Origin: a virus
Direction: 5' to 3' (one strand)
IMG/VR virus record: IMGVR_UViG_3300049479_000105
Location: 1-42,632 of that record
DNA length: 42,632 nucleotides
Below, in pieces: positions 1 through 42,632 of this stretch. The position numbers and the translations under genes were made by a program. Every line of letters starts with the position of its first letter. Positions within the stretch are counted from its first letter, which is position 1. The notes beneath the pieces are model-generated. The model saw only the letters and a list, made by a program, of their open reading frames with translations, ran no database searches and was not told the DNA's origin.

Positions 1-677
1 GTATCAAAATCCTCGATGAACTTTTCACCGACCTCAACATTTTCAATATCGAGATCTTCAATCAGCTGCTCCAGCATCTTCTTATCGAATGGCAGCCCTG
101 TACGCCACAGCTGCGCCATTGCCGGAAGCGCCTTGCACTCAAGCTCCCACGCAGGCATCAACGCGCCAGTTGCCATCCGCTTGGTGATTTGTTCCCATAA
201 CTGGGTCAGCACCACCACATCCTTAGCCGCATACTCGATCTGCTCCACGCGCAGATCAGCCGACCAATCGCTCTTTTGCTCTTCCTTGGAAATCTCTTGG
301 CCGAGGTAGCGGTGAACGACGTGCTGGAGCCCGTGCTTCAGATTCGGCAGCCCGTTCGTCAGTATCCGACTGGCCAGCATCGAGCAGTAAACCTTGCCCT
401 CTGGATAGATCTCATGCTCCTGCAACCACCCAAGGTCAAACACCGCATTGTGCGCCAGCCATTGCCTTGAAACGCTGCAGAACTCCTCCAGCGTGATCCA
501 GTCTTCATCACTGAAGTTCCAGCAATCCAGCACTACTGGAGGCTTACCAAAGGTCGCCAACTGCACAAGACGAAGGCCACCGAACTTCGGCTGGAGCCCG
601 GTGGTCTCAACATCAAACGCCACGAAGCTTGCGTCATCGAGCGTGGACAGATGCTCGATGCCTTGAAGGATTGTCAT
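1..677 (-). CDS. polA: DNA polymerase I family protein, N-terminal 3'-5' exonuclease part (C-terminus outside window)
   Basis: Replicative family A DNA polymerase, of which only the first 225 codons are inside the window; the polymerase domain would lie beyond position 1. The visible part is a DnaQ/RNase D-like proofreading domain: exo I DVETTGL near residue 22, exo II LAHNAVFDLGWL near residue 74, and exo III YAAKDVVVL near residue 150, giving the acidic residues expected for two-metal 3'-5' exonuclease activity. The ATG at 677 begins a protein of normal appearance (MTILQGIEHL). It is the last visible gene of the minus-strand early operon and follows the zinc protein at 703-978 by 25 nt. Phage PolA proteins commonly lack the 5'-3' exonuclease domain, as here. 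The exonuclease assignment is strong; that a polymerase domain follows is inference from the family. Confidence 0.88.
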   Translation of the reverse strand, partial: MTILQGIEHLSTLDDASFVAFDVETTGLQPKFGGLRLVQLATFGKPPVVLDCWNFSDEDWITLEEFCSVSRQWLAHNAVFDLGWLQEHEIYPEGKVYCSMLASRILTNGLPNLKHGLQHVVHRYLGQEISKEEQKSDWSADLRVEQIEYAAKDVVVLTQLWEQITKRMATGALMPAWELECKALPAMAQLWRTGLPFDKKMLEQLIEDLDIENVEVGEKFIEDFD

Positions 678-702
678 GCCTGGTAGGGCAGCTTGTACCC
701 TA

Positions 703-978
703 CTACTCTAGCAGGCTGTCAACCTCCCGCGCCGAGCACAGCACCGCAGCCGCGAGTGTCCCACCCTCGGGAAACCCAAGCAGACACCGCGCCTTCCAGT
801 GGATGCAGTTTTTGCATGGGCCACCATCCGGCTGGGGCTTGTAACCCCGCCGCAGCCGTTCCATTCGCTCCTCTTCCCGCCCAGCGGGGCTGGTGCGATA
901 ACACTTCATGCACAGCACCGGGTTTGTCGTCGGCGTACCACAGCCCTGGCACGCCCTGCTGTTGATCGTGATGGCCAT
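703..978 (-). CDS. small protein with two zinc-binding motifs
   Basis: 91-residue hypothetical protein. It has a rubredoxin-like zinc ribbon (C10, C13, C23, C26) and a second cysteine module at 55-81 (C55-x2-C58-I-H-W, then R-C65-L-L, then P-E-G-G and C81). The second module also occurs at the C-terminus of the upstream neighbour (978-1481), so the two genes share a domain. Its ATG overlaps the neighbour's stop by one base (TAATG), indicating translational coupling. A nucleic-acid or protein-binding role is plausible for such small zinc proteins, but no function can be assigned. Confidence 0.75.
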   Translation of the reverse strand: MAITINSRACQGCGTPTTNPVLCMKCYRTSPAGREEERMERLRRGYKPQPDGGPCKNCIHWKARCLLGFPEGGTLAAAVLCSAREVDSLLE

Positions 979-1481
979 TACTCATCAACTTGATAGAAGG
1001 AACATTCGATGGCAAAAGTCCCACCAGCTTCTGGAACATCCAAGCTGCACCGCTTCTGCCACCAGTGCGCACAATCCCGACACGTAATTTTCGTACTACG
1101 AATCGTCGGTACAGGCTCCGAAGCTTTAACTTGTGCAGCTCGGCGTGGAAGCTCAGGCCACAAATCTTTGTACGCCCGCCCTGTCCTGATCTGACTAACC
1201 GACTGGGGCACAACACCTAAGAGCCGCGCCAGCTTTACGTTGTCCCGCTGATCCGTAAGGATCAACTTGACTTCTTCTGGAGTCAGCTTTCTTGTCTCCA
1301 GGGGTTTGTTGTCCGACTTGTGCGTTGGAACAACTTCCCGCTTGAGTTTCTTGTCGTAATAAACGTTCCACCTGTATCCACAACACTTACAACGGAAGCG
1401 GTACGAGCGGATCGTCGACCCGTTTCTCCAGTTGTACGTGTTGATGATTCTGCGAAAACTGTGAGTGCAATAGTTAGCCAT
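978..1481 (-). CDS. zinc-ribbon / HTH DNA-binding protein
   Basis: 167-residue protein, probably DNA-binding. The N-terminus carries a basic cysteine cluster (C5; C31, C33, C34 in FRCKCCGYRW) resembling zinc ribbons of transposase-like and HNH-associated proteins. Residues 66-115 read as a helix-turn-helix of the type found with phage HNH endonucleases (LTPEEVKLIL, then LARLLGVVPQSVSQIRTGRAYK). The C-terminus has C134-x2-C137-x-H-W, R-C145-x-L, P-E-A-G-G and C160, the same module as in the next gene. No HNH catalytic motif is visible, so a regulator is more likely than a nuclease. The start overlaps the end of the 54-residue gene before it by 8 nt. Confidence 0.75.
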   Translation of the reverse strand: MANYCTHSFRRIINTYNWRNGSTIRSYRFRCKCCGYRWNVYYDKKLKREVVPTHKSDNKPLETRKLTPEEVKLILTDQRDNVKLARLLGVVPQSVSQIRTGRAYKDLWPELPRRAAQVKASEPVPTIRSTKITCRDCAHWWQKRCSLDVPEAGGTFAIECSFYQVDE

Positions 1482-1638
1482 TCCAGTGACGAATAACTCC
1501 TGCGCAAATGAAAATGTTTGTAGTCATGTAAGCCAGCAAGATGCAAAAACGCACCAGTGCAACCTGATCAGCAATCCGATTGTGCTGGTGCGCCTTCTCA
1601 CCCAACGCCTTGGCGACAATCCGCCACCAGTACCTCAT
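1474..1638 (-). CDS. 54-residue small membrane protein
   Basis: A short reading frame starting with the ATG at 1638, which overlaps the stop of the DUF3310 gene as ATGA, and ending with TAA at 1474-1476 inside the start of the next gene (8-nt overlap). The protein is MRYWWRIVAK... with a basic, amphipathic first half and a hydrophobic stretch at about residues 27-49 (VALVRFCILLAYMTTNIF), consistent with one transmembrane helix. The tight overlaps at both ends, matching the rest of the operon, are the main evidence that it is a gene. Function unknown. Confidence 0.65.
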   Translation of the reverse strand: MRYWWRIVAKALGEKAHQHNRIADQVALVRFCILLAYMTTNIFICAGVIRHWNG

Positions 1639-1877
1639 CGGTTCTGATAGGGTTCCGTTGCCAAGGTGTTAATCAAGCGGTTCAGATACCAGCGACACTT
1701 CATCGCATCCTCCAGCGGATCTTTCTTCAGCCACATCCGACTGAGATATTTAAGGCACTGCCACTGGAGCGAACCAGTGCAAGCATCAGGCGCATGTCGC
1801 ACCCAATCCTCAAGCACCTCAATCACCTCAGTCTTCCCCGCCGTGTAGTGCGAGGGATGGTCAACTGAATTACTCAT
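1635..1877 (-). CDS. DUF3310 domain protein
   Basis: 80-residue protein that is almost entirely a DUF3310 domain. The hallmark DHPSHY motif is at residues 6-11 and is followed by the helical segment with LKYLSRMWLKKDPLEDAMKC. DUF3310 proteins are common in T7-like and other phages and are often annotated as nucleotide-kinase-like, but the reaction is not established. The ATGA overlap with the upstream dcd gene (1874-1877) places it in the same nucleotide-metabolism segment. Length is typical for the family. Confidence 0.87.
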   Translation of the reverse strand: MSNSVDHPSHYTAGKTEVIEVLEDWVRHAPDACTGSLQWQCLKYLSRMWLKKDPLEDAMKCRWYLNRLINTLATEPYQNR

Positions 1878-2386
1878 CCTTTAGAAGCCTGAACAGCAGT
1901 GTCACCTTGATAGCGACCAGTCACGGAGTAACTCTTACCGGGCAACATTGACATTTTGTGCAACACAATCTGCGCGATACGCATACCGGGCCACAGCGGA
2001 ACAGCGTGCAAGGACCTAGCGTTTTGCAGTTCCAGCGTTAGCCGCCCTTTGTACCCGGGGTCGATGTACCCGGCAAGAAGATGCTCAATCCCTTCTCTGG
2101 CACGACTCGACTTAAGCGCCAGCTGCCCAGCGACACAATCCGGGAGATCGAACTCCTCCAACGTCTCCGCAAGCACGAACTCATGCGGCTGGAGCATGAA
2201 CGGATCTTTCTTCGTATGCCCAGCAATGCTGAAAGGAAGTAAGGCAGGAACTTTCGGCTCTTCTACCAGCAGATTCTCACCGAGTCTCACATCGAGACTG
2301 GCGGGATTTACCAACTCCTGGAGAAACGGCGAGACCAAGCCCCGCCGCGCCAGGTTGTGGATCTCATGATCACACAAGATCGCCAT
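1874..2386 (-). CDS. dcd: dCTP deaminase (Dcd / dUTPase superfamily)
   Basis: 170-residue enzyme of the dCTP deaminase/dUTPase fold, expected to convert dCTP to dUTP and so supply the dTTP pathway during replication. Diagnostic segments: NPASLDVRLGENLL (27-40), the phosphate-binding LKSSRAREG (91-99), GYIDPGYKGRLTLELQN (106-122) with E119 at the position of the catalytic glutamate of E. coli Dcd, and PLWPGMRIAQIVL (130-142). The position that is often HRIDPG in proteobacterial enzymes reads GYIDPG, so a monofunctional deaminase versus a bifunctional deaminase/dUTPase cannot be settled. The gene starts with an ATG overlapping the previous stop (TGATG) and is coupled to the DUF3310 gene by ATGA. 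Confidence 0.9.
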   Translation of the reverse strand: MAILCDHEIHNLARRGLVSPFLQELVNPASLDVRLGENLLVEEPKVPALLPFSIAGHTKKDPFMLQPHEFVLAETLEEFDLPDCVAGQLALKSSRAREGIEHLLAGYIDPGYKGRLTLELQNARSLHAVPLWPGMRIAQIVLHKMSMLPGKSYSVTGRYQGDTAVQASKG

Positions 2387-2796
2387 CAGTCAGCCACCAC
2401 AACCGGAGTGGGCTGCTGGAGCGCCACATGCTTCCAAGTCTTGCCGGACTTGATGCAGTTGATGGTGGTGACATGAACGCCAAAGTCACGAGCAATTTTT
2501 GCGACGGACTTCCCACCAGACGCAATCTGCCGCTTAATTTCCAACACCTGCCCCTCGTTCAACACCGCCACACCACGCTTGCCCTTGCGGCTGGACTTAC
2601 GAGTCTTACTTTGAGACTTCGCTTTTTGTACGGACGTTGCCCGGACAATTTTTTCGCCAGCAGGCAGTGGGATGGTCTGCTTGGGCTTAGTCAGATCCAG
2701 CTGAACGTGCTGGGACGTCTCCAAGGCAAAGCGTGCTGCTTCAAGTGCTTTTGAGATCTGGTCGAACTGGGATTCAGAGAGGACGTACATGCTCAT
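2386..2796 (-). CDS. HTH DNA-binding protein with basic linker
   Basis: 136-residue protein in three parts: an N-terminal helical segment (residues 1-40), a Lys/Arg/Ser-rich linker (about 55-75, KAKSQSKTRKSSRKGKRG) and a C-terminal helix-turn-helix (about 78-125: LNEGQVLEIKRQIASGGKSV, then AKIARDFGVHVTTINCIKSG, then KTW). That HTH type is known from phage HNH endonucleases and resolvase-like proteins, but no nuclease or recombinase motif is present. It is probably a transcriptional regulator or nucleoid-type protein. It is one-base coupled to dcd downstream; 33 nt separate it from the next minus-strand gene. The HTH resembles the one in 978-1481 only in general type. Confidence 0.75.
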   Translation of the reverse strand: MSMYVLSESQFDQISKALEAARFALETSQHVQLDLTKPKQTIPLPAGEKIVRATSVQKAKSQSKTRKSSRKGKRGVAVLNEGQVLEIKRQIASGGKSVAKIARDFGVHVTTINCIKSGKTWKHVALQQPTPVVVAD

Positions 2797-2829
2797 GAGT
2801 AAGAACGGGTGCAGTGTAGTAGGGGAAGC

Positions 2830-3087
2830 TCAGTTTTGAAGCTCCAGTTTGATGGCGGCCTGGAAATAGCCAGCCACCTTGAGGCGGCGGTAGACAGAAC
2901 CGCCCTCCTCGGTCTGCTTATTTTCGATGGCGTCGTAGTCACGACGGGCTTCATCCAGGGAAGCCATGGTCTCGATGTTGAGCATGTTCAGCTCGCTATC
3001 GGACAGCTCGGACAACTTATCGAGGTACACCAGCTTCCCGCCCAGCAGATAGGAGCGGTAGAAGGGAACCATTGAAGTTTCAGTCAT
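2830..3087 (-). CDS. hypothetical protein, 85 aa
   Basis: Unrecognised acidic/helical protein starting MTETSMVPFY and ending ...AAIKLELQN. I chose the ATG at 3087 rather than the longer frame reaching 3216, because the extension would lie over the upstream gene (3104-3289) and reads like an out-of-frame shadow. Residues 22-60 are rich in Leu, Glu and Asp and likely helical. No cysteines, signal peptide or membrane segment. Function unknown; position suggests an early accessory gene. Confidence 0.65.
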   Translation of the reverse strand: MTETSMVPFYRSYLLGGKLVYLDKLSELSDSELNMLNIETMASLDEARRDYDAIENKQTEEGGSVYRRLKVAGYFQAAIKLELQN

Positions 3088-3103
3088 TCGTGTTGGATCA
3101 AGT

Positions 3104-3289
3104 TCAGTCGAAGTAGAGGCGACGGCGCTCTTCGACCCAGGCATCGTACTCAGCTGGATCAGCAAACCTGTGCTTGAAAACGTCCGGCACCTCTGTCGAG
3201 GGCTTGCGTGGAACACTGCGCAGCTCGCGCAAGTCGTTGTCGTTGTAACCCCGCGATTGGCGGTAGTAGTCGGCGTACCAGTCAGTCAT
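3104..3289 (-). CDS. hypothetical protein, 61 aa
   Basis: Small charged protein rich in Tyr, Arg and Asp (MTDWYADYYRQSRGYNDND...). Its start codon shares ATGA with the stop of the gene before it (3286-3289), the same coupling seen through most of this operon. No recognisable domain. The C-terminal half (DPAEYDAWVEERRRLYFD) is probably helical. Function unknown. Confidence 0.6.
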   Translation of the reverse strand: MTDWYADYYRQSRGYNDNDLRELRSVPRKPSTEVPDVFKHRFADPAEYDAWVEERRRLYFD

Positions 3290-3612
3290 GCGAAGTAGTT
3301 GGGATCTTGCTGGCGTATCCGGGTGAGATCCGTGAGTCTCAACTTGAGAATCTCGTGGATCGCCAGCTGTGCAAGTCGAGTGGAGCTGATGGTGTCGCTG
3401 GTGGCGAACACGTAGATGAGGTGGCGGTAAAGCTGGGTCAAGGTGCGAACCCGGACCCAGTGCGTGTCGCCGGGGATCGGTTCCATGGCATAAAGCCAGT
3501 CGTCGTAATCCTCGGCGTTTCGAAGCTCGCGGGCTTCAGTCGTCCCAATCAGACGTGTCGAGTGGAGTCCAGTCGTCGACCCGATCTGTGAGCATGGCCC
3601 GGAGTTCGGCAT
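3286..3612 (-). CDS. hypothetical protein, start uncertain (up to 108 aa)
   Basis: The frame is open from ATG 3612 to the stop at 3286, but the first 77 nt overlap the 3' end of the preceding gene (3536-3793) and the encoded first ~24 residues do not look protein-like. From about residue 26 on (EARELRNAEDYDDWLYAMEP) the sequence looks real, and it has a helical C-terminal half (LTQLYRHLIYVFATSD...). No ATG, GTG or TTG occurs between the overlap and the ATG at 3486, so either a long overlap or a shorter 66-residue protein from 3486 is possible. No family recognised. Confidence 0.5.
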   Translation of the reverse strand: MPNSGPCSQIGSTTGLHSTRLIGTTEARELRNAEDYDDWLYAMEPIPGDTHWVRVRTLTQLYRHLIYVFATSDTISSTRLAQLAIHEILKLRLTDLTRIRQQDPNYFA

Positions 3613-3793
3613 CTGTCGCTGGAATCAAGTCTTCATCTGAAAAGTAGAGGGTGCCTCGGCACAGGGCAGGCCCCCACTCCGCTGGCTCAAAGGCGGTCTG
3701 CGCATAACGCACCACCATGTCGTCAACAACGGCATCGACCACAAGATGGTCGCCTTCAAAACGCAGCTCCTCAATGCTTTGTACCTGGCTCAT
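3536..3793 (-). CDS. hypothetical protein, 85 aa, acidic
   Basis: Acidic protein (MSQVQSIEELRFEGDHLVVD...) with a beta-rich first half and a Asp-rich tail ending TSDWDD. It is coupled to the upstream gene by ATGA at 3790-3793. There is no known domain. The many acidic residues and small size resemble phage inhibitors or DNA mimics in general, but nothing specific supports such a role. Confidence 0.6.
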   Translation of the reverse strand: MSQVQSIEELRFEGDHLVVDAVVDDMVVRYAQTAFEPAEWGPALCRGTLYFSDEDLIPATDAELRAMLTDRVDDWTPLDTSDWDD

Positions 3794-4032
3794 TTGATCT
3801 CCTGTGCAGCTTGGCCGGTGGCGATAGCTTCCATGCGCTCATCCCAGGTCATCTTCAGAAACTGTTCTAGGTCGAGGAGTCGCTCCAGCTGGGTCTCGTC
3901 GTAGCTGGCGCTAAAGCCCCAGTCCTTGTACTGCTGGATCTTTTGCTCCAGCTGCATACGAGCCCAGCTGACGGCGAAGTACCAAGGGCTGAGCTTGGAG
4001 CGGTCGAAGTGGACTTGAAGTGGATCTTGCAT
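3790..4032 (-). CDS. hypothetical protein, 80 aa, helical
   Basis: Predicted helical protein (MQDPLQVHFD...; ARMQLEQKIQQYKDWG; ETQLERLLDLEQFLKMTWDE) without recognised domain. It is the first gene after a 243-nt non-coding, hairpin-rich stretch (4033-4275), so its translation may depend on that leader. It is followed by an ATGA-coupled gene. Function unknown. Confidence 0.62.
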   Translation of the reverse strand: MQDPLQVHFDRSKLSPWYFAVSWARMQLEQKIQQYKDWGFSASYDETQLERLLDLEQFLKMTWDERMEAIATGQAAQEIK

Positions 4033-4275
4033 TGTTAATCAGTAATGAAGGGCTCGCCTTGGCGGGCTTGCCCTTAGTGTTGCACACAAGCCGCCCAAGC
4101 GCAAGGCCGGGCTGTTGCTTTTCTTCACAACCGCGAAGGCGGGCTGGAGCTGGCTACGCTTTTGGCCCTAGACCTTTTTTGAGGGATCTAGGCGGTCCAG
4201 TAGCAGCCGGCTGCGGGAAACAAGGTGGACACCGCGTGAGGACCCACCACCGGCTACCCCTATTAACGAAGGTGA
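4033..4275. other. 243-nt structured non-coding gap in the early operon
   Basis: No convincing gene on either strand. In the minus-strand RNA sense several stems are visible: CCTAGA/TCTAGG around 4165-4192, a perfect GCAGCCGGCTGC palindrome near 4203-4214, and AAGGGC/GCCCTT with an inner GCC/GGC stem just before the ATG at 4032 (about 4047-4075). It is unusual in an operon where neighbouring genes overlap. It may be a cis-regulatory leader or a small RNA; no known riboswitch class was recognised. Confidence 0.45.
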
Positions 4276-4485
4276 CTACTGGGCTTGAGGCTTGAACGCC
4301 TTGGCGCAATCTTTCTCTGTAATGCCAAGTGCATCGAAGAACTCGCGCAGTTTGAAACTGTGGCTTTCGAGCCCGACAAATGAGTCGTACCATCCACCAA
4401 AGTCAAGACGCTGAGCTGAAGGCGTCCAAGTGATGTCGATACCGCTGTGACGCCACTCGTCCGTGAGGTCAATTCTTTTGGGCAT
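4276..4485 (-). CDS. hypothetical protein, 69 aa
   Basis: Small protein MPKRIDLTDEWRHSGIDITW... with a central GGWYDSFVGLESHSFKLREF segment and a helical end (DALGITEKDCAKAFKPQAQ). No family recognised. It lies 14 nt after the 109-residue gene and before the structured non-coding stretch, so it may be the last gene of a sub-operon. The protein-like composition and the consistent strand support it; the function is unknown. Confidence 0.6.
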   Translation of the reverse strand: MPKRIDLTDEWRHSGIDITWTPSAQRLDFGGWYDSFVGLESHSFKLREFFDALGITEKDCAKAFKPQAQ

Positions 4486-4499
4486 AAAAGTGGAAGCGA

Positions 4500-4829
4500 C
4501 TACTCGTGATCAGGAAGTTGTTCAAGGGCGCGGCGGATGGTGTCTGCACCAAGTTGAGTAGAGCTGTTATTGAGAATGTGAGCTAACGCCTCTAGCGCCT
4601 GCCCCTTCAAACTCGGCGGCTTGGGGCGGCGGGCGGCGCGGAGTTTGTCTGGCAAAAACTCGTGGTAACCATTGGATTGGAACCACTCACAGCACGCCTC
4701 CAGCTCCTGGTCTGCACCCCATTGGGCGGCGCAAGTGGCGATGCGGCTGATCACATTCGGGCCGCCTTCGTCAGTATCAATCCACTCGCCAATCAGCTCA
4801 TCTGACGGGGTGATGGGATGCTGTGCCAT
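4500..4829 (-). CDS. conserved cyanophage/picocyanobacterial hypothetical protein, 109 aa
   Basis: 109-residue soluble protein. The layout is familiar from many Synechococcus/Cyanobium and cyanophage genomes: an N-terminal PITPSDELIGEWI, a central ATCAAQWGADQELEACCEWF and a C-terminal LRAARRPKPPSLKGQALEAL (recalled from family knowledge, not searched). The function of the family is unknown. The start codon sits three bases from an 18-bp perfect palindrome (4831-4848), so expression may be controlled there. This is one of the better host indicators in the window. Confidence 0.75.
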   Translation of the reverse strand: MAQHPITPSDELIGEWIDTDEGGPNVISRIATCAAQWGADQELEACCEWFQSNGYHEFLPDKLRAARRPKPPSLKGQALEALAHILNNSSTQLGADTIRRALEQLPDHE

Positions 4830-4830
4830 T

Positions 4831-4848
4831 ACATAAAAATTTTTATGT
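4831..4848. promoter_or_regulatory. 18-bp perfect palindrome, candidate operator
   Basis: ACATAAAAATTTTTATGT is perfectly self-complementary and ends two bases before the start codon of the minus-strand gene at 4829. A -10-like TAACAT (minus strand, 4850-4845) overlaps it. A second hairpin, GTACGA-7 nt-TCGTAC, follows at 4852-4870. The arrangement suits a repressor site overlapping a promoter and ribosome-binding region. Confidence 0.5.
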
Positions 4849-4923
4849 TAGGTACGAAAGCTAGTCGTACCAGTGGATTTGGGGTGAGGGGCGTACAAAG
4901 GTTTATGGGCGAGTCGCGTTTAA

Positions 4924-4944
4924 TGCAGCCCCGACCGAGCTGCA
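4924..4944 (-). terminator. hairpin between early genes, possible weak terminator
   Basis: In the minus-strand RNA, TGCAGCTC and GGGCTGCA form an 8-bp stem (one G-U) with a 5-nt loop, just after the gene ending at 4956. There is no uridine tract (ATTAAACG follows), so it may be a processing or attenuation structure rather than a strong terminator. Confidence 0.35.
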
Positions 4945-4955
4945 CCCCTCAGCTT

Positions 4956-5258
4956 CTATTGTTGCACACCTAAGGCTTCTGGCTCGTACTGCGTGAGCAC
5001 GCAGACGTCAGCGCCTTGGCGGAGTGCCGTCCCAACGATGTAGTGGAACTGTTTAACGGCGTCGTCGGACTCCTCCACCTGGTACTCCTCCACCTCGTAG
5101 GCCATGCCCTTACGGAACCACGAGACGCGGACCACGGCGAGCAGCTCGTAGGGAATGTCGCCGACGGTGTACCCCAGGGTGGGCTTCCTGGGGCGTTTCG
5201 GCTGGGGCGGTTCCGACTTCACGGGATCTCTCCAAAACACCCACGCGGCAACCCGCAT
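4956..5258 (-). CDS. hypothetical protein, 100 aa
   Basis: Protein MRVAAWVFWRDPVKSEPPQP..., with a short hydrophobic N-terminus, a Pro/Lys-rich linker and a globular C-terminal part (VEEYQVEESDDAVKQFHYIV, then GTALRQGADVCVLTQYEPEA). I chose the ATG at 5258, 16 nt after the stop of the upstream gene and preceded by an AGGG, over an in-frame ATG at 5318 that would overlap that gene by 44 nt. No domain recognised. It is followed by a 126-nt intergenic region with a hairpin and a palindrome. Confidence 0.6.
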   Translation of the reverse strand: MRVAAWVFWRDPVKSEPPQPKRPRKPTLGYTVGDIPYELLAVVRVSWFRKGMAYEVEEYQVEESDDAVKQFHYIVGTALRQGADVCVLTQYEPEALGVQQ

Positions 5259-5274
5259 GAGCCCTAGGAAAAAG

Positions 5275-5481
5275 TTAGGCGGGGTGAACACGAGGGCACT
5301 GGGCGTAAATCCGGTCAAGCTCGCAGAGCCGTTCCTCTTCCGTCATTTCTTTTAGGTGACGGTCAATCTCGTGGTGCACGAGAAGCGAAAGAAGATTGGA
5401 AGGTTTACGGAGCGTGCGTTTACACAGCCAATCAAGCTGTGCCGATGTCTCATCAGGACACGAAAAAGTGACGCGGCGCAT
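5275..5481 (-). CDS. ribbon-helix-helix-like small protein
   Basis: 68-residue protein whose first ~45 residues fit a ribbon-helix-helix fold: a short strand (RRVTFSCPDE) followed by two helices (SAQLDWLCKRTLRK, PSNLLSLLVHHEIDRHL). RHH proteins dimerise and bind operator DNA through the strand. The Glu-rich tail may be a partner-binding segment. A copy of GTGTGCAAC lies 7 bases before its start (5488-5496), and related 10-mers occur at 4078, 4960 and 12842, which could be its targets (inference). It is placed directly after the primase gene. Confidence 0.55.
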   Translation of the reverse strand: MRRVTFSCPDETSAQLDWLCKRTLRKPSNLLSLLVHHEIDRHLKEMTEEERLCELDRIYAQCPRVHPA

Positions 5482-5517
5482 ACAAAGGTGTGCAACCGCA
5501 TCACTTTAACGCCTTTA

Positions 5518-7941
5518 CTACCAGATGTCAGCCTTGCTCAGCATCTCATTTAGTTCTTCCATGGTGCGATCATCGCTCGCGCGGGGATATGTTCCGACTG
5601 TCCCATTTGGGCCAAAAGCGTTGCCGTCACTGGTTTTTTGAATGGGACACACCTCTTCCAAAAGAGGCGGGTGTCCCATTCGTTTTGTTCCGGCGCCGTT
5701 TGAATGGGACACATCGGCATTTGAGCCTGCGGTGTCCCATTCGTCTTCCGTTCCAGTGCAAGGGTTTTGCTCTGAATGGGACACTTTTAAACCCTCTCCG
5801 CGCGTGTGTGAGAGAACAGCTTGGTAAACCATCGGAGCTTTACCCCCCTTTCCATTGGGACGCTCTTCTGCCACCAGCAAGCCCCGTTTAACCAGCCTGT
5901 CGAGGGCTTTACGTATCGCAGCCACAGAACCCCCCAGCAGGGGGTCTTGAACGAGCTGCTGGCGGCTGTACCAGCGTGGATAGCCCATACGTATCCGCTG
6001 GAGCACCTTGTCGGTCTGACTCGCAGGCGTGGTGTCCGCCTGATCCACCTCAGGGGTGTAATCCCGCAGCGAGTAGCTCAGGTCCTCTTCCTGCTTCATC
6101 AGGAGTTTGGTGCCACTGCGCCCGCAACGAGACTTTTCGATTGTGATCAGGCGACACTCCTGACCAAGATCACTCTGACCTTGCTGAGGTTTGGTCAGAC
6201 TCCATGTCTCACTGACTGCATCTCTGATAGCAGAAGTACCTCTAAAGCCTCCAGATTTATTCGCGTGGTGAATAATCATGATTGTTGTTGCTGGCCAAAG
6301 AACACCGTTATTTCTTGTAAGCCAGTACAAAGGACTGGCGAAATCGGATTTATTTTCATCAAAAGCTTTACCTCCAGAACACCCAATTAGAGAATCAATA
6401 ACTACCAAAGATGGCTTACGTTTTTTCATAAGATCTTGAAACTGTGCATAATACTGCAGAGACCAATCCGGTCTCAGTAGAGTTCTATTATCTAGCGGAT
6501 AATCGCACTCCTCAAGTTGCTCTACTAAGTCAGCAATAGGCTGGTCACCGTTAAGAATCACGACTCCACCCTGTTGCACAGGAACAGGTTTGCCTCTTAC
6601 TACGAACGGAGTGCCTTCCACAACATGTTTTGCCAAAGTCCACAACGCCATTGACTTACCATCCCCGCCAGCTCCGTAAACGATCACTACAGCCGGTTGA
6701 GGCAAAACATCAGGAATTAAGTAACTACGTTTAACAGCGTAATCCTTAATTGTATCCAGAGTTAATTCTCCAGGGCTTTCTTTATAGCCGACGTGATCGA
6801 CATAAACTTGTTCAAGTTTTGCTTGCTCTCTATAACCAGATTCGATAGCAATCTGGTTAAGTTCATAATTGCGCTTACCTGGATCCTCCAGCTCCATAGC
6901 AGCTGCAGTACGTTTCATGCTTTCTTCAAACGAAAGCTTCGGCTGTTGGATACGAACAACAGTGTCGCTTTCTGCAGCAGAAACAACCTTCCGCAGATCC
7001 TCCGAAAGCCACATGCGGCCCGGAAGCTGCTGATCCGCCATCCAGAACAGCGTGCCGAGGCTGACTGGTCCTTTGCGAAAGGACTTCCAGACCTCTTCAC
7101 AGGGGTTGCCGTCTGCCCAATCCTGAAAAAATTCGGGGTCTTCCGCAGACCACGCCGACCAAAGCGTCAAACCAAGGTCAGTTGGCAACTCCGAGTGGAT
7201 CGCCATCCCCACCTTCACCCAATGATCCCGGCTGCCATTGCCCTGCCCCGGAATCACCTTCAAGGCCGACTGGATGATCTCAGCCACCTCAGCTGGATCC
7301 CGATCCGAGAAATCCAGCGCCTTCCGGTTCTTAATGAAGCCACCGTCCTGGATCTCCTTACCGGCGTGATCCCGCATCTCCGCCAACAACCACTCAGGAG
7401 CGTCAGGAATCGCCTCCAAGTCCCCTTCAAAGCCGTATTGCCCTTCCGGTGCCTTCCCATCACTGGAGCCCGGATAAGCCCCGTAGATGACGCCCTGACG
7501 GCCCCAGAGCACCTCGTAACCAGCGCCGGTATCCGACAGCCCAAAACCCTTCACCGAGCCCCACAGAGCCTCAGGAACGCGGAACAGGTACTTCGCAGCG
7601 TTCGCTTTGGTCGAGGTAACGACTGGAGCACCCTCCAGCGAATCCCCCCACTTCTTTTTGAGACGGCTGAGATTCCGATCCACGTCGAGAATCACGAGTC
7701 CCATGCTGCGACCGCCGGTAAAGACGCCCACCGCCTGGAACACATCCGGCTTCCGCTCGATCTGGAGCGCCACGTCCGACGGCGCCATCACCTGATGGTG
7801 ACTGCGCTCTAGCGGTGTCTTGCCCTTTGAGATTTTCCCGGACTGGATCGCCTGACCCTTGGCGTAAATCGGCGCATACGCCATCCCCACAGGCAGCTGG
7901 CGCACAAAAGCCAGCAGGTCCTGCGTCTTACTTTGCGACAT
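5518..7941 (-). CDS. bifunctional primase-polymerase / AAA helicase replication protein
   Basis: 807-residue replication protein. Residues ~15-190 form an archaeo-eukaryotic-type prim-pol domain with the metal-binding DxD in LVILDVDRN (86-88). Residues ~215-305 resemble PriCT-2 (AEIIQSALKVIPGQGNGSRD...). Residues ~410-590 form a RecA/RepA-like helicase: Walker A GAGGDGKS (423-430), Walker B LVVIDS (512-517) and a sensor-like IMIIHHANKSGG (554-565). Residues ~640-710 look like a winged helix, and the last ~90 residues are low in complexity. It should lay primers and unwind DNA at the fork. The helicase segment (about 6240-6900) is visibly more AT-rich than the flanks, suggesting domain exchange. 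The DNA encoding the tail contains the six-box repeat array at 5598-5784. Confidence 0.88.
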   Translation of the reverse strand: MSQSKTQDLLAFVRQLPVGMAYAPIYAKGQAIQSGKISKGKTPLERSHHQVMAPSDVALQIERKPDVFQAVGVFTGGRSMGLVILDVDRNLSRLKKKWGDSLEGAPVVTSTKANAAKYLFRVPEALWGSVKGFGLSDTGAGYEVLWGRQGVIYGAYPGSSDGKAPEGQYGFEGDLEAIPDAPEWLLAEMRDHAGKEIQDGGFIKNRKALDFSDRDPAEVAEIIQSALKVIPGQGNGSRDHWVKVGMAIHSELPTDLGLTLWSAWSAEDPEFFQDWADGNPCEEVWKSFRKGPVSLGTLFWMADQQLPGRMWLSEDLRKVVSAAESDTVVRIQQPKLSFEESMKRTAAAMELEDPGKRNYELNQIAIESGYREQAKLEQVYVDHVGYKESPGELTLDTIKDYAVKRSYLIPDVLPQPAVVIVYGAGGDGKSMALWTLAKHVVEGTPFVVRGKPVPVQQGGVVILNGDQPIADLVEQLEECDYPLDNRTLLRPDWSLQYYAQFQDLMKKRKPSLVVIDSLIGCSGGKAFDENKSDFASPLYWLTRNNGVLWPATTIMIIHHANKSGGFRGTSAIRDAVSETWSLTKPQQGQSDLGQECRLITIEKSRCGRSGTKLLMKQEEDLSYSLRDYTPEVDQADTTPASQTDKVLQRIRMGYPRWYSRQQLVQDPLLGGSVAAIRKALDRLVKRGLLVAEERPNGKGGKAPMVYQAVLSHTRGEGLKVSHSEQNPCTGTEDEWDTAGSNADVSHSNGAGTKRMGHPPLLEEVCPIQKTSDGNAFGPNGTVGTYPRASDDRTMEELNEMLSKADIW
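5598..5784. repeat. six-box alternating 11-bp repeat array inside primase gene
   Basis: Five exact copies of GAATGGGACAC occur at 5640-5650 (+), 5671-5681 (-), 5702-5712 (+), 5732-5742 (-) and 5774-5784 (+), plus a 9/11 copy at 5598-5608 (-). Orientation alternates strictly. The start-to-start distances are 42, 31, 31, 30 and 42 bp, symmetric and close to whole helical turns. Adjacent pairs can fold into hairpins; 5640-5681 has an extra inner 6-bp stem. The boxes are translated in all three frames (VSHS, EWDT, RMGH, VCPI, NGTV), so the DNA and not the peptide is repeated. Possible roles are a replication origin or an operator array. Confidence 0.85.
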
Positions 7942-7969
7942 GTTAGAGTCTCACATGAGAATGTTGATC

Positions 7970-8003
7970 ACGCCCCCGCAGCTCAGCTGTAGGGGCGTTT
8001 TTT
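7970..8003 (+). terminator. rho-independent terminator
   Basis: ACGCCCC / GGGGCGT stem with an inner CAGCT/AGCTG pairing, then six T (7998-8003). It lies between the divergent primase and SSB-like genes and faces the plus strand, so it would stop plus-strand transcripts running antisense to primase before the next promoter. Confidence 0.75.
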
Positions 8004-8028
8004 CATGGTAGCCAGCCGGTCAAGCACG

Positions 8029-8037
8029 TGTTACTGT
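8029..8037 (+). promoter_or_regulatory. extended -10 promoter element (TGtTACTGT)
   Basis: TG-n-TACTGT lies 50 nt before the ATG of the ssDNA-binding candidate and 28 nt after the terminator T tract. No TTGACA-like -35 is visible. Confidence 0.5.
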
Positions 8038-8081
8038 GTAAGGCGTTGGCACTCCTGCCGACCACACCAAACACCTAAACC

Positions 8082-8663
8082 ATGGCCTTCCTTTCAAAGT
8101 CCGCATCTGCAAACGTCAACGGCGGCAACAGCGGCGGCGGCTACCTAAGCCTCAGCAAACTCCCCGATGGTGGATCCGTCCGCTTCGCCCTACTCACTGA
8201 CGAACCTCTGGAGTTCTACGAGGCCTGGGGTGCCGCCAACGGCGCTAACAAGCCCTTCCGCTTCGACTTCGAGCCCACCTACGAGGACGTGGTTGCCGAA
8301 ATGGGCGAGTTCGAGCCCCGCGAAGGACGCGGCGGCCCTGGAACAGCAGACGTGAAGTTCGCCATCGCCTGCCCGGTCTATAACTACGAGTCCGGCAAAG
8401 TCCAAGTCCTGCAAATCACCCAAAAGTCCATCTTGAAAGAGATCGACCAGATCTCTCAGATGGAGGATTACTCCAACCTGCTGGAGTGGGACTTCACCAT
8501 CAGCAAAAAGGGCAGCGGCCTCACCACCGAGTACACCGTCCGCCCAGTCCCCCGCAAAAAGGGCAGCCAAGAGCACATCGACGCCGCCTGGATCGAAGCC
8601 AAGGCTGAAGGTTTCGACATCACCCGTCTCCTCACCGGCGGCAATCCCTTCAAGGTTGGTTGA
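8082..8663 (+). CDS. probable ssDNA-binding protein
   Basis: 193-residue protein likely to coat single-stranded DNA during replication. After a Gly/Ser-rich leader it has LPDGGSVRFALLTDEPLEFY (~28-47), then a beta-rich core including ACPVYNYESGKVQVLQITQK (~95-115) and WDFTISKKGSGLTTEYTVRP (~136-157). This order, with a beta-strand carrying the KVQVLQIT-type segment and a later FTI-KKG-GL-TEY segment, is typical of phage OB-fold SSB proteins related in style to T4 gp32. The assignment is from pattern memory only. It is the first gene of the plus-strand replication unit, ahead of an exonuclease. ATGGCC start. Confidence 0.65.
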   Translation: MAFLSKSASANVNGGNSGGGYLSLSKLPDGGSVRFALLTDEPLEFYEAWGAANGANKPFRFDFEPTYEDVVAEMGEFEPREGRGGPGTADVKFAIACPVYNYESGKVQVLQITQKSILKEIDQISQMEDYSNLLEWDFTISKKGSGLTTEYTVRPVPRKKGSQEHIDAAWIEAKAEGFDITRLLTGGNPFKVG

Positions 8664-8666
8664 GTC

Positions 8667-8855
8667 ATGGATGCTTTTGAGCTACGACTCGATTTCACTC
8701 CCTATGAGTGGAAGGGTCCCGTTGTTGAAGTTTTAGACACGGCCGAAACAGTGGTCGTGAAACTACAAACCATCGAAGTGGCACCAGACCCTGTGCTTAT
8801 CGCCAAACTTACGGAACTAATTCTTAAACGCAAAGACAAAGACCAAGATCTCTAA
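8667..8855 (+). CDS. hypothetical protein, 62 aa
   Basis: Small acidic/hydrophobic protein starting MDAFELRLDFTPYEWKGPVV, 3 nt after the SSB-like gene and so surely in the same transcript. The end is helical and charged (LTELILKRKDKDQDL). It is followed directly by a terminator. No family recognised; being in the SSB transcript, it may assist recombination or replication. Confidence 0.65.
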   Translation: MDAFELRLDFTPYEWKGPVVEVLDTAETVVVKLQTIEVAPDPVLIAKLTELILKRKDKDQDL

Positions 8856-8862
8856 AACAACC

Positions 8863-8889
8863 AGCCTCGCCATTGCGCGGGGCTTTTTT
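8863..8889 (+). terminator. rho-independent terminator
   Basis: AGCCTCG / CGGGGCT 7-bp stem (one G-T pair), an 8-nt loop, then six T. It closes the SSB-like transcript. The next -10 element begins two bases after the T tract. Confidence 0.75.
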
Positions 8890-8890
8890 C

Positions 8891-8899
8891 TGGTACTAT
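8891..8899 (+). promoter_or_regulatory. extended -10 element (TGgTACTAT)
   Basis: TG-n-TACTAT immediately after the terminator and 28 nt before the ATG at 8922. If used, transcription begins near 8906, downstream of the alternative ATG at 8898, so 8922 would be the start. Confidence 0.55.
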
Positions 8900-8921
8900 G
8901 AGAGTGGGAAAAACTATTCAA

Positions 8922-9764
8922 ATGGCCTCCAATACGCAAGACACACTGGCATCACTGCGTAAATGGAGACTGGAGCAAGACAACTCAGGCCCCTTCCGGG
9001 TCTACCGGGACATCAATAACAACATCTACCATAGTGTTACACACATCCTAAAGGAGACTAGCGACAAAACCGGACTGGAACGCTGGGAAGCCCGCCTGGG
9101 ACCAGTCGAGGCAAGCTGCCAGCGCAACATCGCCGCAACACGCGGCAACATGGCCCATTCACAGGCTGAATACCTCCTCAAGACTGCCCAACAGCTGGCA
9201 CGTTCCACTGCAAACAAGCGCAACAGTATTCGCTGGGACGACAACGGCCTGGCCCGCATCCCGGTCCCCATCACGCAATGGGCACTCAAACGAGTTCGCC
9301 CGAATGTCCCCCGAGTTGGCTGGAGCGCAGCAGGCTACGCCAGGGGATTGTCTGACTGGATCGCCGATAACGTCACCGAGATTTTTGCCAGCGAATTTTC
9401 CATTCACCACCCAGCCGGCTTTGCTGGAACTTGTGACGCCTTGGTGGGCCTTAAAAATAATGAGCTGGTACTAGCGGACTGGAAGACCAGTGTGGGCCGC
9501 AAAACCAAGACCGACGAAGACGGACTGGAACGTCTACCACCGGGCCATTCATACATCGACCAGTGCGGAGCCTATTCACTGGGACTTAGCCACTTGACCG
9601 GACTAAGACCAACTGGAGCAGCCATCGTGTTGGCACGCCGCTGCGGCACCCCAAACATTCACACGATGACCCGAGCCGAGCTGGATCAAGCCGAGCAGTC
9701 TTTCCTGGAACGCTGCCACATGTACTTTGAAAATCTCCATTCACAGCTTCAAGCTGAAGCTTGA
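8922..9764 (+). CDS. PD-(D/E)XK exonuclease (RecB/Cas4-like)
   Basis: 280-residue nuclease. The catalytic core is E in ASEFSIHHPAGFAGTCDALV (~162-181) followed by ELVLADWKTS (~186-195), i.e. E...G-x-x-D...D-W-K-T, the usual order of RecB-like PD-(D/E)XK exonucleases. A C-terminal Q/Y motif (SYIDQCGAYSLGL) also fits. It probably resects DNA ends for phage recombination or replication, working with the SSB-like protein upstream. The start at ATG 8922 (MASNTQDTL) is preferred over the in-frame ATG 8898, which lies inside a probable -10 element. CCATTCA repeats occur within and after the gene. Confidence 0.82.
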   Translation: MASNTQDTLASLRKWRLEQDNSGPFRVYRDINNNIYHSVTHILKETSDKTGLERWEARLGPVEASCQRNIAATRGNMAHSQAEYLLKTAQQLARSTANKRNSIRWDDNGLARIPVPITQWALKRVRPNVPRVGWSAAGYARGLSDWIADNVTEIFASEFSIHHPAGFAGTCDALVGLKNNELVLADWKTSVGRKTKTDEDGLERLPPGHSYIDQCGAYSLGLSHLTGLRPTGAAIVLARRCGTPNIHTMTRAELDQAEQSFLERCHMYFENLHSQLQAEA

Positions 9765-9864
9765 TTTTTCATTCATGTTTAACATTCACCATTCATAAAC
9801 CGGGTCAATAAACGCCATTCATAACCAGACTGCGTAAAAGGCCATTCACTGGAACGGCCATTCA
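9737..9864 (+). repeat. cluster of CATTCA repeats
   Basis: Seven CATTCA copies in the same orientation within 127 bp, starting at 9738, 9770, 9783, 9790, 9816, 9843 and 9859; five are CCATTCA. Further copies occur inside the exonuclease gene (9156, 9401, 9546, 9656). This is the exonuclease 3' end and the 99-nt gap after it. The core GAATGG (reverse complement) is shared with the array at 5598-5784. Candidate protein-binding or origin region. Confidence 0.6.
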
Positions 9865-10058
9865 TGCTGTCTCAAGTGAGTCTCATGAGTCTCGCCGCTA
9901 CTGCGCTGGTACTGATCGGGGTTGGCCTGGCACTGCGGGCGCTGGTGTTGGTGGCACCGGACCGGGAGCCAGGGGGAGAGACTCTACCCTCCAGTTTGGG
10001 GCGTCTCAAGCCGTGTCGCTTGCGTCTCATCCATGGGGGCAAGAAAGGCTCCCGCTAG
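9864..10058 (+). CDS. possible small membrane protein, 64 aa
   Basis: A reading frame with an N-terminal hydrophobic helix (residues 6-31, LMSLAATALVLIGVGLALRA) and a basic C-terminus (CRLRLIHGGKKGSR). The frame contains repeated GTCTCA/GTCTCG sites at 9869, 9880, 9889, 10003 and 10024, and its 3' end overlaps the hairpin of a minus-strand terminator, so the sequence may be shaped by non-coding roles. It has no visible Shine-Dalgarno sequence. Treat as a tentative gene. Confidence 0.4.
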   Translation: MLSQVSLMSLAATALVLIGVGLALRALVLVAPDREPGGETLPSSLGRLKPCRLRLIHGGKKGSR

Positions 10059-10065
10059 GGGAGCC
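10041..10065 (-). terminator. minus-strand rho-independent terminator
   Basis: GGCTCCC / GGGAGCC 7-bp stem with a 5-nt loop. Read on the minus strand it is followed by TTTCTTG. It ends the two minus-strand genes 10073-10668. Confidence 0.6.
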
Positions 10066-10072
10066 AGTAAGG

Positions 10073-10483
10073 TCAGCCTGCAGACTTGGTGCGTTGCCTG
10101 TAACTGGCGCGAGGTTTGCCGGCATCGGCGCGAGGTTTGCGTGGAGCGCCTGCCGGTTTGCGTGTCGTGGGTGTTGTGCGCGCTTTTTTTGCACTTAATT
10201 TCAAGCCTGCTGGCACGAGATCACTGGGGCATGGTTCGCCGCCATTGCGAGCTTGGCACTGATTCCAGTATGGGATGACGGACTCCCAAAGCTCCCGGAT
10301 CCCTTCCTTGCCGTGCAACTGGTGCAGCCGCAGCAAATCACGCCACTCGATCTCTGAGAGGGTGGAACGTTCCGCGCAGTAGCGCAAATCTCGCAGTGCC
10401 CGTTTCTCCTGGCGCGTCATTTCCCGTTCAGCTTCCCGCTGATCTCGGGCAAGCTGCTGCCTTTCCTTCTGGCTGGCGAACAT
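10073..10483 (-). CDS. hypothetical basic protein, 136 aa
   Basis: The N-terminal half is a long charged helix (residues 4-40, RQQLARDQREAEREMTRQEK). The middle is globular (ESVIPYWNQCQARNGGEPCP) and the C-terminal 45 residues are Lys/Arg/Pro/Ala-rich (AKKARTTPTTRKPAGAPRKP), typical of a disordered nucleic-acid-binding tail. It is coupled by one base to the 61-residue gene upstream and ends before a minus-strand terminator. Function unknown; binding to DNA or RNA is a reasonable inference from charge. Confidence 0.65.
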   Translation of the reverse strand: MFASQKERQQLARDQREAEREMTRQEKRALRDLRYCAERSTLSEIEWRDLLRLHQLHGKEGIRELWESVIPYWNQCQARNGGEPCPSDLVPAGLKLSAKKARTTPTTRKPAGAPRKPRADAGKPRASYRQRTKSAG

Positions 10484-10668
10484 TAGCCCCGAACCTCCCA
10501 GCGCTCGATAACGTGCTGTATCAGCTCGCGGGTGTGCTGGTATCGGCGTGCCTGTTCGCCGTTGCCGGTGCGGTGGAGGTTAGCGGCTGCAGCCTGGAGA
10601 GCCTGCTCAATCCGCAGCCAGTGCTCTCCCGCAAGTGTGACCGTTACGGCCCGTGCTGGTGTTGTCAT
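10483..10668 (-). CDS. hypothetical protein, 61 aa
   Basis: Small helical protein (MTTPARAVTVTLAGEHWLRI..., ANLHRTGNGEQARRYQHTRE). It is the first gene of a two-gene minus-strand unit with its own extended -10 element 35 nt upstream (10698-10703). Its length and helices suggest a small dimeric regulator, but no family is recognised. Confidence 0.62.
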   Translation of the reverse strand: MTTPARAVTVTLAGEHWLRIEQALQAAAANLHRTGNGEQARRYQHTRELIQHVIERWEVRG

Positions 10669-10697
10669 GGTTCCCTATGGGTGAGGGTTACCCTGCG

Positions 10698-10703
10698 ACA
10701 GTA
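10698..10703 (-). promoter_or_regulatory. -10 element TACTGT (minus)
   Basis: TGc-TACTGT on the minus strand, 35 nt before the ATG at 10668; same hexamer as at 8032-8037 on the plus strand. Confidence 0.5.
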
Positions 10704-10741
10704 GCACCTAGCGCAAGGCTTGCCAGCTGGGGCTTATGTAG

Positions 10742-10747
10742 TATTGT
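10742..10747 (+). promoter_or_regulatory. -10 element TATTGT
   Basis: 34 nt before the ATG at 10776, forming a divergent pair with the minus-strand element at 10698. The same TATTGT precedes the gene at 11692. Confidence 0.45.
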
Positions 10748-10775
10748 GGGCGAGCACACCAAGGCACACCCTGCC

Positions 10776-11633
10776 ATGCAAACCACCACACCCAAAGCCA
10801 GCCCCGCTCTGCTGGAGCGTATTGATCGTCTCGCCGGAGCATCCGGCCACTGGCTGCTGATCCGAGACGGCGAACCCGAGCGCGATGGTTTCGGCTCCTG
10901 GCACCAGACCCCAGAGCGCCATCTCGAAACCTGCCTATCCGAGCACTGGCGCGGCGTCTCCCTAGGTTTCGTGCCCACCTACTGCAGCTGGAGCGATTAC
11001 GCCAGCACCGGCCTAGTGGGCAAGGCTAATTACAACGTGCTTACCGATCCGGCCAGCACACCCGATCCCCTAGGCGGCATCTTGACTGTTGGTTACGGCT
11101 GGAACGGGTCCGGCGTTGTGCTGGATCTGCTGCGGGTTCCGGCTGACGTCATTGAAACCGTTGAAGCGCTGGAGTCTTACCCGCTGATCTCTGAAGACGA
11201 GCACTCCACGCTGGAGCTTGAAGAGATCGACCGGGCCTGGCAAGACTGCTACGCGTCAGACTGGCGCGACGCAATCCGAGATCAGCTGGCTGCCTACTGT
11301 CCTATGGACGTGCTGGAGCGTAACGCTTACGGCCCGAGCACCGCGAAGTATTGGGCGGATGATCAGCTGGACTCCCTGCCCGATGATCAGCTCGAGCGCG
11401 ATCTGCTGGAGCTTTTCAACGCTTGCCGCGAAATGGCCGGCGAGGAATGGGAAGTGCAGGACCTTAGCACCGGCGCCTACATCAGACTGGAGCGGATCGC
11501 CGCAGGAATCGACCGCCTGGATCTCGTGGGGCTAACCGGCCTGGCACTGCTGCCGCTTGATCAGGAATGGCGCCGGGAGTCCTACCCGTGGCCGGACGGA
11601 TCTGTTGGAGCACTGGTCGCGCCACTTGCTTGA
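10776..11633 (+). CDS. hypothetical protein, 285 aa
   Basis: Large acidic soluble protein starting MQTTTPKASPALLERIDRLA. Features: a Trp/Gly-rich first third (GHWLLIRDGEPERDGFGSWH), a central Glu/Asp-rich helical part (ESYPLISEDEHSTLELEEID) and a long helical C-terminal half. No catalytic motif, signal or membrane segment is evident. A start codon further upstream would lie before the -10 element, so 10776 is chosen. It heads a short plus-strand unit with 11692 and 12028 and ends well before the next terminator. Unrecognised; probably an early or host-takeover protein. Confidence 0.68.
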   Translation: MQTTTPKASPALLERIDRLAGASGHWLLIRDGEPERDGFGSWHQTPERHLETCLSEHWRGVSLGFVPTYCSWSDYASTGLVGKANYNVLTDPASTPDPLGGILTVGYGWNGSGVVLDLLRVPADVIETVEALESYPLISEDEHSTLELEEIDRAWQDCYASDWRDAIRDQLAAYCPMDVLERNAYGPSTAKYWADDQLDSLPDDQLERDLLELFNACREMAGEEWEVQDLSTGAYIRLERIAAGIDRLDLVGLTGLALLPLDQEWRRESYPWPDGSVGALVAPLA

Positions 11634-11653
11634 CGGCTGGCACCTGCCGGCGC

Positions 11654-11659
11654 TATTGT
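11654..11659 (+). promoter_or_regulatory. -10 element TATTGT
   Basis: GGCGC-TATTGT, 38 nt before the ATG at 11692; the GGCGC flank recurs before other elements (19688, 21622, 39414). Confidence 0.45.
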
Positions 11660-11691
11660 TTCACACGAGACCCCACCCTAAGGCTCAAACC

Positions 11692-12024
11692 ATGGCAACA
11701 GTTCAGGATCTGCTGGCCTACGCCAGCCGCCACGCCACCATCAGACAACAGGATTACTTCGACCCTCGCTACGCCCGCGCTGATGAAGTGCGGGCCTGGC
11801 GCAACGATAAAAGCAAGCGCGACCGGCAGCGGCTGGCAGTTCTGCGCAGCTGGCCCGGACGCTGCCGCAGTGCCGAACCGCTTGTGCCTGGCACGTATTG
11901 GGGCACCCGGCTAGAGGTTACGGCTAGCGGTGAGATCGACTTTACCGCCTGCCAGTATCCGGGCCTAGAGGTCTGGCTTGCCGTGGCGGATTATTTCGAG
12001 CGTACCAATGTGGTGGAGGGCTGA
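11692..12024 (+). CDS. hypothetical protein, 110 aa
   Basis: Protein MATVQDLLAYASRHATIRQQ..., with a basic helical first half (VRAWRNDKSKRDRQRLAVLR) and a second half of probable beta structure (YWGTRLEVTASGEIDFTACQ). I used the ATG at 11692 because upstream residues overlap the previous gene in another frame. It is followed 3 nt later by the next gene. No known domain; a small nucleic-acid-binding protein is possible. Confidence 0.62.
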   Translation: MATVQDLLAYASRHATIRQQDYFDPRYARADEVRAWRNDKSKRDRQRLAVLRSWPGRCRSAEPLVPGTYWGTRLEVTASGEIDFTACQYPGLEVWLAVADYFERTNVVEG

Positions 12025-12027
12025 GCG

Positions 12028-12276
12028 ATGCTGGAAACTCTTACCGTTTGGGATGTTGAGCTTACCGATACGTTCGGCGGCGAGGCTAACTACAGCTGGG
12101 TGCGGCGCGATCAGCTGGCACTGCCCCAGGATGCCAGCCGTCGGCAGATTGTGACCGCTGCCAAGGCTGCACTGGGGCTGACAGGTTGCCGGTGCCGGAC
12201 GTTCGAGCACGGCGAGGGGTTCGAGCTTCGCCCGGTCGGATCGTGCACCGTGGCGTTTGTCTTGCCGTCTTATTGA
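12028..12276 (+). CDS. conserved phage hypothetical protein, 82 aa
   Basis: Begins MLETLTVWDVELTDTFGGEA, followed by NYSWVRR, a motif I recall from many unrelated phage and bacterial hypothetical proteins of this size (D-T-F/Y-G-G-E-A-N-Y-S-W). The rest is a short helix-rich domain with a Cys pair (TGCRCRTF). It is the last gene before a strong terminator, in one unit with 10776 and 11692. Function of the family is not known to me. Confidence 0.68.
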   Translation: MLETLTVWDVELTDTFGGEANYSWVRRDQLALPQDASRRQIVTAAKAALGLTGCRCRTFEHGEGFELRPVGSCTVAFVLPSY

Positions 12277-12298
12277 CTGGCACCCCTACCGATCAACG

Positions 12299-12324
12299 GC
12301 CCGGCCTTAGCGCCGGGCTTTTTT
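12299..12324 (+). terminator. rho-independent terminator
   Basis: GCCCGGC / GCCGGGC perfect 7-bp stem with a 6-nt loop and six T. Ends the 10776-12276 unit. Confidence 0.85.
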
Positions 12325-12339
12325 GTCGGCGCAGGAGGT

Positions 12340-12345
12340 TAGCAT
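12340..12345 (+). promoter_or_regulatory. -10 element TAGCAT, overlapping a possible mini-ORF
   Basis: TAGCAT lies 32 nt before the GTG of the small terminase gene. The same place holds AGGAGG (12333-12338) and a 6-codon reading frame ATG-GGG-CTA-ATG-GGT-TTG-TGA (12344-12364), an alternative reading of the signal. Confidence 0.4.
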
Positions 12346-12371
12346 GGGGCTAATGGGTTTGTGATCCTAAC

Positions 12372-12827
12372 GTGGCCGATTCTGAGGCACAAGATGTAAA
12401 GAACGAACCGCTCACGGTGGCGAACGATCCCACCAAACGGTGGCGTGGTGGTAAGGGTTCATCGGTGCGGATGGATGAGCGGATGAATTTCGCCTATGCG
12501 GCGATGCTGGAGGGCGGAACCCGTCGCCAGGTGCTGCAGAAAGTGATGGATCGCTTTGGAGTATCTGAGGTTACAGCTGGAAGGGATTATTCAGCTGCGA
12601 TGCAGATTCTTAAAACGGAGCAAATTGAGACTCGTGAGAATCTACTTAACCAAATCCAGGCGTTGCGCCTAGCTACGGTTCAGAAAGCTCTCAGGAAGGG
12701 CCAGCTGCAGACTGTGGCGATGCTGCTCAAGGACATGGGCGCGGTGATTGGAGAGGCTGCGCCAGAGCAACAGGCAGCCGCTGCACCCACGCTGAATATC
12801 ACCGTGGAAGACAAGCGCCAAGGCTAG
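12372..12827 (+). CDS. terS: terminase small subunit
   Basis: 151-residue DNA-recognition subunit of the packaging motor, starting at GTG 12372. After a polar leader, residues ~35-75 form the HTH-like N-terminal domain (MNFAYAAMLEGGTRRQVLQK; VSEVTAGRDYSAAMQ). Residues 80-125 form a helical oligomerisation segment, and the C-terminal tail should contact the large subunit. Length fits small terminases. About 600 bp, holding two tiny genes, separate it from TerL (13422). The sequence is divergent, so the call rests on domain layout and on position ahead of terL. Confidence 0.75.
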   Translation: MADSEAQDVKNEPLTVANDPTKRWRGGKGSSVRMDERMNFAYAAMLEGGTRRQVLQKVMDRFGVSEVTAGRDYSAAMQILKTEQIETRENLLNQIQALRLATVQKALRKGQLQTVAMLLKDMGAVIGEAAPEQQAAAAPTLNITVEDKRQG

Positions 12828-12839
12828 GCAAACCGCCGA

Positions 12840-12845
12840 TAGTGT
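12840..12845 (+). promoter_or_regulatory. -10 element TAGTGT
   Basis: 39 nt before the ATG at 12879; overlaps a copy of the 10-mer GTGTGCAACA (12842-12851). Confidence 0.4.
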
Positions 12846-12878
12846 GCAACAATGGGAGGCAAGCCCACCACGCTTCCC

Positions 12879-13025
12879 ATGACCAACCGCCTCCTGACCC
12901 TGGCCGCCCTGCTCACCGCTTGCGGTGTGCTCGCTATGGGCGCCGACAACACAAACCGCCTGGCACGCTGCGAGTCTGCCGGACGCTCCGCCGCCGAGTG
13001 CCGCCTCGTGGTGCTCGGGCGATAA
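12879..13025 (+). CDS. 48-residue lipoprotein or secreted peptide
   Basis: MTNRLLTLAALLTACGVLAM... begins with a charged residue and a hydrophobic stretch ending in L-T-A-C-G, an acceptable lipobox with Cys15. If it is processed, a 34-residue peptide with two further Cys (RCESAGRSAAECR) would be anchored outside the membrane. An in-frame ATG at 12852 would add nine residues. Small phage lipoproteins serve in superinfection exclusion or as outer spanins; here the position between terS and terL, far from the lysis genes, makes exclusion the likelier idea (inference). Confidence 0.55.
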   Translation: MTNRLLTLAALLTACGVLAMGADNTNRLARCESAGRSAAECRLVVLGR

Positions 13026-13079
13026 GCTCTGCTGATGTTACACTGTGTGACAGTAGGGCCGCACTGCGCGGCTCTGCTG

Positions 13080-13088
13080 TGCTACAAT
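13080..13088 (+). promoter_or_regulatory. extended -10 element (TGcTACAAT)
   Basis: 32 nt before the ATG at 13115. Upstream are the inverted repeat GTTACAC-T-GTGTGAC (13037-13051) and a GCCGC/GCGGC hairpin, possible operator sites. Confidence 0.55.
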
Positions 13089-13114
13089 AACGGAGTCCCA
13101 AGGGAAACCCTCCC

Positions 13115-13267
13115 ATGAACATCACCGACCGCAGCCCCAAGCCCGAGATTATCTCCGCCGCACTGGAACTGACCGACTACCAGGCAGCCACCATCACCAG
13201 GCTGCAGCAACAGCAGCGGATCCTCTGGGCGACGCTCGCCGCGCTCACCGCCTGGGCACTACTCTAG
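13115..13267 (+). CDS. 50-residue single-span membrane protein
   Basis: MNITDRSPKPEIISAALELT..., a short helical cytoplasmic part (TDYQAATITRLQQQQR) and a C-terminal hydrophobic helix (ILWATLAALTAWALL) ending at the stop codon, i.e. a tail-anchored small membrane protein. An AAGGGA-type ribosome site precedes the ATG. It has its own promoter-like element upstream and a terminator directly downstream, so it is an independent single-gene unit. Function unknown. Confidence 0.6.
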   Translation: MNITDRSPKPEIISAALELTDYQAATITRLQQQQRILWATLAALTAWALL

Positions 13268-13277
13268 CACACCACAG

Positions 13278-13303
13278 GCCGGGGGGTGACCTCCGGCTTT
13301 TTT
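13278..13303 (+). terminator. rho-independent terminator with GNRA loop
   Basis: GCCGGGGG / CCTCCGGC 8-bp stem (one G-T) closed by a GTGA tetraloop, then six T. Confidence 0.85.
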
Positions 13304-13350
13304 GCGCCGTGGGCGGCACCCAGGGAACCTACTGACATATCCTCAATTCC

Positions 13351-13397
13351 TTCTTCTGTACTACACCGGGGGCAGGGGTTCAATTCCTGTACTACCC
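13351..13397 (+). repeat. imperfect direct repeat before terL
   Basis: TCAATTCC...TGTACTAC occurs twice, at about 13353-13374 and 13379-13395, the first with a 6-nt insertion. The second copy contains GGTTCAATTCC, a match to the T-loop consensus of tRNAs, but no tRNA can be folded. The second copy runs into a -10-like TACCCT. Confidence 0.45.
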
Positions 13398-13398
13398 T
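13393..13398 (+). promoter_or_regulatory. -10 element TACCCT before terL
   Basis: 29 nt upstream of the large terminase ATG at 13422. Confidence 0.4.
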
Positions 13399-13421
13399 AG
13401 AAGGTACCCATACCCCAAAAA

Positions 13422-14672
13422 ATGCCCGATTCTGCTGGAGCACTCACCCTTCGCTACGCCCAAGGTGAGGTATTTTCCAGCCGAAAACGATTCAGAGTAT
13501 TAGTAGCTGGCCGAAGATTCGGCAAAAGTTACCTGTCATGTATCGAGTTATTGCGTGGGGCGATCGAAAGGCCGGGCGAAACCTTTTTCTATGCCGCCCC
13601 TACATACCGGATGGCGAAAGACATTGCCTGGAAAGTCCTGAAACGCCTCGTCCCGAAAGCCTGGATCAAGGCCAAGAACGAAACGGACCTCAAGATCGAG
13701 CTGGTGAACGGCTCCACGATCGAACTGAAGGGCACTGAGAACGCAATGGCGTTGCGCGGCCGCAGCTTGGCCGGCGTGGTACTCGACGAAGCCGCCTTCA
13801 TGGACGCCGAGGTCTGGTTCGAGGTGATCCGCCCGGCCCTCGCTGACAAACAAGGCTGGGCACTATTTATCTCCACCCCAGATGGCACAGCTAGCTGGTT
13901 CTACGAACTCTGGCAATACGCGGATAGCGGCGACAAGGACTGGAGCCGCTGGCAATTCACAACAATCGACGGCGATAACGTCCCCCCGGAAGAAATCGAA
14001 GCCGCCCGCGCCCAACTCGACCCGCGCACCTTCCGCCAAGAATTCGAGGCCAGCTTCGAGAATCTCAGCGGTCTCGTCGCAATCTCATTTGGCGACGACA
14101 ACATCGACAAACAAGTCCAAGATCTCCCCGTCCTACCCCTCCTACTTGGGGTGGACTTCAACGTGGACCCAATGAGCGCCGTCTGCGCAGTGAAAAAAGG
14201 CGACGTGCTCTGGGTCTTCGACGAAATCATCATGACCGGCGGCGCCACCACCTGGGACCTATGCGAAGAAATCCAGTCCCGCTATGGCGTGGAGCGCCGA
14301 ATTATCGCCTGCCCCGACCCCACAGGCGGCGCTCGCAAGACCAGCGGCGTTGGCGCCACCGACCACAACATCCTCCGCAAGAGCGGCTTCACAGTTTCCA
14401 GCCCCAGAAATCCCTGGAAAATCCGCGACAAGATCACCTGCGTCAACACCGCGCTGCTTGATGCAACTGGAACCCGCCGCCTCTTCATCCACCCGCGTTG
14501 CAAAGAACTAATCAAATCACTCCGCACGCTGACCTACTCCCCTGGAACTGGCCTTCCCAACAAAAACCTTGGCGTAGACCACGCTTTTGACGCACTCGGT
14601 TATCTATGCCTTCAAACCTTCAACTTGGCCAAGCCAGAGAGTCTCGGCAAAACGTCCTATCGTGTGTGGTAA
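13422..14672 (+). CDS. terL: terminase large subunit
   Basis: 416-residue packaging ATPase and nuclease. ATPase: Walker A AGRRFGKS (29-36), Walker B VVLDEA (119-124) with the catalytic Glu, and coupling motif FISTPDG (~149-155). The RNase H-like nuclease has its first acidic residue in GVDFNVDP (D245) and a later DHAFDALGYL (~395) with conserved Asp. It threads DNA into the prohead and cuts the concatemer. Length is normal and complete. The ATG at 13422 gives a short leader before the first strand. It is followed 20 nt later by the run of small genes leading to portal, the standard head-module order. Confidence 0.93.
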   Translation: MPDSAGALTLRYAQGEVFSSRKRFRVLVAGRRFGKSYLSCIELLRGAIERPGETFFYAAPTYRMAKDIAWKVLKRLVPKAWIKAKNETDLKIELVNGSTIELKGTENAMALRGRSLAGVVLDEAAFMDAEVWFEVIRPALADKQGWALFISTPDGTASWFYELWQYADSGDKDWSRWQFTTIDGDNVPPEEIEAARAQLDPRTFRQEFEASFENLSGLVAISFGDDNIDKQVQDLPVLPLLLGVDFNVDPMSAVCAVKKGDVLWVFDEIIMTGGATTWDLCEEIQSRYGVERRIIACPDPTGGARKTSGVGATDHNILRKSGFTVSSPRNPWKIRDKITCVNTALLDATGTRRLFIHPRCKELIKSLRTLTYSPGTGLPNKNLGVDHAFDALGYLCLQTFNLAKPESLGKTSYRVW

Positions 14673-14691
14673 CACCCCTTGCTGGCACACA

Positions 14692-14862
14692 ATGGCGGCA
14701 AAAAAGCCCACCAAAGGCCAAAAGAAGGTCGAAAAAGTGATGTCAGAGTATAAATCTGACGCACTCAAGTCCAGCTCGGGCAAAAAAGTAACCAGCCGCA
14801 AGCAGGCCGTGGCGATTGCCCTGTCTGAGGCTGGCATGACCCGCAAAAAGCGCAAGAAGTAG
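14692..14862 (+). CDS. DUF6496-like small basic protein
   Basis: 56-residue Lys-rich protein. The core KVMSEYKSDALKSSSGKKV, then TSRKQAVAIALSEAG, matches the pattern of DUF6496 proteins found in phages and bacteria, and it ends in KKRKK. Family function is unknown; the charge suggests contact with DNA or with acidic capsid surfaces. The first ATG (14692) is chosen because upstream residues in frame overlap terL. It is the first of four small basic proteins in the head region. Confidence 0.75.
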   Translation: MAAKKPTKGQKKVEKVMSEYKSDALKSSSGKKVTSRKQAVAIALSEAGMTRKKRKK

Positions 14863-14866
14863 ACCG

Positions 14867-15037
14867 ATGGCACGCAAAAAACCCGGCGACCCCGGCCTTT
14901 ACGCCAACATCCAGGCAAAGCGCAAGCGCATTGCCGCTGGCAGCGGCGAAAAAATGCGCAAGCCTGGCACTAAAGGTGCCCCCACCGCTGCTGCCTTCCG
15001 CGCAGCCGCCAAAACCGCCAAAAAACGGAGAAAATAA
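14867..15037 (+). CDS. small basic conserved phage protein, 56 aa
   Basis: MARKKPGDPGLYANIQAKRK, then RIAAGSGEKMRKPGTKGAPT, then an Ala/Lys helix. This G-LYANI-AKRKRIAAGSGEKM pattern is familiar from many phages, usually near terminase or portal genes, without known function (recalled, not searched). It starts 4 nt after the DUF6496-like gene and ends at a TAATG overlap with the next gene. It is too short for routine gene finders but well supported by its composition and coupling. Confidence 0.72.
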   Translation: MARKKPGDPGLYANIQAKRKRIAAGSGEKMRKPGTKGAPTAAAFRAAAKTAKKRRK

Positions 15038-15378
15038 TGGCCCTCACTATTTCTCACGGCACCAATCTGGTGGAATACCACCAGTCCACTCCCCTCACAG
15101 CAGTAAACGACTCCCTAGAAGTCCATGCTGACAGCAGCGAGTTTACTTTTGCAGCCACTGTAACTGGCGGCGCTAACTTCAAAATTGCTTTTGAAACAAA
15201 CTTCAACGGTGGCGCCACCTGGTTTGAATTAGACACCAGTAAAACTATTAACTCCAATGGTCAATACATCTACTTTTATACAGGAAAACCGTCAAATCGC
15301 ATCCGTATGCGCATCAGCGAAATCAGCTCTGGTACACCCAGTGTCATACCTCATATCGGTGTTGCGTATCACGGCTAA
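15037..15378 (+). CDS. hypothetical virion-type protein, 113 aa
   Basis: Beta-rich, Thr/Ser/Asn-rich protein without Cys (MALTISHGTNLVEYHQSTPL, then DSLEVHADSSEFTFAATVTG), resembling small capsid decoration or immunoglobulin-like proteins in composition. It starts at the TAATG overlap with the previous gene and overlaps the next gene the same way. Position between terL and portal would suit a decoration or connector accessory protein, but no family was recognised. Confidence 0.62.
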   Translation: MALTISHGTNLVEYHQSTPLTAVNDSLEVHADSSEFTFAATVTGGANFKIAFETNFNGGATWFELDTSKTINSNGQYIYFYTGKPSNRIRMRISEISSGTPSVIPHIGVAYHG

Positions 15379-15575
15379 TGGCAATTCAAACAGTCAACGG
15401 CGGCTGCGTCCACATCGAAATCGACGCTGAGGACGGCCTTACGCACGCCACATTCGTCTTCAAATCACCCCAAAACCCAGAAATCCTTGGCGGTTTCGTA
15501 GCAATGCTCGCCCAAGGCATCGAAGTGCTGGTGCCAATCTCTGATCCCGATGACGAGGAAGACGACGATGATTGA
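15378..15575 (+). CDS. hypothetical acidic protein, 65 aa
   Basis: MAIQTVNGGCVHIEIDAEDG... has a small beta-type domain and ends in a run of acidic residues (SDPDDEEDDDD). It is coupled by TAATG to the gene before and overlaps the next gene by 8 nt. The acidic tail contrasts with the basic proteins on either side, so it could bind them (inference). Function unknown. Confidence 0.6.
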   Translation: MAIQTVNGGCVHIEIDAEDGLTHATFVFKSPQNPEILGGFVAMLAQGIEVLVPISDPDDEEDDDD

Positions 15576-15840
15576 GTATCGCGGCGAAAAATTCTCGGGC
15601 TACAACAAACCCAAGCGCACACCAAACCACCCAAATAAATCACACGCGGTCTTAGCAAAAGACGGCGACAAAGTAAAACTTATCCGCTTCGGACAACAAG
15701 GAGTCTCTGGATCACCAAAGCGTGAAGGTGAATCCGCCGCAAATAAAGCACGCCGCGAAGCCTTCAAAGCACGCCACGCAGAGAACATTGCCAAAGGCAA
15801 AATGTCTGCCGCCTACTGGGCAAACAAAACTAAGTGGTGA
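15568..15840 (+). CDS. small basic conserved phage protein (DUF6321-like), 90 aa
   Basis: MIEYRGEKFSGYNKPKRTPN... with the segment KLIRFGQQGVSGSPKREGES and the end AKGKMSAAYWANKTKW, a layout I recall from many phage proteins annotated DUF6321 (S-AYWA-K-KW ending). It is highly basic. The ATG at 15568 overlaps the acidic tail of the previous gene; an in-frame ATG at 15550 is possible but less likely. Role unknown, located immediately before portal. Confidence 0.7.
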   Translation: MIEYRGEKFSGYNKPKRTPNHPNKSHAVLAKDGDKVKLIRFGQQGVSGSPKREGESAANKARREAFKARHAENIAKGKMSAAYWANKTKW

Positions 15841-15877
15841 CTCTCTGCCAAAATAAGTACAAAGTAGGAGCCTAGCC

Positions 15878-17317
15878 GTGGTCTACAGCGCCAACATCCC
15901 GCCAACTGGAGCTGTAGTCAGCGAATCCCCGTTCGTCCGCAGCCTCGAAGTCATCGGCATGATGCCGGACTGGGGCGTCATGGCAGCTGTCACTCGCGGC
16001 ACGAACTACATCCGCGACATGAGCGAGACCTATCTCCCTCAAGAACCGCGTGAAGACGATGACGCTTATCAAACCCGCGTCGACCGCAGCGTCCTCAGCC
16101 CGTACACGAGCCGCCTTATCGAAACCGCTGCTGGCGCCATCCTCCGCAAGCCTATCCACATTGAGGGCGACCCCTACTGGCTGGAGCTGGCACAAAACAT
16201 CGACGGCCTCGGCTCGAACATCAACGAATACGCCCGCCGCGCCCTAGTAAGCAGTCTTACCTACGGCCACAGCGCCATTTTGGTGGATTATCCGGCAGCG
16301 ACTGAAGCCCGAAATCTGGCCGAAGAACGCGCCATGGGCCGCCGCCCCTACTTCGTGCACGTCGACGCCCCTCAGATCTGGGGCTGGCGCAAGGAATCTG
16401 GCACCAACCGCCTGCTGCAAGTCCGCATCCACGACTACGACGTCCGCCCACTGAACGAGTTTGGCGAAGAGCAAGTCGAGGAAATGCGCGTCATCTACCC
16501 CGGTCGCTACGACCTTTACACCCTTGGCCAAGAACTCGTGGAGTTCACCGCCACCGGTGGCTACAGTCTCGACGAAATCCCCCTAGTCCCGATTTATAGC
16601 AATCGCCGTGGCCTGCTGGTATCCCAGCCCCCACTACTAGACATTGCCAATCTGAATATCACGCACTACCAACGCCAAGCCGACCTAATCCACGCCCTAC
16701 ACATTGCCGCCATGCCCACCCTTGTCCTAGAGGGCTGGGATGACACGACTGGTTCCGCAACGATGGGCGTCAACTACGCCATCGCCATGCAGCCGGGCAA
16801 CAAGGCGTACTACGTACAGGCCGACGCCACCAGCTTCGACGCCCAAATGCAAGAACTCCAAGCACTGGAGGGCCAAATGTCCACGCTTGGCGTCACCAAA
16901 CTCTTCGGCCAGAAGTTTGTCGCCGAGTCTGCCGAGGCCAAGCGCATCGACCAAGCTCAATCCAACAGCGTCCTCTCGATCATCAGCCAAGAACTGGAAA
17001 GCGCCCTCAACCAAGCCTTCGGTTTCGCCGCCCAATACGTGGGCATGGAACCCCCCGAAATCACGATTGACCGCGACTTTGACTACTACCGCCTGATCGG
17101 CCAAGACGTCTCCGTACTGGCACAACTGAACCAGATGGGCAAAATCAGCGACGCGATGCTGCTGGAGATCCTCCGCCGTGGCGAAGTTCTCCCAGACAAC
17201 ATCAACATTGAGGACGAACTGGCGGCCAGCACCAGCAACGCACTCGCATTACCGGAAACCGCAGAGAACACAGGCGACGAGGACATGGATCGCCGCGAGG
17301 AAGAACTTAACTCTTAA
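15878..17317 (+). CDS. portal protein (DUF4055-type)
   Basis: 479-residue portal forming the dodecameric DNA gate of the head. It follows the pattern of DUF4055 portals: an N-terminal VVSESPFVRSLEVIGMMPDW-type segment, then DAYQTRVDRSVLSPYTSRLI (~68-87), a domain with HSAILVDYPA, a long helix with AESAEAKRIDQAQSNSVLSI (~347-366) and an acidic C-terminus (GDEDMDRREEE). Starts at GTG 15878 with TAGGAG 6 nt upstream. It stands correctly between terminase and scaffold/capsid. Length is normal for the family. Confidence 0.85.
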   Translation: MVYSANIPPTGAVVSESPFVRSLEVIGMMPDWGVMAAVTRGTNYIRDMSETYLPQEPREDDDAYQTRVDRSVLSPYTSRLIETAAGAILRKPIHIEGDPYWLELAQNIDGLGSNINEYARRALVSSLTYGHSAILVDYPAATEARNLAEERAMGRRPYFVHVDAPQIWGWRKESGTNRLLQVRIHDYDVRPLNEFGEEQVEEMRVIYPGRYDLYTLGQELVEFTATGGYSLDEIPLVPIYSNRRGLLVSQPPLLDIANLNITHYQRQADLIHALHIAAMPTLVLEGWDDTTGSATMGVNYAIAMQPGNKAYYVQADATSFDAQMQELQALEGQMSTLGVTKLFGQKFVAESAEAKRIDQAQSNSVLSIISQELESALNQAFGFAAQYVGMEPPEITIDRDFDYYRLIGQDVSVLAQLNQMGKISDAMLLEILRRGEVLPDNINIEDELAASTSNALALPETAENTGDEDMDRREEELNS

Positions 17318-17318
17318 C

Positions 17319-17327
17319 TGCTAACCT
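17319..17327 (+). promoter_or_regulatory. extended -10 element (TGcTAACCT)
   Basis: 31 nt before the GTG of the scaffold gene, so scaffold and major capsid may have their own strong transcript. Confidence 0.5.
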
Positions 17328-17352
17328 AGAAACGTCCAAGTAATACACAACT

Positions 17353-18063
17353 GTGCCCGAAGAACAGCAAGCACCAGTGACTCCTGTGGAGCCTGTTGCC
17401 CATCAGCCTGTGGCTGAAAGCTCCGATCTGGCCACCCAACTCGAAGCACTTCGTGCGAAAAACCAAGAGTTGATCGCCGAACGCCGCAAAGACCGCGAAA
17501 ACCGCGAAACCCTCCAAAAGCAGCTCGATGAGCTGCGTATAGCCCAAGAGTCAGCAAAAACCGCAAAGTTAGCCGAATCCGGCGAGTTCAAAACTCTCTG
17601 GGAAGAAGCCCAGCAAACTGTTGCTGACCTCAAGCAACAACTCGCATCAAAAGAATCCGAAGTCGAACAAATCCGCCAAGGGTTTACACAAGAACAAGTG
17701 AAATCTGCCGCCATCGCACAGCTTTCCCAAGCTGGTGCACTGGCACCTGATCAGCTGTATCGTTTACTTCAGGAGAACCTACGCGCTAAAGAAGGACAGC
17801 CGGTGGCTGTTGTCGGCGGCGTGGAAGTTCCGGTTGGCGAGTACATCGCCAACTTAAAAAACCCCGGCAGCGGTTACGAGCATCATTTTGCAGCTACGAA
17901 CCGTGCCGGCATGGGTGTTACGGGTAGTGCCCGTACAACCGCCCTTCCCGGCCAATCCAACCCTTGGACTAAGGACGGCTGGAACATCACTCAGCAAATG
18001 ATGATGCTCGCCAGTGACCCCGACAAAGCCAGGCTGTTGAAAGCAGAAGCCGGCATCAACTAG
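17353..18063 (+). CDS. capsid scaffolding protein
   Basis: 236-residue protein with a Pro/Val/Glu-rich N-terminus, a long coiled coil (residues ~25-115: QLEALRAKNQELIAERRKDR, then AQQTVADLKQQLASKESEVE) and a Gly/Met C-terminal region ending in LLKAEAGIN. This coil-plus-tail architecture, directly ahead of the major capsid gene, is typical of assembly scaffolds. No protease motif is visible in it or nearby, so the scaffold may be released rather than digested. GTG start at 17353 without a strong Shine-Dalgarno sequence. Confidence 0.78.
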   Translation: MPEEQQAPVTPVEPVAHQPVAESSDLATQLEALRAKNQELIAERRKDRENRETLQKQLDELRIAQESAKTAKLAESGEFKTLWEEAQQTVADLKQQLASKESEVEQIRQGFTQEQVKSAAIAQLSQAGALAPDQLYRLLQENLRAKEGQPVAVVGGVEVPVGEYIANLKNPGSGYEHHFAATNRAGMGVTGSARTTALPGQSNPWTKDGWNITQQMMMLASDPDKARLLKAEAGIN

Positions 18064-18105
18064 CCCCTGTGGGGCGACCTCCGCAAACCCACCTAGGAGC
18101 CCACA

Positions 18106-19200
18106 ATGGCTGCTTCACTCGAAAACTATTCCGGCGGTACATTCCTGTCGGATCTCGTCGCACGTCCCGAGTTTCTCGCTTACACCAGCGAGGGCATCTT
18201 CGAGCAATCGAAGTGGATCCAAAGCGGCATTGTGCAGCGCAACGCTGCACTGGACGCCCGCAGCGGCGGCACTCGCGTGCGCGTACCTTTCTTTGACCCC
18301 ATCAACCCCACCGAAGAGCAGATCCTCTCCTCGGCTGCCTGGGGCACCTCTGCTGCCGGCTATCTGACTCCTCAGAAGTCGACTGCCGACGAGCAGATCA
18401 TGACGATTCTGCATCGTGGCTTCGCTTACGCCGCAGACGACCTCAGCAAGCTCGGCTCTGGCGCCGATCCTCTGGCCCACGTCCGCAACCAGCTGACCGC
18501 CGCCATCAACAAGCTGAAGACCACCACCCTGAAGAACCAGCTGCTGGGTCTTTTCGGCGGTATCTCTGCTGCTGGCGTGCTTGGCCCCAACCAAGTCGAC
18601 GTGACTGGCACAACCAGCGCAACCGAGGCGAACTACATCTCGGCTGCCAACGTGATCAAAGCCAAGAACGAGCTTGGCGAGCGCGGTGAGGAGCTGGACT
18701 CCATCGCCATGCACAGCGCTGTTGCTTATTACCTGCAACAGATCGGGATGCTGACCTTCAGCACCTCTGCTCTGGCCGCCGCTGGTGCAGTGACCTGGGG
18801 CGGTGGCGGCGTGGGCATCGGCCAACCCGAAGTGGCGACCTTTGCTGGTCTCCGCGTGGTGATCGACGACCAGCTGACCTATCTGACCGGCGGTACTGCC
18901 ACCCACCTGGTGAAGTATCCGGTCTATCTGTTCAAGTCTGGCGTGGTGTCCGAGGGCATCCAGCAGGATCTGCGCCTTGCTGCCGACCGCAACATCCTGT
19001 CTATGCAGGATGTGATCGCCGTGGATTACCACTACGGCTACCACGTGACCGGCACCAAGTACGCCAACGCCACCGATAACCCGACCAACGCTGGTCTGGC
19101 TACCACCGGCAACTGGAACCTGGTGTACAGCACCACCAAGATGGTGCCCATCGTCCGTTTGCTGGTTAACACACCGTTTGATGTAACCGTGTACTCCTGA
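18106..19200 (+). CDS. major capsid protein
   Basis: 364-residue coat protein, expected HK97-type fold. Position after portal and scaffold and the high Ala/Gly/Thr composition support this. It has an N-terminal arm with GTFLSDLVARPEFLAYTSEG, a RVPFFDPINPTEEQ segment, a long helix (ADPLAHVRNQLTAAINKLKT, ~125-144) like the spine helix, and DSIAMHSAVAYYLQQIGMLT (~204-223), a segment seen in several phage coat families. TAGGAG lies 7 nt before the ATG. It is followed by a bidirectional terminator. Confidence 0.85.
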   Translation: MAASLENYSGGTFLSDLVARPEFLAYTSEGIFEQSKWIQSGIVQRNAALDARSGGTRVRVPFFDPINPTEEQILSSAAWGTSAAGYLTPQKSTADEQIMTILHRGFAYAADDLSKLGSGADPLAHVRNQLTAAINKLKTTTLKNQLLGLFGGISAAGVLGPNQVDVTGTTSATEANYISAANVIKAKNELGERGEELDSIAMHSAVAYYLQQIGMLTFSTSALAAAGAVTWGGGGVGIGQPEVATFAGLRVVIDDQLTYLTGGTATHLVKYPVYLFKSGVVSEGIQQDLRLAADRNILSMQDVIAVDYHYGYHVTGTKYANATDNPTNAGLATTGNWNLVYSTTKMVPIVRLLVNTPFDVTVYS

Positions 19201-19224
19201 TTTTCAGGTCACGGCACAAAAAAT

Positions 19225-19251
19225 GGCCCCCTCTCGGGGGCCTTTCTTTTT
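19225..19251. terminator. bidirectional rho-independent terminator
   Basis: GGCCCCC / GGGGGCC 7-bp stem with TCTC loop, followed by TTTCTTTTT on plus and, read on minus, by ATTTTTT. It serves the capsid gene on one side and the convergent HTH gene (19253-19519) on the other. Confidence 0.85.
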
Positions 19252-19252
19252 A

Positions 19253-19519
19253 TCAGGCTTCAGCTTGAAGCCTAATTTCCTCTTGTCGCTGAAACACCGT
19301 TTCCGAGTCAATCGCCATCTTGTACGACTGGAGTACCAGCTGATTCACCAGCACATAAGAAACCTGCAGCTGTTCGCAGATCTCAGGAACTGTTGCACCA
19401 GTCTCACGCAGCTTCTGAATCTCTTTAGCCACATCAGCCCACTTGCGTGGTTTAGATGCCTCATTTTTAGCGGCCGGCTCTACGCTGGCCTCGACTGTCA
19501 AGCTTTTACGCACTGGCAT
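19253..19519 (-). CDS. HTH regulator-like protein on opposite strand of the late region
   Basis: 88-residue protein with a polar first third and a helix-turn-helix at ~27-66 (WADVAKEIQKLRETGATVPE, then ICEQLQVSYVLVNQLVLQSY), followed by a charged tail. It is the only minus-strand gene within the head/tail block and faces the capsid gene across a bidirectional terminator. Its start codon overlaps that of the divergent gene at 19518 (CATG). A -10-like TATCCT lies 32 nt upstream, inside that neighbour. It could be a late-gene regulator; no family is recognised. Confidence 0.68.
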   Translation of the reverse strand: MPVRKSLTVEASVEPAAKNEASKPRKWADVAKEIQKLRETGATVPEICEQLQVSYVLVNQLVLQSYKMAIDSETVFQRQEEIRLQAEA

Positions 19520-19712
19520 GAAACGAGTCCGTCTCTTCGTACTACAGGATAACTGTCGCAGCTTTATCGACGTCCCTTACGGCCAACACACCGAAGCCCA
19601 AGCCGAGCTGGAAATGTTCGGAGCCAAGATTTACCACTCGATGGTCTTAAGCGAACCCCCCAAACAAAGGAAATCCCGCACTGGCGCTAGACTCAAACAA
19701 AGGATGTACTGA
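19518..19712 (+). CDS. hypothetical protein, 64 aa
   Basis: MKRVRLFVLQDNCRSFIDVP... a short alpha/beta-type protein with a basic C-terminus (KQRKSRTGARLKQRMY). The chosen ATG shares the sequence CATG with the start of the divergent HTH gene, so no intergenic space exists between them. It is followed by the head-tail connector gene 3 nt later. No family recognised. Confidence 0.58.
   Translation: MKRVRLFVLQDNCRSFIDVPYGQHTEAQAELEMFGAKIYHSMVLSEPPKQRKSRTGARLKQRMY
19546..19551 (-). promoter_or_regulatory. -10 element TATCCT (minus)
   Basis: 32 nt before the HTH gene start at 19519, located inside the divergent coding sequence. Confidence 0.4.
19688..19693 (+). promoter_or_regulatory. -10 element TAGACT
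   Basis: GGCGC-TAGACT, 27 nt before the GTG at 19715; lies within the end of the preceding gene. Confidence 0.4.
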
Positions 19713-19714
19713 TT

Positions 19715-20245
19715 GTGGCTGCCGTCATTGATGCCACTGTTGCCGGCGCGTCAGCCAATAGCTACGTGACGCTGGCCGCTGCAAACACATATTTTGAGAC
19801 CGTCCCAGACTCATCCACCTGGACTGATAAAACCGACGACCAAAAGAACCGCGCTTTGATCAGCGCCACCCGCTGGATCGACGCCCTCAGCTTTTACGGC
19901 GACCGCTGCACCACAACCCAAGCTTTGAAGTGGCCCCGCGAGGACTTCGAGGTTGACGGCATCGAACTGGTCTGCACCGTCATCCCAACAGAAATCAAAG
20001 TCGCCACCTACGAACTGGCACGCGCCCTCGCCAATGACACCGACGCCATCACGGGCAGCACTGGCACCACCGGCCTCTACGACCAAGTGGAACTGGGCGA
20101 ACTGAAGGTCAAATACAAGTCAAGCTCCATGACACCGGGCATGGTGAACAACGTGTTCGACCTGTACCCCTGGCTGCAGACTTACCTTGGCGCTTACTGC
20201 ATGGGCGGCGCCACCAACTACGCCGTTCGTCTACGTCGAGGCTGA
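19715..20245 (+). CDS. head-tail connector, DnaT-like/gp6-like adaptor
   Basis: 176-residue adaptor. The first half, with SYVTLAAANTYFETVPDSST, then NRALISATRWIDALSFYGDR, then QALKWPRED, matches phage proteins annotated as putative DnaT-like or connector proteins, whose helices dock on the portal. The second half has VIPTEIKVATYELARALAND and the usual SSSMTPGM loop. Starts at GTG 19715. Followed by genes of the connector and tail-completion type, in the order expected after capsid. Confidence 0.75.
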   Translation: MAAVIDATVAGASANSYVTLAAANTYFETVPDSSTWTDKTDDQKNRALISATRWIDALSFYGDRCTTTQALKWPREDFEVDGIELVCTVIPTEIKVATYELARALANDTDAITGSTGTTGLYDQVELGELKVKYKSSSMTPGMVNNVFDLYPWLQTYLGAYCMGGATNYAVRLRRG

Positions 20246-20246
20246 C

Positions 20247-20624
20247 ATGGGCCTGATAGACACCACCTTCGCCCCAATACCCACCTCCGTCCTCGCCGAC
20301 TGGGGCCAAAACATCACGTACATCAAAACAGCAACACCCCGCACCTACAACCCAACCACCGGAGCAGTCACTGGTTCCGACACCACCGTCACGGTCAAAG
20401 CCGTTATTACGCGCGTAAGTCCTCGTGAGGCGGAGGGTCTTTACCAAACAACCGATATCAAAGTCATCATCGGAGCGGGAGAGCTTGGCACTTACTACCC
20501 AACCGAAGCCGACCGCATCCAGTACCAACAAGCTGGATCAACACGCGAAGCAAAGATCATCGCCATTACCACCTATCGCGGCGACAACCCGGTGTATCAC
20601 TCTCTAATCGTGAGGCCCCAGTAA
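20247..20624 (+). CDS. head closure / head-tail joining protein
   Basis: 125-residue beta-rich protein (MGLIDTTFAPIPTSVLADWG, central TTVTVKAVITRVSPREAEGL, end GDNPVYHSLIVRPQ). The size, composition and place between the connector and the tail-completion gene match head-closure (stopper) proteins of siphoviruses. The ATG at 20247 is chosen because residues upstream lie over the previous gene. It ends in a TAATG overlap with the next gene. The call is mainly from synteny. Confidence 0.65.
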   Translation: MGLIDTTFAPIPTSVLADWGQNITYIKTATPRTYNPTTGAVTGSDTTVTVKAVITRVSPREAEGLYQTTDIKVIIGAGELGTYYPTEADRIQYQQAGSTREAKIIAITTYRGDNPVYHSLIVRPQ

Positions 20625-21172
20625 TGGCACGTAAAGGAGGCTTTCTAAATGAACTGGATCGCTTAGGACAAAATCTGGATCGTCTTGCTGTTGCAGCTTT
20701 TAGTCGAGGACCAGCTCGCGCCGCAGAAGAAATTGTCGTAGATCTACAAGAAGCAGGCCCTGTGTGGTCAGGTAAATTTTCAAATTCTTGGCAAATTGAA
20801 ACCACTGACGGACGCCGCACTGCAGGCGATGGCGGTCCTGGTGTTCCACGGCGTGTACCTGCACCACTGCTTAGCGGGCGTGGTTTTGCCTTTGATGATG
20901 TTAAGTACACCATCTCAAATTTCGCATCTTACGCAGACGAAGCACGCGACTTAGCAGAAGGTATTTTCATCGACCCTGGTACAACTCCGCTAAAGGAATA
21001 TGATCGCGGCACTCGTGTAAGTGGCTATCGCGGCGACTTGATAGGGGATGATGAAGGCCCTAACCGCAGCACAGCCCCGCTTGACTGGTACACAACCTAT
21101 GCCCGTGGCGGTGCTATAGATAGGCGGATACGGATTGAAATGGACGAAGAACTGGGACGCATCCGTTTATGA
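20624..21172 (+). CDS. tail completion protein (HK97 gp10-like by position)
   Basis: 182-residue protein. An N-terminal helix (FLNELDRLGQNLDRLAVAAF) is followed by AEEIVVDLQEAGPVWSGKFS, then NSWQI and a region rich in Gly/Pro. The V-x-x-A-P-V-x-S/T-G-x-x-x-x-S-W pattern resembles HK97 gp10-type neck/tail-completion proteins. It is coupled at both ends (TAATG, ATGA). Base composition is noticeably more AT-rich than its neighbours, suggesting a different origin. Confidence 0.68.
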   Translation: MARKGGFLNELDRLGQNLDRLAVAAFSRGPARAAEEIVVDLQEAGPVWSGKFSNSWQIETTDGRRTAGDGGPGVPRRVPAPLLSGRGFAFDDVKYTISNFASYADEARDLAEGIFIDPGTTPLKEYDRGTRVSGYRGDLIGDDEGPNRSTAPLDWYTTYARGGAIDRRIRIEMDEELGRIRL

Positions 21173-21600
21173 ACTACCAAGCAATCCGCGCCGCTGTCGA
21201 AAATCCGCTGCTTACAGCGTTTGGCGCACTGGTGCCACCAGTACCAGTGTATTTCGACAACATCACAGCAGTCCCGCCTAACACCACCACTGAATACGTT
21301 CGCGTCAATGTTACTTTCGGTATTACCAACGAACCCACGCTTACCAGCAGCGTTGACAACGCCCGTGGCGCTGTTGTTATCCGCATTTTCACCGAAAAAG
21401 GCAAAGGCCCAGCCCGCAACCAAACTTTGATCACTGCAGCAGTCAACGCACTGGAGACACTAAACAACACCGCCAAAACAACAAGCGGCGTGTTTTTCCG
21501 CGTCGGCGAAATCAATGGGCCGACATTTTCAGCGACAGAAGAAGCCCCGCATTTTGTTGGAAGGATTGATACCTCTTACGTCGCAACTGTTTTGTCGTAG
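21169..21600 (+). CDS. tail terminator protein (DUF4128-like)
   Basis: 143-residue protein: MNYQAIRAAVENPLLTAFGA, then VPVYFDNITAVPPNTTTEYV, then RVNVTF, a central GAVVIRIFTEKGKGPARNQT and the end VGRIDTSYVATVLS. This matches phage tail-terminator-like (DUF4128) proteins, which cap the tail tube at the head-proximal end. Coupled to the gene before by ATGA, and followed by the major tail protein after a 76-nt gap. Length is standard. Confidence 0.78.
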   Translation: MNYQAIRAAVENPLLTAFGALVPPVPVYFDNITAVPPNTTTEYVRVNVTFGITNEPTLTSSVDNARGAVVIRIFTEKGKGPARNQTLITAAVNALETLNNTAKTTSGVFFRVGEINGPTFSATEEAPHFVGRIDTSYVATVLS

Positions 21601-21621
21601 GTGATGCTTAACAACAGGCGC

Positions 21622-21627
21622 TAACCT
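21622..21627 (+). promoter_or_regulatory. -10 element TAACCT before major tail gene
   Basis: GGCGC-TAACCT, 55 nt before the ATG at 21677; same hexamer as at 17322. A GGGC-AGT-GCCC hairpin follows in the leader (about 21638-21648). Confidence 0.4.
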
Positions 21628-21676
21628 GTATTAAGCCGGGCAGTGCCCGCCCAACAACGTTCACTTGGTACGCCCT

Positions 21677-22450
21677 ATGGCCACCACCGTTCTGTCCGGC
21701 ACGTCCGGCGCCCTCTACTACAAACCCGCCGGCACCACCGGCACTTTCGGCGAAGCCGGCGTCAACACTGGCACCGATGTAATCACCGTCGCCCCCTACC
21801 TGAACTTCAAGGCAGGCGACCCGGTGAAATTCCGCGTGGTGAACAGCCAGACGGGCGGCTCCGGCACCGGCACCCTGCCTGCGCCCATCTCTGACGCCAC
21901 CACCTATTACGTCCTGAGCTATACCGCTGCAACTGGTGCGCTCACCGTATCGACTTCTGCCGGCGGCACCATCCTTGCCATCACCGACGATGGCACCGTG
22001 GCTGCTCCCAACGAGTTTGAGGTGTATTACGCCGACTACGCCGTTGTCGGCCAGTGCCGCGACTGGAGCTTTGAAATCAGTCGCGCTGAAATTGACGTCA
22101 CAGTCATCGGCCAAACCCCCGGCCAGTATGTGCCCTTCCGTAGCTACATCAGCGGCTTCGGCGATGGCACTGGCACCGCAACGGTCTACATGACCAACGA
22201 GGACGCCGCCCTGTCCAACCGCATGATCGAGGACGTGCTCCAGCGCCAGCAAAGCGGCGCTGCCTTCAAGCTCTACACCGACCGCGTGTTCAGCGGCGGC
22301 ACCCTGAGCGAGAGCCTGAGCCGCTCCATCTCGTTCGATGCAGTGCTGACCTCGGCCAGCCTAAACATCAACCCCGACGACGCCCAATCGGTGACCGTCA
22401 ATTTCCGCCCTGCTGGCACCCCGACCTTCGACTTCAGCACCTCCGCCTGA
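21677..22450 (+). CDS. major tail (tube) protein
   Basis: 257-residue Thr/Gly/Ser-rich beta protein. The tail-tube core is seen in QCRDWSFEISRAEIDVTVIG, then GYISGFGDGTGTATVYMT-type repeats, and the end SISFDAVLTSASLNINPDDA; an extra N-terminal domain of about 110 residues (SGTSGALYYKPAGTTGTFGE...) precedes it. Polymerises into the tube whose length is set by the tape measure protein. ATGGCC start at 21677; an upstream in-frame TTG is less likely. Followed by a strong terminator, consistent with high independent expression. Confidence 0.82.
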   Translation: MATTVLSGTSGALYYKPAGTTGTFGEAGVNTGTDVITVAPYLNFKAGDPVKFRVVNSQTGGSGTGTLPAPISDATTYYVLSYTAATGALTVSTSAGGTILAITDDGTVAAPNEFEVYYADYAVVGQCRDWSFEISRAEIDVTVIGQTPGQYVPFRSYISGFGDGTGTATVYMTNEDAALSNRMIEDVLQRQQSGAAFKLYTDRVFSGGTLSESLSRSISFDAVLTSASLNINPDDAQSVTVNFRPAGTPTFDFSTSA

Positions 22451-22479
22451 TAGTCTGCTGTCGCAGTCAGTTCAGCAAG

Positions 22480-22503
22480 CCCCGGCCCACAGCCGGGGTT
22501 TTT
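22480..22503 (+). terminator. rho-independent terminator after major tail gene
   Basis: CCCCGGC / GCCGGGG perfect 7-bp stem, CCACA loop and five T. The next -10 element begins 15 nt after the T tract. Confidence 0.85.
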
Positions 22504-22517
22504 CATTTCTACTCCGC

Positions 22518-22523
22518 TACACT
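22518..22523 (+). promoter_or_regulatory. -10 element TACACT
   Basis: CCGC-TACACT, 29 nt before the tail chaperone ATG. Confidence 0.45.
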
Positions 22524-22546
22524 AATCCCATACCCCAAGCATTGGT

Positions 22547-22888
22547 ATGCCCGTTCCTGTACGCGCAATCGACCGTCTCCGCAAGGCCGCCAACCTGGAG
22601 CCAGTCAAAAAAGTAGTAGAGCTGTCCGACGGCAGCAAATTTGAAATGTGGGTGGCACCACTAACGATGGCTGAGCGCGAACGCGCCCAAAAACAGGCCA
22701 AATCTGACGACGCCAACGCCTTCGCACTCCAACTGCTGATTGCCAAGGCCCTCGACGAATCCGGCTCGAAGCTGTTTAGTGTCGGCGAGGTGGATGTGCT
22801 GAAAAACGAGGTGAAGGACAAAGACTTGCAGGCTCTGATGCTGGCGATTTTGACCGACGACGCCGAGCCCATCGACCCAAAATCCTGA
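22547..22888 (+). CDS. tail assembly chaperone, short form (gpG-like)
   Basis: 113-residue helical protein (VVELSDGSKFEMWVAPLTMA, then QKQAKSDDANAFALQLLIAK, then VGEVDVLKNEVKDKDLQALM) typical of the first tail-chaperone product. It binds tape measure and tail proteins during assembly and is absent from virions. It ends 6 bases after the slippery site C CCA AAA (22876-22882), so a fraction of ribosomes should make a longer 175-residue form. Standing directly before the tape measure gene, this is the usual siphovirus arrangement. Confidence 0.85.
   Translation: MPVPVRAIDRLRKAANLEPVKKVVELSDGSKFEMWVAPLTMAERERAQKQAKSDDANAFALQLLIAKALDESGSKLFSVGEVDVLKNEVKDKDLQALMLAILTDDAEPIDPKS
22876..22882 (+). 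other. programmed -1 frameshift site CCCAAAA
   Basis: C CCA AAA in the zero frame of the chaperone gene fits X XXY YYZ. Slipping to -1 continues as ATC-CTG-AGC and stays open for 63 codons. Confidence 0.85.
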
Positions 22889-23073
22889 GCGCCGAACTCC
22901 GCAAGGACAACTGGCTCATGCTCCAATTTGGCGTCGCCAAGGAACTGGGCCTAACCCTTACCGAAGTTCGGACGACTATGACCGCCGAGGAATTACTCGG
23001 CTGGAGCGCCTACTTCCAGATTCTGAACGAAGACCAGCAGAAAGAGATGGACAAGGCCAGACGCCGCCGCTAA
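22882..23073 (+). CDS. tail assembly chaperone frameshift extension (gpT-like)
   Basis: 63-codon -1 frame read only after the slip: ILSAELRKDNWLMLQFGVAK, then ELGLTLTEVRTTMTAEELLG, then WSAYFQILNED and a basic end. The W-x(12-16)-Y segment with AEELLGWSAYF is typical of the T part of G-T proteins. It has no start codon of its own in a sensible place, which supports expression by frameshift. Stop TAA at 23071-23073 lies inside the next terminator hairpin. The fused protein would be 175 residues. Confidence 0.82.
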   Translation: MLSAELRKDNWLMLQFGVAKELGLTLTEVRTTMTAEELLGWSAYFQILNEDQQKEMDKARRRR

Positions 23074-23088
23074 CCCGGCGGCTTTTTT
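23063..23088 (+). terminator. rho-independent terminator overlapping a stop codon
   Basis: GCCGCC / GGCGGC 6-bp stem (possibly 7) with the chaperone stop codon in the loop, followed by six T. The next -10 element starts 7 nt later. Confidence 0.75.
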
Positions 23089-23094
23089 ACACCG

Positions 23095-23100
23095 TAAACT
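23095..23100 (+). promoter_or_regulatory. -10 element TAAACT
   Basis: 32 nt before the GTG of the tape measure gene; the same hexamer precedes 32574 and 40279. Confidence 0.45.
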
Positions 23101-23126
23101 GAAGTACCAGAGTGTGACGTGGAGCC

Positions 23127-26100
23127 GTGGCTTACAGAGCCGATATTGAAATTGCGGTACGCGGCGCCCAAGAACTTAAGCGGCTTCAAAACGAAGTATC
23201 CGCAACATCAAAACTTGTAAACCAACTCAACAACTACCTAGAAAATATCGGTAGCGGAGGCATTGTCCGCAACATCAACAATTTACGTGACGTTGTAGGC
23301 CGGGCAGCTGCTGCATTTAATGAAGTCGCTTTGGGCACAGATGAAGCAACTATTGCAGCCAAAAAATACATAACAGCAACAAACGAGCTTAATACAGGCC
23401 TACGTGAAAGAGCCGAGCTACTAAAACAAATCACTGAGCAAGAGCGGAAAGCGAAGCTTGCCGCCGCTGGCGTAAGAGAGACTACGCAATACGCTGGTCC
23501 TATCGGCCCAGGCCAAGCTTCGCCAGTCGCACTATCCTCACAACTCCGTGGACGAACAGAACAGATACTTGCCGAACGCAAGGGACGTACTGAATTAAAC
23601 GCGGTACTACAAGACCAATTTAAACGTGAGCGGCAGCTCGCTAATTCCAAGCTAGATGCGCAAGCAGCAAAAGTTCAAGCTGCTCTAGAAGCCCAAGCAA
23701 ATGCTGCCGCCGAAAGCGCTAATCAAACACAAAAACTCGCAGACAGACAGCAAGAATTCACGCAGCGTACAGAGGCTGCAGCTCGCGCCGCTCGTTCACA
23801 AACTGCTGAATTTATTCGCCAACAAAGGCTACAAAAAGAGTTTCTGAGAGGGCAAACAGTCGGAACGGTCGAGTTTGCGCCCGGTGGCCCAGGATTCAGT
23901 GGCGGCTTCACAGAAGGACAACGAGAAGCCGCTAACGCACAAGCAATACTCAAAACAAAGCAGCAAGAAAACGCGATTAGGCGAGAAACTTTACAGTTAA
24001 TAACCAGAGAAGAACTATTTGAGATCAAACTCAACAAAGTATTGGAACGCAATGCTGCTGCCGTTGCCAAACGAGCAACAAATAGAAAACAAGCATCTGA
24101 AGCAGCGGGCAATGCAATCATTGGCGGCGCGTTCCCCTTACTTTTTGGTCAAGGCCTTGGCGCAGCTGTCGGTGGCGGCGCAGGCGGTGCCATCGGAGGC
24201 GCATTAGGCGGTTCTTTTGGTTTTGGTTTATCCCTTGTTGGCACCGCAATAGGTAGTGCTTTTGATACAGCTGCTAATTCTGCTAGAGACTTCGCAAAAG
24301 CTCTGCGTGGAACTGGAGATGCTACGCAAAGTCTTGAAGCCTTGCTGGGAGGTCTAAATCCTCAAACTCGTACCCTTATATCCAATCTGCAAAGCAGCGG
24401 ACAAACGGCACGCGCTGCCCAAGTAGCCTTTAACGAACTCAGTGCCGTAATCGGAAGGGAAAACACGAAAGCTCTTCAAGACGCAGGCAACGGCTGGGAC
24501 AACTTTGGTAAACAAGTTAAAACTACGCTCACGTTAATAACCGCTGAAGTTATTAAAACATTTAAGGAAATTGAGCGTACTAATCCTCAAAAAGGCGGCT
24601 TTTCTATCGCCAGCTTCATAGGTCAAATTGCTTTGCAAGGCGAAAAGCGGCAACAAGCCGCTGCAGTTACTCCGGAAGCTGCACAACGAGCCGCCGGGCT
24701 GCAGCAAGAAACAGACCAACTACGCACGCAGGCCGCTTTAACGACACTTAGCGCTAAAAATAACCTCGATCTTTTCGTATACACCTCTCAGCGCCTTGCG
24801 CAACAAGAACGCATTAGTCGTGAAGCTGAAATTGAATACAAGTTTGTTCAAGGACAGATTAGTGGTAAAGAACGTTTGATCCTACTAGATCAAAGCCGTC
24901 TAAAGACACAAATTGATCTTAATGCCATTGAAAGGCAGCGTATTGAAGAACTACAGCGGCGCCAAGAGGAGGCGGCCCGCAGAGCGGAGGAGGCCGCACG
25001 CAAACAGGAACAGACAGTAAAAAATATACTGGGTTTACAAATTGAACTAAGTCAAGTTACTTTAGAGTCCGCCGATGTAGATGTAACCCGCACAACAACT
25101 ACTCAAGGACAGCTAGCTGGATTAAAGGAAAGCTTACGTCAACAACAAGGCCGCCTTAATGTAGAAGCACGCATACTAGATCTACAACTAGATCAAAAAT
25201 TACTTTCAGCGGATATATCAGCAAAAGAAAAAGAACTACTTATTTCTATTTACTATAAACAACGAACCAATTTAGAAGGTCAGGCTCAAGCAAAAGCCCG
25301 TCTGCTTCAATTAGACATTGCACGTCTAGAAACTGCTCGCGCCATTGCGGCGACTGAAGGCCCTCGCCAGCTCCAGGACATTGGCCAACAACGCGGCGGT
25401 CAATTAGGGCGTATTCGGGCTCAACTGGCCAACCCTTTAGGCGGAGATACCCTAGAACAACTTAATCAGCAGTTAGATCAATCTGCACGCCGCTATGAAA
25501 CGCTGGTTCCACTAGAGAGGCAGCTAGCTGATCTGCAAATAGAGCGTAATGCTGTAGCTTCTTCAGCTTCTTCAGAAGAACTGGGATTGCTAGATAGTCG
25601 TATAACCAGTACCTTAAGCGCTATCCAACTGGAACAACAGTATCTGTCTCAAATAGAGTTGTCCGAACAGGCACTGCTAAGACAACAGCAATTTATGGGC
25701 CGTTACGGCCAACTTATACAAGGAGTCAGTAATCAAATTGCCGGTTTAATGACAACAAACCTTTCTGAAATTATTCGTGGCACAAAAACGGCACAGCAAG
25801 TATTTGCTGAGTTTCTGGACGCTGTTGGTAACGCTTTATTACAGACAGCTCAACAAATGATTGCTCAATACATTGCAATAGGTATTGCAAGAATTTTTGC
25901 CGGTTTAGGCGGAGGTGGTGGAGGTGCCGATATGTCTAAGTCCGGTATTACAGAAGCCACATTGGCACCCATGCGCCAATACTCAATGGAAGGCCCCCTT
26001 ACAGGCATGGCTGGCGGAATCGGACTTGCCAATGGCGGCCCCGTTTCAGTTGGGCAACCTTATGTGGTCGGTGAGCGCGGACCTGAGTTGTTCTTGCCCA

Positions 26101-26366
26101 GCACAGGCGGCAACGTCATGTCAAACAACGACTTGCGTTCTGCCATGGGTTCCAGCTCCGCTGCAGCAGGCGCACCAGTGCTCAACATGAGTTTCCAGAC
26201 CACCAACATCGGCGGGGTTGAATACGTCAGCCGTGATCAACTGGAGCAAGCCATGGCAGCCACCCGCCGCCAAGCCGCCAGCGACGGTGCAAAACGAGGG
26301 ATGACAATGACCTTAGATAAACTGCAGCAAAGCCCTGGCACCCGTAGCCGCGTGGGTCTCCGCTGA
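23127..26366 (+). CDS. tape measure protein
   Basis: 1079-residue tail-length ruler, located inside the tail tube. Mostly Gln/Ala-rich helix with heptad character (for example 150-300 and 610-680). A Gly-rich hydrophobic segment at ~328-378 (IIGGAFPLLFGQGLGAAVGG, then GAGGAIGGALGGSFGFGL) could enter the host membrane. The C-terminus (LANGGPVSVGQPYVVGERGP, then ELFLP) is the common phage tape-measure ending. GTG start at 23127 with GGAGCC just before. At 3 bases per 1.5 angstrom of helix the tail would be roughly 160 nm. The body is more AT-rich than its last ~130 codons. Confidence 0.9.
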   Translation: MAYRADIEIAVRGAQELKRLQNEVSATSKLVNQLNNYLENIGSGGIVRNINNLRDVVGRAAAAFNEVALGTDEATIAAKKYITATNELNTGLRERAELLKQITEQERKAKLAAAGVRETTQYAGPIGPGQASPVALSSQLRGRTEQILAERKGRTELNAVLQDQFKRERQLANSKLDAQAAKVQAALEAQANAAAESANQTQKLADRQQEFTQRTEAAARAARSQTAEFIRQQRLQKEFLRGQTVGTVEFAPGGPGFSGGFTEGQREAANAQAILKTKQQENAIRRETLQLITREELFEIKLNKVLERNAAAVAKRATNRKQASEAAGNAIIGGAFPLLFGQGLGAAVGGGAGGAIGGALGGSFGFGLSLVGTAIGSAFDTAANSARDFAKALRGTGDATQSLEALLGGLNPQTRTLISNLQSSGQTARAAQVAFNELSAVIGRENTKALQDAGNGWDNFGKQVKTTLTLITAEVIKTFKEIERTNPQKGGFSIASFIGQIALQGEKRQQAAAVTPEAAQRAAGLQQETDQLRTQAALTTLSAKNNLDLFVYTSQRLAQQERISREAEIEYKFVQGQISGKERLILLDQSRLKTQIDLNAIERQRIEELQRRQEEAARRAEEAARKQEQTVKNILGLQIELSQVTLESADVDVTRTTTTQGQLAGLKESLRQQQGRLNVEARILDLQLDQKLLSADISAKEKELLISIYYKQRTNLEGQAQAKARLLQLDIARLETARAIAATEGPRQLQDIGQQRGGQLGRIRAQLANPLGGDTLEQLNQQLDQSARRYETLVPLERQLADLQIERNAVASSASSEELGLLDSRITSTLSAIQLEQQYLSQIELSEQALLRQQQFMGRYGQLIQGVSNQIAGLMTTNLSEIIRGTKTAQQVFAEFLDAVGNALLQTAQQMIAQYIAIGIARIFAGLGGGGGGADMSKSGITEATLAPMRQYSMEGPLTGMAGGIGLANGGPVSVGQPYVVGERGPELFLPSTGGNVMSNNDLRSAMGSSSAAAGAPVLNMSFQTTNIGGVEYVSRDQLEQAMAATRRQAASDGAKRGMTMTLDKLQQSPGTRSRVGLR

Positions 26367-26755
26367 TGACTGCTCAATTCCCCGGCATCAAACCATCAGA
26401 GCGGAGCTTCCGTCTCGGTCAGTTCCCTACAAAGGTGTATCGCGCCTTGTCTGGCGCCACGGTCAAACGAGCCTTTGGCAACCGCGCCTATGGCTACGAA
26501 CTGCAGCTGACCTTCACCAACATCACCGATAGCGCAGCATCCCAGCTGATTGACCATTACAACGGCACATCCGGAGGCTTTAGTCGGTTCACTTTGCCCG
26601 CTGAGACATTTGCTGGAATGGATGCGACGCTAACCAGCAAGATCCAATCGCCCACGCAAATCAAGTGGGAATACACCAGCCCGCCTGAAGTGCGCTCGGT
26701 TTACGTCGGACGTAACACTGTGACGATCAGCCTCGCCGGGGAGCTTGATTACTGA
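26366..26755 (+). CDS. minor tail protein, lambda gpM-like by position
   Basis: 129 residues. FPGIKPSERSFRLGQFPTKV, then NRAYGYELQLTFTNITDSAA, then SQLIDHYNGTSGGFSRFTLP resembles the build of lambda gpM and similar tail proteins (early basic strand, beta core, then a loop with G-x-x-F-x-F-P). It is one-base coupled to the tape measure gene and to the next gene (TGATG at both ends). It probably joins the tail tube to the tip. The call relies on shape and synteny. Confidence 0.62.
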   Translation: MTAQFPGIKPSERSFRLGQFPTKVYRALSGATVKRAFGNRAYGYELQLTFTNITDSAASQLIDHYNGTSGGFSRFTLPAETFAGMDATLTSKIQSPTQIKWEYTSPPEVRSVYVGRNTVTISLAGELDY

Positions 26756-27219
26756 TGAGCGAAATTCGCATCGCACAGTATTTCAAACTGACAACTGCTG
26801 GTGGTGTCGTTCATCGCTACCAGAATTATTTTGTAGGCGCCAGTAGTACCTATCTGAGCGAATCCTATGGTTTTGCTCCGTTTCAGGCATCTGGTGCGCT
26901 TGCCACGCTTAACGGCGACAACGAAACGCTACAGGTCCTGTTTCCGAATCTTGAGGTTGTGCTGCGGCTGGTAGAGCAAGCCAACGGCAATCGCCTGAGC
27001 ACCTTGGCGTTTACAACAGCGTGGCTTAATGCCAGCGATCAAATCCTGACGCCGCTGACCGATTACTACATCGGCATTGGCGCCAGCTTTAGCGAGACCA
27101 CTGTTGAACTGCGTTTCCGCTCTGCAATCGACAGCGTGGGCAGCGCCTTCCCAGCTCGAACCTTGACACGCGAAAACGTTGGCCCGCTGCCTCTTAACAG
27201 CGAGCTGTATTTGCGGTGA
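26755..27219 (+). CDS. minor tail protein, lambda gpL-like by position
   Basis: 154-residue beta-rich protein: IRIAQYFKLTTAGGVVHRYQ, then NETLQVLFPNLEVVLRLVEQ and a later SFSETTVELRFRSAIDSVGS. It lies between the M-like and the NlpC/P60-like genes, the place of gpL/DUF1833-type tail-tip proteins. There is no cysteine cluster of the gpL iron-sulfur type, so any such cluster is absent. Ends in a GTGA overlap with the next gene. Confidence 0.62.
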   Translation: MSEIRIAQYFKLTTAGGVVHRYQNYFVGASSTYLSESYGFAPFQASGALATLNGDNETLQVLFPNLEVVLRLVEQANGNRLSTLAFTTAWLNASDQILTPLTDYYIGIGASFSETTVELRFRSAIDSVGSAFPARTLTRENVGPLPLNSELYLR

Positions 27220-27596
27220 ACGACCTAATCGGCTTGAAGCGTGCATGGGGCGCCTACCCTGGCGATGGTTCAGGCACGGTCGATTGCTGCCTCCTGTTTG
27301 CCGAAGTTCGCCGCCGGCTCGGCTACTACGATCACACACCAGATTTTGCTTGGTACTTTGAGCGCTATACCGACGACACCTTTCCGCGTCGGATCATGGC
27401 GAAATGGCTGCTACAAAACGGCACGCGGCTAGATGGTCCTGAGCGTCACGCAGTTGTGTTGTTGCCTGGTACAAAGGGCGGCGCCATGGGTACAGTGTTA
27501 GACGACGGCAACGTTTTGTTTATCAGCGAGAGATCCGGCGTGGTGCTGGCTCCGCTTCCGCCTAATCACGGCCATTATTTCAGGCTTCACAAATGA
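27216..27596 (+). CDS. NlpC/P60-like tail tip protein (gpK-like)
   Basis: 126 residues. LKRAWGAYPGDGSGTVDCCL places a D-C-C motif where the catalytic Cys of NlpC/P60 peptidases sits. A later HAVVLLPGTKGGAMGTVLDD contains a candidate His, though the canonical H-V-A/G-I is altered, and another His lies in NHGHYFRLHK. It may act on host peptidoglycan during entry or be structural only. GTG start overlapping the previous stop; ATGA overlap with the J-like gene. Confidence 0.65.
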   Translation: MNDLIGLKRAWGAYPGDGSGTVDCCLLFAEVRRRLGYYDHTPDFAWYFERYTDDTFPRRIMAKWLLQNGTRLDGPERHAVVLLPGTKGGAMGTVLDDGNVLFISERSGVVLAPLPPNHGHYFRLHK

Positions 27597-30500
27597 CCCG
27601 CCGCCTACTGCCCTACGAACACCAGCTGATTGCTGAGCTGGGCATTAGCGAGCAGGAATACCTGAACTTTGTACAGGCCCAATTTGATCACACACGCCTA
27701 CCTGCAGATAAGTTAAATGAACCGCAGAACTGGGAAACAGTTGCAATCGTGCTGACGATTGTTGGCATCCTGTTTCAGGTTGGCGCAGCACTGCTGGCAC
27801 CCAAGCCAGAACTTCCGTCCCAGCAAAATCAGCGCCGTAGACGCGACCAAGCATTTTCCCCGCGCTTTGGATTTAACAGCGCACAGGAGTTAGGCAAGTA
27901 CGGCGATCCTGTCAATCTGGTTTATTGCAACACCGACCAAAACACAACGGGCGGCGTTCGCGTCAACACCTCAATGGTGTGGTCTGCTGTCAGCAGCTTT
28001 GGCTCCAGTCAGTTCATGCAGATGGCTGCAGTGATTGGCGCGTCAAACATTGATCCCACCGGCATTGATGTAGCCCGCACAGCCTTTGGTCAGGCAACCC
28101 TGCGTCAGTTTGGCGCGCAAAAGTATTGGCTGTATTTACGTCAAAACGGGATTCTGCGTTTTAGTGATCAACGTTTCGGCGCTGGCACAGATCCAACGAG
28201 CGTCAACGAACCTGCATCAGCTTTTGTTTACCGTGCTGCCTTAACTGGAGCGCAAAAGGCAGAAGGCTTTAGCCAAGCATTTTCACCGTCCACGATGACA
28301 CGGTGCGGCGTTACAGCGCCAATTCCGATCAATGTTCTCTATCTAGATCGTGACGAAAGAGGCTCATCCAGCCTGCGGGCAGATCTGGGAATTGAACTTA
28401 ACGGACGTGGCGGATACTGGCCCGACAACGTTTTAGATAACTCACGCCCGGTTGTTCCTGTTGGGACTGTATTTACCCTGCGCTTCAAAGGGCTTGCCAG
28501 CAATGGTGCCAGCGATGTACGCCAAGCCGCATCCGAGTTGCGTCGTACTTTGTTGAGCTACATAGACGCGGCAAGCACCTACAAGTTAGGCAGCGCCAAG
28601 TTTCGCGTTAAGGGTCAAATTCAGGACTTGGAGCTGGATAACGATGCGACAACTATTGATCTGGAATGTATCGAGCCTGGTATTTGCCCAGAGGAAGATT
28701 ATGGCACGCTCAACTACAAAGCCAATGAGCGCGAGGCAACAGATGAAATCAAGCGCCTTAATGCAGAAATTGTAGAGCTAAACAGGCTTATTTCGCAGAC
28801 GCCGCCAATTCTTACTGGCTCTGCATCAGCCCGCGCTGGTGAAATCAGCAATCGAATCAATGAAATAAATAACAAGATTGATGAAATTGAAGAGCTGCGT
28901 GATCGCAAATGGACAACGGATGAAATAGAAACAATCGCTGGAGACGATGGCAGTAACTACAACGACGAAACAAGACACTTCGCAAGAAAGGTTGAAGAGG
29001 CTCGTGAGCTTCGCAGAGAATTTCAATCAAAAATTGACGACGAGCTAGACAAAGAACGGGCACGCAGAGATAGAGACAAAATTAGGCAATGGAAAGATAG
29101 TATTCGAGCTATCAACACTAGGCTTAAAAATTTACAAGGAAAATTAGACGAAGCAATACGTCAATACGGCTTCGCGGATGGAGGTAAAGGCCGTAACTTG
29201 CGTCAGGATCGCAAGCGCTTGCTGCGTGAGCAAAACAACCTCAACAAAGAGCTGGCAGAAATCTACGGTGGCACTAGCAACGTTGATCTAGATGCCACAA
29301 ATAGCCGCGCTAGCGGCTGGCAAAATCAAATCAACCAGAAGCAAGCCGAAAAGGCATATTACGAAGCTGTTCTTCGCAACCCGGAGCTGCTGAACGACTT
29401 CTTTAACACCAAATGTTTGGTGAAAATTGAAGAAGCAACTTACGAAACAATTACCCCCTGTCGTGTTGTTGATTTTGCGCTAAAAGCTCGGGTATTCAAG
29501 CGAGTACAAGGGCGGCAAAAGGTCTATGGCGAAGTCACCATGGACAACTACAAGGAGAGCGATAACGGTTACAAACTGCGCTCCATGTTCTTCTGGGTCT
29601 GGTATCGCCGCACTGGCAATGACTGGACTCGCGTACCACGCATCTTTGTTGTCCGCCGTGGCGCAGACGTAGACAACTTCATCTCGCTCAAATTCATCGC
29701 AGATGACAACACCGGAAACTGGCAATTCAAGTTTGAGCCGATTGCTGAAACTGCTGCCGAAATGCGCCAGTACGGCTTCACTGATTTTGCCTACATCGAA
29801 AACGCCGGCAACGTTCAAACCATCAGCGGACCTGCAGGCGGTACGTTTACCTTCACCGGCAAACTACGCAACCGCGATGGACTGCTGGCACCAATTAACC
29901 GCAACCCGTCTGAACTTGACGAATGGGGCCTGTTCTCCATGCGCTCAGATACGCAGTTGAACTTCAGCTTTGATAACGGTCCAGAGCTTGAAATTAAAGC
30001 TGTCACCGAACAATCAACCGAGGCGTTCAGTAATTACCCGCAGCTGTACAACAACCTGACAATGCTGGGCTTCAACGTCTACAGCGGTCAAGGCGTACAG
30101 GATCTGCGTTCTATGAGCGTCTTCGTCAACAAAGGTCGCCTAGTGCGCCGCCTCAATGACGACGGCACCTACAGCGCAAATCCGGACATCGCCTCCAGTT
30201 TTGCACCCGAAATCTTCCTAGACACCATTCTCGATAACGTTGACGGCATCGGACAGTACGCCAAGATCGAAGGAATCGACCTGCCCGCACTGGCACTGGC
30301 TAAGCGTTTCTGCCAGCGCAACAACCTGTTCTTTGATGGTGTAATTGCTGAGCCGACTGCCTGGCGTCAATTCTGGGCAGAAGTTGCACCGTACAGCCTG
30401 CTGGAACTTGGCCGGATTGGCGGCAAGGAAACCCTTATTCCTGCAGTGCCCTGCGACAACGCCGGCAACATCACCCGCACGGTGCCAATCCGCGCCATGT

Positions 30501-31201
30501 TTACCGCCGGCAACATCCTTGAGGATTCCTACAAGGAAGAATTTATTGACTACGGCAGCAGTGTTCAGGATCTAATTGCCACGGTGATTTATCGCAACAC
30601 CGAACGCGACGGTGTGTTCCCGCGTAATGCCAGCGTGGATGTAAGTCTTGTTGGCGTGACTGAAGCAACCGCAATCCGCCAAACGTTTGACCTGTCGCAA
30701 TACGTCACCAACAGAAGCCAAGCGATCATGTACGCCAAGTTGCTATGTCAGCAGCGCCGCAATATCCGCCGCAATATCGAGTTCAAAACCTTCCCAACCG
30801 ACAGCCCGCTGTCCCCTGGCGCTTACATCTACGTTGACGCCGGCTTGCAGGAATGGCAGGGCATTTACAGCGGACAGGTTGAATCGGGTGGCGCGTTAAA
30901 CATCCCGCTGGCAGACACCATCCCCAACGGCAGCTACAGCGTGTTGCTTTACAAGGATGGTCAAAGCGTCATCACCACAACCGCCAGCATCAGCTCCAAC
31001 GTGGCCAGCTCACTTGCCGGTTACGAAGGCTGGCTATTTGTGCTTGGAACACCTGCCAAGGCAAAGCGCACCTTCCGCGTGGTTGAAGTCCAGATGGATG
31101 AGGAAGGCGAAGTCAGCGTGCGGGCTGTGGAGCATCCCTGTGATAACTCCGGCCAGAGCCTGATTGCTGACTTTAGCGACGGGCTATTTGTCATCCGCTA
31201 G
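27593..31201 (+). CDS. tail tip / host-specificity protein (J-like)
   Basis: 1202-residue central tail-tip protein. Residues 46-69 are a hydrophobic helix (WETVAIVLTIVGILFQVGAA), reminiscent of the separate tail assembly protein I in lambda, here at the N-terminus of the same chain. Beta-rich hub domains follow, for example TAFGQATLRQFGAQKYWLYL. Residues ~379-600 are a charged coiled-coil insertion encoded by AT-rich DNA (28730-29390). The C-terminal ~550 residues look like tail-hub and fibronectin-type beta domains. It should form the tip that receives the fibres. Coupled to the NlpC-like gene by ATGA. Confidence 0.8.
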   Translation: MTRRLLPYEHQLIAELGISEQEYLNFVQAQFDHTRLPADKLNEPQNWETVAIVLTIVGILFQVGAALLAPKPELPSQQNQRRRRDQAFSPRFGFNSAQELGKYGDPVNLVYCNTDQNTTGGVRVNTSMVWSAVSSFGSSQFMQMAAVIGASNIDPTGIDVARTAFGQATLRQFGAQKYWLYLRQNGILRFSDQRFGAGTDPTSVNEPASAFVYRAALTGAQKAEGFSQAFSPSTMTRCGVTAPIPINVLYLDRDERGSSSLRADLGIELNGRGGYWPDNVLDNSRPVVPVGTVFTLRFKGLASNGASDVRQAASELRRTLLSYIDAASTYKLGSAKFRVKGQIQDLELDNDATTIDLECIEPGICPEEDYGTLNYKANEREATDEIKRLNAEIVELNRLISQTPPILTGSASARAGEISNRINEINNKIDEIEELRDRKWTTDEIETIAGDDGSNYNDETRHFARKVEEARELRREFQSKIDDELDKERARRDRDKIRQWKDSIRAINTRLKNLQGKLDEAIRQYGFADGGKGRNLRQDRKRLLREQNNLNKELAEIYGGTSNVDLDATNSRASGWQNQINQKQAEKAYYEAVLRNPELLNDFFNTKCLVKIEEATYETITPCRVVDFALKARVFKRVQGRQKVYGEVTMDNYKESDNGYKLRSMFFWVWYRRTGNDWTRVPRIFVVRRGADVDNFISLKFIADDNTGNWQFKFEPIAETAAEMRQYGFTDFAYIENAGNVQTISGPAGGTFTFTGKLRNRDGLLAPINRNPSELDEWGLFSMRSDTQLNFSFDNGPELEIKAVTEQSTEAFSNYPQLYNNLTMLGFNVYSGQGVQDLRSMSVFVNKGRLVRRLNDDGTYSANPDIASSFAPEIFLDTILDNVDGIGQYAKIEGIDLPALALAKRFCQRNNLFFDGVIAEPTAWRQFWAEVAPYSLLELGRIGGKETLIPAVPCDNAGNITRTVPIRAMFTAGNILEDSYKEEFIDYGSSVQDLIATVIYRNTERDGVFPRNASVDVSLVGVTEATAIRQTFDLSQYVTNRSQAIMYAKLLCQQRRNIRRNIEFKTFPTDSPLSPGAYIYVDAGLQEWQGIYSGQVESGGALNIPLADTIPNGSYSVLLYKDGQSVITTTASISSNVASSLAGYEGWLFVLGTPAKAKRTFRVVEVQMDEEGEVSVRAVEHPCDNSGQSLIADFSDGLFVIR

Positions 31202-31227
31202 CCTGAAACTACGCATAACACGGTCTG

Positions 31228-31665
31228 ATGGGCTTCTATACAGGTCGCTCCGGTTCCTTGGTGGTGGACGGGAAGCCTGTCGCCAAGATTCGTGATTGGT
31301 CGCTTGATACGACGGTTGAACTGATCAGTACCAACACCGTCGATAGCACCAGCAACACGTTTGTCCCTGGCATCAAAAGCGCCACCGGCAGCGCCACGCT
31401 GGTGTACTACAGGCTTGAGGCTGGTGAGTCTGCCACCTACAGCCAGTTCACGGCATTACTGGGCAAGATCCAAAAGGTTGGCGCGGTTGCCGAATCTGAC
31501 CGCGTGCTGATGGAACTGAAAGTCGGCACCAACACCAACGACAACATCCAGTTTTACGCCTACATCACATCGGCGCAGGTTGCGGTATCAACTGGTGAGC
31601 TGACTTCGGTGCCAATTCAATTTACGGTTGACGGCGACTTTATTGCTGGAGGCGTAATCGAATGA
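31228..31665 (+). CDS. tail protein with tube-like fold, 145 aa
   Basis: MGFYTGRSGSLVVDGKPVAK, then IRDWSLDTTVELISTNTVDS, then GSATLVYY and an end of type SVPIQFTVDGDF. The order of strands and the R-D-W-S-x-x-x-x-x-E pattern parallel the core of the major tail protein at 21677, so it is probably a second tube-fold protein, perhaps building a distal ring. It is linked to the next gene by ATGA. No membrane segment. Confidence 0.65.
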   Translation: MGFYTGRSGSLVVDGKPVAKIRDWSLDTTVELISTNTVDSTSNTFVPGIKSATGSATLVYYRLEAGESATYSQFTALLGKIQKVGAVAESDRVLMELKVGTNTNDNIQFYAYITSAQVAVSTGELTSVPIQFTVDGDFIAGGVIE

Positions 31666-32537
31666 CGGTATTTCTAGGCGTTCATGGTTCCGTAAAACTG
31701 CGTCGCAATACAGGCGTCATTCCGATTGAGGTTGCAGACAGTATTGACCCAGCGGATGTAAACACCAGCCTTAATCGCATCGGTTTTGATACATCCCTAG
31801 ACAATATCCTTACCGGCGACCGCGTAGACATTGCGACCACCGACGTGCGCGGCTTGGAGTGTTTTGCCAGCAGTGCATGGGCGTCAGGCGTGGTGGAGCC
31901 TTCGATTTCGGCTTACGTCAACGTCAACAACGCAGGTGGTCTGCGCTTTTTTACCACTTTTTCCGATGCGGTCAATAACAACAGATCTGCTGAGCTGACA
32001 ACTTACGCCTTCACTGGTGCGCCGCTGCCGATTACTTACACAATCCGAGACGTTAATTACAACACGCTCGGCAACGTAACCAGCTATCAGCTCAATACCG
32101 ACCGCGAGGCGCTTGACGCAACAACACTAAGCGATAAGTTTCGCAGCCAATTTGCAGCAGGACTGATCAGCGGCAGTGGAACGATTGACTGCCTGTTTGA
32201 TTACACCACTAACGGCGAAAAAGAAACGCCCTTGGTGATGCTGCAGTTGATCCAGCGTCTTGATATCGGCAGTGAATTTGAGTGTGCGTTTTATCTAACC
32301 GACTCGGAAATTACGCCTGAAACAGAAACGATCTTTTATCAAGCGACCGCGATGGTTACGCGGGCTGGCGTTACGGTCAACACGACTGACACGATCCAGT
32401 GCGCGATTGATTTTGTAACCACGGGCGAAATTCGGTTGCTGGTGGGACGCCCCGCTGATTACATCCTCAAGGAAGACAACGACCGTATTCAACTGGAGCA
32501 GTCTCTCAACTTCCTGCTACAGGAAACGACTGATTAA
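31662..32537 (+). CDS. tail protein, 291 aa
   Basis: Beta-rich virion-type protein (MTVFLGVHGSVKLRRNTGVI, then YTIRDVNYNTLGNVTSYQLN, then AAGLISGSGTIDCLFDYTTN). The V-T-S-Y-Q-L-N-T-D-R segment and the ISGSGTIDCLFD segment resemble tube-fold proteins, so it may be a larger partner of the 145-residue protein before it. The final 35 residues (DRIQLEQSLNFLLQETTD) are helical. It precedes the tail fibre gene. Exact role unknown. Confidence 0.62.
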   Translation: MTVFLGVHGSVKLRRNTGVIPIEVADSIDPADVNTSLNRIGFDTSLDNILTGDRVDIATTDVRGLECFASSAWASGVVEPSISAYVNVNNAGGLRFFTTFSDAVNNNRSAELTTYAFTGAPLPITYTIRDVNYNTLGNVTSYQLNTDREALDATTLSDKFRSQFAAGLISGSGTIDCLFDYTTNGEKETPLVMLQLIQRLDIGSEFECAFYLTDSEITPETETIFYQATAMVTRAGVTVNTTDTIQCAIDFVTTGEIRLLVGRPADYILKEDNDRIQLEQSLNFLLQETTD

Positions 32538-32540
32538 ACT
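32535..32540 (+). promoter_or_regulatory. -10 element TAAACT before tail fibre
   Basis: 39 nt before the TTG start at 32574; a GGAGG follows at about 32562-32566. Confidence 0.4.
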
Positions 32541-32573
32541 GACTTTACGGCTGCAGGCACCGGAGGCTTTACC

Positions 32574-35435
32574 TTGTCCGACCAACGCATTACGCAGTTA
32601 CCTGCCCTCCCGGCTGCGTCTGCGGCGGCCACCGACGTATTGCCTGTTGCCGACGTATCGGCTAGTCAGACCAAAAAGATCACGGTCAAGGATCTGGTAG
32701 ATGCCGGTCTCGACCTTGTAGATGCCAGCAGCATTGATCTCGACAAGCTGGATCAGTCCAGCACCACCAAGATCGGCGCTACTGCCCTTGCTTCTGGCGC
32801 TGTCACTGCAGCCAAGCTTGCGGCTGATTCCAGCATTGCGGTTGATACCACCGCTCCTGTTAGCGACAACTTTGAGGGTCGCGGCTACTACAACAGCAGC
32901 ACTGGCATCTTGAAGGTTTATGCGGCTGGTGCCTACGCCGACGTAAACGCGACGATTGCCAACGACGCAGTTACCACCGCCAAGATCCTTGATGGCGCTG
33001 TAACGACTGCCAAGGTCAGCAGCCTTGATACGGCAGCACTAGCCAACGGTGCAGTCACCTACGCCAAGATCCAAGACGTTTCCGCTACGGACAAACTGCT
33101 GGGTCGCAGCAGCGCAGGATCCGGCGACGTAGAAGAAATCACCTGCACTGCAGCGGGTCGGGCACTGCTTGACGATGCTGACGCTGCAGCACAACGCGCC
33201 ACGCTGGGCCTTGGAACACTCGCCACACAATCCGGCACCTTCAGCGGCACCTTCAGCGGCACCAGTTCCGGCACCAACACGGGCGACCAGACAATCACGC
33301 TGACCGGCGACGTTACCGGCTCTGGCACTGGATCGTTTGCCGCCACCATCGCAAGCGCAGCAGTCACCGAAGCCAAGCTTGCTAGCAACGCGGTTTCTAC
33401 TGCCAAGATCGTTGACGACGCCGTAACCGCCGCAAAACTGGCGGACAACAGCGCAATCATCGTCAGCAATGCCACCCCGAGCGGCTCTGGCGCATTTACG
33501 GGTCAGCAGTGGCTGAACACTGCAACAGGGCTTGAGTACACCTGGACCGGCAGCGCATGGCAACGTCAGGCAGCGGTCAACACCATCACCGTTACCGACG
33601 CCTCCCCACTGGCGTTCTCGGTTTCGTACCCGGATAACTTCAGTGCCAACGTTGACGTAACACTCGATACTCAAGCTGCCAACCGCGTCTGGGCTGGACC
33701 GACCACCGGAGCTGATGCTGCGCCTAGCTTCCGCGCACTTGTTCCCGCTGATCTACCTGACGCAACTGCCAGCACAAAAGGCGTCATCCAACCTGGCACG
33801 GGCCTATCGGTTAGCAGCGGCACCCTGAATCACAGCAACAGTGTTGCCACTGGCACTTACACAAAAGTCACGGTTGACGCGCAGGGTCACGTCAGTGCCG
33901 GCACCACGCTGAGCGCCTCTGATATCCCAAGCCTTGACGCCAGCAAGATCACAACTGGCACCTTTGCCACGGCATTGGTTGCTAATGACGCGATCACTGG
34001 CGCGAAGCTGTCGGACTATTCCACCGCGCAGATTGGTGAGGCGCTGCCAACGGCTGACTTTATCGGTCAGTTGTTCTTCAATCCGCTTGATAAAAACATC
34101 TACCTCTGGGACGGTAACGTTTGGCAGCCGGTCGGTGTTTCGCTGGGTGAGCTGGTATTTGCCGGCACCTATGACGCCAACCTGAACGAGGTTGTTACCA
34201 CCACAACGGTCGGCGCTGCTGTCGGTCTGGTGGCCGGTGATCCGCTGCCTGCTGCATCTAGCACGCTCACCTCTTATTACGTGGTGGTTGCCGAGGCTGG
34301 TACGGGTGTGGCGCCTGCACCTGCTGTTGCACTGGCACCGCCTGACATCATCCTTTGCGATGGCGCCAGCTGGACTGAAATTGACGTGTCCAGCACGTAT
34401 GTGGCGCAGACCGCTGCAAACGTTGGCTTTACACCTGCAGGCACGATTGCTGCCACCAATGTTCAAACCGCGATTGAGGAGGTTGCCACTGAGGCAGCTA
34501 ACGCCACAAACCTGACAAGCGGCACCGTTGCTGTTGGCCGTGGTGGCACTGGCGTCACCTCTTACACCAAGGGTGATCTGCTGGCGGCATCAGCTAGCAC
34601 CACGCTTAACAAGCTTGGCGTTGGCACCAACGGTCAGGTATTGCGTGCGAACAGTGCAACCGCAACTGGTTTGGAATGGGGCGCTGACTTTGTTGGCACT
34701 GTCACCAGCGTTTCAGGCTCTGGCGCAATCAGCGTTGCCAACGGAACCACCACCCCGGCAATCAGTGTTGCCTCTGCTAGCACCTCCGTTGTCGGTGTTG
34801 TTCAGCTCAGTGATTCGACTAGCACCACCAGTTCCGTTCTGGCGGCGACTTCTACAGCGGTTAAGGCTGCCTATGACCTTGCGGATGCTGCACTGCCTAA
34901 AGCGGGTGGCACGGTAACTGGCAACATCAACCTTGATACCAACGTCAGCTTGGTATTTGAAGGAACGACTGCTGATGCTTTTGAGACCACGCTGAGCGCC
35001 ACCGATCCAACGGCTGACCGCACCATCAGTCTGCCTAATGCTTCTGGAACAGTTGCGCTTACTAGCGACCTAAGTGCTTATGCGGCACTGGATACGGCGC
35101 AGACTTGGACAAAGGGCCAGCGCGGTGAAATTACTGCCCTAACCGATGGGGCGACGATTACCGCTGATTTTGCTGACTCCAATAACTTCAGCGTCACGCT
35201 CGGTGGATCGAGAACCTTGGCAAACCCGAGTAATCTCACCGCAGGTCAATCGGGCTGCATTTGGATCACGCAGGATGGCACCGGCTCCCGGACATTGGCT
35301 TACGGCAGCTACTGGGACTTCACCGGAGGAACCGCACCGACGCTAACGACAACTGCTGGAGCGGTTGATTGTTTGGTGTATGCGGTGCAAAGTAGCACCA
35401 AGATCACTGCCACCCTGATCACCAACCTGAGCTGA
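32574..35435 (+). CDS. tail fibre protein
   Basis: 953-residue Ala/Thr/Ser-rich fibre. It starts at TTG 32574, 7 nt after GGAGG. N-terminal MSDQRITQLPALPAASAAAT is a common fibre attachment segment. Then come repeats of the type A-V-T-x-A-K-L (at ~75, 140, 265, 285 and later), T-G-D-Q-T-I-T-L-T-G-D-V-T-G-S-G, and VGRGGTGVTSYTKGDLL. The C-terminal part (QTWTKGQRGEITALTDGATI) resembles receptor-proximal fibre domains. A 12-bp tandem repeat (GGCACCTTCAGC, twice exact, 33234-33257) may vary in number. It should recognise the cell surface. Confidence 0.85.
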   Translation: MSDQRITQLPALPAASAAATDVLPVADVSASQTKKITVKDLVDAGLDLVDASSIDLDKLDQSSTTKIGATALASGAVTAAKLAADSSIAVDTTAPVSDNFEGRGYYNSSTGILKVYAAGAYADVNATIANDAVTTAKILDGAVTTAKVSSLDTAALANGAVTYAKIQDVSATDKLLGRSSAGSGDVEEITCTAAGRALLDDADAAAQRATLGLGTLATQSGTFSGTFSGTSSGTNTGDQTITLTGDVTGSGTGSFAATIASAAVTEAKLASNAVSTAKIVDDAVTAAKLADNSAIIVSNATPSGSGAFTGQQWLNTATGLEYTWTGSAWQRQAAVNTITVTDASPLAFSVSYPDNFSANVDVTLDTQAANRVWAGPTTGADAAPSFRALVPADLPDATASTKGVIQPGTGLSVSSGTLNHSNSVATGTYTKVTVDAQGHVSAGTTLSASDIPSLDASKITTGTFATALVANDAITGAKLSDYSTAQIGEALPTADFIGQLFFNPLDKNIYLWDGNVWQPVGVSLGELVFAGTYDANLNEVVTTTTVGAAVGLVAGDPLPAASSTLTSYYVVVAEAGTGVAPAPAVALAPPDIILCDGASWTEIDVSSTYVAQTAANVGFTPAGTIAATNVQTAIEEVATEAANATNLTSGTVAVGRGGTGVTSYTKGDLLAASASTTLNKLGVGTNGQVLRANSATATGLEWGADFVGTVTSVSGSGAISVANGTTTPAISVASASTSVVGVVQLSDSTSTTSSVLAATSTAVKAAYDLADAALPKAGGTVTGNINLDTNVSLVFEGTTADAFETTLSATDPTADRTISLPNASGTVALTSDLSAYAALDTAQTWTKGQRGEITALTDGATITADFADSNNFSVTLGGSRTLANPSNLTAGQSGCIWITQDGTGSRTLAYGSYWDFTGGTAPTLTTTAGAVDCLVYAVQSSTKITATLITNLS

Positions 35436-35439
35436 GCTA

Positions 35440-37860
35440 ATGATTCCCGGAAGCGCTAATCCTCTCCTGCTTGCTACTGCTGCAGCCGGAGGATATTCCA
35501 TTAGCAGAAGCGTTCGTTTCAACAGTAGCGACAGTGCCTACTTGTCCAGAACCCCCGCATCAGCCGGCAACCGCAAGACGTGGACCTGGGCGGGGTGGGT
35601 GAAGAGGAGCAAGTTGGGAACCCTGCAGGGATTGTTCACAAGTTCCGTATCCGGCGGGACAGACACAAACTCTTTTGATGTAAACCTGAGTTCATCAGAC
35701 ACAATATCAATCGTCGGCTATAATACTGCATGGCGAGTGACATCTCAGGTATTTAGAGACGTTTCTGCCTGGTATCACATTGTTGTGTCTGTAGATACAA
35801 CAAGTCCTACGGCTGACAACCGTATTCGTTTATACGTGAACGGCTCTGAAGTCACGACGTTTGCAACTAAGAACAACCCGACTCAGAACGCCGACCTTGG
35901 CATTAATGATACGGCTCAGCACAGCATTGGCTCTCAGCAGCCGTATTCCGGCGGTCGCGAACTAGATGCGTACCTGGCCGACCTGCACTTCTGCGATGGC
36001 ACCGCTTACGACGCATCGGCATTCGGTGAGTTCTCCGCCACCACCGGCGTGTGGATGCCTAAGCAGTTTGCTGGTAGCTACGGCTCGCAAGGCTGGAAGC
36101 TTTCGTTTTCCGATAACAGCACCGCCGCCGCATTAGGGACGGACACTAGTGGGAATGGGAATACGTGGACTGTCAATAACATTTCTGTGGCTTCTGGTGC
36201 AGGCAACGACAGCCTCGTAGACGTTCCCACTAATGGCAGCGAGGTTGATACGGGAAGTGGGGGGCAGGTGCGGGGGAACTATTGCACTTGGAATCCGCTG
36301 AAAATCAATACAAATGGGTCTCTCGCTAACGGCAACCTTGATTGGTCTTCTTCGTCGTCCGGCGGCTTAACGGTTGGCACTATTGGCGTATCAAGCGGCA
36401 AGTGGTACTGGGAAGTTACTATTAACTCTGGCACTAACTGCGGTGTTGGAGTCTTTGATCCGTCCGCAGCATTGACTACCTACAGCAGTGATTCCGCCAA
36501 GGGAATTGGCTACTACGGGAGCAGCGGCGGCATCTTTTATTCTGGTGGCAGCACAAGCTACGGCAACACGTTTACGACGGGCGACACCATAGGTGTTGCG
36601 TTAGATCTAGATAACGGGAAGATCTACTTCTCCAAGAACGGCACCTGGCAGAACAGCGGCAATCCAGCTACACAAACTAACCCAGCCCGTACTGGGTTGT
36701 CTGGTACTTATGCACCAGAAATTGATGCCGGCGCTTCCAGTGCTCATTCGGCTTCGCTTAACGCAGGCGCTCGTAGTTTCGCCTACACCGCCCCCACCGG
36801 CTTCAAGGCGCTCAATACCAGTTCGTTACCGGCCCCAGTAATCACGAAGCCTTCGACGGTGATGGATGTGAAGCTCTACACGGGTAATGGCAGCACGCAG
36901 ACGATCTCGGGGCTGGGGTTCTCGCCGGATTTGGTGTGGATCAAAAAGCGCAGTGCTGCTGGTCACGGCCCCTGGTATGACGTGCTGCGCGGCACTGGAA
37001 AAGCAATTACATCGAGTCTTACAAATTCTGAGTACACAGCAGGCTCAACTCAAGAATTGACAGCGTTCAATTCTGATGGCTTCAGTCTTGGCACTGACTA
37101 CAACTTCGACGTAAACACTTCCAGTCAGACTTTTGTCGCCTGGGCCTGGGACGCCGGCACGAGCAACGCAACCAACACCAGCGGCACAATCAGCAGCACC
37201 GTCCGCGCCAACATCTCGGCGGGGTTCTCGATTGTTAGTTATACAGGAACAGGCTCTAACGCCACGGTGGGACATGGCTTGGGTGTGGCGCCGCAAATGG
37301 TCATTATTAAGCGACGTAGTGGGGCAAATGATTGGATTGTCGGGCACACAGCACTAGGGGGGTGGGGTTATTTCCTTTACTTAAACCTTACGAACGCTAA
37401 GGATGGTCCTTACTCGACGATTTTCCAAAGCACTGCGCCAACATCCAGTGTTTTCTCGCTCGGCAATAGCACTTATGTGAATGGTTCCTCGGAAACTTAC
37501 GTCGCTTACTGCTTCGCCCCAGTAGCCGGCTTTAGCGCGTTCGGCAGCTACACCGGCAACGGCAGCACGGATGGGCCGTTTGTTTATACCGGGTTTAGGC
37601 CGAGGTGGGTTCTGATTAAAGAATCCAGTGCTTCAGGTAACAATTGGAATATCTGGGATGCTGCTCGTGATGACTACAACGCAACAACCAAGCAGCTAAA
37701 AGCGTCCTCTTCAGATGCAGAGGCGACGAACACCTTCGCCGACTTCAACTCAAATGGTTTCAAGATACGAGTTTCGACAAGCGGCATTAACACTTCTTCT
37801 GCCACCTACATCTACGCCGCCTTCGCTGAATCGCCCTTCCAATACGCCCGCGCACGCTAG
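35440..37860 (+). CDS. LamG/SPRY-domain tail appendage protein
   Basis: 806-residue virion protein beginning MIPGSANPLLLATAAAGGYS. Residues ~20-190 form a LamG/concanavalin-like domain (KTWTWAGWVKRSKLGTLQGL, later IRLYVNGSEVTTFATKNNPT). Residues ~310-410 form a SPRY domain (SSGKWYWEVTINSGTNCGVG, later TIGVALDLDNGKIYFSKNGT). The last ~330 residues carry repeated DUF7483-type units (YTGNGSTQTISGLGFSPDLV; ASYTGNGS...GFRPRWVLIKES). All are binding modules without catalytic signature, suggesting adhesion to host glycans or proteins. SPRY tail proteins are known from cyanophage and pelagiphage genomes. It follows the fibre gene by 4 nt. Confidence 0.82.
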   Translation: MIPGSANPLLLATAAAGGYSISRSVRFNSSDSAYLSRTPASAGNRKTWTWAGWVKRSKLGTLQGLFTSSVSGGTDTNSFDVNLSSSDTISIVGYNTAWRVTSQVFRDVSAWYHIVVSVDTTSPTADNRIRLYVNGSEVTTFATKNNPTQNADLGINDTAQHSIGSQQPYSGGRELDAYLADLHFCDGTAYDASAFGEFSATTGVWMPKQFAGSYGSQGWKLSFSDNSTAAALGTDTSGNGNTWTVNNISVASGAGNDSLVDVPTNGSEVDTGSGGQVRGNYCTWNPLKINTNGSLANGNLDWSSSSSGGLTVGTIGVSSGKWYWEVTINSGTNCGVGVFDPSAALTTYSSDSAKGIGYYGSSGGIFYSGGSTSYGNTFTTGDTIGVALDLDNGKIYFSKNGTWQNSGNPATQTNPARTGLSGTYAPEIDAGASSAHSASLNAGARSFAYTAPTGFKALNTSSLPAPVITKPSTVMDVKLYTGNGSTQTISGLGFSPDLVWIKKRSAAGHGPWYDVLRGTGKAITSSLTNSEYTAGSTQELTAFNSDGFSLGTDYNFDVNTSSQTFVAWAWDAGTSNATNTSGTISSTVRANISAGFSIVSYTGTGSNATVGHGLGVAPQMVIIKRRSGANDWIVGHTALGGWGYFLYLNLTNAKDGPYSTIFQSTAPTSSVFSLGNSTYVNGSSETYVAYCFAPVAGFSAFGSYTGNGSTDGPFVYTGFRPRWVLIKESSASGNNWNIWDAARDDYNATTKQLKASSSDAEATNTFADFNSNGFKIRVSTSGINTSSATYIYAAFAESPFQYARAR

Positions 37861-37872
37861 TAGTGAACAAGG

Positions 37873-38727
37873 TTAAAGCGTCGGCATTTCGTAGTCCTGT
37901 GTCGTATTGCAGTAGTGCTTCCAAATAACCTCAGCCGTATTGCCAGCCCACTTTGCGACTTGCGCCACAGGTATTCCCGCCTCAATCCAACGGCTGATTG
38001 CTGTATGGCGCAGATCGTAAGGCCGGTAACGATGGCTGGTTAATCCAGCGTTGTGTAATTCCTTGGCTCTGTCGTAGAAGAAGCTCTGGAACGCATACCT
38101 GTTGTACGGAAAAATGTACTCATTGTCCTTGTCCACGGAATCAAGAATTTCTAAACACTTTTCATTTAGAGGCACAACACGTTTCTTGTTTGTTTTTGTA
38201 GATAGTTTTAGGCCGTGCGTAAGGGTGTAATTGCAATGGATCAATAGTTTGCCATCCTTTAGGTCAGTCCATTTGGCAGCGCGAACTTCACCTGTACGCA
38301 TTGCTGTCTGGAGCATAAATTCAGAGTAAGCCGACCAACGCGCGCCACATTTTGTTTGGCGAGCTTCCAGGGCAGTAAGTAAAAGCGCTACTTCACTGCG
38401 TGGAATGACGATGATTTCTTCATCCATTTGGGGTGCTTTCGGCATCCGAAAACTGGCAATCGGATTCTTAGGTAGGTATGCAATGTCTTCGCTGCTGACC
38501 CAGCGGTAAAGAGCCTTGACATACATCGCCACACGGCGGCTGGACTTGACGGGTTGCTGGCTCAAAACCCATGTAAGAACCTGCCTGCCTTGCTCCAGTT
38601 CCGTAACCGGACAGCGCCCGATCCACTTATCGACTTGCCTGTAGTCCGCCATGAGACTGGTGGGACACAAGACAGCAGAACGCTCTGCGTGGAACTCGGC
38701 CCATGCGCTTTGGAGGGTGTGTGGCAC
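37873..38727 (-). CDS. int: tyrosine recombinase (integrase)
   Basis: 284-residue site-specific recombinase starting at GTG 38727. An N-terminal SAM-like core-binding domain (1-95) precedes the catalytic domain with R144 in TAMRTGEVRA, K178 in STKTNKKR, Y237-D-L-R240-H-T and the nucleophile Y272 in WKHYCN. The usual first His of H-x-x-R is Tyr and the later His/Trp is Asn (WAGN), substitutions also seen in some phage integrases. It implies a temperate or formerly temperate phage. It is convergent to the tail genes; no attP could be proven. TACTTT lies 29 nt upstream on the minus strand. Confidence 0.9.
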   Translation of the reverse strand: MPHTLQSAWAEFHAERSAVLCPTSLMADYRQVDKWIGRCPVTELEQGRQVLTWVLSQQPVKSSRRVAMYVKALYRWVSSEDIAYLPKNPIASFRMPKAPQMDEEIIVIPRSEVALLLTALEARQTKCGARWSAYSEFMLQTAMRTGEVRAAKWTDLKDGKLLIHCNYTLTHGLKLSTKTNKKRVVPLNEKCLEILDSVDKDNEYIFPYNRYAFQSFFYDRAKELHNAGLTSHRYRPYDLRHTAISRWIEAGIPVAQVAKWAGNTAEVIWKHYCNTTQDYEMPTL

Positions 38728-38791
38728 AGTAGTCGCCTACAGGGCCGAGTAAAGTACCGCTATACGTGCCTCCTGTCTAGGTCCAGTACAG
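38728..38791. promoter_or_regulatory. divergent promoter region of integrase and 38792 gene
   Basis: Minus-strand TACTTT (38756-38751) 29 nt before the integrase GTG; plus-strand CCGC-TATACG (38761-38766) 31 nt before the ATG at 38792. Both lack a -35. A phage attachment site may also lie here, but no clear repeat pair was seen. Confidence 0.45.
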
Positions 38792-39295
38792 ATGTTCCTG
38801 TTAGACGGCAAGCCACTGAGCCCAGACGTGGCCTTCACCCATAACGGCGTCCAGTACCCGGCTAACTGGGTCAGACTGGCCAGCCCCGAGGAGCGCGAGG
38901 CTATCGGGATTACTGAAGTGCCCGATCCTGCCACCTGGGACCAACGCTTCTACTGGGGCTACGACGCCGAGGGCAACCTGATCCCTAAGGACCACACTCA
39001 GTTGGTTGAGCAGTGGACTCAGCAGACGCGCCACACGGCCAACACCCTGCTGGCACCAACGGACTGGATCATCATCCGCGAGGCAGATAACGGCAAAACC
39101 GCTGATCCTGTGCTGCGCACTTGGCGCGAGGAAATCCGTCTCGCCTCTGGCAGCAAGGTCTACGAAATCCAGCAGACTACCGACACCGCCGCTCTGGCGG
39201 CATATATCACCGGACCCGATTATCCCGCGTGGCCCGCTGATCCCTACGCACCTCAACCTGTAATGGAGGATCCTGAAATTGGCGGCCAAGAGTAA
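38792..39295 (+). CDS. tail fibre assembly-like protein (Phage_tail_APC/DUF4376-like)
   Basis: 167 residues. The N-terminal part has FTHNGVQYPANWVRLASPEE. The C-terminal half, with NTLLAPTDWIIIREADNGKT, then VLRTWREEIRLASGSKVYEI, matches the common chaperone-like domain of phage tail fibre assembly proteins (L-L-A-x-T-D-W...R...E-x-R). It probably helps the fibres fold or attach. The start ATG 38792 follows the divergent promoter region. It is not adjacent to the fibre gene because integrase lies between them. Confidence 0.68.
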   Translation: MFLLDGKPLSPDVAFTHNGVQYPANWVRLASPEEREAIGITEVPDPATWDQRFYWGYDAEGNLIPKDHTQLVEQWTQQTRHTANTLLAPTDWIIIREADNGKTADPVLRTWREEIRLASGSKVYEIQQTTDTAALAAYITGPDYPAWPADPYAPQPVMEDPEIGGQE

Positions 39296-39416
39296 AACCG
39301 CACTGGGGCGCGTCGATCACAAGGCAGGGCGCCCCAAAACCACAAGACAGGGTTACGGCCAGCACAGCCGTCCGCGCCGCCGTGGCAAGAAAAAACTGGT
39401 CGGCCAAGGGCGCTAA
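39279..39416 (+). CDS. 45-residue highly basic protein
   Basis: Starts with TTG at 39279, 8 nt after GGAGGA, and overlaps the previous gene by 17 nt. The protein MAAKSKTALGRVDHKAGRPK, then TTRQGYGQHSRPRRRGKKKL, then VGQGR is of a type known in many cyanophages (small, Arg/Lys-rich, ending K-K-x-x-x-G-Q-G-R; recalled). Function is not known; DNA binding in the virion is a guess from charge. It ends at TAA 39416, whose surroundings also form a -10-like element for the next gene. Confidence 0.65.
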   Translation: MAAKSKTALGRVDHKAGRPKTTRQGYGQHSRPRRRGKKKLVGQGR

Positions 39417-39419
39417 ATT
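39414..39419 (+). promoter_or_regulatory. -10 element TAAATT
   Basis: GGCGC-TAAATT, 34 nt before the ATG at 39448, overlapping the previous stop codon. Confidence 0.4.
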
Positions 39420-39447
39420 AGTAAAAAGGTCGGCAGTATGCCTCGCA

Positions 39448-39699
39448 ATGGAACATCACGAGGAAGTACACGCCGCCGCACCACAACCACCTAACTTGAT
39501 CAACCAAGCTGTGCCGGCATTGCTGGCCACAGCTGTGATCGGGTTAGGTGGTCTTTTTATTCAGGTTGCCAAGCTTGATCAATCGGTTAGTACGGTCGCT
39601 GCTGATATTCAAGAACTCAAGAACGACTCAAAAGAAAGGCTTAGTGATCTCGAAACCAGAGTGCGCCACATTGAAATGACCGTCGGCAGCAAAAAATGA
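39448..39699 (+). CDS. holin-like protein, one TM helix plus coiled coil
   Basis: 83 residues with a short N-terminal polar part, a transmembrane helix (~residues 18-38, AVPALLATAVIGLGGLFIQV) and a coiled coil (DQSVSTVAADIQELKNDSKE, then RLSDLETRVRHIEMTVGSKK). The coil resembles XhlA-type hemolysin/holin accessory proteins, though the order of coil and TM helix is reversed compared with XhlA. Placed in the lysis region before the endolysin, it is a good holin or lysis-accessory candidate. ATGA overlap with the next gene. Confidence 0.65.
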   Translation: MEHHEEVHAAAPQPPNLINQAVPALLATAVIGLGGLFIQVAKLDQSVSTVAADIQELKNDSKERLSDLETRVRHIEMTVGSKK

Positions 39700-39881
39700 G
39701 CATCGTCAGCACCACCGACTACGGCAACGGCTACAGCCTGGATCAGCTGGAAAACGAACGCGGCGAGCTGTACTACCGCGCCTGCAAAGGCAGCATCTGC
39801 CGCTACGCCGAAGACCACTACATCGCAATGATGTACCTCGAAGGCATGGGCTGGGATCCTAAGCAACAAGCCCCTCAGTAA
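39696..39881 (+). CDS. hypothetical protein, 61 aa
   Basis: MSIVSTTDYGNGYSLDQLEN, then ERGELYYRACKGSICRYAED; a compact alpha/beta-type protein with two Cys. Coupled by ATGA to the holin-like gene, and its last 23 nt overlap the end of the convergent HNH gene. Family unknown; the position suggests a lysis-region accessory. Confidence 0.62.
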   Translation: MSIVSTTDYGNGYSLDQLENERGELYYRACKGSICRYAEDHYIAMMYLEGMGWDPKQQAPQ

Positions 39882-40179
39882 TCCACGCAATAATCGCGTC
39901 CTCTCGATGCGGCTCCCAAAAAGGCTGGTCCCTGTACCACTCCAGCCAATCTTCCGCCGACTTTGAGATATTGCACCCAAAGCAGCAAGCCACAAGATTC
40001 TGCTGATGCGTATGCCCTCCTCTGAATTTGGGGTGCACATGATCCAGGGTTGCAGATCGCCCCAGATCTACCCCGCAGTATGCGCAGGAGTTATTCCAAT
40101 GGTTAAGGATTGATTGCCTAAATCGTGCTTTTGCTTCCTTCTTGTTTAAGTATTCGCCATCCTCAATGCGATGGTCCAT
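39859..40179 (-). CDS. HNH endonuclease
   Basis: 106-residue HNH nuclease. Zinc/structural Cys pairs are C32-A-Y-C35 and C66-F-G-C69-N. The catalytic pattern is T-L-D46-H47-V-H-P, with GGHTHQQN61 completing H-N-H. Small free-standing HNH proteins in phages act in packaging or as homing-like elements. This one is opposite in strand to the lysis genes, has its own -10-like element (TACATT, 26 nt upstream) and overlaps its convergent neighbour's 3' end by 23 nt, so it looks like an inserted gene. Confidence 0.88.
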   Translation of the reverse strand: MDHRIEDGEYLNKKEAKARFRQSILNHWNNSCAYCGVDLGRSATLDHVHPKFRGGHTHQQNLVACCFGCNISKSAEDWLEWYRDQPFWEPHREDAIIAWITEGLVA

Positions 40180-40199
40180 ACCAAGCAGTAGCTACCCGG

Positions 40200-40205
40200 A
40201 ATGTA
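40200..40205 (-). promoter_or_regulatory. -10 element TACATT (minus) for the HNH gene
   Basis: CCGC-TACATT on the minus strand, 26 nt before the ATG at 40179. It lies in the 99-nt divergent region 40180-40278. Confidence 0.45.
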
Positions 40206-40250
40206 GCGGTAGAAACTATTACGTGCGCAGGAATTCTTCTCTAGTACAGC

Positions 40251-40256
40251 TAAACT
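40251..40256 (+). promoter_or_regulatory. -10 element TAAACT (plus)
   Basis: 28 nt before the ATG at 40279, preceded by CAGC. Confidence 0.45.
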
Positions 40257-40278
40257 TCCTGCAGGGTTCCTATTTCAC

Positions 40279-40419
40279 ATGGACTTTATCCAGCATCCAG
40301 CCTTCTGGATTTGCGTCGCAGCCGCTTCCGAGCTGATTGCTCTGTCGCCGCTGAAGGACAACAGCATCATCCAGCTGGTGTTCCACGCCCTCCGCGCTAT
40401 CAAAGGAAAAAAGCTCTAG
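40279..40419 (+). CDS. 46-residue membrane protein, possible holin, zero-frame product
   Basis: MDFIQHPAFWICVAAASELI, then ALSPLKDNSIIQLVFHALRA, then a basic end (IKGKKL). Two short hydrophobic stretches (8-23 and 27-40) with a charged C-terminus suit a small holin or antiholin immediately upstream of the endolysin. It ends at TAG 40417-40419, four bases after a slippery A AAA AAG (40407-40413), so a longer 123-residue form may be made by -1 frameshifting. Promoter-like TAAACT 28 nt upstream. Confidence 0.6.
   Translation: MDFIQHPAFWICVAAASELIALSPLKDNSIIQLVFHALRAIKGKKL
40407..40413 (+). other. candidate -1 frameshift site AAAAAAG
   Basis: A AAA AAG in the zero frame (GGA-AAA-AAG), the same heptamer as in E. 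coli dnaX. A strong stem (GGGAGTGGTGG/CTACTACTCCC, 40444-40471) lies 30 nt downstream, farther than usual for a stimulator. Confidence 0.5.
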
Positions 40420-40649
40420 GCAAAACTTGGGAGCAAGCTGTACGGGAGTGGTGGTTTGATCTACTACTCCCCGGCAAGCTCGACAGGGCTGAAGCGGACT
40501 GGCACGCAACCCAACCGACCGATCCACCTCCTGTGATCGTTCACCACGAAATTGATGAACAGCTCCAAACCGGCGACAGCCGCCTACTGGGCGGCGCCAT
40601 GAGCATCCACGCCCCTTGGTCCGATGGCAAGCAACAAAATCCGTCTTAG
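40413..40649 (+). CDS. downstream frame of the 40279 gene, likely frameshift extension
   Basis: In the -1 frame after the slip the sequence reads ALGKTWEQAVREWWFDLLLP, then GKLDRAEADWHATQPTDPPP, then VIVHHEIDEQLQTGDSRLLG, and ends at TAG 40649. It looks fully coding, yet the only in-frame start before this segment is a TTG at 40311, which would overlap the zero-frame gene by more than 100 nt and give a first third unlike a natural protein. Fusion to the membrane segment gives 123 residues. Alternatives are the TTG start, or a frameshift mutation that split one gene. Overlaps the endolysin start by 26 nt. Confidence 0.55.
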   Translation, partial: ALGKTWEQAVREWWFDLLLPGKLDRAEADWHATQPTDPPPVIVHHEIDEQLQTGDSRLLGGAMSIHAPWSDGKQQNPS

Positions 40650-41751
40650 CGACCTGTTTCGCTTCTACAAGGGACTGCCCCATCAGATGGCGGCTGTCAC
40701 CGAACTGGAGCAAGCAATCAATAAGGCCAATCCGCATATCTTGGGCCGCGACCAAGGCTGGTTCAAAACCTGGAGCGTTGCCGGCAAACAAAGCCAGTTT
40801 CCCAACAGTTGGGAAGGCATCCTTGAAGCTGCCAGAGTTGCTGGTGCAAAATTCCCTGAACTCGTAGCTGCCCAATGGGCACTCGAATCAAATTACGGCA
40901 AATTAGTATCTGGTAGAAACAATTTTTTCGGCCTTAAAGGTGAGGGCAGCGACAAGAAAACACAAGAGTTTATTAACGGTCAGTGGGTAACAATCACTGA
41001 CAGTTTCATAGACTTTCCAGATTTGCTCTCATGCGTGATCTACCTCGTAGATCACTGGTACAAAGACTACAAAAACTACAAGGGCTGCAATAACGCTGCT
41101 ACCCGTGAAGAGGCCGCTAAATGGCTTCACAAAGAAGGTTACGCAACAGACCCGAACTACCCAGGCAAGTTGATCCAACTAATGGAACAACATGCGGGAG
41201 CTAAACCTGTCGTTCCACCAAACCAGAAGCTACTCAAAGTTCCCTACGAATACCAGCTTGGATCGGATGACGGTCCCAAGGGCTGGCGTCAGTGCTTTAG
41301 TTCCAGCTGCGCGATGGTGGCTCGCTACTACGGAAAAGTAAACGGCGATTATGAGTACAACGCCTTACGCGCTCGTTTCGGCGACACAACCGACCCCAAA
41401 GCACAGATTGCTGCCCTCAAAGCACTGGGACTGACCGCCACCTTCGAGATGGATGGCACAGTCGAGGACTTAGAAACTGAAATCGCTAACGGTCATCCGG
41501 TTCCCGTCGGTTGGTTACACAAAGGACCTGTATCCAACCCCACAGGGACAGGCCACTGGAGCGTAGTTGCTGGTTATACCCCTACCCACTACATACATAT
41601 GGATCCTTTTGGGGAAGCAGATCTGGTAAATGGCGGCTACGTCAGCAATAAAGGCGGAGCGGGCATCGCCTACTCCAGAAAGAACTGGCTGCCTCGCTGG
41701 CTCATTGAAGGCAACGACACAGGCTGGTTCATGCGAATCCGCAAAGGTTAA
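40624..41751 (+). CDS. two-domain endolysin: glucosaminidase-like + C39-like peptidase
   Basis: 375-residue lysin without signal peptide. Residues ~65-195 are a FlgJ/LytG-type glucosaminidase domain: AAQWALESNYGKLVSGRNNF with catalytic Glu88, then FGLKG and SFIDFPDLLSC. Residues ~205-370 are a peptidase C39-like domain: C224 in WRQCFSSSCAMVARYYG, H311 in GTGHWSVVAGYTP and D327 in HMDPFG, a Cys-His-Asp triad. It could cut both the glycan and the peptide parts of host murein. Placed directly behind the holin candidates. The start ATG 40624 (MASNKIRLSD) overlaps the preceding frame. Confidence 0.85.
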   Translation: MASNKIRLSDLFRFYKGLPHQMAAVTELEQAINKANPHILGRDQGWFKTWSVAGKQSQFPNSWEGILEAARVAGAKFPELVAAQWALESNYGKLVSGRNNFFGLKGEGSDKKTQEFINGQWVTITDSFIDFPDLLSCVIYLVDHWYKDYKNYKGCNNAATREEAAKWLHKEGYATDPNYPGKLIQLMEQHAGAKPVVPPNQKLLKVPYEYQLGSDDGPKGWRQCFSSSCAMVARYYGKVNGDYEYNALRARFGDTTDPKAQIAALKALGLTATFEMDGTVEDLETEIANGHPVPVGWLHKGPVSNPTGTGHWSVVAGYTPTHYIHMDPFGEADLVNGGYVSNKGGAGIAYSRKNWLPRWLIEGNDTGWFMRIRKG

Positions 41752-41753
41752 TC

Positions 41754-41975
41754 ATGCGCCCTATCGAACACAGCGCTGAGTCCAGCTTCCACAAGGCTGC
41801 CACTGACCAGTGGTTAGTCAACCTGTTCAATAAACAGGACTATCGCGGCCTGCTCGAAGCCGCCTTAGTGCTGAACACGCTCCACCAGCTGGAACGCACA
41901 AAATCGGCCTGGGCTATCCGCGAAGCTGCAGATAACCTGGCCGATCAGTTTGGGATGGACCGCGACTCCGCCTAG
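41754..41975 (+). CDS. hypothetical protein, 73 aa
   Basis: Helical protein MRPIEHSAESSFHKAATDQW, then LVNLFNKQDYRGLLEAALVL, then a second helix (LERTKSAWAIREAADNLADQ). It starts 2 nt after the lysin stop, with AAAGG in the lysin end as ribosome site. Its stop codon overlaps that of the convergent minus gene (CTAG). No family; may be a lysis regulator by position. Confidence 0.65.
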   Translation: MRPIEHSAESSFHKAATDQWLVNLFNKQDYRGLLEAALVLNTLHQLERTKSAWAIREAADNLADQFGMDRDSA

Positions 41976-42142
41976 TTAGCGGTGTATTTGCGATACAGCC
42001 CGGTATAGGTGGCGTGGAGCGGGTGGTCTTTTTTGTCCCGCCCATCCCAGAAGTAGAGCTTGTCCAAAAGGTCAGCGCGATTTTGGTCGACGATGACCTC
42101 ACCCCACGACTGGCGTGCCCAGTCAGCGATCTGCTGGCTCAT
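41972..42142 (-). CDS. hypothetical protein, 56 aa
   Basis: MSQQIADWARQSWGEVIVDQ, then NRADLLDKLYFWDGRDKKDH. I chose the ATG at 42142, preceded by AAAGGA; a longer frame to 42274 would overlap the upstream gene and read as Arg-rich nonsense. It overlaps the upstream gene's end by 20 nt and the convergent gene's stop by 4 nt. Unknown function; probably an early gene like those at 1-5481. Confidence 0.62.
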   Translation of the reverse strand: MSQQIADWARQSWGEVIVDQNRADLLDKLYFWDGRDKKDHPLHATYTGLYRKYTAN

Positions 42143-42446
42143 TCCTTTTCTCCACGAGTTTGAGACGCCTACGGGCCGTTTCACGCGGCCCATTTTTGGC
42201 ACGAGCCAGCTTAGGTTTTTTCGCCGCCGCCGTCGGCACCTCCACCTTGCAGTTCGGGTAGCGGTTTTGCGCAAACTGAATCGCCTGCTGGAGCGACTCC
42301 GCCCGCACCAAGTCCCGCATGGCGCCTTGGCCAGGCAGCCAAATCATCAGCTCGAACAGCTGAGCTTTTTCTGCACTGGTACGCGAGCGACCTTCACCGA
42401 GCCTCAGGTCGGGATCCTGCTGTTCCTGGAATGGCACTACTTCCAT
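42123..42446 (-). CDS. hypothetical protein, 107 aa
   Basis: MEVVPFQEQQDPDLRLGEGR, a central helix (SAEKAQLFELMIWLPGQGAM, then LQQAIQFAQNRYPNCKVEVP) and a Lys/Arg-rich tail (AAKKPKLARAKNGPRETARR). The middle resembles domains that handle short strand-helix motifs, but no family is recognised. It overlaps the gene before it by 10 nt (ATGGAAGTAG). Basic tail suggests nucleic-acid binding. Confidence 0.65.
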   Translation of the reverse strand: MEVVPFQEQQDPDLRLGEGRSRTSAEKAQLFELMIWLPGQGAMRDLVRAESLQQAIQFAQNRYPNCKVEVPTAAAKKPKLARAKNGPRETARRRLKLVEKRNEPADR

Positions 42447-42632
42447 GATTGGGGATAGGCGGGTTCATCAACGCAATGCACAGCAGCGTCGCAGTTACAA
42501 GACTGAGCAACAGTTCTCGCCGCAGCGACAGCCCGCTCGTATGTGACCCACGAGGATGCGTCCTCCTTGGATCTGGTGAAACCGATTCCTTTACCAGAGT
42601 CGTAAACCGCCGTAACCCAGCGATCCTCGACC
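42437..42632 (-). CDS. hypothetical protein, C-terminal part (start outside window)
   Basis: Open from the window edge to TAG 42437-42439. The visible 64 residues (VEDRWVTAVYDSGKGIGFTR, then SKEDASSWVTYERAVAAART, then VAQSCNCDAAVHCVDEPAYP) look coding, with three Cys. The 10-nt overlap with the next gene is typical of the early operon. If the genome map is circular, this gene lies downstream of the truncated polymerase gene at position 1. Confidence 0.6.
   Translation of the reverse strand, partial: VEDRWVTAVYDSGKGIGFTRSKEDASSWVTYERAVAAARTVAQSCNCDAAVHCVDEPAYPQSWK

Follow-up and report, generated by a model that had tools for sequence, protein, structure and literature searches.

The origin of phage lambda lies inside gene O, and its four iterons with 18-bp inverted repeats, together with a 39-bp AT-rich region, stand in the coding sequence of the protein that binds them (PMC6022878). 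O only marks the origin, and it is P that brings DnaB. A similar arrangement is found in phage SPP1, in which oriL is located in gene 38, so that initiator-binding repeats are within the initiator gene, although these are direct repeats accompanied by an AT-rich element and served by a separate helicase and loader, and a second origin is present about 13 kb away (PMC6316719). In the plasmid pRN1, the ORF904 protein carries primase and SF3 helicase in one chain that has a winged helix at its C-terminus, and the origin site that the replicon needs, a 100-nt stem-loop explicitly without iterons, is located at the gene's 3' end but outside the gene; the authors propose the same arrangement for some phages (PMC4234260). 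The alpha protein of P4 also unites primase, helicase, and a winged helix that binds origin repeats (PMC4234260). The PrimQH proteins, a family of archaeo-eukaryotic primases, combine primase and PriCT with a diverse P-loop ATPase and with a winged helix at the C-terminus, and Kazlauskas et al. proposed origin recognition as a possible task of the winged helix in fused primases of this kind (PMC5862659). In the PLE RepA initiators the DNA-binding domain co-varies with the origin and is exchanged as a module, and origin swaps proved the matching of domain and origin, while there are only two specificity groups, the origin is separate and intergenic, and the initiator family is different from the one described here (PMC8263062).

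The whole 42,632-base record IMGVR_UViG_3300049479_000105 (positions 1 to 42,632) was analysed and is called the window below. The 3' end of its primase-helicase gene carries an array of six short boxes at 5598-5784, which we consider to be probably the replication origin of the phage, placed within the gene of its own initiator. Because the winged helix of a replication enzyme very probably reads this array, and the array is symmetric, phased, and found once per genome, an initiator with its origin would be the best explanation of the locus. As in lambda and SPP1, multiple specific sites are present inside the coding sequence of a replication protein; unlike lambda, primase, helicase, and DNA reader would be one protein, and the boxes are about 10 bp long and mirror-arranged, with no clear AT-rich element. 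P4 alpha differs in having a Toprim primase. It belongs to another helicase family, and P4 ori has different repeats. An identity as a P4 alpha-like protein was rejected, as Pfam gives PriCT-2 and AAA_25 (RecA-like) and not Toprim or D5, neither of which was found by Pfam in the window primase-helicase. An origin of the pRN1 type was also rejected, since the boxes of the phage array are phased in the manner of iterons and lie within the gene or extend over its stop codon. We found no published description of the array in the literature searched, most subscription papers being outside its reach. The parts are known, but the combination is new: the recognition code is unusually clear, and the mirror-symmetric array takes no account of where the reading frame runs or the gene stops. 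The features of the locus are as follows.

5518..7941, minus strand: primase-helicase gene (807 aa), with the array in its 3' end
Residues 224-302 of the primase-helicase: PriCT-2 (Pfam, 2.9e-15)
Residues 404-564 of the primase-helicase: AAA_25 RecA-like ATPase (Pfam, 3.3e-17)
5818..6024, minus strand: coding region of the C-terminal winged helix (about residues 640-708; AlphaFold2, Foldseek)
About residues 673-686: recognition helix of the winged helix (AlphaFold2 model)
5911..5913, minus strand: codon of residue 677 (Arg in the window), the position in the recognition helix whose identity follows box bases -2 and -1
5598..5608, minus strand: box 1, AAATGGGACAG, with core GGACA and TG intact
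5612..5633, plus strand: left copy of the second element, CCAAAAGCGTTGCCGTCACTGG, within the outer spacer that separates box 1 from box 2; a mirrored element found family-wide
5640..5650, plus strand: box 2, GAATGGGACAC
5671..5681, minus strand: box 3, GAATGGGACAC
5702..5712, plus strand: box 4, GAATGGGACAC
5732..5742, minus strand: box 5, GAATGGGACAC
5750..5769, minus strand: mirrored copy of the second element, CAAAACCCTTGCACTGGAAC, within the outer spacer that separates box 5 from box 6; found family-wide like the left copy
5774..5784, plus strand: box 6, GAATGGGACAC
8082-8663: SSB-like gene, neighbour of the primase-helicase gene
8898-9764: exonuclease gene, neighbour of the primase-helicase gene

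From the N- to the C-terminus, the protein is composed of PriCT-2, AAA_25, the winged helix, the array-bearing tail, and a conserved C-terminal tip. In addition to these Pfam domains, a PHROG DNA primase match spans residues 24-292; for an N-terminal archaeo-eukaryotic primase domain of the PrimQH type, there was no Pfam Prim-Pol, NCBIfam, or PDB match to the window protein. Weak matches to O-like PHROG families (E 8e-5 and 2e-3) cover residues 656-777, that is, the winged helix and tail only. The AlphaFold2 model of the winged helix has a pLDDT of about 90 in its helices and, counted along the recognition helix, residue 677 comes fifth. Foldseek matched this domain to MarR, ZitR, MecI, and PadR-like proteins, with scores that are weak (best E 4e-3, TM about 0.6), as expected for a query that is a 92-residue fragment. 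Most members of the family end 3' of the array in an acidic-aromatic tip, ER(T/S)..EL..LM.EAA..WD (5521-5574 and residues 790-807 in the window), possibly a protein-binding tail.

When the whole record was scanned, GAATGGGACAC occurred in five exact copies, all in the array, and had 0 copies elsewhere in the 42,632 bases; the sixth copy, AAATGGGACAG, is a full box by the family definition because it keeps the core GGACA with TG before it. Five copies of one 11-mer per 200 bp were never reached in 50 first-order Markov genomes, which gave no more than 3. The box pairs 1/6, 2/5, and 3/4 share the mirror centre 5691, and the array is therefore a complete dyad. Our recount agrees with the preliminary description on the six boxes, their orientation (- + - + - +), the start distances (42, 31, 31, 30, and 42), and the symmetry about the centre, and the peptides that it listed as overlapping the boxes (VSHS, EWDT, RMGH, VCPI, and NGTV) are present in the translation; its proposed search for stray 11-mers in the phage found none.

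Relatives were collected by protein similarity and not via the boxes, which gave several hundred loci, of which 389 complete gene ends from viral contigs (167 distinct) form the gene-end set. An array with at least four GGACA cores (range 4-13 copies) follows the winged helix in 162 of the 167 distinct gene ends, and GGACA occurs 2.56 times per 100 bp in the tail, whereas elsewhere in the gene the figure is 0.12 and over the following 1.5 kb it is 0.21. While the core is shared, the bases before it vary from phage to phage (AATG, CAGTG, CAGCT, CAGTT, AGGTG, GGGGG, AAACA, AAAAC, CCCT, and others), and the four pre-core bases show an identity of 0.605 within arrays vs 0.312 between arrays. The only tail without GGACA, that of L323, has six alternating boxes CAATG[CT]GACAG instead. 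In relatives at a still greater distance (33-35% identity), the tail arrays are built on different cores: GAAACA in 8-9 copies in L474 and L480, and GTGTCA in 10 copies in L481. The genome-collection search returned one good relative, which comes from a metagenome bin and has the array; plasmid-borne relatives are distant cyanobacterial replication proteins. Among named phages, S-CBS4 alone has a detectable relative of the ATPase part (29%), and the region there shows no array.

The array is also found essentially once per genome. In the longer records that carry them, 9-mer boxes fall almost only in the array cluster: the 46 copies of AGTGGGACA in seven such records all lie within one cluster per record, for GGTGGGACA the array accounts for 6 of 6 copies in two records and for 7 of 9 copies in another, AAACGGACA forms a single cluster only in each of three records, and all 21 copies of CCCTGGACA are in the array cluster (four records). 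The flanks of the fetched loci contained no second box cluster, except for extension past the stop codon.

Several observations argue that the array is under selection as DNA. In moderately diverged pairs, 1.9% of bases differ in the core vs 16.0% in the rest of the tail, and at third codon positions the figures are 2.3% vs 19.0%; across relatives, boxes are found in all frames and on both strands. In one clade (around L164, L251, L271, and L268) the stop codon falls within the array, which has five boxes inside the gene and three or four beyond and is still mirror-symmetric (pairs -140/+60, -93/+14, -80/+1, and -66/-12 in L271), while in L309 the stop codon is at another site and the array is unmoved. 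Because the core is nearly unchanged, the boxes are in all frames, and the array runs across a stop codon, the view that selection acts on DNA and not on protein is supported, and the comparison of homologues that had been proposed for it shows boxes and spacing kept while the peptide, and even the stop codon, shift. The stop-straddling clade is without the acidic-aromatic C-terminal tip.

The phasing along the helix, which had been described for the window, holds family-wide for boxes of the same orientation: across 50 layout classes their spacing has a periodicity of 10.2 bp (mean cosine 0.655 vs a maximum of 0.107 in 300 randomisations), and the peak is still at 10.2 bp (0.45) without the arrays having tandem 10-bp boxes. 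In the same 50 classes a mean of 75.7% of boxes have a mirror partner vs 38.7% in random layouts, and 11 classes are fully symmetric vs 0.01 expected. Some phages have inward-and-outward arrays, as in the window, and another layout consists of five minus boxes and then five to seven plus boxes in 10-bp steps. The outer spacers of relatives contain a second element with the consensus of roughly CCAAAACCCAGTG-N3-ACTGG, and the identity of outer spacers is 0.496 when mirrored, compared with 0.367 when direct and 0.343 +/- 0.005 when shuffled. This second mirrored element (about CCAAAACCCAGTGnnnACTGG) is present too in the non-coding half of the stop-straddling arrays.

The boxes are very probably read by the winged helix of their own primase-helicase, because residue 677 tracks box changes best and predicts the pre-core bases. 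Lys677 goes with GG or CG before the core (29/29 arrays), Gly677 with NA (18/18), and His677 or Gln677 with CT or TT (29/29); Thr677 is accompanied by CT or GT, Pro677 by CA, and Arg677 mostly by TG, or by NC when residue 674 is Glu. Residue 677 is not the whole code, as three Arg677 arrays have GG (L374 group) and some Arg677 arrays have TT or CT if residue 680 is Thr. On a tree of the domain surrounding the recognition helix, with the helix itself left out, residue 677 was first of 101 variable columns, and of the 16 changes that it undergoes, 11 share their branch with a change of the box; its p-value of 3e-11 (next column 1e-5) treats branches as exchangeable and is a ranking aid only. By simple mutual information, which is confounded by relatedness, residues 674 and 677 are high but not first. 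Distant relatives that played no part in deriving the rule (L444-L447, L482, and L483) also obey it, with Arg677 and TG in L444, L445, and L446, and Lys677 with GG in L482 and with CG in L447; L483, the sister of L482 at 81% identity, has Asn677 and the box CA.

The C-terminal domain and the array are within 300 bp of each other and are exchanged together, and part of the linkage seen on the core tree is therefore physical. Since the two move as a single block, the core-tree co-change test no longer served as main evidence and the domain-tree test took its place; the latter test and the Lys-to-Asn sister pair reduce the concern about physical linkage but do not remove it. Box types are interleaved on the tree of residues 1-620 (e.g., L099, L117, and L121 within the Gly677 group), which suggests that winged helix and array are swapped together as a cassette.

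If the array is the origin, several copies of the primase-helicase would bind the boxes via the winged helix, with residue 677 and its recognition-helix neighbours reading the two positions before the core. Helical phasing would put boxes of the same orientation on one face of the DNA, and the dyad layout would arrange the subunits in two mirror-image sets, so that two helicase assemblies facing opposite ways could be loaded, melt the DNA, and prime both forks. The array, its conservation at the DNA level, its symmetry and phasing, and its co-variation with residue 677 are computed support, and the earlier comparison with lambda, an origin within its own initiator gene, is strengthened by the retention of the array in homologues and by this co-variation. 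Among 53 representatives, no AT-rich unwinding element was evident within 500 bp of the array, AT content showed a mild rise of 4-5% at 600-800 bp downstream, and GC skew around the array had no turn in the sense expected of a bidirectional origin; the skew, put forward in the preliminary description as a check, thus gave nothing usable. The missing AT-rich element and skew turn are a real gap in the case for an origin.

The strongest rival is an operator or autoregulatory array, in which the primase-helicase would bind the boxes and control its own operon or downstream genes. Initiators often control their own transcription, the array is upstream of the next same-strand genes, the last boxes of the marine clade are about 30 bp before the next likely start codon, and co-variation with residue 677 would be equally expected from an autoregulatory operator bound by the same protein. 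However, the array is about 2.1 kb downstream of the gene start, away from the promoter of the gene, the next likely same-strand gene in the window starts about 280 bp beyond box 1, and a layout of several phased boxes in dyad symmetry, with a helicase as their reader, is typical of origins. Since the reader appears to be the winged helix of the same primase-helicase, we favour the origin and regard a role as operator instead of origin as unlikely, while both could be true. That a separate phage or host protein reads the boxes, the primase-helicase gene only hosting the site, is very unlikely: the second mirrored element may bind something else, but residue 677 tracks the boxes better than the other 100 of 101 columns and predicts them in distant relatives.

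We give slightly less credence still to a hairpin or RNA element, in which the function would lie in the structure that the inverted boxes form in mRNA or single-stranded DNA. The folding potential claimed earlier is real, with the strand folding better than shuffles (z = -5.5), and pRN1 does use a stem-loop downstream of its primase-helicase gene (PMC4234260). Any inverted repeats are expected to show this potential, and the hairpin idea is not needed; same-strand box spacing matches the 10.2-bp helical repeat, one sub-clade has tandem same-orientation boxes every 10 bp, and GGACA is nearly fixed while the pre-core bases follow a protein residue. Hairpin formation was accordingly judged a by-product of inverted sites and rejected as the function. 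A site for partition, packaging, or another function (a parS-like or pac-like array) is the most improbable of these explanations. The array is the only one in the genome, and inverted-box arrays occur also in centromere-like sites, but a search of 21 window proteins gave no ParA/ParB-type partner, the terminase gene is about 8 kb from the array, and the box reader appears to be the primase-helicase.

Beyond the origin itself, a few residues of the recognition helix, above all 677 but also 674 and 680, may switch together with the entire array in a rapidly diversifying origin code that gives orthogonal origins to co-living phages. We put this forward tentatively and with more doubt than confidence, citing metagenome 3300045999, with at least five box types, where L089, L106, L147, L162, and L178 are related phages with five different box types in one sample. 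Phages would diversify under such a code because this lets them escape cross-use or attack by competitors and satellites. The recognition partner can be read here from sequence alone, as the box word and one recognition-helix amino acid change together in about 160 relatives, and the suggestion of Kazlauskas et al. becomes testable, with site, reader, contact residue, and expected base preferences named (PMC5862659). About 20 putative natural specificity switches would allow direct study of how an initiator and 6-12 copies of its site change jointly; origin predictions follow for many uncultured phages, and the orthogonal initiator-origin pairs are possibly useful as tools.

The remaining genes of the window are a siphovirus-like set. 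The structural protein encoded at 35440-37857 has up to 44% identity to proteins of Methylophilales, Pelagibacter, Roseobacter, and cyanobacterial phages, and the portal is closest to those of cyanophages KBS-S-2A, S-H1, and S-2L (about 36%). S-2L and KBS-S-2A were scanned as structural-gene relatives, and S-2L has a different primase-helicase, D5/VirE-like by eye. Directly downstream of the PrimPol gene of S-2L (MW334946), eight GGCAC/GTGCC sites on both strands lie within 360 bp (L442:23061-23290), the densest such cluster in that genome, with 1.4 expected for a word that was chosen after looking. This cluster may be an analogous origin beside an unrelated primase-helicase.
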